Shown here in pieces: positions 1-64,000 of a stretch of 64,000 bases of DNA. The position numbers were made by a program, and so were the translations under genes. A model generated the notes under the pieces. The model worked only from the letters and a program-made list of their open reading frames with translations, ran no database searches and was not told the origin of the DNA. This stretch comes from Talaromyces rugulosus. Its lineage: Eukaryota > Ascomycota > Eurotiomycetes > Eurotiales > Trichocomaceae. The first letter of the stretch is position 1. Every line of letters starts with the position of its first letter. Location of the stretch: assembly GCF_013368755.1 (NCBI RefSeq), contig NC_049563.1, forward strand, positions 434,001-498,000. Direction: 5' to 3'.

Positions 1-771
1 GTAAACAAACCAAGCCAGAGACAGGTATAGGTATATATGTTTGAGACACAGCAGCACAGCAAAAGATATCCCGCTGTAGAGAAGGGTCGATTGCCTGCGC
101 GCCCAGATGATCGACAAGATCAAAATTCCGTACAGAAACCCATTATATTGGAAGTGGATGTGGTCGATGATGAGTAGGCCGGGCGAAAGCAGGATCGAGA
201 GACTCGCAATGTGCGCCAGATTTGTGTTGTCCGGGTGGACGGATTTGACATATCTGCATGCGAAGTCAGTGAGCGCCCGCTATATAAAGATAAATATAAC
301 CAACCGGTTCAATGCAAACGCCAAAACCAGCTCCGTGACAATCACCGTCGCGCGTTGAAAGTATACAGTCTGCCACGAGTCGTAGTTGAGGTTGTTCACA
401 ACCAGCATGGCAGGGTCCGCATAGTACGCGACCTGCGAAAGAACCCATTCAAAGGCAGCGAAAAAAGGTGGATAATCGAGGGTCCATTCCGACGTTTTCT
501 GCACAACGGTTTATGAGCGGAGCTCCGGATGACTTTTTCGTCTGCTTTTCATACCTCGTAATACCATTCCTGCACGGGGAGAGAGTTGGTAATGGCAAGC
601 CAATTGCGGTGTACTTCAAAATCGGTCGACTTGCTATACACAAGAAAAATTAGTTTCTGGCAGGCAATCCACGATGCGCGCGCAACAAACGTACTATGCG
701 GGAAAGAGGAGCACCTTGAAGGCTGCTGCAACCAGGGCGCATTGCGCCAAAGAGGGGTAGAAATCAGGCAT
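1..771 (-). CDS. alg8: Dolichyl-P-Glc glucosyltransferase ALG8 (3' end outside window)
   Basis: ER membrane enzyme that adds the second glucose to the dolichol-linked N-glycan precursor, using dolichyl-phosphate glucose. Four exons are readable: 771-695, 633-555, 498-305 and 253 to the left edge. The spliced protein starts [20 protein letters not shown], then has [16 protein letters not shown] and [15 protein letters not shown], the luminal signature of the ALG6/ALG8 family, and later [14 protein letters not shown], which favours ALG8. Hydrophobic segments alternate as expected of a multispan protein. The start at 771 is chosen because exon 1 splices in phase into the conserved segment; a longer open frame around 869 simply reads through intron 1. 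The C-terminal part lies beyond base 1. It is divergent from the lectin gene at 1165. Identity is confident; ALG6 is the only serious alternative. Confidence 0.92.
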
Positions 772-1164
772 TTGCTGATGGTGGTTGCATGGTCGAGCTT
801 GAAAGGAAAGTAACTTGACGGAATCCGTACGAAGGAGTGAATGCTGAACGACTGCAGAATGGAAGCCACGGACTGCGGACATGAAGCAATCGCACTGAGG
901 CGGCACGTGACCCGTCGTCATCCGCGGCGTGAGGCCAAGCTGTCAAGAAGCTAATTGGTCAGCATCGTCCCCCATGCATGTGCAGTCTCTCATCTTGCTG
1001 GCCCCTTGGAGTTGATTTGATTCTGTAACATTATTGCTTAGATTTTTTCTTTCTGCTGTAGCTACTTCTTGAGGGTTTATTTGCTTGTTTTGCTATTGTA
1101 GATAGGGCGGCGCTTGATACGGGTGATTCAAGATTGAAGACACCACACGAACACCATTGCAGCC
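772..1164. promoter_or_regulatory. Shared divergent promoter of alg8 and the lectin gene
   Basis: A 393-base spacer between two divergent start codons. It has pyrimidine-rich stretches (about 1040-1060) typical of fungal core promoters, but no TATA box or regulator site that I would defend. Confidence 0.5.
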
Positions 1165-2658
1165 ATGAAGCTTTCAGCGTCTCTGGCCTTTTGCTTGACA
1201 GCTGTCAGCGCCCAGTCGGTTATTGAGAGCGTCAGCTTTGGATATGGAAACAAGTAAGTTTGTTTCGGTGCAAGTTGATCATCCTGCTAATGCTCGACTT
1301 CAGGATATCTGAAAGCGCAGGCAGCATCCCCGGGTGGACTGTCAAGGGCGAAGCTCACCAGCCACAAATTGTCTGTATTCTGTTGAGGAGTTTCCATGGC
1401 ATGACTAGCTAACATATTTGCAGCTCTCAAACAAGGTGATTCTAACACCTCCAGACCCTGGCCACACAAGAGGCTCTTTATGGGCCGAGAATGCGTATGT
1501 TTGGATGTACTTTATATAACTTTTGGTCTTGCTAATTTTTTATTCTCTACAGTCTTTCAGAGTCCAGCTGGAACGCAGAATTCCAGTTCCGAGCCAGTGG
1601 CCCAGAAAGAGGCAGCGGCAATCTTCAAGTATGGTATGTCAAAGACGGTGAGAGCAGCATTGGCTCGTCGAGCATCTACACGGTGGGAAAATTTGACGGG
1701 TTCGTCTTGACTATCGACACCCACGGCGGAAGAGTGAGTCACTATTATTTAGGTGCCAATGTATCGCACTAATGTGTTCTTTTGCAGGGCGGAAGCATTC
1801 GCGGCTTTCTCAACGACGGCTCCATAACTTACAACCAGCACGCCAATGTTGACAGTCTAGCCTTTGGCCACTGCGATTATCCATATCGCAATCTGGGCCG
1901 TCCATCTATAGTCGAAATCAAGCATTCCGGCGCGATATTCGAGGTCATTGTCGACCAGAAACTGTGCTTTCAAACCACCAAAGTCGGCCTCCCGTCGGGC
2001 TACAAGTTTGGCGTCACGGCCGCCACCCCAGACACCCCGGATTCCTTTGAAGTCTTCAAATTCGCCGTGACTCCAGGCCCGCAGGCCGTGACACCTCCAT
2101 CTGGACAATCGCAGCAGCAGCAGCAGCAAGTCCCAATCCAAAGGCGCGAGCAAGCAATCAACCCCGGCGCGCTCAACGACATCAACAGCCGTCTAGCCCA
2201 GCTAGGCCAGGAAATCTCACAGCTATCACAAAAGAGCGAAGCCCGGCACCAGGAGCTGCTCAACAAAGCCGCATCTGGCTCCTCTTCTCCCCCTTCTTCC
2301 TCAGGACCCGATCTGAGCCAACTCACCGACCGTCTTCAACGCATCGAGAATGCGCTCTCACAACTGCAGCGTGATGTCGACGGCAGGGATTATCGAAAAC
2401 AGTTCATGCAGCTACACAAAGCAATTGAAACCTCGCACATCAGTTTAACTGAAGCGCTTCTCGGCAGTGCGTCTTTTTTTTTTTTTCCCCCTCTCTTCTT
2501 ATTGACATACCAAAGCTAATAATCTACCAGTGATATCCTCTGCAACACCTCGCATGGGCCTTTTCATCTGCGTGGTCATCATCTTCCAGCTCATTCTCGC
2601 CGGTACCTACATCTTCTACAAGCGTCGACGCAACGGCATGCCCAAGAAGTTTCTGTAA
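1165..2658 (+). CDS. L-type lectin cargo receptor (Emp47/ERGIC-53-like)
   Basis: Type I membrane lectin of the early secretory pathway, expected to bind glycoprotein cargo for ER-Golgi transport. Six exons (1165-1253, 1304-1370, 1424-1494, 1553-1733, 1788-2466, 2531-2658) give 404 residues. They show a signal peptide (about 1-17), a legume-lectin-like fold to about residue 235 with FDGFVLTIDTHGG and the conserved GHCDYPYRN, a glutamine run, a helical region predicted to form coiled coil, one transmembrane segment (about 371-391) and a cytosolic tail ending KKFL. A dilysine plus hydrophobic C-terminus is the known COPI/COPII sorting signal of ERGIC-53 and Emp47. Every junction keeps phase. Exon 2 uses the less usual donor GTCTGT. 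Family is certain; whether it is the Emp46/47 or the VIP36 orthologue is not resolved, though the coiled coil and KKFL favour Emp47/ERGIC-53. Confidence 0.9.
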
Positions 2659-3570
2659 ATGAATTTTGATTGAATTCTTTTAACTCGCTAAATAAAAAAA
2701 GAGGAAATGACGTGATGATTTTTTATTCATCTGTTTGTTTTTCGGGGGGTTTTTTTTTGTTTTCTTTTTTTTTTGGCATGCCAGATATATTTGGCTTTGT
2801 TTTGTTTTTATCTGTAAAGCTGGTTTTTTGATGGAAATGAATGCATGTAGTTAAATTTAGTGGTTAGTAGTGTACAACAATTGCATCGCGATTTAGTCCT
2901 CTCCTTGCAGTAATTGGTATGCTTTACACTTAGGGTCTGAACGGACTTTGTATCCATGAATCAACGAGTCTTATGATAAAAAGGTCATGCTAATAATAAT
3001 AATAATAATAAAACATTCCACGAACCGCCCTATCAGCATCAAAAAAAGGCACTGGTCCCTAAATACACTGGTGCTGACTGAGCAGACATTCTGAATAAAA
3101 TAAGATCAAATAATGCCCGTTCGACTAAAAAGAGAGCATCAGAAAAGAAAAGAAAGAAAAGCGGATTCGTCGCCAGATGCATGCTGATGATAATAGACTC
3201 AACGAGAGAAGACAAAAGAAACAAAAGAATAATGCCCAAAACAAACAAACTCCTGTTCGCCATGAAAGTAATCTTGAAACCCCTGTTACAAAATAAAATA
3301 AATAATCACAACTCCCAAAATGACCAAGTTCCCAATAAACAAAGACAAATCTTGAGAGAGAGAAAAGGAAATTTTTTCTTGGCAAAACAAACCGCTTTCG
3401 TTCTATGATACATGAGATGCAGGCTGGCCTTGGGCTTACTGCTGTCCAAAGTCTATCACACAAGTCACGAAAGACGGGTTTTCCGATGTATGCGAACTTG
3501 TTGATGATTTTAAACAATGACTGGTTGGCTCCGTTTCGTCGAGTGAAACGATGTCCAATAAATAAAGTGA
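2659..3570. other. Convergent spacer, lectin and rco1 3' ends
   Basis: A 912-base AT-rich spacer between converging genes. It holds T-rich runs near 2750-2775, a TAA trinucleotide repeat at about 2991-3012 and purine-rich sequence at 3130-3370. I see no credible gene. Confidence 0.5.
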
Positions 3571-6009
3571 TCATGGAGATGACTGAAGAGTCCCGATGCG
3601 GCGAGTGATCAACTCTTTGAGGGCCTCAAGGGACTCCAGCTCCGTCTGAGCGCGAGGCGCACCAACTTCCGAGGAAGCAAGCAGTGCATCAATCAGATGA
3701 TTGACTCGGTCTGGCTGTATAGGTTGAGGTTGAGAATCTTGAGTGTCGCTGCCCTGAGTCGCAAATGAGACGAGGTTGGCAATAGCCTCGCGGTCTGCCG
3801 AAGACCGGGAACTCAATATCGATGCTGCTGCTTCGATATCTGATGAAATCTGCGGAGCGGCAGATTTGTAAAACTCTGTTGCTCGCTCAACCAGTTCGTC
3901 CAGCTTCTTACATGCGTGATCGCTGTACATTTTGGCTCCAGCAGCTCGAACATCAGCCTGAACGTTCTCTATCCTAACGCGCTCGATAAAGTTGAGCTTC
4001 ACTCCATGCTCCGAAACTCGATAAACGATTCCTTGGGACTCGGTTTCTTGCAGCTCTTCAACCTCTGAATCCTCAGGCAAGATATCGACATCGATCACGC
4101 GAGCGTTTCTGGGTCGTCGAATGCGAGATTTACTGGTATATGTCTCGTTATCGCTACTATTAACATGGAGCTCGTGGTCAATGTGATTAGGACACATCCA
4201 GTTGTGAAAAGTCTTGTCACTGGGGTGCAGCTGTTTTGGTGGATTTGACAAAGGAGGATCTGTGCAATCAATATGCCACCAGCACGGGCAATAGTCGCAT
4301 TGAATCATGGGGCGTGTACCATTTGATGTCAACCCACAAGAAACACAGACGATGATCTTTCCCTTGGCATCGAATAGTCGGGTCATATACTCTAGTTCGG
4401 CCTTTCCTTCGCGTCTACCCCTACCATGAGGTCCGCTTCTCAGGTTGGTGGCCACTTGCTGATACACTCCTCCTTTGCCGGTTTGCACGCCCTGGTAGTA
4501 TTCGCGAATATTGGTAGGGAGCTGGAAGTCGTGTTCTTCCTGTTCGAGAGTCTGGACAAGAGAACCAAACGAATTCCGCATTTGGCATGACGGGCAGAAC
4601 CATTGTCCCTCGGGGGGATTGGCAGGGTCCAGAGGGGGGTCAAGACATGAGAAGTGATACGAATTGACACACCCATCACAGCATAGTAGGTTTCCGGAGC
4701 GCGCACACTGTCGACAATTGTCATTATTTTCAGGTCCTTCGTCGCGCGGAGCAGCAGTCTTAGTGGAACGCCGCCGATTTCTCGTTTTTCGAACCTCGAC
4801 CACGCTGTCATCAAATGACGAATCCGACGAGCTGTCCGCGCTCAAGGAAGATCGAATCCGGCTTTCCCTTGTGATTTCGGGGAAGTTGTCGCGTCGTGTA
4901 CGTTTCGCGATTGATGCCGCGTCTTCCACTTCTTCATCCATGGCTTCATCTACCTGCTGTTTCTGATCAGCGGCATCGTCTGTATTCGAGGCCGGGGCGG
5001 GCAGCACTTCCGAGTCGCGAGCTCGTTTCCTTCCTCTGGTAACAGGAGTCCCTATCGCAGGGGTTTCAGTTGCCTTGGGTTCGGCCGATTTTGCCGATGA
5101 CAGAGAACTAGCGCTGGCTGTAGACAGAGAACGGTTGACTAGAGCCGGAACAAGAGCATCTTTAGAGAGAATGCTGCTTTTGTAAGCATCCCTCATGACT
5201 ACCTTGAACATAGCCTTCTGGACCGAGTCGGGATTCTTTCTCATCACGCTATCCAGGATAGAAAGCGCGAAAGGATCCGAGGAGCCTTGATCCCACAGGT
5301 GCCGAAGACCCTGTGTGACAGCTCGGTTTCCAGCCTCTTCGGCGACACGAAGGGCAACTTGCACCACAGACCGGAGTTTCTCGACGTCATATTCTTTAGA
5401 GGGAAAAATCGGGAGCGAGGTTGGGTCGGCGATGGTCACGGGAGTATCACTTCCAGATACAAGGTTTCCTTGGCTGACAACCTTCTTCGATCCCTTCTTG
5501 AGGTCTTTGACCTCTTTAATAGCCTCCTTGACCGGTTTCGGTATTTTGATTCCAGCTTTGCGTTTGTCGGCGACCGAAGGCGATTGACCCAAAGGTCGCA
5601 TGGACAAGAGGGCGGGATTCTGACCGTACCAGGCACTCGACCAAGGGTAGTCCTTGAAGCTTGGCTGGGGGTCTCTCATGGTGGGTTCCGGCCAGTCTGA
5701 ATTGGCGATCAGCTGATCGATCGACAGCTTCCCATTGACCGACATCTCCGCGTCCAGCTTTCGGTTACAGAGATCTTTGTCAGCGTTTGTTTTGTAAGTG
5801 CTGGACGGTCCCAGGGGCTGGGGCTCTGCTGTGTTGTCGCGGGAATCGTCAAGAATCTCGATCCCGATGCGCGAGTTGCGGCCAGTGCGCCGTTGCTTGC
5901 GAGGGCGTGCGGATTCGGTGAATTCCGACGCTGGGAGAGTGGTTATCGGAGTCGATGGACGAGAGTTATTCGAAGTAGCACGAGAACTCGAGCGCAGGTT
6001 TGGTGCCAT
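3571..6009 (-). CDS. rco1: Rco1-like double PHD-finger protein of the Rpd3S deacetylase complex
   Basis: Single-exon 812-residue nuclear protein. Two zinc fingers are readable: a canonical PHD at about residues 427-480 (NCRQCARSGNLLCCDGC, then SYHFSCLDPPLDP and WFCPSC) and a second, divergent PHD at about 551-608 (VCVSCGLTSNGTRP, CDYCPCWWHIDC, WMCPNHID). This arrangement, with a basic disordered N-terminus and a long C-terminal region, matches the fungal Rco1 family. Rco1 with Eaf3 targets the Rpd3S histone deacetylase to H3K36-methylated transcribed chromatin; this role is inferred by homology. The start MAPNLR at 6009 has a good context (A at -3, G at +4). The open frame continues upstream without an ATG into a likely 5'UTR intron (6142-6086, donor GTAGGT, branch CTAAC, acceptor GTGCAG). 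Other PHD co-repressors are possible, but the double finger favours Rco1. Confidence 0.85.
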   Translation of the reverse strand: MAPNLRSSSRATSNNSRPSTPITTLPASEFTESARPRKQRRTGRNSRIGIEILDDSRDNTAEPQPLGPSSTYKTNADKDLCNRKLDAEMSVNGKLSIDQLIANSDWPEPTMRDPQPSFKDYPWSSAWYGQNPALLSMRPLGQSPSVADKRKAGIKIPKPVKEAIKEVKDLKKGSKKVVSQGNLVSGSDTPVTIADPTSLPIFPSKEYDVEKLRSVVQVALRVAEEAGNRAVTQGLRHLWDQGSSDPFALSILDSVMRKNPDSVQKAMFKVVMRDAYKSSILSKDALVPALVNRSLSTASASSLSSAKSAEPKATETPAIGTPVTRGRKRARDSEVLPAPASNTDDAADQKQQVDEAMDEEVEDAASIAKRTRRDNFPEITRESRIRSSLSADSSSDSSFDDSVVEVRKTRNRRRSTKTAAPRDEGPENNDNCRQCARSGNLLCCDGCVNSYHFSCLDPPLDPANPPEGQWFCPSCQMRNSFGSLVQTLEQEEHDFQLPTNIREYYQGVQTGKGGVYQQVATNLRSGPHGRGRREGKAELEYMTRLFDAKGKIIVCVSCGLTSNGTRPMIQCDYCPCWWHIDCTDPPLSNPPKQLHPSDKTFHNWMCPNHIDHELHVNSSDNETYTSKSRIRRPRNARVIDVDILPEDSEVEELQETESQGIVYRVSEHGVKLNFIERVRIENVQADVRAAGAKMYSDHACKKLDELVERATEFYKSAAPQISSDIEAAASILSSRSSADREAIANLVSFATQGSDTQDSQPQPIQPDRVNHLIDALLASSEVGAPRAQTELESLEALKELITRRIGTLQSSP

Positions 6010-8017
6010 TGTTCTCGGGGGGGAAGGGGAATTGTTGCTATTACTCTCTGACAAAGAGGGTGAATAGCGCAGGACAGGGGAGCGCCTGCACAATAGAGTT
6101 AGCTCGGGGAAAAAAAAGCAAAGTGGCAGAAATAAAACCTACCCAGGCAGATAATTCCCAAAGCTGGCTGCAAAAGCACCAGGCTCTGCCGTTGAGTCGT
6201 GGTCTGTCCCCGCGTAGTCTCCGGGTCGAGGGAGAGAGGAAAGGAAGAAGAACGGGAGCGCCGAGCAGGGGACTTTTTTTCGGGAGCCCTGCAAGTCACA
6301 CCCTAAAGCGGCAATGTAAGGGAATCCCCGACACCACCGGCGATGTATCCTGCTGTCTGAACAGCTAGCTGATGGCTTCGTGCGTTTTCTGCTGTCTTCC
6401 CAAATAACCAGTCAACTCTGAGACGCTATTCAGGATGTTAAGCGCCCAGAGTGGTTTCAGGGGTGTTTGCCCCTTTCCTGATAGAAAAGTAGTCGCGAAT
6501 AAATAAAGCAGTAGAAGACCGTTTCCAGGCTAAAGCCACTCTTCTGAATGACAGGCCTTTTAAATCAGGAGATGTTGTGATAGTTTTTTCTTCGTCAGGG
6601 TTCTCTTTCTTCGCTCACTGGAAAAACTGAGCCCCAAAGCCGCCAGTGCCAAGTGAGGATGAAAATGACTGCTCGCCGTAGACTGCAATAGAATTACTAC
6701 AGCGCGGACAGTATGTAAAAGAAACCCACTCAAAGATATTCCTTTGAGACGTTAAAAGGGTCAACGTGGTGCGCCTTTCGGTCAGGGTAGACAGTGTCGA
6801 GGGGCGGAAGGGGTGAGCGACGCAATGGTGGCAAGAACACCAAGAACAAGAGATGGGAGTTTTTGGGGCAGGGAAAAAGGGCAAAGGTGGGAGTTTCTAG
6901 CGTTTGCACCGTGGCCTTGCAATGAAAGAAAAAGGACAAAAGAAGCGTGGTGGGTGCAGGTGCAGGGCCGACTGGTTTTTCAAGTGTGAGGGGTTTGACG
7001 GTCAGCGCTGTAAACGAGATGCTGTGAGAAGTCAAGTTCCCAGTGTTTCCAGTCCAAGAAAACAGTTTCTCGCTGAGAGTCTGGGATTTTGGCTTCAGCA
7101 GCCACAGAAATAGTAGACTTTGAAGAGTGGCAGCGCAGTATCTGCATGCAAAGGGCCAGGCGACAGGAGGTGCGAAACACTGGCCAGTGATCTCAGTGTC
7201 GCTAGTATGTGAAGCAGCTTTTCACGGGAATATGCGAGAAAGGGGCTGAAGACAAGAAACCCTCCGAGATTACTAGGAGTTTAGACAAAGCAACAGCTTC
7301 AGTGAAGGTGAGAGAATATTTCGCGCGCCCTGGTTTGATACCCAACAAGAGGGAGAAAATGGCAAAAGGGGAAAGCGGCGAGACAGCGTGTAATGTCCAG
7401 AATAAACCCACGAGAGACAGAAAAAGAGAAAACGGGGAGGCTGGGAAAGACAAGTCTCGCCGGTGTACAGGGAACTGGACTGATGCAGGTGAGATGGAGA
7501 GAAGGAAATCAGGTGGCTACGGGGAGAAGGAGAAACAGAAACCCGTGGTCAGCCTGGTCACGGACGAGAAGTAAACGGGCATACGCTGGCGCCCCCGCGC
7601 ATGCAACAACAATGCAGCGGTGATAATTAAAGATTTATCTGGGATTTATTACAGAATAAGAATTAACACTATGCTATGCTCCTGTGTTATGCGAGGGTTC
7701 CGTGGTGGCTGTTTAATAATCAGCTACACACAGGTGGCAACTTGAGAAGCACATGAAAAAGCGATATACTACGACGACACAAGCAGTACTGGGAATTCCA
7801 AGGGTTTTTCCTCTCATTTTCTTTTCATTCAGTTATATGTATGGACAATCACTCCGCTTTGCTCAAAAACTGCCATTAGCCCCAAGGGCTTCTTCCTCCG
7901 GCTCAAGTTTCCAAAAATAAAAAACGATTGCCAAAGGTAATTTTTGTTTTTCTTAACTATGAGAGTTGCCTAGACCTAGCTCTTTCGCAGTGTCTAGTTA
8001 GATGGGATCAGGTTCTT
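6010..8017. other. rco1 upstream region and PA2G4-like gene 3' flank
   Basis: A 2.0 kb spacer. The right-hand part up to about 6300 is rco1 leader with the probable 5'UTR intron. The rest has only short open frames of highly charged, low-complexity composition (for example 7209-7574 on +) with no recognisable domain or splice-supported extension. I see no supported gene. Confidence 0.45.
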
Positions 8018-9535
8018 CTACTCTGCGTCGCCCTCTTCTCCCTCCTTCTTGGCGGGCTTCTTCTTCTTCTTGTTCTTTCCCTTTGATCCAGTAGATCTGG
8101 CCAGGGGCTGTTCGAGGATCTTCAAGATTTCCTCGTCCTCAATCTTCTTGTCCGTCTTGAACTTGGTCAGATCCGGAGCAGGCGGGGCAGCCAATCTGGT
8201 CAGTCCGTTCTTGGTGATGGCTATACCATGGGTTAGTTACGCTCTTATAGTCATCCAAGATTGTATTTTTCGCTTACCAATAGTAGTCAACAGGCGAGAA
8301 ACTGCTGCATTGTCCGAGTCACCAGCAGGCTCGTACTGACGGACCACACCACCTCGGACACACTCGACAACACCAACCTTGGCAGCCTTCTCGTCTTCCA
8401 ATTGACGCAGACTGAACGGGAAGGTTCCGAATCTCTTGACGATTTCGGAGAGCGTTTGACGAGAGCTTGGGCGCTTCAAGATATAGGTCGTGGTCGTGCG
8501 GCGGTGCAAAGTGGGCCGCTGTGGGAGCGTCTTGACTTTGCCTGAACCCAGACTCAGGCCGACTTCGACACCCCAGACTTCGCCAACTTCGGCGGAGCCT
8601 TCGCCCTTGACGCCGCTGCCGGGGGAGAGGATAATCTTCTTGTTGGCCTCGATTTCGTTGCGCTCGAACAGCCAGCTGGTAGTGTTCTCGACAACATTGA
8701 CGCCGTATGTCTTGGCCACTTTCTCGATGAGGTTAGAGATATGGCTCTGGGTGGGTGGCTTCTGCGCGGCAGCCTTGGCCTTCTCCTCGTCAGTGCCTGA
8801 AGCCAGAAGACCTGGAGGTACCATCAAGCGCAGGAGAAGCTCGTTGGCGTAGTAGGTGGCATGGATAAGGTCGGCCTCGCGACCTTCAACCACATCCTGG
8901 GATTCGCTGCTGGGCACAACGATGGTGTCGGAAACAATGGTACCGAAACCATCGATCTGAGCACCAAGCTGGATCTTGATCACCTCGCCAGCCTTGATCG
9001 TGGTCTCGGCTTCTTCAGTGTCCGAGACAAGGGGCGTGTAGGGAGTCACGAATGAGCTTGGTGAGACGGTAGTCGGGTGGCCAACGCCTGGACGAGAAAG
9101 CACGGTTATTACGAGACTCGGGCATAGCTACGTGGGTTTGTACACACCTTTGGAGATCTTTTTGCCTTTGTAGACTTTGGCAATCTCTTCGTCGAGGAGC
9201 TGGTCGCCCTTTTGGCAGATTTCAATGATCTTGCTCCCTTCCAGACACCATCCTGTCGTTTTCACCCAAGTCAGCGAGCCGTTTTTATATTAGATAGTAT
9301 GTCCGGAGGTTACCTGTCACAGACTCGAGCACCTTCTGCGAGATTTGCGCGGCGGTCTTGTACTTGGTGAGGGTATCAGGGTTGTTGAGGGTGTAATCTG
9401 CAGCGCGGATAGTTAACAATCCGTTCACAAGCTTCTTCTCTTTTTCCTTTCTATTTTTAACATTGACGCCGGCCATGATCTTGCCTAGCAAAGCAACGCA
9501 TTTTCTCACTTACCAACCTCGGAGGATTCCGCCAT
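8018..9535 (-). CDS. EBP1/PA2G4-type methionine-aminopeptidase-fold protein
   Basis: Five exons (9535-9514, 9397-9314, 9252-9148, 9087-8278, 8220-8018) give 407 residues in the pita-bread fold of type II methionine aminopeptidases. The N-terminal part reads YTLNNPDTLTKYKTAAQIS and GWCLEGSKIIEICQKGD, followed by GVGHPTTVSPSSFVTPYTP and KIQLGAQIDGFGTIVSDT, all typical of the proliferation-associated 2G4 / curved-DNA-binding-protein family (S. pombe Cdb4). The C-terminus is a lysine-rich tail (GSKGKNKKKKKPAKKEGEEG). Family members lack the full metal ligand set and act as ribosome- or RNA-associated factors rather than peptidases; that is family knowledge, not shown here. The first exon is only 22 bases, and the start was chosen because GTT G|AT joins it in phase to the conserved DYTLNN. 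It is divergent from the gene at 9958. Confidence 0.9.
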
Positions 9536-9957
9536 TGCGTGCAGATCGCCGAGCAGCAGTCTCAGCGGGGAAGTGGCGGAGGTGTCAACACACCGATGAA
9601 GCAAGAACCGGGAATAGCGTGTCAGGAGAACGAATTACAGAGTCCAACAGCGTATCTTGGTAGTTTCTGCAGGCTGTCGTGTGCACAGGAGGAAGCAGTG
9701 AGTAGTAGTAGCAAGTTGCCTCTGGCTGCGGCGGGGTTTGCTGGCTGGGTTGTGTGTGCGGCCTTCGCAGTGGGGCATCGATGGATCGTCCCGCCAACGT
9801 CATTGTTTTTGCGCCAACGTCACGCGCTCTCCACACCAGCTCCAGATATCTGCACCAGCAGGTTGTCTTTTCAGGATAATATTGTTGTGACAACTGCCTC
9901 GGTGTCTGGGCTCTATTGCTGTTCGGTGACAACATCAACATCCATATACTATTTGTC
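9536..9957. promoter_or_regulatory. Divergent promoter between the PA2G4-like and EEP-family genes
   Basis: A 422-base spacer between divergent starts, with no recognisable regulatory motif. The frames crossing it are shadows of intron and leader sequence. Confidence 0.4.
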
Positions 9958-10947
9958 ATGGGGCTCCCGCTCAAGCTCCTCACCGGGCTGGTTTTGTTCT
10001 GCATCATTCCCAGCAGCCTCGCAATTAAATGGTTCCAGCCCAATCAGTGGGTTGTAATAAAGCCAACAGATGACCTGTCGCTCCGGGTGCTCACCCACAA
10101 CATCCGCTATGCCACATCATGGCCCTTTAAAGGTGAGAAGCCGTGGGCGGATCGGAAACAGGGGCTCCTGAACGAGCTGGTCTACAACACGCAGCACATT
10201 CCAGAGTCCTTTATTTGCTTGCAAGAGGTTCTTCATGTGCAAATGGTGGACATTCTATCCGGCCTGAACAGTGCTGCTGCCACTGAGGAAGACAAGTCCC
10301 CGTGGGCTTATATTGGAGTTGGTCGGGATGATGGCGAGGAGCGGGGAGAATACTCTCCCATCTTTTACCGACCTGCTATCTGGAAGCTTCAACACTGGGA
10401 GACTGTCTGGCTCTCCGAGACCCCACAGAAGCCTTCAAAGTCGTGGGACGCGGCGTCTATTCGCATCGTGACGATCGGCTTGTTCAAACACCGCACCACA
10501 TCCAAAACAATTCTAGTTTTAAGCACGCATCTCGACGATCAGGGCTCTCGGTCTCGGTTTGAGGCAGCGCATATTATTCTCCGTAAAATCAACGAGTATC
10601 TCCACCGCGCGGGTGGAGAGCGCATTTCGGGAGTCGTCTTGTCCGGCGACTTCAATAGCGAAGAGCACCAGGAGGCATACCAAGTGCTCACTGCCGCTAA
10701 TTCGCCGCTAGTAGATAGTCATGCATTGATCAGTCCAGCAGAGCACTACGGCAATGAAATCACGTGGACTGGGTTTGGGTATGAGGATGAGGAGCCGAAA
10801 AGAATTGACTACATTCTCCTCGGGCCTGTGTGTCGCACCCGGGGCTTGCCTTGGACACCACGGGGGTATGCAGTGTTGCCCAATCGTTTTGAAGATGGGG
10901 TTTTCAACTCGGATCATCGCGCGGTGGTAGTTGACGCAGTTATCTAG
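9958..10947 (+). CDS. Secreted endonuclease/exonuclease/phosphatase-family protein
   Basis: Intronless gene for 329 residues with an N-terminal hydrophobic signal (GLPLKLLTGLVLFCIIPSSL). The EEP catalytic landmarks are in order: LRVLTHNIRYAT (Asn of motif 1), FICLQEVLH (metal-binding Glu), VVLSGDFNSEEHQE (GDFN), RIDYILLG, and SDHRAVVVDA (catalytic His). This is a complete metal-dependent phosphodiesterase active site of the DNase I-like fold. Substrate is unknown: fungal secreted members include nucleases and phosphodiesterases, and DUF-like EEP proteins are common in aspergilli. The start is the ATG at 9958; the frame extends upstream only through a TTG. The 3' side opens into a long spacer before snf5. 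Confidence 0.88.
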   Translation: MGLPLKLLTGLVLFCIIPSSLAIKWFQPNQWVVIKPTDDLSLRVLTHNIRYATSWPFKGEKPWADRKQGLLNELVYNTQHIPESFICLQEVLHVQMVDILSGLNSAAATEEDKSPWAYIGVGRDDGEERGEYSPIFYRPAIWKLQHWETVWLSETPQKPSKSWDAASIRIVTIGLFKHRTTSKTILVLSTHLDDQGSRSRFEAAHIILRKINEYLHRAGGERISGVVLSGDFNSEEHQEAYQVLTAANSPLVDSHALISPAEHYGNEITWTGFGYEDEEPKRIDYILLGPVCRTRGLPWTPRGYAVLPNRFEDGVFNSDHRAVVVDAVI

Positions 10948-12235
10948 TAAATATCAGTTGATGAATGTAGATAGTATGTACTCATGTACATGTATATATA
11001 TATATACTGCTATGGTGAATCTCAAGTGCACGTCCAGTCAGGTTGCATTTAATACCTTGTATTTCAGCAAGTACAAGTAATTTACTTCCACAGTCCACTC
11101 CTTCCCCTTCATCTTTACAACAATCAACCAACTGATCCTCGATCGATTGAATATCAATTTGATATCAATTGATGTAGAGCTATATAGTGTGTACATGATT
11201 GGCGCACGGCGCCGCACGCACGTGATGTCCCGATCCGGAAAGCGGGCCCGCTAGTGAAAGTTACGGTACCGATACCGAAAAATACGGCGATGGCAGGCAT
11301 CACAAATGAGCAGCGACAAGTCTCTTGCAAGTTCTCTCTTGCAACTATTCGCAAATTCCTCCTGCAAGTCCTTCAAAAACGTCCCCCCCCCCCCCAGCAG
11401 CATCACTCCAAGCTGCTCCCTCGACGCGCCGTCTCGCGGTGCTTGATACGTGCTCTCTTGCCGAGAAACCATGCCGGAAGCGGAAAGGCTAGCGCGGGCG
11501 AGCGTGTTTTGTCATGTCAGGCTCAGACTTGACTTTCCTTCTCCTCTCGTCCAGAAAGCCCCAACCAGACAGAGAGCAGCGTCTCACCATCGCCGTCGCC
11601 GTCTGCCCCAGTGACGAAGCCAGCACTTTGCCTCGCTAGCTGTCGAGCCCCCCCGGCCCGATATCCCGGACTTGCTGCCTGCGCGCTGTGCTCCGCTGTT
11701 TGTCTTTGTCTTTGTCTCGTCGTCGTCGCCTGGCGCTTGGCAACAATCCAACCCCCTGCGCGTGCTTTCGCGGCTGTGACCAAGACTCCATTCGCCTGGC
11801 ACGTCCCCCCCTCCACTCCCCAGGGCAATAATATACCCCGATACTTTCATATCTATCGCCTGCCGCCCTGTTGGCGCGCCGTTTACTCTGCTGGCCTGGT
11901 ATGTGCTGACCCTGTGCTTGCCTCCCCCAATGCTTCGTCACTGCTCCCTGCTCGTCGCCTGAAAAACCCTGCGCGCTTGGCCGTCCCCGGCGACCGCTGC
12001 GCCTCGGCGCGTCCTCGCACCCAACCACCATGCCTCTCCAATCCTGAGGGCTTGCGCTTGCATACTGATATTCTGACGCGGTGTTTTCTTTGAACTAGGC
12101 TTCTTTAATGATGCGACCGTAGACAGTCAGTCCCACTGTCCTTCTCTGCACCATCGCGATTGTCACATTCCGACGTGCCTCGCATGAAAAACACGTCTCC
12201 AATCGCGCTACCTTCCACCCATAGATTGAAGAGCC
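10948..12235. promoter_or_regulatory. snf5 upstream region and long pyrimidine-rich leader
   Basis: A 1.3 kb spacer with a TA-dinucleotide stretch (about 10989-11005), a C13 run (11383-11395) and a strongly CT-rich stretch from about 11530 to 12230 that looks like the promoter and 5' leader of snf5. Overlapping open frames on both strands here are composition artefacts of GC-rich sequence; none has a recognisable domain. Confidence 0.5.
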
Positions 12236-14644
12236 ATGCCTTCCCCCGACACATCTGATGGCGATCTTTCGCATGCCGCCTTTGCACCGGGCGATTCGCA
12301 TCCCCTTATCCCCCACAATGGCTCTGAAAACACGGGGCCGGAGCCCTCTGGCCCATCGCAAGACGGGGAGACCAATGGCTCTAACTTGACTTCGATATCT
12401 GAATCGAAGCAGAATGCCAAGGCAATGCTGGCTGCATCGGGCATCTCAGACCATGCGTCGACTCCCAACGGCGCCAATGGCGTGAACGCGAGTCGCAAAC
12501 GTTCTCGGTCTGGCTCTGTGATATCCCCTAACGCCCCGGAAAGCTTGCCTGTGCGCGTGCGTGAAACTCCCGTTGACAAGATTCTGTTAGAGCAATATGT
12601 CTATCGCGAGTTTCAGCACAATGCTCTGGCAGCTACCCGTAACACTAGTCAAGATCTGCTCCAGCAAAAGCGCGTCGAGAGAGACCACCTATTGGCATTG
12701 CGCCGAGAAACACAAATGAACCCTGCTGCGCTCTACGGCACTGGCTATGAGGGCTTTGGCAATCACCGAACAGACCTCCGAAACCAACATCCCCAACTGC
12801 TGTACCCATCTCATCGTCGCCGACCAGGCGGGAGAAAGGCCAGAGAATTGCGCGTATCGAGGAAGGATATGAAAACACAAAGTGAACAGCGAGAAGACTT
12901 GGTCCCAATTCGTCTAGACTGTGATTGGGAAAAAGTAAAGATTCGCGATACATTCACGTGGAATCTTCACGACCGCGTGACTTCTCCTGAGCTGTTTGCC
13001 GAGAAACTGGTCGAGGATTTAGGCCTTGCTATCGAGACAAGTGGTCCCCTCATCCGACAAATAACCCAGAGCATTCATGAACAGCTGGGCGACTACTTTC
13101 CACACGTGTTTATGGAAGATGAGGCTCTCGACCCCCATCTACCGTATGATGCTTACAAAAACGACGAGATGCGGATTTTGGTGAAGCTTAACATAACCAT
13201 TGGCCAGCACACACTAGTCGACCAATTCGAATGGGAAATCAACGACCCTTACAACTCCCCCGAAGAATTTGCATTGCAAATGACCAATGACTTGTCGCTC
13301 TCCGGCGAATTTACGACCGCAATTGCCCATTCGATTCGAGAACAAGTCCAACTTTTCACCCGATCCCTATACATCACAGCACATCCATTTGACGGTCGAC
13401 CGGTGGATGATCCAGACCTCAAGACTGCCTTCTTACCTTCTCCGTTGCTGTCGACATTCAGACCGTTCCAGGCCGCAAAAGACTACACTCCGTATCTTTA
13501 CGAGCTCAACGAGGCGGATCTTGAGCGCACCGAAGTTTCGATATCGAGAGAGCAACGGAGACAGAAGCGGTCTGTCAATCGTCGCGGCGGCCCTGCTCTT
13601 CCGGACCTGAAAGATCGTCAACGGACTATTCGAACAATGGTCGTATCCTCGGTCATCCCCAACAGCGCTTCTTCAATCGACGAGACACATTTGTACAAAC
13701 GTTCAGGAAGTGGTCGAACGAGACGCTCCGGTGCTGGACAACGCGACGGGATCGATGACTCTGATCTTTCGGATAGTGACGATTCCTCTGTTGGTTCTCC
13801 AGCAATTGGTGTTCATTTATCCCAAGGCACAGCTCGCACGAGAGGAATGCGAGGCGCGGCATCCGCAGCACAGGCGGCATTACGAGCGAATTTTACACAC
13901 TCGGCTACCCCGGAGCCTTCCGTGCATGAGATTAGAGCCCCGCGGAGACGGGAGTACCGAGAGGAGAGCTCAGAGGAGCCAGAGAAGCTTGTCGTCAGGC
14001 TCAAGATCTCCAAAGACCGTTTCAGATTCTTTTTGCAAGAGCAGAAAAACCGGAGGCAGCCATCGACGCCTAATGTTTCGGGACATAGCCTGCCACCTAA
14101 AGGCAACACTCCGCAGTTACAAACTCCTGTTCAGAGTACAATGCCTCCGCCAACTGCACAGCATCAAAGTGCCACTCCAATTCGACCAGGCAATACGACC
14201 GGAGCAGCTCCAACGCCGCAGATCGGAGCTGTTGACGCACCTCCACCTCCCGTATCTGCCCCACCACCTGTGAGTACTTTTTTTTATCAAGTGTATATAT
14301 TAGTGATATTTCAAACTGACAAGACCCAGCCCGCTCCACGTTGGCTTGTCTCTGGCCTAGAACAGCTGAAACGATTCTATCCCAATGACCAATTCGAGGG
14401 TGTCATGCGACATTCTGCTGTCGACACAACAACAATGATGCCAGTAGGCAACCCAGCTCAAGCCAATAACCCAAGGCTAAAATACCAATACCTCCCTCGG
14501 ATACGGTGTCTGGACTGTCCCGGAAAACTGTATACGCCCGGACCCGGAATGACAGTTGATAACTTTGAAGTCCATCTTAGAAACCGACAGCACAAGGAAC
14601 GTGTTGAAGAGAGAGTTGGACGGAGAGCAGCTGCTCCTGTATAA
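12236..14644 (+). CDS. snf5: SNF5/SMARCB1 subunit of SWI/SNF chromatin remodeller
   Basis: Core subunit of the SWI/SNF remodelling complex, nuclear. Two exons, 12236-14269 and 14330-14644, give 782 residues. The SNF5 repeat domain covers about residues 222-430: LVPIRLDCDWEKVKIRDTFT followed by the second repeat with MRILVKLNITIGQHTLVDQF and YNSPEEFALQMTNDL. The C-terminus carries a conserved fungal element with a Cys-Cys/His-His pattern (CLDCPGKLY, then HLRNRQH). The intron at 14270-14329 has donor GTGAGT, branch CTGAC and acceptor CAG, but is exactly 60 bases and stop-free, so retention would insert 20 residues. The length (S. cerevisiae Snf5 905, Sfh1 426) favours Snf5 over the RSC paralogue Sfh1, but paralogue assignment is inferred. 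Confidence 0.9.
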   Translation: MPSPDTSDGDLSHAAFAPGDSHPLIPHNGSENTGPEPSGPSQDGETNGSNLTSISESKQNAKAMLAASGISDHASTPNGANGVNASRKRSRSGSVISPNAPESLPVRVRETPVDKILLEQYVYREFQHNALAATRNTSQDLLQQKRVERDHLLALRRETQMNPAALYGTGYEGFGNHRTDLRNQHPQLLYPSHRRRPGGRKARELRVSRKDMKTQSEQREDLVPIRLDCDWEKVKIRDTFTWNLHDRVTSPELFAEKLVEDLGLAIETSGPLIRQITQSIHEQLGDYFPHVFMEDEALDPHLPYDAYKNDEMRILVKLNITIGQHTLVDQFEWEINDPYNSPEEFALQMTNDLSLSGEFTTAIAHSIREQVQLFTRSLYITAHPFDGRPVDDPDLKTAFLPSPLLSTFRPFQAAKDYTPYLYELNEADLERTEVSISREQRRQKRSVNRRGGPALPDLKDRQRTIRTMVVSSVIPNSASSIDETHLYKRSGSGRTRRSGAGQRDGIDDSDLSDSDDSSVGSPAIGVHLSQGTARTRGMRGAASAAQAALRANFTHSATPEPSVHEIRAPRRREYREESSEEPEKLVVRLKISKDRFRFFLQEQKNRRQPSTPNVSGHSLPPKGNTPQLQTPVQSTMPPPTAQHQSATPIRPGNTTGAAPTPQIGAVDAPPPPVSAPPPVSTFFYQVYILVIFQTDKTQPAPRWLVSGLEQLKRFYPNDQFEGVMRHSAVDTTTMMPVGNPAQANNPRLKYQYLPRIRCLDCPGKLYTPGPGMTVDNFEVHLRNRQHKERVEERVGRRAAAPV

Positions 14645-15517
14645 TGACTTGTTTTTCGAGGAATACAACTGTCATCAATAATCTATGGTCATAAAGAGGT
14701 GGAAATGTAGCTCATTCGAATCATTGGTTTCTTTTTTCTTTTCCTTCTGGAACATGAACTTTTTTTAACTTTCCCTACTCAAAGCACATAGTACATAAAG
14801 AAGAGAGAGGATGAAGAAAGAAAATCCCCCGCATATAATTATCTTTTCATTTTTTTTCTCTCATTTCTCTTCGGGGGAGGGCTTTCTAGTCTCTCCACAT
14901 CGGTGTTCTTTTGTTCTTTCTTTTATGGTCATCATCATCATATCAATTGATGCCTTGTTGGATAGTTTTGTGGGTGGGCGCGTGTACTGTAAATGAGTTT
15001 ATGATACATTTTGATGTTTATTTTTCTTCTTTTTTATTCGTAGTGTGTAGACATCTGAAATTTCATTTACATTCCAGCAAGTAAACCTTTTTGAAGTATA
15101 GCATACATTGATTGAACATTTCGACTCCACTGATAGAGAGACTTGAAAAAGATAAATAAACATACACAGAATGACGGTAGGAGAAACATCTGAATAGAAG
15201 AGGGGGATATAAATGTTTACGGAAAAGCATGTTATACTATAATATAGAAAAGAAAAAAGAACAACAACAGCAACGAAAAAGGCATTCACAATATCATCGA
15301 ATAGATTCACACACGGATTGAGAAGAAATTTTCAAGTCCCGAGATCTCACTAAACTGGCAAACAACAATCAATCGAAACGTCAACATGGACATGACATGA
15401 CAGATGGGTATTTTGGATGGAAGGCAGAACGAAAAATATAAACTTTACTTGAAAAAAAAAAAAAAAAAAAAAAACAAGAGCAGCAATAATATTCAGACAG
15501 AAGAAATACAGTGGTAA
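14645..15517. other. Convergent spacer of snf5 and pds5
   Basis: An 873-base AT-rich region between converging genes, with T-rich patches at 14725-14870 and an A23 homopolymer at 15452-15474 close to the pds5 stop. No gene is visible. Confidence 0.5.
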
Positions 15518-18500
15518 TCATCCCCGTCGGGTTGATCGTCGAACGGGTAGACTCTCTGTCTTGGTAGACTTTTGGACGGGCGATGCCTTCTTCGCTGGCG
15601 TGCTCTTTTTCGTCTTGACGGGGGGTGGTGAGGGCTCGGCGTCGGCCATTTCCTCATCGTTGTCGTCGGAGGCTTCTTTATTTTCATCATCGCTGTTTTC
15701 TTCCCCTTCATCATCTTCCCCGTCTTCATTCTCCTCATCCTCGTCCTCGTCCTCTTCTTCTTCATCATTCTGTTCGATTTTCTCCATCTCAAGATCGTCT
15801 TCGTCACTGTCTCGGTCAGCATAGCTGACGCCCTTTCCAACACCACGGCCACTTCGTCTCCGTGATGCTGCGGTTCCCTTTTCGTCGCCGTCAAAGTCAG
15901 ATCCCCATTCGTCTTCCGCGTTTCTTTTCTTTTTAAACACTTTGGTGCCTAACGACTTTCGTCCACCGGATGACCTCTGTTTCCGAGCTTTCTTTGGTTC
16001 GCCGTTTCCATTCGTGGCGGCATATTCACTCTTTCTCTTCCTCCCGGCATTGGCAGCATGAGATTGCTTCCTGGGTCGCATCCAGGATCGCACGATGCCA
16101 TCGAGAACATCGTCGAAATCCTCCGGAAGGAAACTCTTGTCAGCGACATCTTGAGCTTCTTTGTGGCTCGCCATGGCGGAAAAGAGTGAACTAGGTAGCC
16201 TCATTTTTCCAGGATAGGTCTCGAGAATACTACCACTGCCCCCGGCACCACCGATTTTGTGCTGCTGCGCATAAACGTCTGCAAAGAGACGAATAGTGAC
16301 TTGAGCAAGATCTGAAAGTGTGTGGAGTCTGGTCGTGATCTCATCCGACCTCGTAATCCCATCCCTCGTCTGCTTCACCCGTTGTGCTACATGGTATATC
16401 AGCGAGATATTATTCTCGTTCGCAACAGCAGACAAGTAGAAAAGAATGTATCGAGAAAAGTCCGCCAATTCGGCCAACCGAGTCTCAGTGTCTTGGCTTG
16501 AGGGAGGGTAGTCCGGATGATAGGCAAGCAACGAGAGAAGCCGAGCAAACATGGACTCCATGACTGCCTGCTCCTTGCCCTTGGCGCTCGCTTGCATCTG
16601 GCGAGAAAAGAGAGTAGCGCGAGAACGAAGCCAGGTGAGCGTGCTCTCTTTCAAAGTGGGGCTTGGCTCAAAGGCAAGCAAGCACGGTATGGTATACCAA
16701 CGCACGCCCAAAAGGGATTTTTGTGAAAGCGTCTTTCGCAAGGCATTGACAAAAGCCGATCTTACAGGCAAAAGCCGATCTTGGGCGACTAAAGCTAACA
16801 AATGGAAGTCTTGGGGTTCGAGGAGTTGATCGCACGAGGCATGCGTGGCAGAAAGCTTGATTAGTAGCTTAGCGGCATGGAGACGAAGGTGAGGCTTTTG
16901 GGTGCTGGGCGTATCTTTCTTCTTTGAAATTTCACCCTCGCCCGCGACAAGCTTATTCAAAGTACTATACACTGGTTCTGCCAACGTGGGGAACTCTTCA
17001 TCTTCCACACCCTCCTTGCCACGGAGCCTATTGACAATAATTTTGAGCGCGAGCTCTTTAGCCCTTGTCTCTTCGTCCACTTCATCAGACCAGGTGTACT
17101 CTGAATTCGCTTCTTTCGACCGGTTCGTCAAGAGAATCTCATCAATAGCCATCGAGATGATTTTGGCACTCTCAGCATCTGTTTGCTTGGGGGCTAGGAG
17201 GTTCAATTGTGCAATAGTAGCTAGGCGTGTCAAGAAATAATCCGAGCCAAACTCGCAGTCTTTGACGCACTTTTGCACCAGGTCTTTTGCGTACATCTCT
17301 TTTTTATCGGCGACAGCCATTATGATAGAGACGGCATGTTTCGCGGCTCGGGGTGAAGAGCTGAACAATGCATAGTTTGTCAATGCTTGCAGGAATTTCC
17401 TCTCCTTGGGAAGTTTTTCAGGCAATTTCTTGGCAAACCCTGAGCAAGCCTTGAGAATTTCCTCGACACTGACATCGTCCGAAGACTTTGCGGAGGGGGC
17501 TTGAGCCTCCAGATCCTTGCACATCTCTTGTACCTGCGCTTCTAGAACCTCTGGATTATGGGAAGATATCTCCTTGAGCATTTCTTGAGCGGAATTGGCC
17601 AGGCCTTTCTCGTCCGTGCGTGAAAATTGCATGATAGCGGGTATATGGCTTCGGTTGAAAATGAGAGAGCTGGCCCGGTATAGGAATGGCGTTAAAGTAT
17701 CTAGTAAAGACGGAGTGTTTCCACTCTGTATCCTCTTGGCCAACTCCTTGATGGCTTTTGTAACGGTACGGTAGTCGCTCTGTGCAGCCATGGCAAACCG
17801 AATTAGCTGGTAGTTTCTTCGGTCATGGGTTTTGGCAAATTTCCAGAGGTCAGCCGAGACTCGTTGAGAATCCGGCAAAGACTTGGAGATGGTATCAATC
17901 ACACGAGTCAGCTGGGCCTTGACTCTGTCTTCGTCCTTTTCGACAACCCCACCCTGGAACATATTAGTGTTTGTTGAGAAGATATGGGGACCTGCATAAC
18001 TTACATTGTACTCCTCACATGTCTGAAGATAAATAGTCAGGGCTGTTCGCAAATTGATCTGTCGACCCTGGAATGCAAAGAAGACCCTCTTGGACTTGTC
18101 ATCAAGTCCTTTAAGAAGCGTCAAAATCCTTTCTACCCTGATCTTGTCCACTGAGCCTTCCGCGTCTTTCTGAGATTCTTGCGAGCCCCGTAGTCGTTGG
18201 GAAGAGTTTGCTTTTGTCTGTTTTGCTTTGATAGGAGGGTAGCTCAAGGGGAGCAAGTATTCAAACTGAACTCGATCAATGAGAGCTTGTATTTCGGGGT
18301 CGTTTGTGTAAAAAGCGTCATAAATCTTGGACGGAGCATCCTTTATTAGTGTGATAACCTGATCATTGCCTTCCTCAATCTCCCCAGCAGCAACTCCCCA
18401 TAATCTAGCAAATACTCGCATAGCACGATCTCTGACTGCTGGTTTGCGATCCTTGACACGCTCTGCGAGGATCGAGATGGCAGAATCAGCCGATGCAAGC

Positions 18501-20106
18501 CCACCAGTAATTGCAAGCTTATTCATAATGTCGGAGAACCCCATAGAGCCAACCGCGTCAACACCAGCCAGTCGAACTTTCTCATCGGCATCGCGAAGCA
18601 TGTTGGCTAGACTTCTAACCATAGACTGTTCATCGCTCTCGCTCAGCCCAGAGCCTCCGGCAGATGTTAACAGAATGCGCCCGACGGCGGTGGTCCACGC
18701 GGAGCGAACGGAGGCGGATTTATCCTGGCGACGACTCAAAAAGCTCTCGTACGCAGATGAATGTGCTTGAGCAAAAGGCTTTGGAGCTAGAGGGGTTTGC
18801 AGCATGTTTGGCTGGGGTATGATCTGAGAGTAGTCGCGCAAAGTGACTGGAGGGTACGCAGCTGGGTCCATTGGCGCAGCCGGGGGAGGCCCAGCAATTC
18901 CAACACCAGCAGCAAGATCGCCGAGAGTTGCTGTGGCTAAAAGGCGAAGAGAGACCGACTCAGCAGACAGCTCAGCTTCTAGTTGCGGAATAACGTTTTG
19001 CAATACATCCGGACAGGCGCGCCACAGCTCGCGTATTAGTCGGTGGGCTTTTCCTAGCTCTTTGATATCCTCAGCTTCATCATCTGACTCGCCGAAGCTA
19101 TGCCTTCGGTTTGAAGATTGCTTTGGCCCGTTCAAAGACCCAGAAGGAGCGGAGGCGTCAATAATCACATTGTTGAAATATTGACTGATATGGCTGGTCA
19201 TCTTCTCTGGGCATGCATGGCAAATCGCTTTGGCCATATCATAGGCTGGAGGATACTCTTTGAGCAGAAGTGTATCCTGATTCACATCGATCTCTAACTT
19301 TTTCCCTTTCTTCCCAGGCTGCTCAATCACATGTGGGTCGACACGAAGGAACTGCGCTATTATGATGTCGACAACCTCTGGTGCCAAAGTAGGAGACTCA
19401 TCGATTATTGTCACGAGGAGCCGGGTCATATCGTTTTCAACATTCTTGGCGACTTGCTCGCCTGTAGAGGCCTTTGACGACCCGGAGACGATATCAAAAC
19501 ACGACGAAAACAATGGCAAGATAAGAGCATCGGGAGCGTCGAGATCTGTCAAAAGAACAATACTTTTAACTTCGGCTAGGGAGTTCAAGACGTAGATATG
19601 CTGTCCGTTGTACGCGTTCGAGGGATCACCCAGGGCGGGAATTATAGACGTTACGATGCAGGTGAATATATCCTTAAAAAGGTCAGCATACAAACCACTT
19701 CGAGTAGAGATAATGCCGTTGATCGACAGAGATTGAGAATTGTGCACACCTTTAATTGATTCCCAGTAAAAGGCGCGTCTGGGGCGCAGAGCCGTAGAAT
19801 GTCGACGACACAACTCGTAACCCACGCGCGGACTCCCTTGTCTCGGTGGGCCAGAAGATGGCCATTGGCAAGCTCTTGAGAAACCTTCTTGAGCGAGTCT
19901 TTATCGATATCATCCTGTTCCATTGACGACAGCTCCTTGGCTAGCACTTGAAGACGGTCTAGCAGATCCGCGACAGGGATGGCAGACTTGCCCACGCGCC
20001 ATGACAACGGCTCGTTGAATCGCAACCTTTGTAGGCCCTGTTGATCCTCCTCCGGCTCGAGCACCTCGGCGTTCGAGGTTCTTGTTTGCCGAGTGCGCGC
20101 AGGCAT
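15518..20106 (-). CDS. pds5: Sister-chromatid cohesion protein Pds5 (BimD homologue)
   Basis: Cohesin regulatory subunit; the A. nidulans homologue is BimD. Three exons (20106-19750, 19672-18005, 17953-15518) give 1486 residues. The N-terminus MPARTRQTRTSNAEV leads into the Pds5 HEAT-repeat region (LRFNEPLSW, AKELSSMEQDDID, then DPSNAYNGQHIYVLNSLAEV). HEAT repeats run through most of the protein (for example ADEKVRLAGVDAVGSMGF and DRKPAVRDRAMRVFARLWG). The tail is basic, then extremely acidic (a Glu/Asp block encoded about 15650-15800), then a basic end RRSTRRG, suiting chromatin association. Intron 2 (18004-17954, 51 bases) has good sites but is stop-free and 3n. The open frame extends upstream of the chosen start, but MPARTR matches the family N-terminus. 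Confidence 0.95.
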
Positions 20107-20983
20107 GGTTGCGAGAAGAGCGGGGAAGCTGGCGGCAGCACAGGTCAGCGAATCATCAGATAGCTGCGGTGGTGTTTTCGCTGCAGTCTGTGTCCGGAGA
20201 GAGACAGAGAGAGATGCAGTCTGAGATCGCACCCGGGCGGGGGATTGATGGGATTGATGGGAGACCGCAGTCGCAAGAGCTGTGAGCGTGTGGTGTCGAG
20301 CTGGCAGAGTCTGGAGAGCGACGCAGCACGAGCAAGCCGGAGGAGCAGCAGCAGCCCGTTACGGAAGGCCCGACGCGTCTAGCGTGTCGGCGGAGCCCAA
20401 AGCAGGTGCGCGCAACATTGTTGACAACTACTACTATTAAATGCTTTTTACTCGACTTTTAGATAGCTTAATAATGGCTTGAAGGCAATGGATCGCTAAT
20501 CTGTATTAAGTCTATGTATTTTCTGTAAAGCAGCAGTAAAAAAAGGGAGTTCTAGCATAGAAATATAGGATATAAGATATAGAAATACAAAAATGTGTTC
20601 ATAAACCTAAAACGCACGCATGCATGCTCCTATTGCTAAGCAAAGACTTGATAATTCTCCAATGTAATAAAATAGTTAGTTGTACGACAAGTTCAACAGC
20701 ACAAAGAAGTTGTACCAGTGAAGTATGTACGGATATGTTGCTGCCTGAGGCAGAAGTCTTGGCACGTCCCAATCGGGACTAAACTAGGGTACGCCCTTCG
20801 CTTAGCGACCTGGTTTGCACTCAGCCGGCAAATCCACCTTGGGGCCCGACATTTTGAGATCGCGAATTTTGATCCCGTCACGACAACTCTCGACAACGAC
20901 CTCCCACGACAACCGACGAGGTAGGCTTGTTTGCATCATAATTGCTCCGCTGCGGATTGTTAACGAGGATTTTATCTACACAG
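20107..20983. promoter_or_regulatory. Divergent region of pds5 and rpl32, including rpl32 5'UTR intron
   Basis: An 877-base spacer: GC-rich next to pds5 (to about 20420), then AT-rich, then the rpl32 leader. Positions 20921-20983 read as an intron in the rpl32 5'UTR (donor GTAGGC, acceptor CTACACAG) that ends directly at the ATG. Confidence 0.6.
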
Positions 20984-21700
20984 ATGGCGGCCAAGACACA
21001 CATTAAGATCGTGAAGAAGCGTTAGTCTCCCGACTCTGTTTTCTGTTTCGCACATCCAACAATCGAATACACGGCGACATATGGAGGATTGCATCGAGGA
21101 ACTCTGCTGACATTCGGTCGTCGTTATATAGGCACCAAGCGCTTCTTCCGCCACCAGTCCGACACCTTCAAGGTAGATACTCCGCTGGATACGACTTTCG
21201 AAGCATGAACAGGAAAACTAATTCATCATCCAGTGTGTGCCTGCAGCATGGCGCAAGCCCAAGGGTATCGACAACTGTGTCCGCCGTCGCTTCAAGGGCA
21301 CCATTGCCATGCCATCCGTACGTTGCACCCACCGGGTCGAACGATTTTTCGAGAAGATCGATGTGGTGAATTTGACGCTGATGGAGTATGATTATAGATT
21401 GGTTATGGTAGCAACAAGAAGACCCGCCACATGATGCCCTCCGGCCACAAGGCTTTCCTTGTCCACAACCCCAAGGACGTTGAGCTCCTGCTCATGCACA
21501 ACCGCACCTACGCCGCCGAGTACGTTCCTTGTTATATACCATGCCATCGCCCTTTAATGTCTAGTTTTAATATGCTAATGAATACCTGCAGGATCGCCAG
21601 CGCCGTTTCGTCCCGCAAGCGTGTCGACATCCTCGCAAAGGCCAAGGCTCTCGGTGTCAAGGTCACCAACGCCAAGGGCCGTGTCACCACTGAGTCATAA
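20984..21700 (+). CDS. rpl32: 60S ribosomal protein eL32
   Basis: Five coding exons (20984-21020, 21132-21172, 21234-21317, 21398-21519, 21592-21700) give 130 residues, the normal length for eL32, a component of the large cytoplasmic ribosomal subunit. The protein reads [20 protein letters not shown], then [37 protein letters not shown] and [20 protein letters not shown], ending [15 protein letters not shown], diagnostic throughout. The first coding intron uses the weaker donor GTTAGT. The many short introns near the 5' end and the 5'UTR intron abutting the ATG are usual for fungal ribosomal protein genes. I saw no convincing snoRNA inside the introns. Confidence 0.97.
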
Positions 21701-22177
21701 ACTCGCCATGCATCGTCAACAGGGTTTATTTCTTTTGTGTGTTCCTGGTTCTTGTTTTATGCTGTCCCTGGGAGGGATGGTTATCAATGGCATCTTGTGT
21801 GTGTTGTAGTGGGTTACGAATTTCGAAAGGAATTGCAATGAATTGCCTCCCCCGAAAATTCAAATTAGGGAGGCCGGAAAAACTTTTTTTGTTCAAAAAA
21901 ACAAAGGATCGGCTTTTTTTATGACGACTGCTCGATCTGAGTAATGACGGCCCCGGTGACTTGAGACCGATGATTATTTTTGTTGGATTCGAGGTGCTCA
22001 GTACCGAGACAAATATCTTCTTCTGCGTGCGTTCTACGATTCTTGTTGATAGAGGCAAGGAAAATTAGAATTCAAGTGCATTAGCGCAGGAAATAAAATC
22101 AAAAATTCTTTCAAACTCTTTCCACTTTTTATTCAAACTTCTCTACTCCAAAGGTATAAAGATGCTACTACTATGTA
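21701..22177. other. Convergent spacer, rpl32 and pseudouridine synthase 3' ends
   Basis: A 477-base spacer between converging genes. The right end is AT-rich. No gene or structured element is seen. Confidence 0.5.
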
Positions 22178-23731
22178 CTACTCTACCACCAGTGCTTCAG
22201 GATTCTCCCCGTTCCTCACTCGTTGGGAGACATTTATAACACCAACCCCATGCACCAATGCCATAATATCGTCCTCTCTCGTGTCATCCCCATCCTCTGT
22301 CTTGGACTGATAGCCATTATTGATAATTAACTCTTCATCCTCACCAGGATCACGCCACTCTGGTATTTCAGTAGGACCTTCCCGACCTTCTGGCGGAATA
22401 GCCCACGTTGGTAATTTACTCTTATATGACCAGCTACAAGCATGGTCTGAGTAACGGGCCGCGTGCAGGAAGATAATCAGCTCCTGAGGGCCTGGGTCTG
22501 TGTAGAGCGGCGTCTCGCACACGTCACAGATTCCTCCGGACAGCTTCTCGCCCTTTCGCAGATGATACCTGTCCACGGCGGCTTCGTGCTCTCTGGCTAG
22601 CATGGCTTCGACAATGTTTGGATCCGTGTCTGGCGGTACGGCTGGCGGGCATGTGATATGCGTGCGGTAGGCTGCGGTGTCGGCCATCTCTGTCTTGCCC
22701 ATATTGTTCAGACGATCGATGATCTCGGTGTCCTTCTGGTCACTATCATCGTGCTTGCCAAGATCTGGCCCAAAGACGCGGAGGTTGGAGTATATAGGGT
22801 CGTTGGAGATCGGGTAGCCAAGAAATTGAAGATGAACGCGAATCTGGTGAGTGCGGCCTGTCAGGGGCAGACAGTGAACAATACTGTATCCATCTTCCTC
22901 ATTGATGCTACCATCGTCGTTTGCTTTTTGTGGGGGATAGTATGCCAGTCTGCGAAATTTTGTCTTTGCGTCCTTGCCCGTAGCTCGCACTCGGTTCAGG
23001 CCTAATTTGGGACTGATAGACATGATGGGCTGGTCGCAGAGGACGACGCCGTCTGGAAACCGGCCATTGACCCGCGCGACGTATTCCTTTTGCAGCGAGC
23101 GGGCTTGGAGCTGCTTGCAAAACTTCTCAGTTGCCTTGGCGGTCTTACCTAGGAACATCACCCCCGATGTCAGCCTATCAAGACGGTTGCAGGGTCTTGG
23201 GACGAGGTTCGGCCGCTCTGATTTCAAGATCTCAATAATGGTGTTGTGGAAATAGCGACCGGCGCCGTGGACTGGGATTCCCGGGGGTTTGTCGATCACG
23301 ATCATTTCATCATCTTCGTGGATTATGCCGATGGGCAGGTCGGAGACAGGAGGTTCGTGGCGGTGGGTTGTATGGGAGACGACGGAGCCGTTGTTGACAA
23401 TGGTATCTACGCCTGCGATTTCCCCTTTCACGGTGACCAGGCCTTTTTCGATTGCTTCTTTCTGTTATCTATCAGTACTTTTGAAAAAATCCTTCTGAAA
23501 AAGAGACTGGCGCCATACGTAGTATTCGATCGTCCGGTCTCTGAACTCGGACGCGAAAATGTCCAGGAGCGTTCTACCCCGCCATCGCTCCTTGCACCAG
23601 GTATTGTAAGTATGGTGATACGGCTTCACGCGTCGGAAACCGCCTTCAAAATAGTATCGCGCAGGCGGATTGCACGGCGTCACCACGACGGCGGGTGGTT
23701 CTATAACAGGGTCTGGAGGAGGGACAGCCAT
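22178..23731 (-). CDS. RluA-family RNA pseudouridine synthase
   Basis: Two exons (23731-23519 and 23461-22178) give 498 residues. The catalytic block is CNRLDRLTSGVMFLGKTA, whose Asp in RLDRLTSG is the invariant nucleophile, followed by LPLTGRTHQIRVHLQFLGYP, the RluA signature. The region before it, VIDKPPGIPVHGAGRYFHNT, is also characteristic. An S4-like N-terminal part (LLDIFASEF, then KEAIEKGLVTVKG) precedes it. The C-terminal third has a CDVCETP element and an acidic tail, as in fungal Pus8/Pus9/Rib2-type enzymes. In yeast, Pus9 and Pus8 modify position 32 of mitochondrial and cytoplasmic tRNAs respectively; which orthologue this is cannot be told from sequence alone. No deaminase domain like that of Rib2 is fused. 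The intron (23518-23462) is required to join the S4-like halves in phase. Confidence 0.92.
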
Positions 23732-24385
23732 GGTGGTGTCAACCGGAACGAGGGCGAGGGATCGAGGGAGCAGACGGCATCGCCGTGCTAATAACTCCGT
23801 AGAAGAGAGAATACTCGCCAGGTGTGCGGTTCCTGGGTCACTTTAGATCGAAAGGTCGGTAGATCGGTGTGATTTAATGCTGTTGTGGTGGTCAGATAGT
23901 CAAACTCTCTTTTTTGGTTTTGGATATAATTTTTTTTTTGGCTCCCGCACTTGTCCCACGCGGAGGTTTGCTTGGCGGCTCCGTATACATTTGGGTACAT
24001 GGTCGTCTATAATTTCGACCATGAAGTTCAAGAAGGTCGGAAATGGCCAGGTATATACTACATGAACAGTTCTTTCAAAAGTTGGACATTTTCAGTTTAG
24101 TTAGTCCATGCAGTGTTGACTCGTGTGAATCGAGTCATCTGATTCGACGATCGTCTCCGGAAAGAACCTCGGCTGATCCGCGGTTAGTTTCAATCAACGC
24201 TGGTCTTCTGCAGATACTATCTGAGTAACATAAGGCAGCTTCTATTGAGCTAGATATCCTTTCTTTCCAGTTCACAGTGGCAGGATTTCATTTCCTATAT
24301 CACCTTTCCAAATTATCTTACCTGTCGCGTTAAATTCATTTACACAACCAGCATCAACCACCAGTTGACAGCTTGATACATAAAG
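23732..24385. promoter_or_regulatory. Divergent promoter, pseudouridine synthase and thioesterase genes
   Basis: A 654-base spacer. An ATG at 24021 opens a ten-codon frame followed by a possible donor, but no acceptor joins it in phase to the downstream gene with any family support, so it is not annotated as an exon. Confidence 0.4.
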
Positions 24386-24939
24386 ATGGATGTACGCTCC
24401 AAAAAGCTTCGCACCAGACAGAACTATCCCTTCCAGCTCGAGTATCGAACACGATGGTAAAACCAACAAAAACTAAAGCCGTTAATCACCATTGAAAAGC
24501 TAAATACCACCACAGGTCCGACAATGACATGTACGGCCATCTAAACAACAGCATATACGCTTTCCTCTTCGACTCCATCATCAACAGCTATCTCATTTCG
24601 CACTGTGGACTTGACCCTTCGCAACATCAAAAGACGACTGAAAAGACACACAATCAAATCGGATTGGTGGTGTCGTCCTACTGTGACTATTTTGCGTCTG
24701 TGGGCTTTCCCGATGTTCTAGATCTCGGGCTTAGGGCTGTCAAGCTCGGGTCGTCGAGCGTGACGTATGAGGTGGGTGTGTTTAAAAAAGGTGAGGATGC
24801 GGTCAAGGTTGTCGGTGGGTTTACGCATGTCTTTGTGGAGAGGGAAACGATGAGGCCGCGAGCCGGAGGAGGGGGGATGCATGATCGGATTAGGCAAGGG
24901 CTGGACAAGCTGTTTGTTGGTGATGCGTCAAAGTTGTAA
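24386..24939 (+). CDS. 4HBT hot-dog-fold thioesterase
   Basis: Small acyl-CoA thioesterase-like protein of 164 residues from two exons (24386-24456 and 24516-24939). The joined sequence FQLEYRTRWSDNDMYGHLNN carries the 4HBT active-site motif D-x-D-x-x-G-H-x-N-N, with the catalytic Asp in SDNDMYGH. The later hot-dog strands include SSSVTYEVGVFKKGEDAVKV and GGFTHVFVERET. This is the 4-hydroxybenzoyl-CoA thioesterase (YbgC/FcbC-like) branch; the natural acyl-CoA is unknown. The start at 24386 gives a compact N-terminus typical of the family. No organelle-targeting peptide is obvious. Confidence 0.85.
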
Positions 24940-25143
24940 TTAATTTTAGTCTATCTATGTGAACATCAAGAGGTCACCTGTTCGTGTTTTATCCGTCTAT
25001 ATTATAACGCCGTCGCTCGAACCCAGCTGAAAAAACCCGAGAATAAACAAGTCGCTCACAAGGTGAAATGAAATAGAAGAACAAAGAGGGAAAAAAGACA
25101 TGGAGCAGCACTTTTGCATGCCGGTCGATGTATTGCTAATCGA

Positions 25144-25650
25144 TTAAGCCAGACTGCCGTTTCGAGAAGTAGAAGGCGAAGTCGCAGCTGAGCTGTCTTC
25201 GTACGAGGTCATACGGCGCATCTTCATGAGCTCTTTGTCATAACACCACTTGCGGTACGGGCCCGGAATGAATTTGCCGCGTGAGTCCCAACCAATGACC
25301 CAGGTGAAGCCGTCGTCTAGACGGAAAAAGAGGCATCGCTGAGGCTCTTCGCCGCGGTGGAGCTCGACCTTGTGGTAGCGACAGCGCTGTTGCATGTCTG
25401 AAGCGAGCAGGTATCGGTGGACAATGCGGCAGTAGACGACTGGCACATACGGTTGTTCCTGTTTGTCGTCTTCGGCTCCATCCCGACGGATAAGATGCCA
25501 ACCACGCTCTGGGATAAAGCGATAGGTGCCCGGCACGGGAGAATCCCAGTGCTCGTCCTTGGCGACGTCGCCGTTTACCCGGTTGCCTTTCTCGACCCAG
25601 TATAGGGGACAGAGGGCATTTCGCAAGCAGATGAAAATGTTTGGAGCCAT
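25144..25650 (-). CDS. Conserved-looking protein of unknown function
   Basis: Intronless frame of 168 residues, start ATG at 25650, stop at 25144. The protein looks genuinely coding: balanced composition, many aromatics (GTYRFIPERGWHLIRR, CLFFRLDDGFTWVIGWDSRG, GPYRKWCYDKELMKMRRM) and a Ser/Thr-rich end (SAATSPSTSRNGSLA). I do not recognise a family. There is no signal peptide and no transmembrane segment; the beta-rich pattern with repeated Trp/Tyr suggests a small globular fold. It converges on the thioesterase gene with a 204-base gap and is the last gene before the GC-rich spacer bordering the terpene cluster. Confidence 0.6.
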   Translation of the reverse strand: MAPNIFICLRNALCPLYWVEKGNRVNGDVAKDEHWDSPVPGTYRFIPERGWHLIRRDGAEDDKQEQPYVPVVYCRIVHRYLLASDMQQRCRYHKVELHRGEEPQRCLFFRLDDGFTWVIGWDSRGKFIPGPYRKWCYDKELMKMRRMTSYEDSSAATSPSTSRNGSLA

Positions 25651-27618
25651 GTCAGATGTCAGGCTCGTGTAGACGTGAAAGAGGAATTGGTTGGTTGAAA
25701 AAGGATGGATCGGATAGGAAAGTGGACGAGGGTTTGGATAGAGTCGTGCAAGGATGGCCGTTGCAGTGCAGTTCCAGACTTATATGCAAGTCGAGGAAAT
25801 GGCCGTTACAGCCGCTTGGGTTATTGAGCCATGGCCATGTTGTATAGCAAAACCAAGCCACAGGAATTTGCCGGAGAAGTAAGGGAGACGAGGCCTAGAA
25901 GCTCTCGTGATAACGGTTGAGGAATGGGCGGTTGGCACCTCGAGAGAACAGCAAGCCAGTCGGGAGGTGAGAGGACCAGAAATTGCTTTATAAGTTTGTA
26001 ATATGAGCGCTGGCTGGATAGCAAAGATAGACAACGGTCACCGCCAGATGAGTTGAGAGCTGTCAACACGAGAGCGAGACGACCATATAACAACCTAGAC
26101 AACTAATGCAGTCGAGGAGTGCGAGCGCATGGCCCAACGGGGGCCGCTGAGTGGACGATAAGAGCGAGCACGCGATGATTTGCTGCAGCCTGGGTCCTGC
26201 AGGCCTTGGCTGACAAAAGGAAAAGAAAACGCGAGGAATCGAGGAGAAATGAGTGTGTAGCGTCACGCACTGATGAGTTTTGTGCAACGAATTTTCTGCC
26301 CGTTTCCCCATGCGGAAGGCACTAGCCGGCGCCGGCGCCGGCGCCGGGGACCGCGGGCGCCTAGCGCTGCCGGCCCACACCGCCTGCAGTAGCGCTGCTC
26401 CACCAGGCCGAACATATTTGATATGGCTCCGTTATTCTAATATTATCCTTCCTTCCTCTCACCTGGAGGCGCCGCCGCTTGACCAGGTTCTACAGCCGAC
26501 AGGCCGATCGCTCTGTCAGCCTGCGTGCGAGAGTTCCACGGACCGCCCGCCTGTTTCACGCTTTCCGGCCTCCAGGCTTTCAGCTGGGCAGCTGCTCGGC
26601 CCCGGCCTATTCCCATGGCGACTGTCCCCAGCCTGGGCCCTGGCTGCCCAACGTCTGTTTGGCTTTGCTGACATCCCGACTCAATGGTCCAGCGCCCGCG
26701 AGCGCCAAATACGGATTGATATGACCCGGCCTGCATATGGCCGAAGTTAGTTGCACATTTTACGGACAACGTACATCCCTCGATACGGGCTGATCAGCAA
26801 ACGCGTGGATGCTGGACGGGCCGACCCCCCATACGGAGTATCTCACCGTCGTAACCGAAGAGCCGGGCGAATGACATGGCATTTCTTGCATATTGCCCAG
26901 AGTCGACGGAGTACAAGCCACCGATCCGCGCAGCAGCGATGATGATCCTGTCTCCTTAGTAGTCCTGATAGTGCCGAATCTATCTCTGATAACAGGCTAT
27001 ACCCCGGTGCTTCCAACCCGGCGGATTTTCGCCTGACCCAAGGGACAGGGCCCAACCGCCAAGTATATATTGTGTATGTAATGTGTGCTGTCCGCTTTGA
27101 GCGACCAGCATGCCGCCGTTCCTGACCTTCCCGACCGGCCAGCTCTCGCAATCTTGCGTCATTCTGTGCGTTTGCTGCTGTTGCATGTGGAAGTAATTAT
27201 TGAGAATAACCATCACCCGAAAGGCTTGAGGTTTAACCCCCCCTAGTTCCAAAGTTAACGCCACGTTGAGACAAGAATGCGCAATTCAACCTTGATACTA
27301 CTCTAAATGAGCTCTAGCCTGTGGCATGCAATAAATTGTTGATTGGTGGAATGTTTTCATACCGCTTTTGGCTTAGATGGGATATGCTGGTCTGGAAGAA
27401 CGTTCTTCCTTCAGTAGTATCAACTGTAGCAATGCTGGTATGGTATTATTTCTGTCACGCAATTTTTCTGCCAGAGAAGCAATGATAGATAGGAAGTAGA
27501 GAATAGGATGGCCCCGTCGCTTTGAGGAATACTTTCTTATACCATGTTCCTATATTTGATATAAGGCCAATATTAGAAGTTCAATGTTTCAGCGTTGTCT
27601 GTTTGTTCGGCTAACAGT
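25651..27618. other. Spacer bordering the terpene cluster
   Basis: A 2.0 kb spacer. From about 26100 to 26750 it is GC-rich with a GCCGGC-type repeat (26325-26346); from about 27250 it becomes AT-rich toward the terpene synthase 3' end. Overlapping open frames on both strands in the GC-rich part are low-complexity (Ala/Gly/Pro/Arg) and not credible genes. CGGAGTA-type motifs near 26834 and 26907 recur elsewhere in the window. Confidence 0.45.
26325..26346. repeat. GCCGGC tandem palindromic repeat
   Basis: About 22 bases of uninterrupted alternating GCC/GGC units. It is self-complementary and able to form hairpins. Confidence 0.8.
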
Positions 27619-30408
27619 CTACTTCACATGCAACCGCTTAAGCAACAACCGCAAAAGGAAGTTATCCACCCCAGTTTGTTTCTCCAAGACATCCAATTCC
27701 TTATGCAGTCGTGCATGAAGACGATCCAGCATCTCCTTGGTGTATTGCAAGCTCTTTGTCTCTTCCAGATGGTCAAGAACTAGCTTCTTAGTTTCAAAAG
27801 ACATCTTACCCATGGTCTTGCGCTGGTGGAGTATGCTCTGGAGCCTGATGTTGGGGCTCGTGGTCAAGCAGTGGATCAAAGGCAGGGAGAATTTGCCTTC
27901 ATCGAGATCTTCGCAGAAGCCTTTTTGATCCGTGTACTAATTACCTAGTAGTTAGCACACATGATAAAACCATACTAGAGCCGATGTTAGGAACTGTACC
28001 TCTTTGGACATTAGGTTCTGGTAATCATCTCGTATTTGGAAGTATCGTCCAAATAATGTGGTCAAGGTCAATACACCAGGAACCCTAAACCATGCGATCA
28101 GTAACCAATACACATAGATGAAAACTACAAAATTAACTAACTTTCTCTTGCTTTTGGGAGATTTTGCGGCCATGAGCTTGGCCACCATCTGGAACAAGCC
28201 GCCGGTTTCTGCATCGGGTTAGGGTTTAAACCATTTCTCTACTAAGAACAGAAACACGTACTGTAGTCAACCATTTTGTAATACTCCTCAAACGTGGGAC
28301 ACCGAACATTGGAAGTCCAGAATAGATCCAGACTTTGACCAATGTGTAACTTCTTCAACTCGCCTATTTGTACAGAATTGAGTTTTATCTCTGACCAGTG
28401 GATGATGGAGGCCACTTACTAATGAATACATCCAGGCAAGCCGGGTTCTCTAGCTTTCGGATGGTGTCCAAAGACATCACAAACAGGTTGTTGGCTGAAT
28501 TTATCGTCTGTGGAACTCCATAGATCATGTGTGTGCTTGGATTCCCTCGGCGCAGTGGCGAGTTATCCTCGATATCATCTAGCCTGATACAAGGTCAGCT
28601 TGAGCGAAAATTCGGGTCAAGATCAATGAGGTCGTACATTAGAGATGCGTTATGTAGCTGGTCAATGGCATCTTTGATCATCGTCAAATCTGCCTCTGGC
28701 ACACTGAACCAGATGTTCAAAGCGTCGATTGCATGGTGTCGAATCTTCTTTGAAGGCAGTGAACTGACATATTGAAATGGTGCCAGGACGACCTTTGCAG
28801 TACACTCATTTAGCCATATTCTGGATACAGAGAGAAAGAACAAAGAGTTTTATTACCTGGTTCGTCATTTCCGGCAAATTGGTTTCTAGGACTGGACTGA
28901 CAAAGGTCTTCTTCGATCGAGTAGTCATACCGCTGCTCCCAAAGTTCAAAAACGCAGAAGGAACATCGTCTTCTACGTCGACAACCGTTGATTCAGGGCT
29001 ATCTTTCATAGCAATTCCAGAGTCATCGCTCTTGGCACCATCATCGTCAATATTTTGAACTTGCCTCCACTTTTCTGGCTTGTGAAAGTGGTATCGTTCA
29101 CTATACTGACTCCACACGACGTTCCCACTGATACTGAATTCCAATGCAGACAGATAGCGGAGCGTGTCGGTTGAAACTTTGTCTGCAGACTGAAGCTCGA
29201 ACTCGCGTTTACGTCGCCCGTATTCTTCGCATGACTCGCGAATTTTGTCCTGGCAAATTACTTTTGCTTGTTCCAGGTCGACCGAGTGTTCTTTCATAAT
29301 AATCCAGACGGCGTTTGCCATGTTCTCGGACGTGGGATTGCCCTGAAATTCAACATATTCTTTCTCCCAGGAGAAAAAGTCATTTGCCAGGGCGAGGGTG
29401 GCGTAAGCAGGCTCGGTAATGGGCTTTGTCAGTTCCATTTCTTTATTGCTGACTGTGAGACCCATGGCAAATGTGATGATACCGAACCAAAAACTATTCG
29501 AATGTTATCAATCTATCCCAAAAACTATCAATATACAGCTTAGTCTGAACTTACGTCTGGCCGAGGTTCACAACACGATGAGGAAGATACTCGTCTAGTG
29601 TTTGGAAATCAAAGTGCTGACTTCCGCTTTCGCCTTTCACTAAGCCTTCCCAAGACTTTAGTAGAACCATTGCCTGTGGCTCATTGATCTCGAGCAATTC
29701 CAGAATCAGCTTAGCCTGCATCTGAGACTTTCCCGAGGCAGACATTTTAACATTGCGTGAAGGCTCCAGGACGCTTTCGAATCCTCTAGCCATTTCGTTG
29801 TTCTCCTCTTCGCCCTATAGATATAATATTAGTGCCAAGTTACGGAAATTCTTTAGAGCTGCTCAACATACATCTTCTTTTCCAACTGTATCCAGAATGT
29901 CTATCAATGAATCAGCGGACCGTCTTTTTTTGCTCTTGATAAAATGAAGAAATGAGTTACCATCGTGAAGAAAGGCAAATTCGTTTGCATAAGTCACAGC
30001 TTCCAACCGCTCTGGGATACACTCCGGAATGGCAACTGCAATGCCGTTAAACCTTGGACTAAGGCAGCCGGTAAAGTCACGGATTGGGCCAACAAGTCTC
30101 TTCCAGTCTTCCTGGGCCCGTCGAGCGCCCTTGTCTGCAAGGTGTGCATGCTTGTGCACTCGTAGTGGGAGTCCACCGCAGAGGCCTAGGTCGTTATAGG
30201 TTGATGGGTCTACCAATTTGGAGTGACGATGCTGCAACCATGAATTTGGGGCCCCGTCAGACCCCAGCTTTGCCTGAAGCTTTTCAAGTTTTCCATGCTC
30301 GGTTATAATGGATGGGCTGGTAATAAACGAAAACAAGCTTCGTGCCCGGCTCATGAATGAGATAAAGAAAATACGAAGGTAAAGAAAGAATAACTCTAGA
30401 GAAGCCAT
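27619..30408 (-). CDS. Bifunctional terpene synthase: class I cyclase fused to polyprenyl diphosphate synthase
   Basis: Chimeric di-/sesterterpene synthase of 754 residues from ten exons: 30408-29961, 29900-29872, 29814-29555, 29493-28857, 28792-28638, 28583-28420, 28363-28262, 28208-28142, 28084-28000, 27936-27619. The cyclase half has PECIPERLEAVTYANEFAFL, then DDILD (149-153, the DDxxD metal motif) and the NSE triad in NDFFSWEKE (N283, S287, E291). After a linker rich in Asp/Ser, the prenyltransferase half has FQYVSSLPSKKIRHHAIDAL, the first Asp-rich motif DDIED (512-516), KTGGLFQMVAKLMA, and the second in FQIRDDYQNL (640-641), then KGFCEDLDEGKFSLPLIH. In this family the C-terminal half builds GGPP or GFPP, which the N-terminal half cyclises. 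An N-terminal extension of about 55 residues starts with a hydrophobic stretch. It is divergent from the P450 genes. All catalytic motifs are intact; chain length and product cannot be read from sequence. Confidence 0.93.
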
Positions 30409-31467
30409 TGTTGCAGGCTAGAAGGACAGGTTGCTAGCACTGAAAAGTGACAAATGGAGACGGGCGTGCGGAGTATGAAGGTTCTGAAAGGATGGAGTTT
30501 TCGTTGACATATATTCTAGGTCAAGTAATATAGTTTAAGGATCTAGTTAATCGCTCACCGAGCATTACGGTCGCTTTCGAGGGTGGTGTACCGTGTAGCT
30601 GAAACTAGGCCAAACATATTTTATTACAGAATCAGCGCTCGTATTACGAGACACAGATATTGGTGTGTCCAATTCCTAGACTGTTGGCCGACAGAAGTTG
30701 CTGTTGATCATGGTATCATAGCTTTCTATTTGCTTACGATTATCTGTGATTGGCTTATAGACCGGTATCCACGGCAGCTCTTGCTGAGGGGCTGCTCAAT
30801 TACCCACGGGAGTAACTTATTTCTGACTACATTAATATCTGATTTCAAAACTGGCCGTTCGTTTGATTTTTTGGGCAGTACGCAGTTGGGTTAGTCGGAG
30901 GCCGTGTCTATCTTCTGACTAGGGGGACTCGGGAGCGGTTTAAACTAAACACCACTAACGTAAAGTTGTAGTTAATTGCCTGTTTATTATACGAAGCTCC
31001 GTATATTGCGGCACAAGATAAGAAAATTCTAGAAAACATTGGCTCTAGAGGGCGTTTTAGTGATTACAGATAGATTGTGACGGGTCCACTAGTGGGATTA
31101 AGGAATTACGGTCATTACGTTACCGTACACTAGCCTTAGAATTACCCGATTTGGTAATACTTTCGTCGATGTTGGGTCTGGGTGCTGGACAAATAGATTC
31201 AGCTTTAAATGATTAAAATATTATTCAACACATAACGATATGCTTACTCTGTAATAATAGTCGAAAACCAGCAAAGCACAGTCCTCGGTCAGCGAGTGAG
31301 TCCCAAGCTAGTATTTGACAAGAATCTTGAATATCCCCCGCCCCCTCCTCCAGCGTTTCTCTTCTCAACTTATGTTGCTTTAAAATTTGAAGCTGGATAG
31401 TTTGAAAGCATTTTCCTCAATTCTAGAATAATTTATCACTGTATTTTTGTTGAGAAATTATTTCACC
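30409..31467. promoter_or_regulatory. Divergent intergenic region of the terpene cluster
   Basis: A 1.06 kb AT-rich spacer between the terpene synthase and the first P450, probably a bidirectional promoter. It contains a perfect palindrome CCACTAGTGG (31086-31095) and an inverted repeat TACGGT/ACCGTA (31107-31112 and 31122-31127, nine-base gap). ATTACGGTC occurs at both ends of the region (about 30563 and 31105). A pathway regulator could use these, but none is encoded in the window. Confidence 0.4.
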
Positions 31468-33292
31468 ATGATCGACTCTCTGTCGTATACCACCATGCCG
31501 GTGGTCCTGTTCGCAGGCCTGGTTCTGTACCAACTGCTAGCCTTCACATACAGGCTTTTCTTTAGCCCCCTCGCAAAGTTTCCGGGACAAAAGATTGCGG
31601 GAATGACACATTGGTAGTGATACTCTTTAATTCTGCTTATAGGCTACGTTAACAACCGCTAACTTTGCATGCTAGGTATGAGTTCTACCATGATGTCATA
31701 CGCCGTGGCCAATACACCTTTCATATCCGGGACATGCATAAGAAATACGGACCTATCCTGCGCATCAATCCGTACGAGCTACACATATCCGATCCCGGTT
31801 TCTACAACGAGATCTATGCGGTGCAAAACCGGCGCCGGGACCGCTGGGAATGGTCTACGAGACCGGGTGGTTTCGGTGGTTCAGTTGGTGGAACAAACCC
31901 ACACGAGTTACACCGTAGGCGAAGGGCTGCGTTGAATCCATTCTTCTCTAGGGCCAATATTCGGAAGCTCCAACATGAGATTGATCAAAAGGCCGTGCAG
32001 CTAGTAGAGAGACTAGAGAAAGAAAAGGACCGGGTCATCAAAGTCAATCATGCATTTGCCGCTCTCACAAATGGTAATATATGAATATCTAATTAGGTGT
32101 GGTTTTGGTTATTAACGATATTCTCTTGGATAGATATCGTGATGCAGTATTCTTTCGGTCGAGACGATAACCGTGCTGCTCATAAAGGCAAGTTTTTTTT
32201 TTTTTTTTTTTTTTTTTTAATTCCTTGTATGAGCTTTATGTTGACAGCCTCTAGATTTCGATCCCTCATTCCATGATAATTTTGTTGCCGGAGTATCGTG
32301 CCTGAATCTTCTTCGCCACGTATTTATACTAGATCGAGCAGCCAGGGCGCTGCCAATGGAAATTCTCAGTAAGATCTCGAATGTTGTTGCTATGTTCTGG
32401 CAAGAGAAACAGGTATATTTCCACAAGCTCATTGGATACTGCATTTTTTCTTTTTTTACTGACGCATGGGCAGTCTATTACCGAGGAGGTTAGGCAAATT
32501 CTCAACGGAACCAACAAAGCTTATAAAGAGCGCCCTAATCGGACCATCTACCATGGAATCTTAGAAAGTAAATTGCCCCCGGAGGAAAAGGAACTCAACC
32601 GACTGGCTGAAGAAGCCCAGATCACAATCGGAGCCGGTACGCTGGCCACTGCCTGGGTGATGTCGGTTGGAATGTACCATCTGCTGGCACCAGGCTCTGT
32701 CTCGATGTTGAAGACTTTGCGCGAAGAACTCCAACGCGCAATTCCCAATCCCAGTGAACCCATCGATTTGGCTGCACTGGAGAAATTGCCTTATCTTACG
32801 GGTGTGGTCAAAGAGTGTCTGCGTCTTGGAAACGGCACAACAACGAGACTGCAGCGCATCGCTCCTGATGAAACCCTGATTTACACAGATCCCAACACCG
32901 GAAAAGTATGGGACATCCCTCCCGGTACTCCAGTGAGCTTGTCATCGCTGCATATTCATCACGATGAAACAATTTTCACCGACCCAGAGTCGTTCCGTCC
33001 TGAGCGATGGATCGAGAACCCAGATCTTGACCGGTTCCTCTTGACCTTCTCTAAAGGAAGTCGCCAGTGCCTCGGTATTCACTTGGCTTACGCCGAGATG
33101 TATATCGTTTTAGCCCGGGTTTTTCGGCTCTACGGCCGAAAGGAAGAAGGCCCATCTAAGGGCACGTCCGACAAGCTAGGCAACCTAGAGTTGTTCCAAA
33201 CTGAATTACGGGATACTGTCTGTGTTGCTGACCTGGTGGTACCTGCAGTGTGGGAGGGATCCCAAGGTATCCGACTCAAAGTCACTGAGTAG
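31468..33292 (+). CDS. Cytochrome P450 A of the terpene cluster
   Basis: Microsomal monooxygenase of 524 residues from five exons: 31468-31613, 31676-32073, 32134-32187, 32255-32412, 32474-33292. An N-terminal membrane anchor is followed by FFSPLAKFPGQKIAG. The remaining landmarks are the oxygen-binding helix IGAGTLATAW (about 304-313), the ExxR motif ECLR (366-369), PERW, and the haem loop FSKGSRQCLG with Cys451. The style (KYGPILRINPYELHISDP) resembles the trichodiene-oxygenase-like P450s common in fungal terpene clusters, but substrate is unknown. Intron 3 (32188-32254) has a GC donor (AG/GCAAGT) and a run of 26 T; the acceptor CTCTAG is the one that restores the family sequence DFDPSFHD. 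Complete and probably functional; expected to oxidise the terpene scaffold. Confidence 0.9.
32193..32218 (+). repeat. T26 homopolymer inside P450 A intron 3
   Basis: Uninterrupted 26-base T run immediately after the GC-type donor. It is prone to length variation. Confidence 0.9.
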
Positions 33293-33814
33293 TTGTGTGT
33301 ATCTTATGTAGCCTAGACGTGGTTTACATTTAGAACTCTTTTAACTGGTCAATTCTACTCTCATGGTCCCAGGACCCACGTCGATTATTGTGGATGTTTA
33401 AAATACGTAGTCTTTCCCACTATTTCAACTGCTTACACAATACACATGCGGCGTATTTTACGTCTCGTCTACGTATTATTTCTTGACTAGATAGGTAATA
33501 ACATGATTAAGCAATATTATTTACCAACTAGTAGATGCGCGGTTTCTTCTTTGCTGAGGGGCTGAAACGCCCTCGGTCAGGATAAGCTACTAAACAACGC
33601 TACTTACGAGCTACGGGCTCCTTGTAACACTCATGTATGCCGGGGCGATTACCTGAAGGGGATATGGATAAGCCCACGGGTGAGATTTGCAGATGAAATT
33701 CCTGAGCGACTCTGCTCACTGGTCTGTATATATCAGTTGATTTTGTATTCTCTCACAACTTCCTTGATTTCCTCTTTTTATTTGTGTAGTGAGACCCATA
33801 AGACAAACCTTCTG
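33293..33814. other. Spacer between the two P450 genes
   Basis: A 522-base AT-rich spacer that must hold the 3' end of P450 A and the promoter of P450 B. No distinct motif or gene is seen. A frame from 33680 runs in phase into exon 1 of P450 B, but its N-terminus is not P450-like. Confidence 0.4.
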
Positions 33815-35467
33815 ATGGAGCAGAGGGAAATCATCCTACTTGGCCTGGCAGCTTTGGTAGAAATTCACCAAGCATTAAGTGATAATAAATAATCTGACTT
33901 ATCAGGACAGGCTGCAACATACCAAGTCATTGTTTGGATTTACAACGCCTGGTTCCATCCGCTATCGGGCTACCCAGGCCCCAAACTATTCGGGGCATCA
34001 TACCTCCCTGGTCTATATCACCGGATTCAAGGCGACTATGTCCTTGTCCATACAGCGCTTCACGAGCGTTTTGGTGAGGTTATTCGGGTGAGCCCAAATG
34101 AACTGTCGTATATCAATCCCCAGGCATGGAAAGATATCACCGGACAAGGCTCAGGCCGTCAGGATATGGAGAAAGACCCTCTATCATTCGGACGACCCAT
34201 GCCGAACGCACCCAGTATCTTCAATGCCCATAGAACAGACCATTCTCGGATCCGTCGGACCATGTCCCATGCGTTTTCTGCATCTGCACTTCGGAGACAG
34301 GAATCGTTGATCCAGAGCCATGTGAAGATGATGATCCAGTGTCTTAATGAGCACAACGAGGAGGTGATTGATATGGTGTCTTGGTACAACTTCACCACCT
34401 TTGATATGTTTGGCGACCTTGCTTTTGGCGAGTCATTTGGCTGTCTGACCAATTCACTATACCACCCATGGGTAAAAATGCTTATAATGAGCATGAAGGC
34501 AGGGTACTTCATCATTCAAGCTCAGAAATACCCCATTTTTGAAAAAGTTCTCATGTCCTTTATCCCGCGCATGATGCGTCAACGCCGACGTGATCATTTA
34601 GCCTTGACGCAGGCGAAGCTTGCGAAACGAATGGCAAAGCCGGAAGAGCGACCCGACTTTCTCAGTTTCATATTGAGACACCAGGATGAAGCGACTGGAA
34701 TGTCGCTTCCAGAACTAGAGATAAATGCGAGTACACTCATTGTAGCTGGTTCAGAGACCACTGCTACCCTGCTATCCGGATGCACGTACTACTTGCTACG
34801 CAATCCTCGCGTGATGGAAAAGCTTTTGCATGAAGTCCGAACCACTTTTAAATCGGAGGACGAGATTGATATTACCAGCGTTAACGGCTTGAAGTATATG
34901 TTGGCCGTCCTGGATGAAGCATTGCGTGTGTACCCCCCGGCTCCAGGCAACTTTCATCGCCTTGTGCCTAAAGAGGGCTCGGTGATTTGCGAGAAATTTG
35001 TACCCGGTGAGGTAAGTAATCAACAGTATCTTCTATTATCTGACTGCATTTATTAATATATATTACAGACACAGGTATCTGTGTGTCATTACGCAGCTTA
35101 TCGCTCACCATGCAACTTTCATCAACCGGATGAGTTCATTCCTGAGCGATTCCTTGGCGACTCTAAATTTGAAAACGACCGCAGGGACGTTCTTCAGCCA
35201 TTTGGCACTGGATCGAGAGCCTGTCTGGGGCGAAAGTAAGTGGAAGATATCAAGAGCTATCTATCCTGTGAGTTAACTAACCCGGCATTTAATAGTCTCG
35301 CATACTTTGAAATGCGTCTCCTCCTGGCACATGTGCTCTGGAATTTTGACTTGGAGCTCATGCCACGAAGTGAAAAGTGGGCCAATCAAAAAGTATTTGC
35401 TATATGGGACAAGCCTGAGTTGTATGTGAAGCTCAAGCCAAGGGCTGAGTTGGGGGTAAGTGCTTAA
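33815..35467 (+). CDS. Cytochrome P450 B of the terpene cluster
   Basis: Microsomal P450 of 493 residues from four exons: 33815-33856, 33911-35011, 35069-35235, 35296-35467. The anchor MEQREIILLGLAALAATYQV comes only when the acceptor at 33910 (AGGACAG) is used; the nearer TATCAG gives the wrong frame. The rest shows WFHPLSGYPGPK, the oxygen-binding helix VAGSETTATLL, the ExxR motif EALR, PERF, and the haem loop FGTGSRACLG with Cys433. RVSPNELSYINPQAWKDI and the general pattern resemble the CYP65-type (isotrichodermin C-15 hydroxylase-like) group; this is a judgement of likeness, not a computed assignment. It lies in tandem with P450 A and upstream of the acyltransferase, all on the + strand. 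Confidence 0.9.
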
Positions 35468-36959
35468 ATCGAGGTACATGTGGAATAGAACAGGGCCGTA
35501 CTCATCAAGGACACCTGCACCTGTATATAATACTGTGGGCGGAACGTGGGATTATACTTCAATGTTAGCACTGAGAGCACCGCCAGCTGTCGATGAGTCA
35601 AGTATAACTACTCATTGGTATGTAAAACATGTCCAGTACGTATCCAGTAGTCAGCGCTTCGTAGTTAAAACATTACTCTACATTTACACTAAAGCCTTGT
35701 ATACCTCTTCATCTGCTCTCACATGGAACTAGCAACAATTACCTTCCTTCTCGTCTAAAATTATCATTTCAATTAAGTTTTACAGTTTCAGGGCAGAATC
35801 AGAAATGTCAAACCTGAGACTCTAAGTTGCCTGTATGGCATAGAGTGAGTGCCTTTGAATAATACAGATTTTTAAGAATGCTCGATAGCAAATTATTTAA
35901 TTAGGTCGTTCTCACAATCCAAGATCACATTTCTAGCTCAAAACCATTATACATTATTTTTCATACATTAGGGTTTTGAGCAATCTTACAGGCCCTCGAT
36001 ACTAGTGTATTTTACAGCCACGCGACCAGCCGATAAATTACCAGTTGATGCTTCGGTCGACCAATAATTCCAACATCATTTCGCAATAGACTAGAAAATG
36101 ACTAGGCCAATAAGGAAATAAATCGGTCAATTTAGATTTAGGCGAGCAACTACTTGGTCCTCGTAGTCTCGGAGCTTTTAAGGGATGACAAAGAATAGGT
36201 AAAGTGATAGCTATACGAACTATGCATAAAACCTATTTTCTTACATTACCTAAGATAGAATATGGATAAGAGTTCTCTAGTGCTAGTATCAATTACTAGT
36301 GTCTCACTTTCGTTTAGTGCTATCGACTTTATGTCATGGAACGATGAGATTACCCGCCCACGATTCTAGCGTGATTCTAGTATGCTTACTTAGTAAGACT
36401 CAAAGATGGGCCATCACCTAACTTCCTGTGGCCTAGATCTTATATCATCTTCATGGGAGGACACACTATGATGTGATTTTCTCATAAGAGACCCAATGGG
36501 CGAATGGTTTTTGGTTGTCAAAGTAATCAATACAACTCATGTGGCATGCCGGTGGCCCGCATATAGCTGCAAAACCTCGTACCCTGCTAGAAAGATAACA
36601 AGAACAGCCGTAGTCAAAGTTTCAAGACAGTTAGTAGTTGTAACAAAACATATTTGTTGGTTTCCCGCGCTTCGTTTTACTTGAATCATAGAATGCTCGT
36701 TCGGTCAGCGACTCTGCATGTGGTATCGGCATAAAATCATCCCGAGCAGCTTGATTCCCAACTTCTCGGCTTATTTTTCTGTATTTTCAATGGCCCGTTA
36801 TTCTGCAAGTTTATCACGCAAATTAATCGTTTCGCCGAGTCCATTACTGGTACAAAGTTGGGGTATACCATCCGCAGACATCATTCCTTCCATTAATCCG
36901 CGTGAGATAGCCACTTGGTAATCTGCCAAAACTCTTGGCCTCAAAAAATAAGGATCATA
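35468..36959. other. AT-rich spacer between P450 B and the acyltransferase
   Basis: A 1.5 kb AT-rich spacer with no intact gene. On the minus strand, about 36798-36950 translates into a protein-like segment that ends at a stop and could be a gene remnant; see findings. The remainder shows nothing recognisable. Confidence 0.45.
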
Positions 36960-38423
36960 ATGGTGACAAAAACATACACAGTTGGTCCGCACAATCCCTT
37001 TGAGGCCCAATACCCTCTTTCATCGTGCGATCTCCAGGTGCCGCCTGTCTTCACCTGTAAAGCTTTCATATATTCCACCAATGGGAATCTATCTGCTTCC
37101 TCCCCGGAGGCGCAGGGTCTTGTCTCACGTTTGCAAGATAGTCTCGTATCTTTTTTACAGCCAATTAGCCCCGGAGTGTTGGCATATCCACAAATCCTCG
37201 GCCAAATTGTCAAGCCCGTAGACGGGGGTCGGCCTTGCATCGCTGTCAAGAAGTCATTTTCTATTCAGTTCAAAGTGGTTGAAATGCCTGATATAGAATT
37301 CAGTAGCTTGCATCACAATGGCCGCTTTTCAGTAGACGCCATCAACATAGCCGGCTTCAGGGATGGGCTTGATCGCGCGAGTTTGATGAACTTGCCAGAG
37401 GTCTCGCACAACTTTACCTTCCAGCTCACTTTTATCAATGGTGGGTTTGTTCTTTTGGCCCAGGTCGCTCATCAAATTACCGATGCCTCTGGATTCGCGG
37501 GTTTTATACGACACTGGTTCCAGAGAGCCCGAGATGGGTCTTCAACCTATTCTCAAGTGGAGAGCAATCCACAAGTCTCTCTAGCTATGCATGATAAATC
37601 TAGACTTTGCCAAGAAGATATACAAGGTGATACCGATGCTCTGAGAAAATTAGAGCTGGCATATAAAGATGTACCGACAGTCAAAAGGCCTGTGGCGATA
37701 GGAAATGGCGAGCGAGTTGCTAAAATATTCTGGGTATCTGCTCAGAGTCTCAAGGACTTGAGAACAACATTGCAAGCAGAATCAGCAAACCAACCTACAA
37801 GTTTCCAAGCAGTCGTAGCACTATTATGGAGATGCATTATCCGCACGCGGCTAACACCTGAAAACAATACCCCATCTACGATGAGTAAAGGTTTTTTGGT
37901 CACGAATATGAGTCAACGTTTAAGTCCGCCACTACCAAAAGACTTCTTCGGCAACTCTGCAACCTGGGTTTTCGCTGAAATTCCTCAGTCAGCCCTGTTG
38001 GAGGAAAAGAGGCATGCCTCGGCTATCAATGCAATTCAAAAGACGCTGCAGGAAGATACGACTGAGCTTAGTCTACAGTTGGCCAACCAATTCATTTCAC
38101 GTCAAATGCAGGTTGGCGTGTATCCACCCATGGATCTGACAGGTAACGACGTTTTATTTAACTCGTGGGAGCATTTCTACCCGGATTTGGTGGATTTGGA
38201 TATTGGGCTAGGCAGCTTTTGCACTATGCGGCGTCTGACTGACTCTATTGTTCCCTCCTTGGTGCTTATTCTCCCCTCTTACGGGAGGAGATCACATGGA
38301 CCGGAGGATAAGAATCCATGCCAGTATCCCGGTGGTATTGAAGTGCAGGTCCACTTGTTTGCGAACCAAATGGAACTTTTGCAGAAGGATCCAGAATGGC
38401 TGCACTACGCCAGCACTATTTGA
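36960..38423 (+). CDS. BAHD-type acyltransferase of the terpene cluster
   Basis: Intronless gene for 487 residues, acyl-CoA-dependent O-acyltransferase of the fungal BAHD/trichothecene acetyltransferase type. The catalytic motif HxxxD is HQITD (171-175), in FVLLAQVAHQITDASGFAGF. The second family motif DFGWG appears as the degenerate DIGLGSF near the C-terminus, followed by the typical end region VQVHLFANQMELLQKDPEW. No signal peptide, so cytosolic. It would esterify a hydroxyl introduced by the P450s; acyl donor and position are unknown. The start ATG at 36960 is preferred; the frame extends a further 15 codons upstream only to a TTG. It ends the co-oriented run of three tailoring genes. Confidence 0.88.
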   Translation: MVTKTYTVGPHNPFEAQYPLSSCDLQVPPVFTCKAFIYSTNGNLSASSPEAQGLVSRLQDSLVSFLQPISPGVLAYPQILGQIVKPVDGGRPCIAVKKSFSIQFKVVEMPDIEFSSLHHNGRFSVDAINIAGFRDGLDRASLMNLPEVSHNFTFQLTFINGGFVLLAQVAHQITDASGFAGFIRHWFQRARDGSSTYSQVESNPQVSLAMHDKSRLCQEDIQGDTDALRKLELAYKDVPTVKRPVAIGNGERVAKIFWVSAQSLKDLRTTLQAESANQPTSFQAVVALLWRCIIRTRLTPENNTPSTMSKGFLVTNMSQRLSPPLPKDFFGNSATWVFAEIPQSALLEEKRHASAINAIQKTLQEDTTELSLQLANQFISRQMQVGVYPPMDLTGNDVLFNSWEHFYPDLVDLDIGLGSFCTMRRLTDSIVPSLVLILPSYGRRSHGPEDKNPCQYPGGIEVQVHLFANQMELLQKDPEWLHYASTI

Positions 38424-38970
38424 GCTCTTTGCTATATTGTAATTAACGTATTAGTCCTAACTGAGAGTATGTCTCTTTCTCTGTGTTACATCTTTGTATC
38501 GGGCCATCCCTGGTGTCAGATACCTAGTAAGATACGGTTGTGATTCTGTACTTTGATAGCAGTCGACAAGGTCTGGTTCTATTAAGAGTGCCGCTTCCCC
38601 AGACGTCTAGAGTCTTCCCGAAAGCCTCTAAGCTTGAGTCTACTAATAATAGCGCCAGCAAGAATAAAATAACATTTGAATGCTTCCGGGAGGTCTTAAC
38701 AAGAACTATGTAGCCAACCCATTCTATGGGGCCCGATCCTGTTGGATTATGGTATATATGGAATCAATACATCAATGGATTGTTCACATATGTATACATC
38801 AATTGATGACTTAAGAAACTAACGACATCCTTCATAGATTCTTTAATGTTCTAAGTAGCTACACATTATTTAGAATTATTAATTAAATAAAGACATATAT
38901 ATATTAAAAGTTTTCTTAGTTGCAAATTAACAGATCAAAGCCCATACTGTCCTAGTAACCTTTTTCTACC
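38424..38970. other. Convergent AT-rich spacer, acyltransferase and dehydratase
   Basis: A 547-base AT-rich spacer between converging genes. It contains ATCAATTGAT (38799-38808) and related AT palindromes, but no gene. Confidence 0.45.
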
Positions 38971-41061
38971 TCAATGATTATGTCTTGGCTCATCCCAGCG
39001 CTGAGCCACTCGTTGGAACTTGATAGCGTCTCGAAGGACCATGCCTTCACTAAGCTGATCGGTCTCCTTTCGGAACATTTCTTGCCATGGGGTGTGGCTT
39101 TCCGGTCCATGGTACCCGCCTTTGCTTTCCAGCTCGTCCCGTCGTTTCTTCAACTCTTCGTCCGAGATTAAAATGTCCACTCGGCGCTTTCTGAGATCTA
39201 CCCTGACTTTATCACCATCCCGCAGCAAACCGAGATTTCCGCCGGCGGCGGCTTCGGGGCTCGCGTTCAAGATCGAGGGAGAACCGGAGGTTCCTGATTG
39301 TCTGCCATCGCCAATGCAAGGAAGAGAGTGGACGCCTTTCTTCAGCAGCCGGCCTGGTGGGTGCATATTGACCACCTCGGCGGCACCTGGGTAACCCAGA
39401 GGACCGGTACCGCGGATCACAAGGAGCGTTCTCTCGTCAATCGGGGTTGATTCATCTTCAATTCGGTTATGATAATCCTCAGGTCCATCAAAGACAACGA
39501 CTGGTCCCTCAAAAGCATCAGGGTCCTCTGGATTCTCCATAAAGTTCTTTCGAAACTCCTCCGAGATAACAGACGTCTTCATAATTGCCGAGTCAAATAA
39601 ACTGCCTTGCAAATGACGGAACCCAGCATCAACCAACAACGGGTTCTTATACTCTCGAATCACTCGACGATCCCAAGAGTGTTTTCCCCGAACGTTATCT
39701 GCCACCGTTTGTCCCGTGCAGGTGAGTACATCGGCACGTAGCTTTCCAGCATCAAGCAATTCGGCCATGATGGCAGGAAGACCGCCGGCACGGTAATATT
39801 CTTCTCCCAGGTATTCGCCGGCTGGCTGCATGTTGAGTAGAAGTGGCGTATCAAACCCAACTTGATCCCAATCCTCGATGGTTAGGCTAACTCCCATGTG
39901 CTTCGCGATGGCGGTGACGTGAATGGGGGCATTTGTACTTCCTCCGATGGCAGAATTAACCACAATAGCGTTCTCGAAGGCTCCCCGGGTCATGATATCG
40001 CTCGGCTTTCTATCCGTCAAGACCATCTCGACGATATGCTTTCCGGTCTCGTAAGCGCATTGCGCGCGCTCTCGATAGGGTGCCGGGATAGCTGCGGAAC
40101 CAGGAAGGGCCATTCCCAAGGCTTCTGCGAGTGCGTTCATGGTGGATGCCGTTCCCATGGTGTTGCAGTGACCGGCCGAGGGAGCTCTGTATGAAATTAG
40201 TCCTTTGCGTCTCTTGAGGGGTTTTGTTCTTGTTTTCGGCTTACCCCTTCGACACGTAGTCGATAAATTGGTCGTGATTCATTTCTCCCGCAGACAGCAT
40301 TTCACGACCTTTCCAGACGACCATTCCGGAGCCAGCCAGCTCCTCTTTAACGTAACCGTTCAGCATGGGGCCGACATTGAGACATAAGGAAGGGATATTC
40401 TAGTTATGTACCATTTGCCTTAGCAGAGTTCTGAATGGACCCAGTCCGGAGAAGAAATGCTTACCATAGTGGCCGCTGCCATCAAGCATGCAGGTGTTGT
40501 CTTGTCACATCCAGTCAAAAGAACCACACCATCCAAAGGATAGGCATATAGAATTTCGACAAGACCCAGGTAGGCAAAATTCCTGTCCAGGCAAGCCGTC
40601 GGTCGTCGAGACGATTCCTGGATTGGGTGAATAGGAAATTCAAAAGCAATGCCGCCGGCAGACCGAATCCCTTCTCGAATTCGCTTGGACAGCTCCAAAT
40701 GATATCTATTACAAGGGACTAGATCCGAGCCCGATTGGGCGATTCCTATAATTGGCTTCCCCGACGTCAACTCCTCCCTCGTGATACCGTAGTTCAAATA
40801 TCGCTCAAGATAGATTGCCCCCATCTCCGGTTTGACATTTTTACCAAACCACTTTCGGGAACGCAGTTCACGACTTGGTGAGCTTTCCTTTTCTCTCGAT
40901 ACTCCATCGACCTTGAGCGAGGCGAGCTTGCTCTCCAGTTGCTGGGTTCGCCTTCGCAATGCGAGCAGCTCCTCCTGGCAGTCCTCGATGTTGATGGGTT
41001 TCTTGTTTTCCTGGCTACTGCAAGAGCAGCCCTCGCAACTGGTTTGAGAATCGCAGGCCAT
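38971..41061 (-). CDS. IlvD/Edd-family Fe-S dehydratase, closer to sugar-acid dehydratases
   Basis: Three exons (41061-40465, 40399-40245, 40186-38971) give 655 residues. Iron-sulfur enzymes of this family remove water from 2,3-dihydroxy acids. Three cysteines sit where the [2Fe-2S] ligands fall: C117 in [11 protein letters not shown]185 in TGCDKTTPA and C258 in [46 protein letters not shown] and [11 protein letters not shown] look like L-arabinonate/D-xylonate dehydratases, not branched-chain DHAD (Ilv3). The C-terminus is complete ([20 protein letters not shown]). The first 60 residues are extra: a Cys-rich start ([14 protein letters not shown]) and a probable coiled coil. No mitochondrial presequence is obvious. 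Next to the terpene cluster; membership uncertain. Function could be pentonate catabolism or a cluster-linked role. Confidence 0.85.
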
Positions 41062-41163
41062 TTTGAGAAATTGTCCAGTGTTTCAAGGGTATGGATGGGT
41101 ATGCCTGAAGACAGGGCAAGTCAAGTACTTTTCTGGACAAAATAAACCCAAGGGTCAGAATAA

Positions 41164-41200
<37 letters not shown>

Positions 41201-42000
41201 GTTGTAGAATAAAAGAGAGAAAAATATCGTCGAGAAAACCCCGCAAAGAAATCCGGGGATGGGTCAAATTTTAAACAAGACTCGAAATTTGTTGGCTAGC
41301 TAACAAAACCAATCGTCGCTCAGACTTGCCCAATGTTTCGTCCCAGTATGGTATTGACTCAACACGACACAAGAATACGGCAGAGAGGCCCAATAATTCC
41401 CATCAAATACCAAAAACCGCGCGTTCGACGAATGTTCACATATGTTACCGGTGAGCGCTTCTCTCGCTCCCCGGAGACATGTCCGTATAGCAGGAGATCT
41501 GGATAACCTCGGAAACACCGGAGTTGCTCCGATCTGCCAATGAGGGTTCGTTAATTTGCAAGGATGGTGGGATATGCGCGCCATTCTACTTGTCCCCGGC
41601 ACTTAAAAATGGACCTTGTCCTTCTGGACTAGCCCGCTTAACATTAACCGGCTTTCATTATTAAAATCCAGTCTCGTGTTCCGTAGTAATAATAGTAATA
41701 ATGTCGGCTCAAACCCCACGCCGAGTCTTTCGGCTTACCGAAGTCACCCCACCCACCCCCACGGAACATAGTATGGAGAGTCATTACTTTTGAGAGAAGA
41801 GAAGAAACAGAATTTTTATCATCTGATCAATCTATGTATGGGGGTCATCATAAACGTCATCAATCGATGTCAAGAACGGTATCTTTTTAATCATCCCACA
41901 TAGCCTCGTTCGGTTGCATCTCTGAATCCAAATACCAACTTCGGGTGCCTTGGTATCGTTTCCAGACGACAACTAAGAGGTCCTAAATAAAATCAAAGGG
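41062..42000. other. Dehydratase promoter with long G tract, and DnaJ 3' flank
   Basis: A 939-base spacer: the upstream region of the dehydratase followed by the DnaJ 3' end. The only striking element is the G36 run annotated separately. Short minus-strand frames near 41300-41600 have no recognisable content. Confidence 0.5.
41164..41199 (+). repeat. G36 homopolymer
   Basis: A 36-base uninterrupted G run, about 100 bases upstream of the dehydratase start codon, so on the C strand relative to that gene. It can form G-quadruplexes and is unstable in length; the true length may differ from the assembly. Confidence 0.85.
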
Positions 42001-43566
42001 TTATTGCGTAGCGCACTGCGCGGTCTCGCCCTCTCCGTCCTCTTCATCCCATCCACCGCCGCCACGAGGGTCGCCCTGGCCAAACTCTTCAATATCGGCA
42101 TTGGATTCGTAGTCTACCTCATCCACAGTCTCGGCTTCGATCGGAGGCTCTGGTTTGGGGAGAATTTCCTTCAACTTCTCCAACACGGCTGGACTGGGCG
42201 CCCATGTCTCGTCGGGGAACTTGATATCGACGACCAGGTATAGGTCACCTTGAGCGTCGCTTCTCTTGTGTGGCATCCCCTCTCCTGGGATCTTCAGGAC
42301 CTGACCGGGAGATAGGACTTCGCCTGGCGTTCTTGGGTGCGTGATTTCAATGCCTCGTCCGTCCAAGTGTTTGACGACAACCCGGGAGAAACCGGCCAAG
42401 GCTTCGGCAAGTGTGACTTGAAGGTCTGCAGTCAGGTCGGGCCCAGCCCGACGGAATACAGGGTGTTCGACCTCTTCAAGGTGGAAAATTATGTCACCCG
42501 GTTCCTGGTCAGGTACTTGATCGGCTTCGCCCTCTAATGTGACTCTGTCTCCCTCCCTAAAGAATGGTCAGTAAAAGGGAACTGCGGTGACAAAAGCAAT
42601 TCGACTCACTTGGCTCCTCGGGGAATATATATCTCCAACATTTTCCTTTCCTCGGTCACCTTTTTCCCCTTGCATTTCTTGCACTTGTCTTTAGGGCTGA
42701 AGAATTTACCCTGGCCCTCGCATACAGTGCACGGGACGGTAGATTGGGTTAGCATTGGCCCAAGACGAGTAAGAACGGTTTTTTGTCCTCGAGAAATGTC
42801 AGCAAGGCCACGGGCAGTATTCGAAATTCAAGGAATGATATATCTTACCTCGTCCTTCACAAGAAGAGCATTCCTTTGCTGTGGCTTTCTCTTTGCCTCC
42901 TCTGCCGTTGCACAGCCCGCAGATCACGTTCTTGGTACTGGCAAACTTGACAGTCTTTCCCTTGTAAAGATCTTCCAGGGTGACTTCGTATTTTGTCTCT
43001 TCATTGGGGCTCTTCCTAGGTTTGTTGGGGCGTCCTCCGGGGCCAAACCCAGGCATATCGCCCATTCCCCCCATGCCTCCCATGCCGCCAAACATCTGGG
43101 CTAGGATATCATCCAAGTCAGGTCCACCTCCCATACCTGCATTCCCTGAGCCATCAAAGGCGGACATGCCATGTGTGTCGTACAAGTGACGCTTGTCCTC
43201 ATCGTACAGGATATCGTAGGCTTGCTGTACTGCTTTGAATTTGATCTCAGCCGTCTCCCTCTCCGCTTCAGGGACCTTGTCCGGATGGCTTGATAGCGCT
43301 GCCTGTGTAAAAAGGAAGAGTCAGCGTCGACGTTGTTGAATAGTTGGTGTCAAGCTCACTTTGCGGTAAGCCTTTCGGATATCTTCTTTCGAAGCGTCGT
43401 GTCCAAGGCTGAGGACCTCTAAGGTAGACAGGCATTAGCAGAAGCAGGATGGGATTAATTGTTGAGCAAAAACTGTACCGTAGAGGTCAATTTGAGCGGT
43501 TTCGTCCACTGTTGAATGCTGTTAGCAACATGCAAAAGGCGGTTGCGCATGAGGGGACAACAGACT
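42001..43566 (-). CDS. xdj1: Type I (class A) DnaJ co-chaperone, Xdj1/Ydj1-like, with CaaX end
   Basis: Hsp70 co-chaperone of 425 residues. Exons: 43508-43479, 43418-43360, 43302-42849, 42787-42610, 42556-42001, plus a one-base A at about 43566. Order: J-domain with the catalytic HPD (SSHPDKVPEAE), a Gly/Met/Phe-rich linker (MFGGMGGMGGMGDMPGFGPG), four zinc repeats (CGLCNGRG, CSSCEGRG, CTVCEGQG, CKKCKGKK) and the substrate-binding C-terminal domain. The protein ends CATQ, a CaaX farnesylation signal like CASQ of Ydj1, so membrane attachment is likely. The first coding exon begins TG GAC GAA after an acceptor AG; the A of ATG must come from an upstream exon. HPDKVPEAE and the overall pattern resemble Xdj1 more than Mas5, but this choice is uncertain. 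Confidence 0.87.
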
Positions 43567-43883
43567 CTGGGAAAGCCAAAATCAGTCGGTCCTGGCGGGC
43601 AGAAAAATTCTACTGCAACTGCTGACCGGAGGAAGAGTATCCGATGGCTATATAGGACGCAAAAAACAAAAAAAGATTGCGAAAGGTGGACAGCGGGGAC
43701 GGGGTTTTGTTTGCACAATCAAGCTGCGATAAGATTTCTGCCGGAGAGAAAGTTAAGCTGCGCTATCACCGTTCCAGCCGCCTCCCGCAGACTATTTTCG
43801 TCCGGACCACCACCAAACCGGTCGACTTTTTGTCCAGGTCGCTTTCCTTTCTTTCTTTTCGAGGATCTCAAGTTTCATGCGCC
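43567..43883. promoter_or_regulatory. Divergent promoter of the DnaJ gene and mse1
   Basis: A 317-base spacer that includes the 5' leader exon of the DnaJ gene (position depends on which donor is used for the start-codon intron). No specific regulatory motif is recognised. Confidence 0.4.
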
Positions 43884-46179
43884 ATGATATCGCCTCGCTA
43901 CCGCATCCTCACCGCACGCCCGGCATGGATCTGCATTCAATGCAGAGCCAACTCCTCTGTCGCATCCCGCGCTGCATCTCCGCAAGTCCACCGCAGCAAA
44001 ACCACCGTGCTCGACAAAGCTGCCAGGACGCGTTTCGCTCCTTCGCCGACGGGATATCTTCATCTAGGCTCGCTTAGGACGGCACTTTTTAACTATTTGC
44101 TGGCCAAACGAACCGGTGGCCAATTCTTGCTTCGACTGGAAGACACGGACCAGAAAAGGACGATACCTGGCGCAGAAGAACGGTTATACGAAGACCTTCA
44201 ATGGGCGGGTCTGGAATGGGATGAAGGTACGGAGCATACATATAAAATTGAAACTTAATATACCCTTGTTTCTGACAGCATCAAGGGCCCAATGTTGGTG
44301 GTCAATATGGTCCATATCGACAGGTACATATGCCCGGACATACAACATTTAACCGCGCTAATATAGCAACGGCAGTCGGAGAGAACCGCTATTTACCGGG
44401 CTCATGCAGACAGTCTGATATCGACCGGCCATGCTTATCGTTGCTTCTGTAGTGCCGAACGTCTAGATACACTTGCGCGCCATCGCAACGAGGCCGGCCT
44501 TCCACTTGGATACGACCGCAAATGTGCTGATATCCGACCCGACGAGGCAGAAGAGCGAGCCGCGGGTGGCGAGACTCACGTTGTTCGTTTGAAAACCGAT
44601 GGATACCCGATGTTCCGTGACCTTGTATATGGCAAGACAGGCCAGAATCGGACCGGGGGAAAGAAGCCGGTGGACTTCATAGACCGCGTTTACGAAGACC
44701 CCATTCTTCTCAAATCGGACGGACATCCTACATATCATTTGGCAAATGTTGTCGATGACCACGAGATGAAGATTACACATGTTATTCGAGGAACAGTTCG
44801 TGCTTCTTCTCTTTTCCTAATCTGGTGGCGCGTTGGCTAATTCTCTGATAGGAATGGATGGCATCGACTCCAATGCACGTCGCGCTCTACAACGCCTTCA
44901 ATTGGACTCCTCCTGAGTTTGCCCATGTGCCGCTTCTTGTCGACAAGAACGGGCAGAAGCTGAGCAAGCGCAACGCTGATATTGACATATCGCACTTTCG
45001 AGACAGCGGAATCATGGCTCCAGTGCTCCTCAACTTTGCGGCTCTGCTTGGATGGTCACACACCTCGAGATCGGACGTTCTTTCACTGAAGGACATGGAA
45101 GAGATGGTGCGATACTCTACTTCTTTATGGACCATTAGTGCTAACAGGACTTAGTTTAATCTGAAAATCACAAAGGGCAACACTGTCGTAGCCTTCGAGA
45201 AGATGTGGTTCCTCCAAAAGGCTCATGCTCAACGAATCGCCGCCGCCAACGGCCTCGAACTTGAAGAATTGGAAGACAAGAGCGAAGCAGCCGCCAAAAC
45301 CTTGGTTGCTGGGACAGAGGCCGTAAGTTGCTGATTTCATTGATCCCCTACATGAATCCCTCGGGTGCTATATCAACCCTGTTTTCTCTTCATTCTGGTA
45401 CATACGACCATAGGGTGTGGAAAACAGGGCTTCCCGTCCGCTCAGCCATACTTAAGCCACACGCCGGCTGGTTAGTAGTTGGGTGGGTGACCACCAGCGA
45501 ATCCCAGCTGTTTGTATGTTTTTGTTTTTTTATTATTTTTTGGTTTTATCATTATTTGCTCTTAATTGTCGCGTTGGCTTACCGTTTGTTCTAGAGTCAG
45601 ACGCCTCTTCGTGGTGTTGTCCGCCTCCTCCTCCAAGCGGACGCCAAATCATATACCACACCCGAAGAATTCATCAATCGGAACAAGACTTTCTTCATCG
45701 CCCCTTCTAATCGCCCAGTGTACAAGCCAGCTGCAAATGACTCCACCACAGTGCCCATTTCCGCGCTGCATACGGCAGCTGCAGCGCTGTCTCTAGTCCC
45801 AGACGGCCACTGGACTATTGAAAACCACCGATTCAATATCAAGTCCTACAACACTGTCCCTCCTGGAACTGAAACTAACAACATAGTTGACGGTGAATCC
45901 ACTGCAAAACTCATTGCCCAAGACAAAGCCTTCAAAAAGGAACTATACCACTATCTCCGCTGGGCTCTTTCGGCCAGTGCTCCTGGTCCCGGAATCCCGG
46001 AGACCCTGACTATCCTAGGCCGTGCGGAATCGGTTCGCAGGCTCGAGGAAGCTAGGAGACTAACGACACCGGAGGTTACGCATGTTAATACTTGTCGAGT
46101 GCCCAAAACGCCGGTCCAGGCGCCGGCTATGGAGAATGCGGATAAGTCGTGGATGGGGTCATTGGCGCCGAAGGAATAG
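43884..46179 (+). CDS. mse1: Mitochondrial glutamyl-tRNA synthetase
   Basis: Class I aminoacyl-tRNA synthetase charging mitochondrial tRNA-Glu. Six exons (43884-44226, 44286-44323, 44367-44795, 44852-45106, 45155-45322, 45595-46179) give 605 residues. The start carries a basic, Ser/Arg-rich presequence ([20 protein letters not shown]) fitting mitochondrial import. The class I signature is [20 protein letters not shown] (HLGS in place of HIGH) and the KMSKS-type loop is [26 protein letters not shown] and [20 protein letters not shown] are the expected GluRS segments. All six exons join in phase. Intron 5 (45323-45594) is 272 bases, far longer than the others (about 43-59), because it contains a 5S rRNA gene on the same strand. 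The gene is divergent from the DnaJ gene and converges on ase1. Confidence 0.95.
45400..45519 (+). rRNA. 5S ribosomal RNA gene, nested in mse1 intron 5
   Basis: A 120-base match to the filamentous ascomycete 5S rRNA as I know it, starting ACATACGACCATAGGGTGTG. The terminal stem pairs ACATAC with GTATGT. The internal Pol III promoter region is intact (CAGCCATACTTAAGCCACAC and TTAGTAGTTGGGTGGGTGAC). The last helix pairs GGCTGG with CCAGC, a compensated variant, which argues for a functional gene rather than a decayed copy. One extra T may be present near 45511-45513. A T-rich stretch from 45519 to 45536 provides a Pol III terminator. It lies in sense orientation inside a protein-gene intron. 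Confidence 0.9.
45520..45536 (+). terminator. Pol III oligo-T terminator of the 5S gene
   Basis: Clusters of five or more T directly after the 3' arm of the 5S terminal stem, the standard Pol III stop signal. Confidence 0.7.
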
Positions 46180-46841
46180 AATTGTATTATGCGAATGTTG
46201 AAAGCGATACTGGGTGTAAACTACAATGTACAATAGAGAAATATTGAAATAGCCAAATCTACAAGAAGATTCGAAATTTCGAAAATGTCAAGTACAATCA
46301 ATTGACTGACCGTTGATATATACAGTCATCTTCTTGACTCCCACCGTCGAAAAGAGACAGGTAAAAGAGACGAAGCTACTCTGTACAAAAAGAATAAAGA
46401 CCGCACAGTAAATACATTAAGAACCCAAAAACCAGTAACGAAGAATAACCATATCAAATCCAAATCAAACACACTGCTTCACGCTGAGTCAAAAATAAAC
46501 ATGCAAAAAATAAAATACCTTTGAATAGAAAACAAAACCCAATATCAACGAGGAGAAGAGAAGAAAATATCATGTACCCAGTCAATGTTTGCCTGCACTC
46601 GTTGCGGATCATGAATAAAACAATACTAATAGAAAGCATTAAGCAAAAACTCCAATGCCAAAATAACGAGTATCACCCAAGATTTGGCAGAGGTTCAGGA
46701 GAACGAAAAATTAAAAAACTCTCTTTGCAGTGACTGAAAAGGGGGACGAAAACCATGGACCAAACGTAATCGTGTCAGTTCATACGTCAGTCGTGGAAGT
46801 CATCAGATCGTAGCTCATCGTTCAGGTCGCATAAAGTTGAT
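46180..46841. other. Convergent spacer of mse1 and ase1
   Basis: A 662-base A-rich spacer between converging stops. No gene or repeat of note. Confidence 0.5.
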
Positions 46842-49327
46842 CTAATACGAATCCAATTCGTCGGTCCACCCTCCGTCACTTCCTTCGATTCGCACAAATT
46901 GGCCATTATGCTCGATGATGCGCTCGTCAGACCCAACGCTGCGGATGCCTTTCATCTTTTTCCCCATTTGAATCACATTTTGCTGGTCATCAGGAGCAAA
47001 CCGCTTTCCATGAGCTGCACGGAGCTTGGCATAGTATACATCACTTGCATCAGTCTCGGGTTCCGAAACATCATCGTAGGTTTCCCAATTCTCAGAGCCT
47101 GATGCCGTCTGGATAGTCGAATTGGACGCCTGTCTCATAGCTGGCGGCGGCGGTTGTTGGCGTAGTGAGTATGATGAATCAGAAGGGTACGCCATCTCCC
47201 GCGATGCTGTCGAATGAAGAGACTGGGAAGAGCCATGAGAGCTAGTAGTCTCTACCCTGCTCCGTGACATGAGTGATTGGTTCATGAAAGACCGTTGTTG
47301 ACGATCATCGTATACATCATCTAGGCTGATTGGCCGGGTGCTTCGGCTAGACAAGACGCTCTCGCATCTCGACGGCTCCATTATATAACTGGGTGCCGGA
47401 GTATCTTCATTGGGGTCGTTGAACAAGTCACGCATTTTTGGCGGCGGAGCGCGCGGTGGCATTTTACCTCGTATCGTATTCGAAGAATAAGAGTTTTGTG
47501 GCTGACGGCGCTCTGGAGAATTGTTTCCATGGGGCATATTGCTCAAGGGCACGCGAGAAGGGATCTTGGAAGGAGACTTTTGTTGGGTCGTGGTTGAGAC
47601 AGATGAAGGTGGTGGCTGGTTGCGCCTCATGGTCCCCGTGGGAGTTTTGGTAGCTGAGCGTGGTGGTGCGCCTCTAACTGTTCCTTGAGATTGAGGTTGT
47701 CTTGCCTTAGCAGCACTAGATGGGGGTGGTCCAGAGGGCGTTTTCGAACGCGGGGGCATTTTAGAAGCCGCGGGAGTAAGCTCGTCGAGGTATCTCTCGC
47801 CGTAGACGAGGAAAGGTCGGCCGTATTCGTCTTCCCATTTCTCCAACAGCTTTCGGAGTTCGACTTCCACCTTGGGTAATTCTTTCGAAATCCTCTTGCG
47901 CATCTTCTCTTCTCGAAGGAGCTTGCCTGGGTCGCGTCTTTCTCCTTTGTTACCGCGAGCCATAAGACGTGATGCATCTTGACTCGAGGCTGCGAGAGAA
48001 TCGCGTTCCTGAATGAGGTTCTTGTGCCTGGTGATAAGTTCCAAAGCGGGAGCTCGCTGCTCTTTGAGAGCTTCAAGCCGAACAATTTCAGCTTCATGAG
48101 CTTCCAACAGGGCATCGCTATAAACGTCTGAAAATGCTGGTGTGAAGTCCAACATTTCCTCTTCGGAATAGTACAGGTCATCCCAGAGCTCTTGGAGGCG
48201 GCATCTTGAATCTTCGACGAATAGGTGCAGATTTTGTCGTTTTAGTTCGTTCAGTCGGGCCAGCTCTTCCTCGAATTCGTTGATGATACGCAGGCCACAG
48301 CCACGGTTAGCTGCAAGGAAGGCTTTCTGGTCCCGTTCATCCACTCCCAGGCGCTCCCACAAGCCTTCAACGGCGGTTTTGAGATCTTTCAGCTTTCTTT
48401 CGCGGTTTCTCTTCTCGTCCAAAAGCTTATCCCGTTTGCCTTTGAGGTTTGCAAGATCGGTGTCGTGAAGACCGAGTTGCTCTGGCGCGTCACGGTAATA
48501 CTTCACGATCGTGGAATCTGTCTGCGCCTGAGACGTTCCCAGCTCGGCCCATAGCTTGATAATCTCTTCCGAGGTTGCCGTTACTAGGTGAACCCGCTTG
48601 TTGTATTCTTCGTACACTCGAGTAAATTCGTTGTCCAAAGCTGCAACATACGATGGCGAGAGATCAAAATTGGGTGGAATAGAGGCATTGGGGGATGTTG
48701 GAGGAAGTGCAATCTTCACAAAAGATGACTCCAGATGAGACGAATATGACTCCAAGGCCTCCACGAGCTCTGTAGTATAAGTTAGCTTAAGCTTCCGTCT
48801 GATGTAGGGCTAGGTGCCACAAACTTTTCACTTGCTCGAAACGTTCGCGGTGTAATTTGCTGATCGCCGAGTATTTCTCTTTCAGAAACGCAATGCAGCG
48901 GTTCAGAGGAAACGTAATACGAAGATCTCCATGGTTAAGATCGTACTGTCCATTTGCTTTCTCGTCGTCTAGGGAGGCTTCCATCTGCCTGATCGTCTGG
49001 ACGAGGTGCTCTGCCTCTTCGACCATGGCAGTTTTTTCACTTTACACAGAACAAGTCAGAGGAAGCAATCTTAGAAGATTTAGTGGGGACGCGCTTACTT
49101 GTTGATAATGCGTAGGTGATTGTTCAGGGTAACCGAAAGAGCCCCGAAAAGCTGCGAGAAATTAGAACTGAATGAAAGGGACCAAAACTCAGATTCTTTC
49201 ATGGTCTTACCTCGGTCTCTTTCGCCTCCCTTTCATGGTTGGGCACGCCAATGTCATCGAAGATCCCGTGCAGCTGACTGATGATCTTGTTGACCTGGGT
49301 GGTCAAATCGCTGGTGTCGACCGACAT
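46842..49327 (-). CDS. ase1: Ase1/PRC1/MAP65 spindle-midzone microtubule bundler
   Basis: Microtubule cross-linker of the anaphase spindle midzone. Four exons (49327-49211, 49151-49099, 49039-48825, 48769-46842) give 770 residues. The N-terminus (SDLTTQVNKIISQLHGIFDD) and a long coiled-coil rod (IRQMEASLDDEKANGQYDLN, then KGKRDKLLDEKRNRERKLKD) lead to the conserved spectrin-like microtubule-binding region with CGLRIINEFEEELARLNELK, LQELWDDLYYSEEEM, and KELPKVEVELRKLLEKWEDE followed by GRPFLVYGERYLDEL. The C-terminal third is disordered, rich in Ser/Pro/Arg, with many S/T-P sites that in known homologues are cell-cycle kinase targets. The three 5' introns were placed by phase. Confidence 0.93.
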
Positions 49328-49906
49328 ATTCGCAATAAAAGGTCGCGGCTTATTATCCGGGTAGGTGGGCTTTGTGGAATGAAGGAAAGGTATCAAGACA
49401 AAGACGGCTGCAATGGCAGGCCGTCACCCCGGGTGGAGGGCAAAATCGTGAATAGCAAGTGAACGAGAGAACGTGGGAAGAGGGTGTAGGATCAATCAAT
49501 CGAGTTCACGTAGAGCCATGAAGCGTGGTGTTGGTAGTATCAAGAGAAGGGAGAGGGTCAAAAGCAGGGCTGGCTCGACGTGATAAGTCTTTGTGTACAC
49601 AGCAGCGATCGCGGCCGAGAAAGCGGCTGGTCTCACGCGTCGCCAGGGCAACCGCCCACCTGATCGGGTTCTGCCGCGTCTGGCCGCCCGCTGTGGATGC
49701 CTCAGGCGCCGAAGCCTAGCTCCCCCACTTGTTCTCCGCAATCGACTTCCTTATCGGTCAGCTTCGACTTTCGAGTTGCTTTGTCCATCCGCTGTCTTTA
49801 TGCTCCTCCTTTCGTCCTATTTGATCTCATCTTCTGAGAAGGATACCCTCACTCTATCTACATATTTTCCACCTCTCGTTCTTGGCCATAAGGTTTTCAA
49901 ACCCAC
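49328..49906. promoter_or_regulatory. Divergent promoter of ase1 and csn5
   Basis: A 579-base spacer between divergent starts, GC-rich in the middle (about 49600-49720) and pyrimidine-rich near csn5. No known site is recognised. Confidence 0.45.
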
Positions 49907-50968
49907 ATGATGGAGGCTGCACAGCAGTCCTGGGGTATGACCGTCACCGACAGCTTTCTATTTCTTCTCTGACTTAGTGATTATTCTCTAGAATTCGAAA
50001 ATTCCGTGCAGCTGGCAGATCCCAAGCGAGATGCTCTCTACAATTACGATGAAGCCGCTCACAACGAACTCTCAAACGCCAAGCCATGGAGGACTGACCC
50101 GCGATACTTCAAATCGGTCAAGATTTCGGCCGTCGCGATGCTCAAGATGGTGATGCACGCGCGATCGGGCGGCTCGCTAGAAGTCATGGGATTGATGCAG
50201 GGCTATATTGCTGCTGAGACATTTGTCGTCACCGACGCATTCAGATTGCCTGTCGAGGGCACGGAGACCAGGGTCAACGCTCAGGACGATGCGAATGAAT
50301 ACATGGTTGGATATTTACAGTCTTGCCGGGATTCTGGCAGGATGGAGAATGCGGTTGGTTGGTATCACAGTCATCCAGGGTATGGGTGCTGGCTCTCGGG
50401 TATCGATGTGTCGACGCAGGCGATGCAACAAATGAGCGATCCCTTTGTGGCTGTCGTTATCGACCCAGATCGTACCATCTCTGCCGGCAAGGTTGAAATC
50501 GGCGCATTCCGCACGTACCCCGATGGCTATACCGCTCCCAAGGAGGGAACCGAGGACGACGAATACCAGAGCATACCGTTGAACAAGGTCGAAGACTTTG
50601 GCGCGCACGCTTCGCAGTATTATGCCCTCGAGGTATCACATTTCAAAAGTACACTCGACACTCAACTCCTCTCGCTGTTATGGAACAAATATTGGGTAGC
50701 AACGCTCAGTCAGAGTCCACTCTTCACCACTCGTGACTACGGAAGCAAACAAATCATGGACCTAAGTCAAAAAGTGAAACGAGCGGCCCGTGGGATTGAA
50801 GGCGGCACCAGCAGAGGTGGCCCTGCAAGAGATCAGCAGTTAGGAAAAGTCGTGCGAGATGGACAGCGCGTTGTTGCTGAGGAAGTCAGCGGCCTTGTCG
50901 CTGCTGATATTAAAAGGACTCTGTTTCAGGATGTCGGTAAGACAGCGTCTGCGGGGGAGCAACAATAG
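49907..50968 (+). CDS. csn5: COP9 signalosome subunit 5 (JAMM deneddylase)
   Basis: Catalytic subunit of the COP9 signalosome, which removes Nedd8 from cullins (CsnE in A. nidulans, needed there for normal development and secondary metabolism). Two exons (49907-49934 and 49992-50968) give 334 residues. The MPN/JAMM zinc-protease centre is complete: E73 in LEVMGLMQG, then H135-S-H137 and D148 in [14 protein letters not shown]. Further Csn5-specific stretches are [20 protein letters not shown] and [17 protein letters not shown]. Two adjacent ATGs (49907 and 49910) differ by one residue. The JAMM variant distinguishes it from the proteasome lid paralogue Rpn11. Confidence 0.97.
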
Positions 50969-51173
50969 GCGTGATATTCACCGACCTTGCTTTAAGGCAT
51001 ACTTTACATTAGACTTATGGACGTTCGGGAACGATAGTGCTTTTCATAGATAATAAAATTTCCAAGAACCAGCCCCTGAACCACAATCCTCTACATAGTA
51101 CTTGTTCCTCGGGGACGCTAGCTAAATCATTATTAAATAAGTCGTATTATAAAAATGATAATACTTGTATATA

Positions 51174-54100
51174 CTAAAAACCAAACAAATTATTATCCTC
51201 CTCATACCCCCAATCTTTCAAAACAGGCAATGCTATTTTCTGAATCATCATCGGTGGACCGCAAAGGAGCGCCACATTGTTCCTATCCGGCTCAAAGGCA
51301 TGTTGTTTGATTATATCCTCAGTAATATGGCCCTTTTCACCCTTCCAGTTCTCACTGGCGTGAGAGAGCACATGCACAATCGCAAATTGGTCCGCGTGGT
51401 TCTTCGCAAACTGGTCAAAATCGCCGCTCATCAGGATATCGGCTTCGGACTTGTTTGTGTCGATCACTTTGATCTTTGTGTTGTCTTCTTGGTCTTCGAG
51501 AATTCGAGCAATTATTTGATAACCCGGAGTGACACCTGATCCACCGAGGATTAGGGAAACGTTGTTGAATCTGTGCTCTCTTCCGTCAATGACAAAGCGG
51601 CCACCCCCCTGGTATTGGATATCTCCTGCAGGACCCTTGACTTCGATTTCCTCGCCATGCCGAAGACAGTCCAGGATGTTGCTCATGGTACCACCGGGTT
51701 GGGTTGTATCTGGGTAATACGTTTTAACTACTAGGTCGAAGCTGCCGTCATCTTCGCTTTCCATGACTGGTCGTACTGGAGTGTAAGGACGGACGACCAG
51801 GCGGTCTTGGAAATGAAATCCAACCTGGATGTGTTGGCCAGTTCCGAGCCCTAGTTTCGTAGTCGGTGGCGGGAGTCCGAATGTGTAAAGATTGGTATCT
51901 TCAGACAGTTTTGCCTTGTTGAGAAGTCTAGCTTGAATCCACCTGGAGTTCGACTGTCAGCATTTACTACGGACAACTTTAGGCTTTGAGACTCTACTTG
52001 TACTTATCCAAGGCGGCTTCGGGGTCGTGTTTGACTTGCGATCTTTCCTGCTTCTTTTGCTCGGCGTCTTTTGTCATATAGTCCATTGCTCTTTGCGTAA
52101 CCTTTCCGATAATACATTCTATACGATGTCAGAACATGCAACTCTCGTGGACTTTTTTGAGAGAAAAAAATAACATGTAAAGAAACAATGAACTGACGTT
52201 TCAGCTGTCCCAGAGCGTAATCGTCGTGGATACCCTCAAATTCATCCGTTGTCTCCATATGCACGATACCAGCATGCGCCATAATAGCCCCTTTCCCACC
52301 GGGATGCCAACTGAGGACACTAGTAGCATCGTATACATTGCCATTGACGACGATCCAGCAATCATCCTCATTGCCATGCTTCTCAACCTCCTGTCGAGTG
52401 AATTGCTTTTCGGGAGCTGATACCTTGCGTTTGACTTCTTCGATCCTTTCTTCGGTGGACTCTTCCATCCAGCCATTCTTGCCATTTCCAGCATCTACTG
52501 GGTGGCGGAAAAGCAGGTATGCTTCCTCATTTTGCGGATCGTCGAACACTTCAGGTTTCACTTCATACCAGCAGTTGTTCATCATTCTGTGTTGTAGGCA
52601 ACTCAGTAATAGATTAGAAAAGGTGTAAATCGATGCGCTCACCCTTCTATATTCCACACAGGCTTTGGAGGCTGCGTGTTTTTATGCACATCAAAAGCAC
52701 GAACAATAATACTTTGTGCACGAATAAGCTTGGTGATGTCCAAATCGATGTGCCAATGCAACCAAGTCCAGAATTTTAGGCTATGCCGAATGGGCGCATC
52801 GGGATACTACTCAAAAGCACTCAACATATACACATAAAATACAAGTAAACGTGAAACGTACCTTGCGAACACAGTACAGCCAATGTTCTCCACCATCCAG
52901 GCTGATTTCCACCTTGTCGATTTCATCTCCGCTTCCGTTGTAGGCATATCCGGTAATTCGATACATCTTACCCTTTTTCACATCCACCAGATCAATCTTT
53001 TCCCCCTGCGCCGGCCTTGCAATGACAGAATTCAGCATCTGCTCGTTACAGATGGTACTGTGGTGGCGAAACATGGTTTGCGCAATGTCAGAGCTGGTAT
53101 CGGTGATGAAACTGGGCAGCTGCCGGTTATCGTAGATGTGATAGTGACTACCATTCTCATGGTCAGAAATCCAAACCCGCGCGAGCCATTTGACAGATCG
53201 CGCGCCCACCCAGCCGGGAAGAATCAAGCGCAGGGGGTATCCATGATCTGGTGGAATAGGGTGGTCATTCATCTGGTATGCGAGCATCACATCGTTGTTT
53301 CGGTCCATTGCATAATCGAGGGGGATGCAGGTTTCATATTTCCCTTCAGTGAGTGTGTCTGCGCCTTCGAAATTGACCCAGAACTGTTTTTCGGGATTCT
53401 TCTCCACGAGCTGCGTAACGCCTGCGAACATGAGGACATCGCAGAGTAAGACCCCTCGCCAGTAAGAGCAACCACTAGCAGCAGCAGTGAAATTAAACCC
53501 CCTGGTTTTCATGATCATGTTAAGCTCTTTCCGGCGATTTCCGTCACAAGCCATGAATACGGGTATATTGACGCTCTCGAATTGCTTCTGCAGATCGTCC
53601 ATGCCAAAAACCAAGTATTTGTCCGCTACCACCTCTAGTTTGTGGTTTTCCCAGAGCAGATGTGGCACAGCGCCGTGGTTGCGGACGTAGTGTATCGGCG
53701 AAGGTGTGATAAGGCCAGCTTCAAAAAGCGTGGTCAGGTTGGCTTCAGCATTCATAGGATGTTTTCCTGTCAGACGGATCAATTTATCGCTGCGAGGAAC
53801 CCAGCTGTCGGGGCTGAACTGGTCTGCTTCGTCGATTTTCTCGGGAAGACGCTCATTTTGAATTGGACAGCGACCCCTGCCATCATCCGTTTGCATTAAT
53901 GAGCGATATTCTTGCTCATGTCGTAGGTATTGTAGGAGTGCTTCTTCTTCTGGTGAGCTTGCTGGCTTGGAATTTGCATTGTCGTTTCGTTCTTCGTCCT
54001 CTCCGCTGCCTTTTTTCTTCTGCTCATTTTCTTTTTGTTTCTGTTTCTCACCGCCTGGTCTCTTTATATTTTCCTGTTCCCTCTGCTCCTTTTCCTCTGC

Positions 54101-54574
54101 CTCTTTTTCCCTCTGTTTCTTGCCCTGTTCCTCCTCCTTCTTTTTATTGATGGGCCACGGCTGCTCCTGCTTGATATAGCTTTCAGTAGTATGCAGTACA
54201 TATCTCCAGAAATTAGGATGCACATCCGGCCGCTCTAGATGAAAGTCCTGCCCGAATCAGCCCTCGTCAATACATACACACATACAAACACAAGAAGAAA
54301 TACATGTTCATCATCATCATACCTTCTGCTTGGTCATAATATCCCGCACAGTAATCAACTCGCCTTTGCTCACCTGCTCGCGCAGCTGATCCAGCTCTTC
54401 CTCTGCAATCTTTTCGAGTTCAAACGGTCTTTCGTCGCCCGTGTGTGTCACGCCCATAAACCGTGCATCGCGCCCTCGCGTTCCCACGCGGTGATTATGC
54501 GTTAGAGTCCAGTCGGGCTCGTTGAGGATCTCCACGTCGGAGGCGCCGGGGTGTTTCTTGGAACTTGGGGACAT
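51174..54574 (-). CDS. Nitrate reductase (Moco / cytochrome b5 / FAD) with charged insertion
   Basis: Eukaryotic-type assimilatory nitrate reductase fold of 1026 residues. Six exons: 54574-54323, 54247-52862, 52806-52643, 52586-52198, 52118-51998, 51942-51174. Domains in order: molybdopterin domain with YVRNHGAVPHLLWENHK and ACDGNRRKELN (candidate Moco cysteine); dimerisation region ending WTWLHWHID; cytochrome b5 with haem ligands in SWHPGG (about residue 695) and IHDDYA; FAD domain with RPYTP; NAD(P)H domain with GGSGVTPGYQ and CGPPMM. The cofactor motifs are all present, so it should be active. Unusual: about residues 118-180 form a Lys/Glu/Gln-rich low-complexity insertion absent from classical niaD, explaining a length about 150 above usual. 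No nitrite reductase or nitrate transporter gene lies nearby, and I found no CTCCGHGG-type site upstream. Probably a second, non-clustered nitrate reductase; substrate not proven. Confidence 0.88.
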
Positions 54575-56435
54575 GGCGAGGAGGAAAGACAGCAAAAAAA
54601 AAGATTTTGGACGCGATGGAAGATATTAATTGATGTCGGAAGTGCATCAATTCTGAACCCTGAATTGGCCATTTCCGATGATAACCTCGCGTTGCGTCAT
54701 GGGACGATATGATGACATAGCGTTGATATCCCAAGGTTTCCGGTTCTGCCAATCGCACAAGATGCAGCGCGAACATTATTCTTTTGGGCATTGAACTTCA
54801 TGTTGTGGTGCAGGATCTCGTGCATACAAATCGATGCATCAATTGGTGCGAGAGGTGATAGATGATGTCGTATCTCTCGTATCCCCTGGTGAGCACCAGC
54901 CTCACAACGTTGTAGGAAATAATAGACTCCATAACTAATCAAGAACCGTGGAAAAAGCGTTTCCATGATTATAAAGATTCTGCAAATTCTCCTAGTCAGC
55001 GCATCGCCATCTTCTATTTTCTTTGATTATTACAAGGAGTGGAAGGAAAGAAAGTTGGAAGATCGGTTGAAACTGCCTGCTGGTGGAGAACAATCCATAG
55101 CTGTGAAAAAAGTTAAGTGCCTCGTTGGAATTAATATTATTAACGATGTATGATGATTATTATAGTAGTAACTATTAATATCTTCAGTATTCACTTCAAA
55201 CAAGATGACAATCTCTAAATTAACGAGGTGATCTGCTGAGGCTCTGAGCAAAGTGGATTTGGACCCCGCTTGATTACTGGCGTGTTACTTTCCGATAATA
55301 TTAATTAAATACTTGAAATAATACGTATTTTTCAGAGAATAGTAATATATACAGATAAAACAAGAATAATAAGTAACATACCCACGCCAAAGTGTGAATT
55401 TATGGCTGACCAACCGTCATATTTCCAACTATCTCGGTAGATGGTCAGAAATACCCGCTAAAGCCTTGGCGTTGGCGATCTTCAAGGAGATTGCAGATCG
55501 CGGTGACGGCCGATAGCAGCTGACGCTGGATGGGGATTCACCGGATGTGGCATAAGTTTTGAAATCTATCGATTGTGTCATGATCCATTATCATAACGTC
55601 GTCTTGCTCAGGCGTGCCTCAGCTACTAGCCGAGCAGTAGCGCTGTTGCAGTGGGGGTCGCAGGCGGCTAGAACGGCTAGCCAAAATGAAACGATACTGA
55701 TAAGCAGCAAATTGTGTCTCGGGCACTCGGGCTCTCCGTCTTCAGCGTTGCACGGAGCGTAGTCTGCGGGTCGCGGAGTACCAACGGCCAGCGACCCAGA
55801 CCAGACCAGAACCCACGTGGAACCCGAATCAATACGATCCTCCATCATCTGTGGATGAATAGACTGGATTGAGCGGTGAGCCCCACCGCTATGAATTTCC
55901 CATGTGACATGACATCGGGCTCGAGTCATTCGACAGGGGGTTGCGGCTGTCCGTTTGCGCGGCACAAGTCTCAGTTTCCATTCGTCGATCAGAACTTACA
56001 GGAAGCCTGATTCGGAGAGCAGTCTACGCAAGGAAGTCAACGTTAGTGCCTGCATAGTCTCAAATGTCACGATAAGAAATGATAAAGAAAGACGGGAAGA
56101 TAAGAGATCAGAGTTTGGGAATGGATAGCTCTGTGCCAATGCAAAATGCCAAAAATCCTCCTTCGCGTGCTTAGCGACATAAATGTAGGTAGGATGGCTG
56201 GCTCTAAAGAAGAAGAAAAAGAAGGCCCAAAAAGTAGATATACACCCCTGCGTTGATGTAAAACGCAGGTGAAACGAGGCCAATCCGCAAATGTGCGGCA
56301 CGAATAGGAAAACGTAAAATCATGTCACAGAGTCATGGGCATCATCAAGTGAAAAATCGAGGCGTGAAGAAAACGGAAAAAAGAAGTCTAAGAAATGTGC
56401 AGTAAAGGAACGCCGTGCATCAAAGAAAAGGGGAA
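54575..56435. other. Nitrate reductase upstream region and RasGEF 3' flank
   Basis: A 1.86 kb spacer, AT-rich at 54960-55400. Scattered GATA cores occur, as anywhere, but no clear paired AreA sites and no consensus NirA site. Minus-strand frames at 55591-55965 and 55996-56301 have no recognisable domain. A small undetected gene cannot be excluded. Confidence 0.4.
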
Positions 56436-59400
56436 TCAACGCATTGCCGCTACAATCGAGGCAATGGTCATGTTCGAGGAAGGAGAAGAGTCTGTATTGT
56501 TTTTGCCATACCTCGCAATCTTTTCGTCCTCTCGCTCTCTCGGTTCTACTTCCAAGCTGCGGTCGTACATTTCATGAACGTCACCAGCTGCTTGCATGTT
56601 GCTTAGAATGTAGTCCTGCAGTTCATGGACCGGCTGCAGCTGGTACGGAACATTTTGATATTGCTGGATGTCTCGGATAACCTCGGCCGTTTTAGCTCTC
56701 TTGTTAAAGTTGATGAGGTCGGATGGTGTGTGTGATGGAATGCCGTCTTCGATAAAAGTCAAATCGGTAAGGTATACACCTATGAGGGATGTTAGTTTTT
56801 TTTTTTTGTTTTTTTTTTTTCAAAATAAAAAAATCCAGAGTATAGGGTTCGCTGTTTTTAGTTCATACCGAAAAATGGAATACAAGGAGGATTAGCGGCA
56901 TGTAAAGTCTCTCTGTATTCACCGAAATTCTTCGTGCTGGCCATAAGCCTACGCATCTGTTCGAGCACAGTCGACGTGCGGCCGCTTACTTGAGTCCATG
57001 TCCGGCCCAGTCGATGGATAGGAGCCGTTCCGAGGGCCGAAATAATCGAAGTAAGCGTAGAATAGTTGTTCATAGCTCGACATTTCTAAGTAAGGTTAGC
57101 ATTGATATATCACTCTTTAGAAGCGTGTTGGTTTTCTTACATCGGCAACGTTGACAAAGTGTTTAATGACAACGACACGCTTTTTGACATCGCCCTGAGT
57201 CAGGATCATTTCAGCAACCCAGTTGGTAAGCTGGTTGGAGTGTAAGATCAATGCCTTGACATTGGCAGCGGGCTCAGTCTCTCCGAGCGCAATCTTCTTT
57301 TGCCAAGTCTTATTCAGACATTCGGTTGCACGGATTTTCCCGTACAATCTCGACTCGATGATCGTCAGCTGCCTAGCAAACTCGGTCGGATCAATATCGA
57401 GGAACTTGAGTTTCTTCATATTTTTCGGTAGAATCGGATTCGGGATGGGCATGCTTTGAGTGGGGACAAGTTTCTTGACTGTGGTATCTTGGCCGCGTAG
57501 ACGCTGTTCGACAGCGGCCAAGAGCTGTGGGGATCCTGGGGTCTTCGTTGTAGCAATCGAATCTTTGGTGAAATCATGAACCTGCCGGAGAAGGTTCATG
57601 TTTGCTTCATCGTTGATTTCCATCCAGAAATTTTCAAACCAACTCTTCAAAATGTTGACTACCCGGAATCGGATTGGCTTTTGCTTCCGATCCACCCACA
57701 TTTGTAGTTCATCTGGGGTCAACCCATACGGGGGCTGAATGCTGAACCGTTGAACCAACTTATCAAAAAGTTCCGGGGCTGTAGTGAACGAGCGATACGT
57801 GAGGAGGAAAGTGTTGTTGAAAGACGCGTCTAGCTTATCGTGACGAGTCAATTGCTCCACCAACCCTTCTAGAGTACCACATTTGAGAGTGGGCACATCG
57901 GCTTTGTTGTCATAAAAAACTTCGCCTTCGTGGTCAAAGTTCAAGAACCATGGTGTCTCTTCAGGTACGGCAACCGGTTCACGGAGAGGCTCTCTCGTGA
58001 TCGTAGTTGGGGGAGCTTGGCCAAAGAAGCGCTGGGCTTTTTCCATGTTTCGACGGACTTTATTGCCGTCGTCATCAAGTCCGAAAGGTAAGGCTGGGAC
58101 AACTGATGCGGTAGTTTTACGTCTGGCAGGGTCGACACGATTCGATGCCTTTTGGAAGGGATCCATTGCGCCGTCATCGACAAAGTGAGTCTGGTCGTTA
58201 GAGTCACGCGATTGCTCAGGAATCTGCTCTTGCAAAAGAGACAGAGAAAACCCAATTTGCGAGGCATAGGCCTCGAGTTGACGAGTAACGCTTCGCACTC
58301 CATTCAATCGATCCTCAAGCGAGTCTCCTCGTAGTTCGGCCCATTCATCGCCCAAGGGGGCAGAAACAGATTGACAGCTCAGGACAAGGTCGGCAATAGT
58401 CTCGTAGACTCGCTGTTTCTGCATGCCAAAGTCGACCAGTTGTGGGTTTTGGAGACTTGTGCCAAGCGGGGCCAGGTTGATCGACTCAACCGTCATGATC
58501 CAGGGTCGGTATTTTTCCACAACACTAATAGCGGCAAGACAAATGGTATCACTCAGGGTTTGATGCTGTTTTTGGGTGATTGCCTTGTGGCTCAGAACTA
58601 ATTGCTCCTCTAGCTTTCTAATACTGAGAGCTAGTGACTTCCTCATCAAGTCGATCTGATCAAGCAGAGCGAGATCGAGGGATACTGACGGCTCCTGACC
58701 AAGTTCCTGGCCATCAGGCTCAAGAAAAGAAGTAGCGCCAGATTCGCTGTTTTTAATACCATTGTTCATCCAGTGACCGCCTGATGAGCTGTTGAGCACA
58801 AAGCCGGGCACAATGCGGTTGATATTGTCGCCACGCTGTTGACTAGCGACTTCAACGTAGCCATAGACACCTTGCCAGACGCCATCGGCTTCTTGCAAGC
58901 ATTTGACAGCAGAGTCAGGATTTGTCCAATCAGAAGTTGCAATATGCGAAGACAAAACGAGTTTAGAAAACTTGGACATCATGTCTCGAAAATGTGGGTA
59001 AAGGGTGCGGTTTGATGAGATAATAGAAGGGTTTCCAGAGTGATTATCGGTAGTATCCGAGCCCGCGGCGAGCAACAAGCGAAGGTGGTCAGAAATGTCT
59101 TCTGCTTTTCGGACATATTCGCTGCGGTCACCGTTGCGAATAGCCTGTCGATAGGCTTCGATAGCATTGCGCATATTTTCCAGCAGATCAGACCAGCTCA
59201 AGCGAGAGCCAGGCGTGTCGTCTACAAAGTGTCGCGGAATGGAAGAAGCATTGGATGGGCGACCAGAAGGATGTGAGAAGGAAGATTGGGAGGTGTACTT
59301 CTGTTGGGTGGATTTGGACACGGGGGATGGGTTCAACGAGTCCATGGAGGTGGCCGGAGAGACGTCATCAGACAAGGAGCGACGTCTGCGGGAAATAGAG

Positions 59401-60266
59401 TCACGCGACGCCAGCATCAACGATTCGCCTTCGCCTTCAGAACCAGAGCCATCGTAGTCGTCTTCGTCGCGCTCCACACCTCGGGCCATCATTTCTGGAG
59501 GCGGGCGAGTCTGGTCAGGAACAAAAAAGTTGTTGCGATCGCGGGGACCAAACTCGTTTGCCAGCAATGGGTTTTCCAGCGGGAGTTCCATGGTGCTGGT
59601 TCCGGTCAAGGTGTTGAAATAGAATAATCGGCCATCAGGGGTGGCCTGTGGAATCCAAAAGGCAGCTTCTTCTTGCTCGCCGGGGCCGGTGCCTTCTATG
59701 GGAAGAATGGGTTGAGAATCGCGCTGGTTGTGGTGTTCCAGATCAAACTCGTCTTCATGTTCGTCTTCATAATCGTCATCCAGGCCAGACTCGGCGCTGG
59801 TGTCACCAGCATCGGATACCATACGGTGGGAGCTGAGCTCCTCGATCTCGTCGAGGTTGGTCACTATGGCACAGTAGTTGCTGGGGAACCAGCCACGGAC
59901 ATTGCCGATGACTCCATCCCACCAACCGGTCTCGAGCTGGTTGAGAACTTGGATGACGTCTCCCTGGCGGAAACTGAGGCTCGTATGATCGTCGGCGTCG
60001 TAGTCATACAGGGCCTTGACGTAGAGGGCCGGCAGCGGTTCGGTCAATTTGATAGGCGACATTTGCCTTTGCGGCGACGACTGGCCCAGCTCTTGTTGTA
60101 TCGAGTGACTGCGTTGGCGACCACCACTGGCGGCGCGGGGGGGCGAGGACACCATGTCTGACTGGTCGTCTTCGGCGTAGCGAAGGGTAGTCGTGATGGC
60201 ACCGGACTTGGACGCAAAGCCCGGATGGATGTTGAGGGCCATGGGAGCTACTCCAGGCTGATACAT
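56436..60266 (-). CDS. cdc25: CDC25-type Ras guanine-nucleotide exchange factor
   Basis: Activator of Ras GTPases. Three exons (60266-57141, 57085-56869, 56779-56436) give 1228 residues. Domains in order: SH3 (about 80-135: ALYVKALYDYDADDHTSLSF, TGWWDGVIGNVRGWFPSNYC); a WW-like element (about 202-232: FWIPQATPDGRLFYFNTLTG); a long Ser-rich and helical middle; RasGEF N-terminal domain (about 815-935: LKCGTLEGLVEQLTRHDKLD); catalytic RasGEF domain from about 975 (LKFLDIDPTEFARQLTIIES, then SIISALGTAPIHRLGRTW and NPPCIPFFGVYLTDLTFIED). The start at 60266 lies eight codons before a second ATG. The GTAAGC inside TWTQVSGRT looks like a donor, but the protein stays conserved through it, so no intron was placed there. 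Upstream of it lies a GA- and CAG-rich leader. Confidence 0.93.
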
Positions 60267-63200
60267 GTCGTTTTGTTTTTGGAGGGGGGGGTGGGGGAGT
60301 GAGTGGCTAGGTGGTTTGGAGAAGGCAGTCAGGAAATTGCTCTTTCGCTATTTCCCGACTGCTGCTGCGGCAGTGGCTTAGAGAGTAGACGAGAAAGACG
60401 AGGTTACAAAGCTCATGACTCGGCCAGACAGATGACAGTTTCTTCTGAATCCTCTCAAGCCACCTGGAGGGGGGTGGAGGGAACGATACTTGGTTGAAGA
60501 GAGAGAGAGAGAGAGAATCAGGGTTGCGTTGGCGGAAACAGTCGGCGTATGCAACTGTCGATCGAAGCACACTCTCAGTGACTGCAGTCGATGCGGGAGG
60601 GACCGAGCAGGGGGGCGGGAACGAGGGGACCTCAGCAGACAGTTGCTCGCAGGTGACGAAGTAGCGAGCGAACGGGCGAAGAGCAAGAGGCGAGGCAGAG
60701 TGTTCACAGCATGGGTGAGAGAATTGAGGTCGACGAAGGTTGAAGGTTGGAAGGATGGGGGAGAAGAGAAGCAGGAACCGAAAAAACGGCGACAGCACCA
60801 GGTAGTAGCAATAGCAGCAGAGCAGTCGCAGAAGCAGCAGCCGCAGCACCCAGCAGCAGAGGGGAAGGAAGGCGGAAGGCACTTGCCTTGTCCGGCAGGG
60901 AAGCGGGCGACGACAGTGCGCAGTGCCGTGCAGTGCACACATCCAGCCCCGCCCGTGGGAGCAGCTGTGATTGGCTGGTGGGCGGAGGGCCAGAGCCGGC
61001 GATTGGTGGGCCGCTCGGTAGTCGGTACGGCGACGGTCCAATGGCAGTGCAGTGTCGTGTTTGCAGTGGGGCCCCGTCGCGTGCTTATTCGCTGTTATAA
61101 CTTGCGGGGGGTACCGTATTGCTGTAATATTACATATTCCCATCTTCTTGTTACTGCTGCTGCTCGCAACGCCTCTCTTTCTATTCCTTGTGTACGGGTT
61201 AACACGGAGAATAATCGAGTTCTCGTCAAAGCAGTCGCCAAAGCGCGTCAGCAGCCAGAGCGCCTTCTTCTATGGATCTAGAAAACGCCTGGAGAGCTAG
61301 AGGCTGGCGCTACTGATGCACAATGCAACATATCCAGTACACAGGCGGTACGCGACGGGGTATCGGTACACCCCACCTTCGCGACTGTCAACACTCGGCA
61401 TTCTGCACTCAGCACTCAGCACTACCACTACCACTACCACTCAGCTCTCGCGCGTTCTCTCGGCCTCTCTCTTTCTCTGTTCTCGCTTCTGTCTGCTGAT
61501 CATCGCCTGCAGCCAGACTGCCCCGGTGATCGTCAGTCGCGTGCCTTGCTCGACGTTATCGATTATGCGATTATCGCGGAGTATCCGTTGTGGGGTGGGG
61601 ATATGCAGCAGCCACCGGTCACTAACCTAGTTGGACTTGGACCTGGAACGGGGAATGACTAGAACTGGAACGGGGCTTCGCACACTGAACTTTGGACAGA
61701 TGCTCAGTCAAAGACGCCAACGCTTTGTATCCCACCGTCCTCTCTATATCTAGCCCTCGGGTGGCTTGCAGTCCAACGTCCGCCCAGATGAGGTTTATCT
61801 TGACAGAGCATCCCATCGGCTGATGGCCCCGGTGACGCTGTGAGGTTGCAGCCGTACAACGTCCAACAGCGCCCGTCGCATGGCTGTCGCATGGCCGAGG
61901 CTGTCACTGTATGTCACTCCCTGCATGCGCATTTGTGTGTATGCACGGCGGCGGATTGGTGGGAGTATTATTATTAACATTCGATTAATATTCGACCGTT
62001 TCGCGCCAACTCATTGGACAGAGGAAACCTTGCGTATTCTGGCCTTACGATAATTAATAACGCATTTTTCTTGGTGTCCACCGAGACCGAGACCGCGTAC
62101 GCCGTACGTCCGGGGCCTATAACACCTACCGGGGTATTTGATATTATTATCGGCGATGAACATGGGGCAAGCAAACTAACGATCCTGCTTTCGGATACCC
62201 GGACCAGGGTAATAATGCCTGGAAATGGAAGTTGAAGTGCTTTCTGGAAATGCATGTCCGGATTCTTCTTCCACGGCGCTGGGAGCTCTGAACGGAGAAA
62301 CGGAGTATACTCCGTCCACTACTGACTAGTTCAACTAACTTAATACGGCTACGTATGTATATTCTTTTGTGTCTTGGATGGACTGCCTGACAGCTGGTTC
62401 GGCCCCGCTCGCTGTGAACCTTCGGAGAACTCTCTTACAACCCTCCCAGAAAGGGCTCAAGGCGTCCCAACTTTGCGCCGAGTCTCTAGAATTGAGTCGC
62501 GACCCATATTTACCATAACCTTGCCATAACCTTACCTCGTCATGGTCTTGGGCATGTGAATTCCGTCAAAAAAAACCCCCCCCTACGTACAAACCAGTAT
62601 TATTAATGATAACCAACTGCAATAATAATGAACATTAGCACGGGTCTATTATTCAAGTTCGTATTACATTATTCCATAGCGCGCAATAATAAGAATAATA
62701 ATACCAGTCTTTGGACCCCAACAACCTCTTTACAGACAATTAATGCGGCATTATTATTACCATTGTTCTCCTTCCATAAACGGTCATAGGCCGGGTCGCA
62801 TACAAACTTCAAAGCGTGGAGACGCGCTATCGACTATAGGACGACGATCACCACCGCTTTTTTTTTTTTTTGCGGGGCGCGTGTATTCTTCCGTCAGTCA
62901 GCTATCAACTTTTGCCAAAAAGGCAGATGCCAAGTTCTTTGTGGTCAGAGTTGAACTGGTCAATGGTTGTTTTTGGAGCTGTCGAGTATGTAGGATGGGT
63001 GGGCGGGCGGATAAATGAGAGCTCACCTTGAAGAGCAAGGTGATTTGTCATTTTTTTTTCTCTTTTGAAATATTGATAGAGAAAGAAAGGAGTAGATAAT
63101 TTATTATATCCATCATAGCAGGGCGTAATTGCGATTTACTAATCGAGATATTGATTGGTTTTGCGCTCCTTACTTTAATTTCATATCTTCGCTCTATCAA

Positions 63201-63759
63201 GGAGTCTCGAGTCTCAAGCTGCTCCCAGATAGATACATCACCAAATAATGCAGAACACATTCTAACCCTCCTTTCGGTTAAATAGTAAACAAAACAGTAA
63301 TTAATATCAAGAGCATCCCGGCAAAAGTGACTTGTGTGACTATCGGGTTTTGCCTGATAGGTAATAGAATGTCAATATGGCTCCTTGCGTGGATGATTGC
63401 GAGCGATTGCGAAAGATTGCTGCTTGTAGAAAATGGCTCGTACGGACAGTATACATGTAGCTAACCGGCCAGTTTCCCCAAGGGCCCACTGGTGCTGTAG
63501 CACACGCAGTAAATTCCCCGGTAGTACATGTAGTAATCCATCCGCATTTGATCTTTCAGCTCATAGTATTCTCCTGTCGGAACATGTGAACCTTCCACTC
63601 GTATTCATTGTTGCCTCTATCGCAATTACTAATTCCTGCTACTATGTACAAATGCCATATGTACCTAAATAAACAGTGGCGTAATTACATATTGGAATAA
63701 TCATATCATATATACATACAAGCCCTATATAATCGCTTCACTGCGTTCCACAGCCATCT
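60267..63759. other. Long spacer: RasGEF leader and AT-rich intergenic region
   Basis: A 3.5 kb region. To about 61000 it looks like the RasGEF promoter and leader, with an AG dinucleotide run (60501-60516) and CAG-rich sequence (about 60808-60865). At 61419-61440 there is an ACTACC-type repeat. From about 61950 the sequence is AT-rich with TAAT/ATTATT runs, a perfect palindrome at 62300-62315 and a T run near 62859-62870. Open frames here are short or compositionally biased; I support no gene. Confidence 0.5.
62300..62315. repeat. Perfect 16-base palindrome
   Basis: ACGGAGTATACTCCGT is its own reverse complement. The half-site CGGAGTA or CGGAGTAT recurs at other spacers in the window (about 26834, 26907, 30470). 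Confidence 0.85.
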
Positions 63760-64000
63760 TCAATCAGCCGTGAAAACAGCCTTGCCATCAAACCAGGTCT
63801 CTTCTACCGCCGCCTGCAACAACCTATCTGCTGACCACTCCATATCAACCACGACAAAGTCAGCTCGCAGCCCCTTCTTCAGCCGGCCCGTAATCGTGTC
63901 CGAAAAACACGAATACGCAGCCCCCGTAGTCGCAGCTGTCAGGGCTATCACGAGGGGTAGTGCAAAGTGCGCATTCACCGTCTCCTTGGACGCAGGTAGC
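63760..64000 (-). CDS. Amidohydrolase family protein, C-terminal end only
   Basis: The last 80 or so codons of a gene whose 5' part lies beyond the right edge. The readable end has LPLVIALTAATTGAAYSCFS, then GRLKKGLRADFVVVDMEW, and finishes EETWFDGKAVFTAD. The pattern of a Gly-x-Leu-x-x-Gly, Ala-Asp-Phe-Val-Val-x-Asp closing strand followed by a T/ETWFxGKxVF end is the C-terminal composite domain of amidohydrolase family 3 (YtcJ-like) enzymes. Metal ligands would lie upstream and cannot be checked. The frame is open to base 64000, so no start is given. Confidence 0.75.
   Translation of the reverse strand, partial: LPASKETVNAHFALPLVIALTAATTGAAYSCFSDTITGRLKKGLRADFVVVDMEWSADRLLQAAVEETWFDGKAVFTAD

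Follow-up and report, generated by a model that had tools for sequence, protein, structure and literature searches.

The analysed window, a stretch of 64,000 nucleotides from Talaromyces rugulosus, carries a compact locus with four complete gene models: a chimeric terpene synthase (TS) on the minus strand and, on the plus strand, two cytochromes P450 (P450A and P450B) and an acyltransferase (Table 1). The outer ends of the spliced models are the stop codons of TS at 27619 and of the acyltransferase at 38423. The 16 modelled introns measure 53-67 bases, and the cluster is AT-richer than either side. A preliminary description had placed these four genes here with all catalytic motifs intact; the gene set, its orientation and the motifs of TS, both P450s and the acyltransferase could all be read in the spliced models.

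Table 1. Features of the terpenoid locus, in window positions.
Feature	Position	Strand	Description
TS, chimeric terpene cyclase / polyprenyl diphosphate synthase	27619..30408	-	10 exons, 754 aa; spliced model, Pfam, solved-structure relatives
TS N-terminal extension, ahead of the aligned domain	30232..30408	-	hydrophobic stretch
Divergent TS/P450A intergenic region	30409..31467	.	GC 0.415
Promoter word TCGGTCAGCGA	31285..31295	+	183 bases before P450A start; suggestive
P450A	31468..33292	+	5 exons, 524 aa; PF00067; N-terminal hydrophobic stretch
Promoter word AGCGACTCTGC	33705..33715	+	110 bases before P450B start; suggestive
P450B	33815..35467	+	4 exons, 493 aa; PF00067; N-terminal hydrophobic stretch
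TCGGTCAGCGACTCTGC	36701..36717	+	259 bases before acyltransferase start; holds both words; suggestive
PF02458 (BAHD-type) acyltransferase	36960..38423	+	single exon, 487 aa

TS matched PF19086 (residues 143-335, 3.6e-23) and PF00348 (residues 458-690, 1.1e-58), and the spliced model contains DDILD, NDFFSWEKE, DDIEDNSPLRRG and RDDYQ. The first two are the DDxxD and NSE motifs of the N-terminal class I cyclase half, and the C-terminal prenyltransferase half has two Asp-rich motifs, DDIED and RDDYQ. DDILD is visible only when a 60-base intron is spliced out; the unspliced sequence reads DGNS. The best solved-structure matches were astellifadiene synthase (E 8.6e-161) and fusicoccadiene synthase (E 3.7e-160), and the predicted protein belongs to the known fungal chimeric PTTS family. 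The cyclase stretch scored 277 bits with PaFS (5er8), 259 with TvTS (7vta), 170 with FgGS, 102 with sesterfisherol synthase and 92 with PbSS. We take the Clade I/II labels of these structure-matched synthases as given, and the TS tree contains no enzyme that we take to be Clade I.

In that tree, TS lies in a supported branch (100/99) of four members, from the window genome, T. pinophilus, T. marneffei and Coleophoma. Neither the fusicoccadiene nor the astellifadiene/stellatatriene branch includes this group, and talaropentaene synthase stands elsewhere in the tree; TS thus groups with none of the characterised synthases included in the phylogeny, an analysis that the preliminary description had proposed. 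Within the branch the cyclase domains are 84, 82 and 67% identical to that of TS, against 44% or less for every row outside it, the pattern expected of a working enzyme. For the prenyltransferase half, identity is 52% with TvTS, 51% with EvAS, 49% with EvSS and 45% with PaFS, and with values of 45-52% for all four the chain length cannot be read from the sequence.

A known skeleton, fusicoccadiene or talaro-7,13-diene, appears a distinctly unlikely product. PaFS ranks with the nearest relatives of solved structure, and TadA, the talaro-7,13-diene synthase, comes from Talaromyces wortmannii (PMC9551204), but the 10-row PaFS branch (100/100) excludes TS, whose cyclase domain is 42% identical to PaFS. 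TS resembles PaFS in having a His before DDILD, as PaFS has at residue 91 before DDVTD. At this site TadA differs from both, with Tyr91 where PaFS has His (PMC9551204), the numbering of TadA and PaFS presumably coinciding; TS is thus without the Tyr of TadA. No paper on this cluster was found among the open-licence papers listed.

Both P450 models matched PF00067 (P450A 5.3e-47, P450B 3.1e-65). P450A contains ECLR and FSKGSRQCLG, and one of its introns is GC-AG; P450B contains EALR and FGTGSRACLG and has a KD19 hydropathy maximum of 2.21. Among the best 120 of 1000 matches, P450A is 72% identical to a T. marneffei protein and 65% to one from Coleophoma crateriformis, and no partner from T. pinophilus occurs among them. 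Like TS, P450A groups with Talaromyces and Coleophoma proteins in its tree (SH-aLRT 82 for a three-row set, 100 for a four-row set with Oidiodendron). Because the nearest outside kin of both proteins is Coleophoma, TS and P450A may be a co-inherited pair. The Coleophoma relatives of TS and of P450A, however, belong to two different species; this, like the missing T. pinophilus partner among the matches, counts against the reading of one pathway.

The acyltransferase is predicted, from its PF02458 domain (1.4e-26) and an HxxxD motif (HQITD), to be a member of the BAHD acyltransferase superfamily. The second superfamily motif, DFGWG, is DIGLG here, and only its two glycines (G416 and G418) are invariant in an alignment of 25 sequences, in which H171 is also invariant and D175 nearly so. 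The predicted structure has a mean pLDDT of 84.1 and a pTM of 0.87. A relative search that scored the 7996 candidates with the most words in common with it gave T. islandicus (85%) and T. verruculosus (65%) as the closest named relatives and 88, 67 and 63% for 'lgn' records, followed by T. stipitatus (44%) and T. pinophilus (42%); among these candidates no named match came from T. marneffei or Coleophoma. The place of the acyltransferase in the pathway is therefore plausible and not firmer, its named relatives coming from other species.

This difference in kin bears on the earlier claim of a single four-gene pathway, of which the TS/P450A part agrees with relatives in T. marneffei and Coleophoma and the acyltransferase part is left in some doubt by close named relatives in T. 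islandicus and T. verruculosus. The pathway could consist of TS and the two P450s, with the acyltransferase an adjacent gene that has a role in some other process or was present at the locus beforehand; we regard this as possible, if short of probable. The acyltransferase relatives described above and a gap of 1.5 kb after P450B agree with such a division, but the gene lies on the strand of the P450s and in the same AT-rich stretch, and exact 11-base words link its promoter to the TS/P450A region and to P450B. A T. islandicus TS could, moreover, exist outside the lists, as the protein database was clustered at 90% and the lists lacked the multi-exon proteins that the genome of the window itself encodes.

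The words in question are TCGGTCAGCGA, with an exact second copy at 36701 and 15 copies in the whole genome, and AGCGACTCTGC, with an exact second copy at 36707 and 18 in the genome. The pattern, which had been noticed by eye before testing, recurred in 40 of 3000 shuffles and, when three stretches of the window were drawn at random from outside the cluster, in 117 of 3000 such triples. A general best-match promoter test with four word lengths found no excess (36 to 60 of 60 dinucleotide shuffles reached the observed value), and a scan for promoters of bacterial type in the divergent region, irrelevant to a fungus, stayed at chance level. The shared words hint, weakly, at co-regulation of the cluster genes.

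The genes tested on both sides of the cluster are of housekeeping type. In agreement with the preliminary description, no pathway transcription factor or transporter was seen in the part tested: neither type of family was found in 10 flanking reading frames, and when 150 of the 570 candidates for Zn2Cys6 were scored, none of the 149 matches lay within the window. The lack of a regulator in the part tested would suit a silent or decaying cluster with intact frames and no expression, but many fungal clusters rely on distant regulators; with no damage to motifs, splice sites or reading frames, and with the strong conservation of the cyclase, we consider silence or decay improbable. A dihydroxy-acid dehydratase (DHAD) copy inside a terpene cluster is the mark of self-resistance of the aspterric acid type. 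The IlvD/Edd gene at 38971-41082 was rejected as a resistant enzyme of this kind; among solved proteins it came closest to a galactonate dehydratase (1.2e-167), and entries named dihydroxyacid dehydratase matched at 1.1e-89 or weaker. Given that match and ILVD_EDD_N matches at four other places in the genome, we read it as a sugar-acid dehydratase that is no part of the cluster.

TS has 66 residues ahead of the DPSTY anchor of its conserved domain, and their hydrophobic stretch (KD19 maximum 1.73) nearly equals the P450A anchor (1.82) in strength. Of the relatives with models that reach this end, 51 in all, one (P0001) has a long natural lead. Two points speak against the extension: P0001 seems to retain an unspliced intron, and the modelled start of T. 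marneffei P0003 is at the usual place. A search for spliced 5' exons that allowed GT donors, intron lengths of 45-260 bases and at most 500 bases of upstream DNA produced no models. With GC donors admitted as well, intron lengths of 40-400 bases and the upstream limit moved to 900 bases, 1335 combinations yielded 50 in-frame models, 10 with a GT and 40 with a GC donor. Six of the GT models remove 22 bases of the domain; the four that leave it whole share the start at 30617 and the donor GTTTCA, and their introns, at 326-374 bases, are unlike the modelled ones of 53-67 bases. The domain start is preserved in 30 of the GC models. Since these 4 GT and 30 GC alternatives keep the domain, the extension may be an artefact. 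Pyrimidine-rich leader DNA by itself yields hydrophobic residues, which also counts against the extension, and 5.1% of mononucleotide shuffles of its DNA remain stop-free. We think it rather unlikely that an N-terminal anchor of this branch holds a soluble-type synthase at the ER beside the P450s, with the hydrocarbon, of a skeleton not yet described, passed on at the membrane. A real anchor would exemplify one means of coupling synthase and membrane P450s in a terpene pathway of fungi, and would be useful for engineering.

Taken together, a compact and intact four-gene cluster for one terpenoid is the probable reading of the locus. The model that follows is inferred as regards chain length, mode of cyclisation, step order, product, cellular site and the role of the acyltransferase. 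The prenyltransferase half of TS would build geranylgeranyl or geranylfarnesyl diphosphate, or a longer chain, which the cyclase half would ionise with Mg2+ and cyclise, probably in type B mode (C1-III-IV) as in fusicoccadiene synthase, giving a polycyclic di- or sesterterpene. At the ER, the two P450s would then oxidise this hydrocarbon; the acyltransferase, should it belong to the pathway, would use acyl-CoA to acylate a hydroxyl.

TS shares the cyclase-then-prenyltransferase order and four metal-binding motifs with PTTS such as PaFS, EvAS, EvSS and TvTS, and differs from them in its separate four-member branch and its N-terminal hydrophobic extension. The gene plan also has precedents. The tad cluster (GenBank ON624151), likewise from Talaromyces (T. 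wortmannii), sets a PaFS-like synthase, TadA, beside a P450, TadB, with two genes rather than four and no acyltransferase (PMC9551204). The fusaproliferin cluster FUP of Fusarium proliferatum comprises a terpenoid synthase, two P450s, an FAD-oxidase and an acetyltransferase (PMC8310001); by description it resembles the window cluster in its synthase, two P450s and acetyltransferase, and differs in the FAD-oxidase, of which none was seen among the Pfam-tested frames of the cluster and flanks. Brassicicene clusters have a fusicoccadiene-type synthase, P450s and, in the Alternaria version, an acetyltransferase, and add a dioxygenase, an O-methyltransferase and more P450s (PMC5006380). A frame with FAD_binding_6 and NAD_binding_1 lies at 51177-51956, ~13 kb from the cluster. 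The synthases of the tad and fusaproliferin clusters are both, we presume, chimeric. The possibility of a new product, raised in the preliminary description, is kept in so far as no characterised synthase included in the tree groups with TS and no paper was found among those listed, but the novelty is more modest, as plans with a terpene synthase and P450, or a terpenoid synthase, P450s and acetyltransferase, are already established. The cluster itself is of ordinary type, and marks a branch of a versatile family that is without a tested member within the comparison set; two P450s, and perhaps an acyltransferase, accompany the synthase.

Gene models were derived from the raw sequence, in which the window corresponds to C3:434001-498000 of a six-contig genome of 35,758,560 bases, and a Pfam match backs each of the four genes. 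Fifteen of their 16 introns are GT-AG with lengths of 53 to 64 bases; the other, intron 3 of P450A (32188-32254, plus strand), is a GC-AG intron of 67 bases adjoining a long T run.

Gene models of the terpene cluster
Gene	Coordinates	Strand	Model
TS (chimeric terpene cyclase/polyprenyl diphosphate synthase)	30408 down to 27619	minus	10 exons, 754 aa, complete
P450A	31468-33292	plus	524 aa, complete
P450B	33815-35467	plus	493 aa, complete
Acyltransferase	36960-38423	plus	487 aa, intronless, complete

Metal-binding and catalytic motifs were found in all four models, with the cyclase DDILD readable only once the first TS intron is spliced out and the second acyltransferase motif reading DIGLG. 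Gene models, Pfam and motif reading thus bear out the preliminary description of a four-gene set with intact catalytic motifs, and its general reading as one pathway to an oxidised, acylated di- or sesterterpenoid is plausible. The cluster is AT-richer than its surroundings, with a GC content of 0.452-0.477 in the genes and 0.403-0.416 in the gaps, compared with 0.502 and 0.496 in the flanks. Pfam assigned the tested left-flank frames to PDS5, pseudouridine synthase and 4HBT thioesterase, with one frame lacking a match, and the right-flank frames to an IlvD/Edd dehydratase, DnaJ, class I tRNA synthetase, JAB/CSN5, a FAD/NAD reductase domain and RasGEF. The dehydratase (38971-41082, minus strand) was not counted as a cluster member; its nearest match is a galactonate dehydratase, and it resembles that enzyme rather than DHAD.

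A protein-database search with TS (5371 candidates) matched 56 proteins. The closest were from T. pinophilus (P0001, 68% identity at 98% query coverage), T. marneffei (P0003, 68% at 78%; P0004, 66% at 61%) and Coleophoma cylindrospora (55% at 92%), the remainder showing at most 53% over ~40% or at most 43% across most of the length. A phylogenetic tree was built from 50 rows: TS, 47 of the 56 matches, and astellifadiene (EvAS) and stellatatriene (EvSS) synthases; nine matches (fragments, near-duplicates, a tagged copy) were left out, and the truncated P0003 and distant P0056 were retained. TS grouped with the T. pinophilus and T. marneffei proteins (support 100/100) and Coleophoma joined next (100/99), a branch separate from those of fusicoccadiene synthase (PaFS) and EvAS/EvSS; the fork joining these three with talaropentaene synthase (TvTS) had a support too low to order them (82/63). 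Identities within the TS branch were 84, 82 and 67% for the cyclase domain (at most 44% outside) and 72, 70 and 59% for the prenyltransferase domain (at most 55% outside). The better conservation of the cyclase half suggests that members of the branch would form the same or a similar skeleton.

Some public models in this branch seem flawed: P0003 and P0004 end right after RDDYQNL, as if reading into an intron, and P0001 has an additional stretch ahead of FWFG that resembles an unspliced intron. A second, divergent chimeric-synthase-like gene lies on C2 at ~4.502-4.504 Mb (L037:4198-5940), with 30-34% identity to TS in prenyltransferase stretches, 45% in a short piece and 26% in a cyclase stretch; the stops within its matched frames may be introns.

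We presume that PaFS belongs to Clade II of the fungal chimeric prenyltransferase-terpene synthases (PTTSs). Bit scores of the window cyclase were 277 against PaFS, 259 against TvTS and 170 against FgGS, and because these exceed those against sesterfisherol synthase (102) and PbSS (92), we lean towards type B cyclisation for TS. In PMC8307374, type A cyclisation characterises the PTTSs of Clade I and type B those of Clade II, and PMC9551204 gives the PaFS route as C1,11-C10,14, which we equate with type B. Identities of the prenyltransferase half are 52% with TvTS, 51% with EvAS, 49% with EvSS and 45% with PaFS, values that do not point to one chain length.

The TS model carries 66 residues ahead of the DPSTY anchor. 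Among 56 aligned relatives, 51 were informative (five lack that end): P0001 has 73 residues there and a His-tagged PaFS entry 29, compared with 8 to 24 in all the others. The extensions of TS and P0001 resemble each other beyond shuffles (28 of 5000 equally good), and the first 19 residues of TS have a hydropathy of 1.73, next to 1.82 and 2.21 for the P450A and P450B N-termini and 1.26 for P0001. No alternative intron with a GT donor and usual length that retains the domain start was found; those retaining it were four sharing one weak donor, with introns of 326-374 bases, and 30 with GC donors. Against the extension, the P0001 model is apparently flawed, the T. marneffei model starts at the usual position, and pyrimidine-rich leader DNA is expected to translate as hydrophobic. 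A literature search for a membrane-bound PTTS gave largely unrelated papers among the 12 listed of 25,043.

For P450A, the best of the matches listed (120 of 1000) were a T. marneffei protein at 72% identity, one of Coleophoma crateriformis at 65% and one of Oidiodendron at 53%. A 44-row quick tree of P450A and the first 43 of the 120 listed matches united P450A and these three in one group (SH-aLRT 100), apart from the T. atroroseus, Paecilomyces and Aspergillus enzymes. Both Coleophoma and Oidiodendron belong to the Leotiomycetes, and the window and T. marneffei proteins clustered with them rather than with the other Eurotiales P450s of the set (P0082-P0124); gene transfer across distantly related fungi is a possible cause of this grouping. 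Since the relatives of both TS and P450A span Talaromyces to Coleophoma, joint transfer of the two genes, or their retention in both lineages, would fit; the Coleophoma matches come from two different species (C. cylindrospora and C. crateriformis).

The acyltransferase search returned 25 matches including itself, with identities of 88%, 85% (T. islandicus), 67%, 65% (T. verruculosus), 63%, 52% (Thozetella) and at most 45% for the others (T. stipitatus 44%, T. pinophilus 42%). T. marneffei and Coleophoma were absent among the species-labelled matches, many of the 25 carrying no label. In Thozetella, a synthase-like protein is encoded on a 382,317-base contig and the acyltransferase-like protein on one of 304,894 bases. 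The TS and P450A match lists lacked the window genome's own multi-exon proteins, and with a database clustered at 90%, a T. islandicus synthase may exist that went unseen. The predicted acyltransferase structure has a mean pLDDT of 84.1, and a sequence search against solved proteins gave 11 matches, the best being coumarin synthase (2.2e-09) and the others BAHD-kind acyltransferases and ENHANCED PSEUDOMONAS SUSCEPTIBILITY 1. A role for the acyltransferase as the fourth pathway gene is plausible.

Two promoter words hint at co-regulation. TCGGTCAGCGA has two copies in the window, one 183 bases ahead of P450A and the other 259 bases ahead of the acyltransferase. AGCGACTCTGC likewise has two, one 110 bases ahead of P450B and the other within the acyltransferase site, where it overlaps TCGGTCAGCGA. 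Genome-wide they have 15 and 18 copies, and their backwards-read controls 20 and 12. The combination, spotted first and tested afterwards, also appeared in 40 of 3000 shuffles and in 117 of 3000 real triples drawn from window stretches beyond the cluster, and a general test for shared promoter sequence was negative.

No account of this exact cluster was found among the open-licence papers listed, judged by titles and abstract openings. A PTTS-kind terpene synthase accompanied by tailoring enzymes is an already established cluster plan. Examples are tad (PMC9551204), brassicicene (PMC5006380), the talaronoids (PMC11669671) and FUP (PMC8310001), the last with an acetyltransferase.
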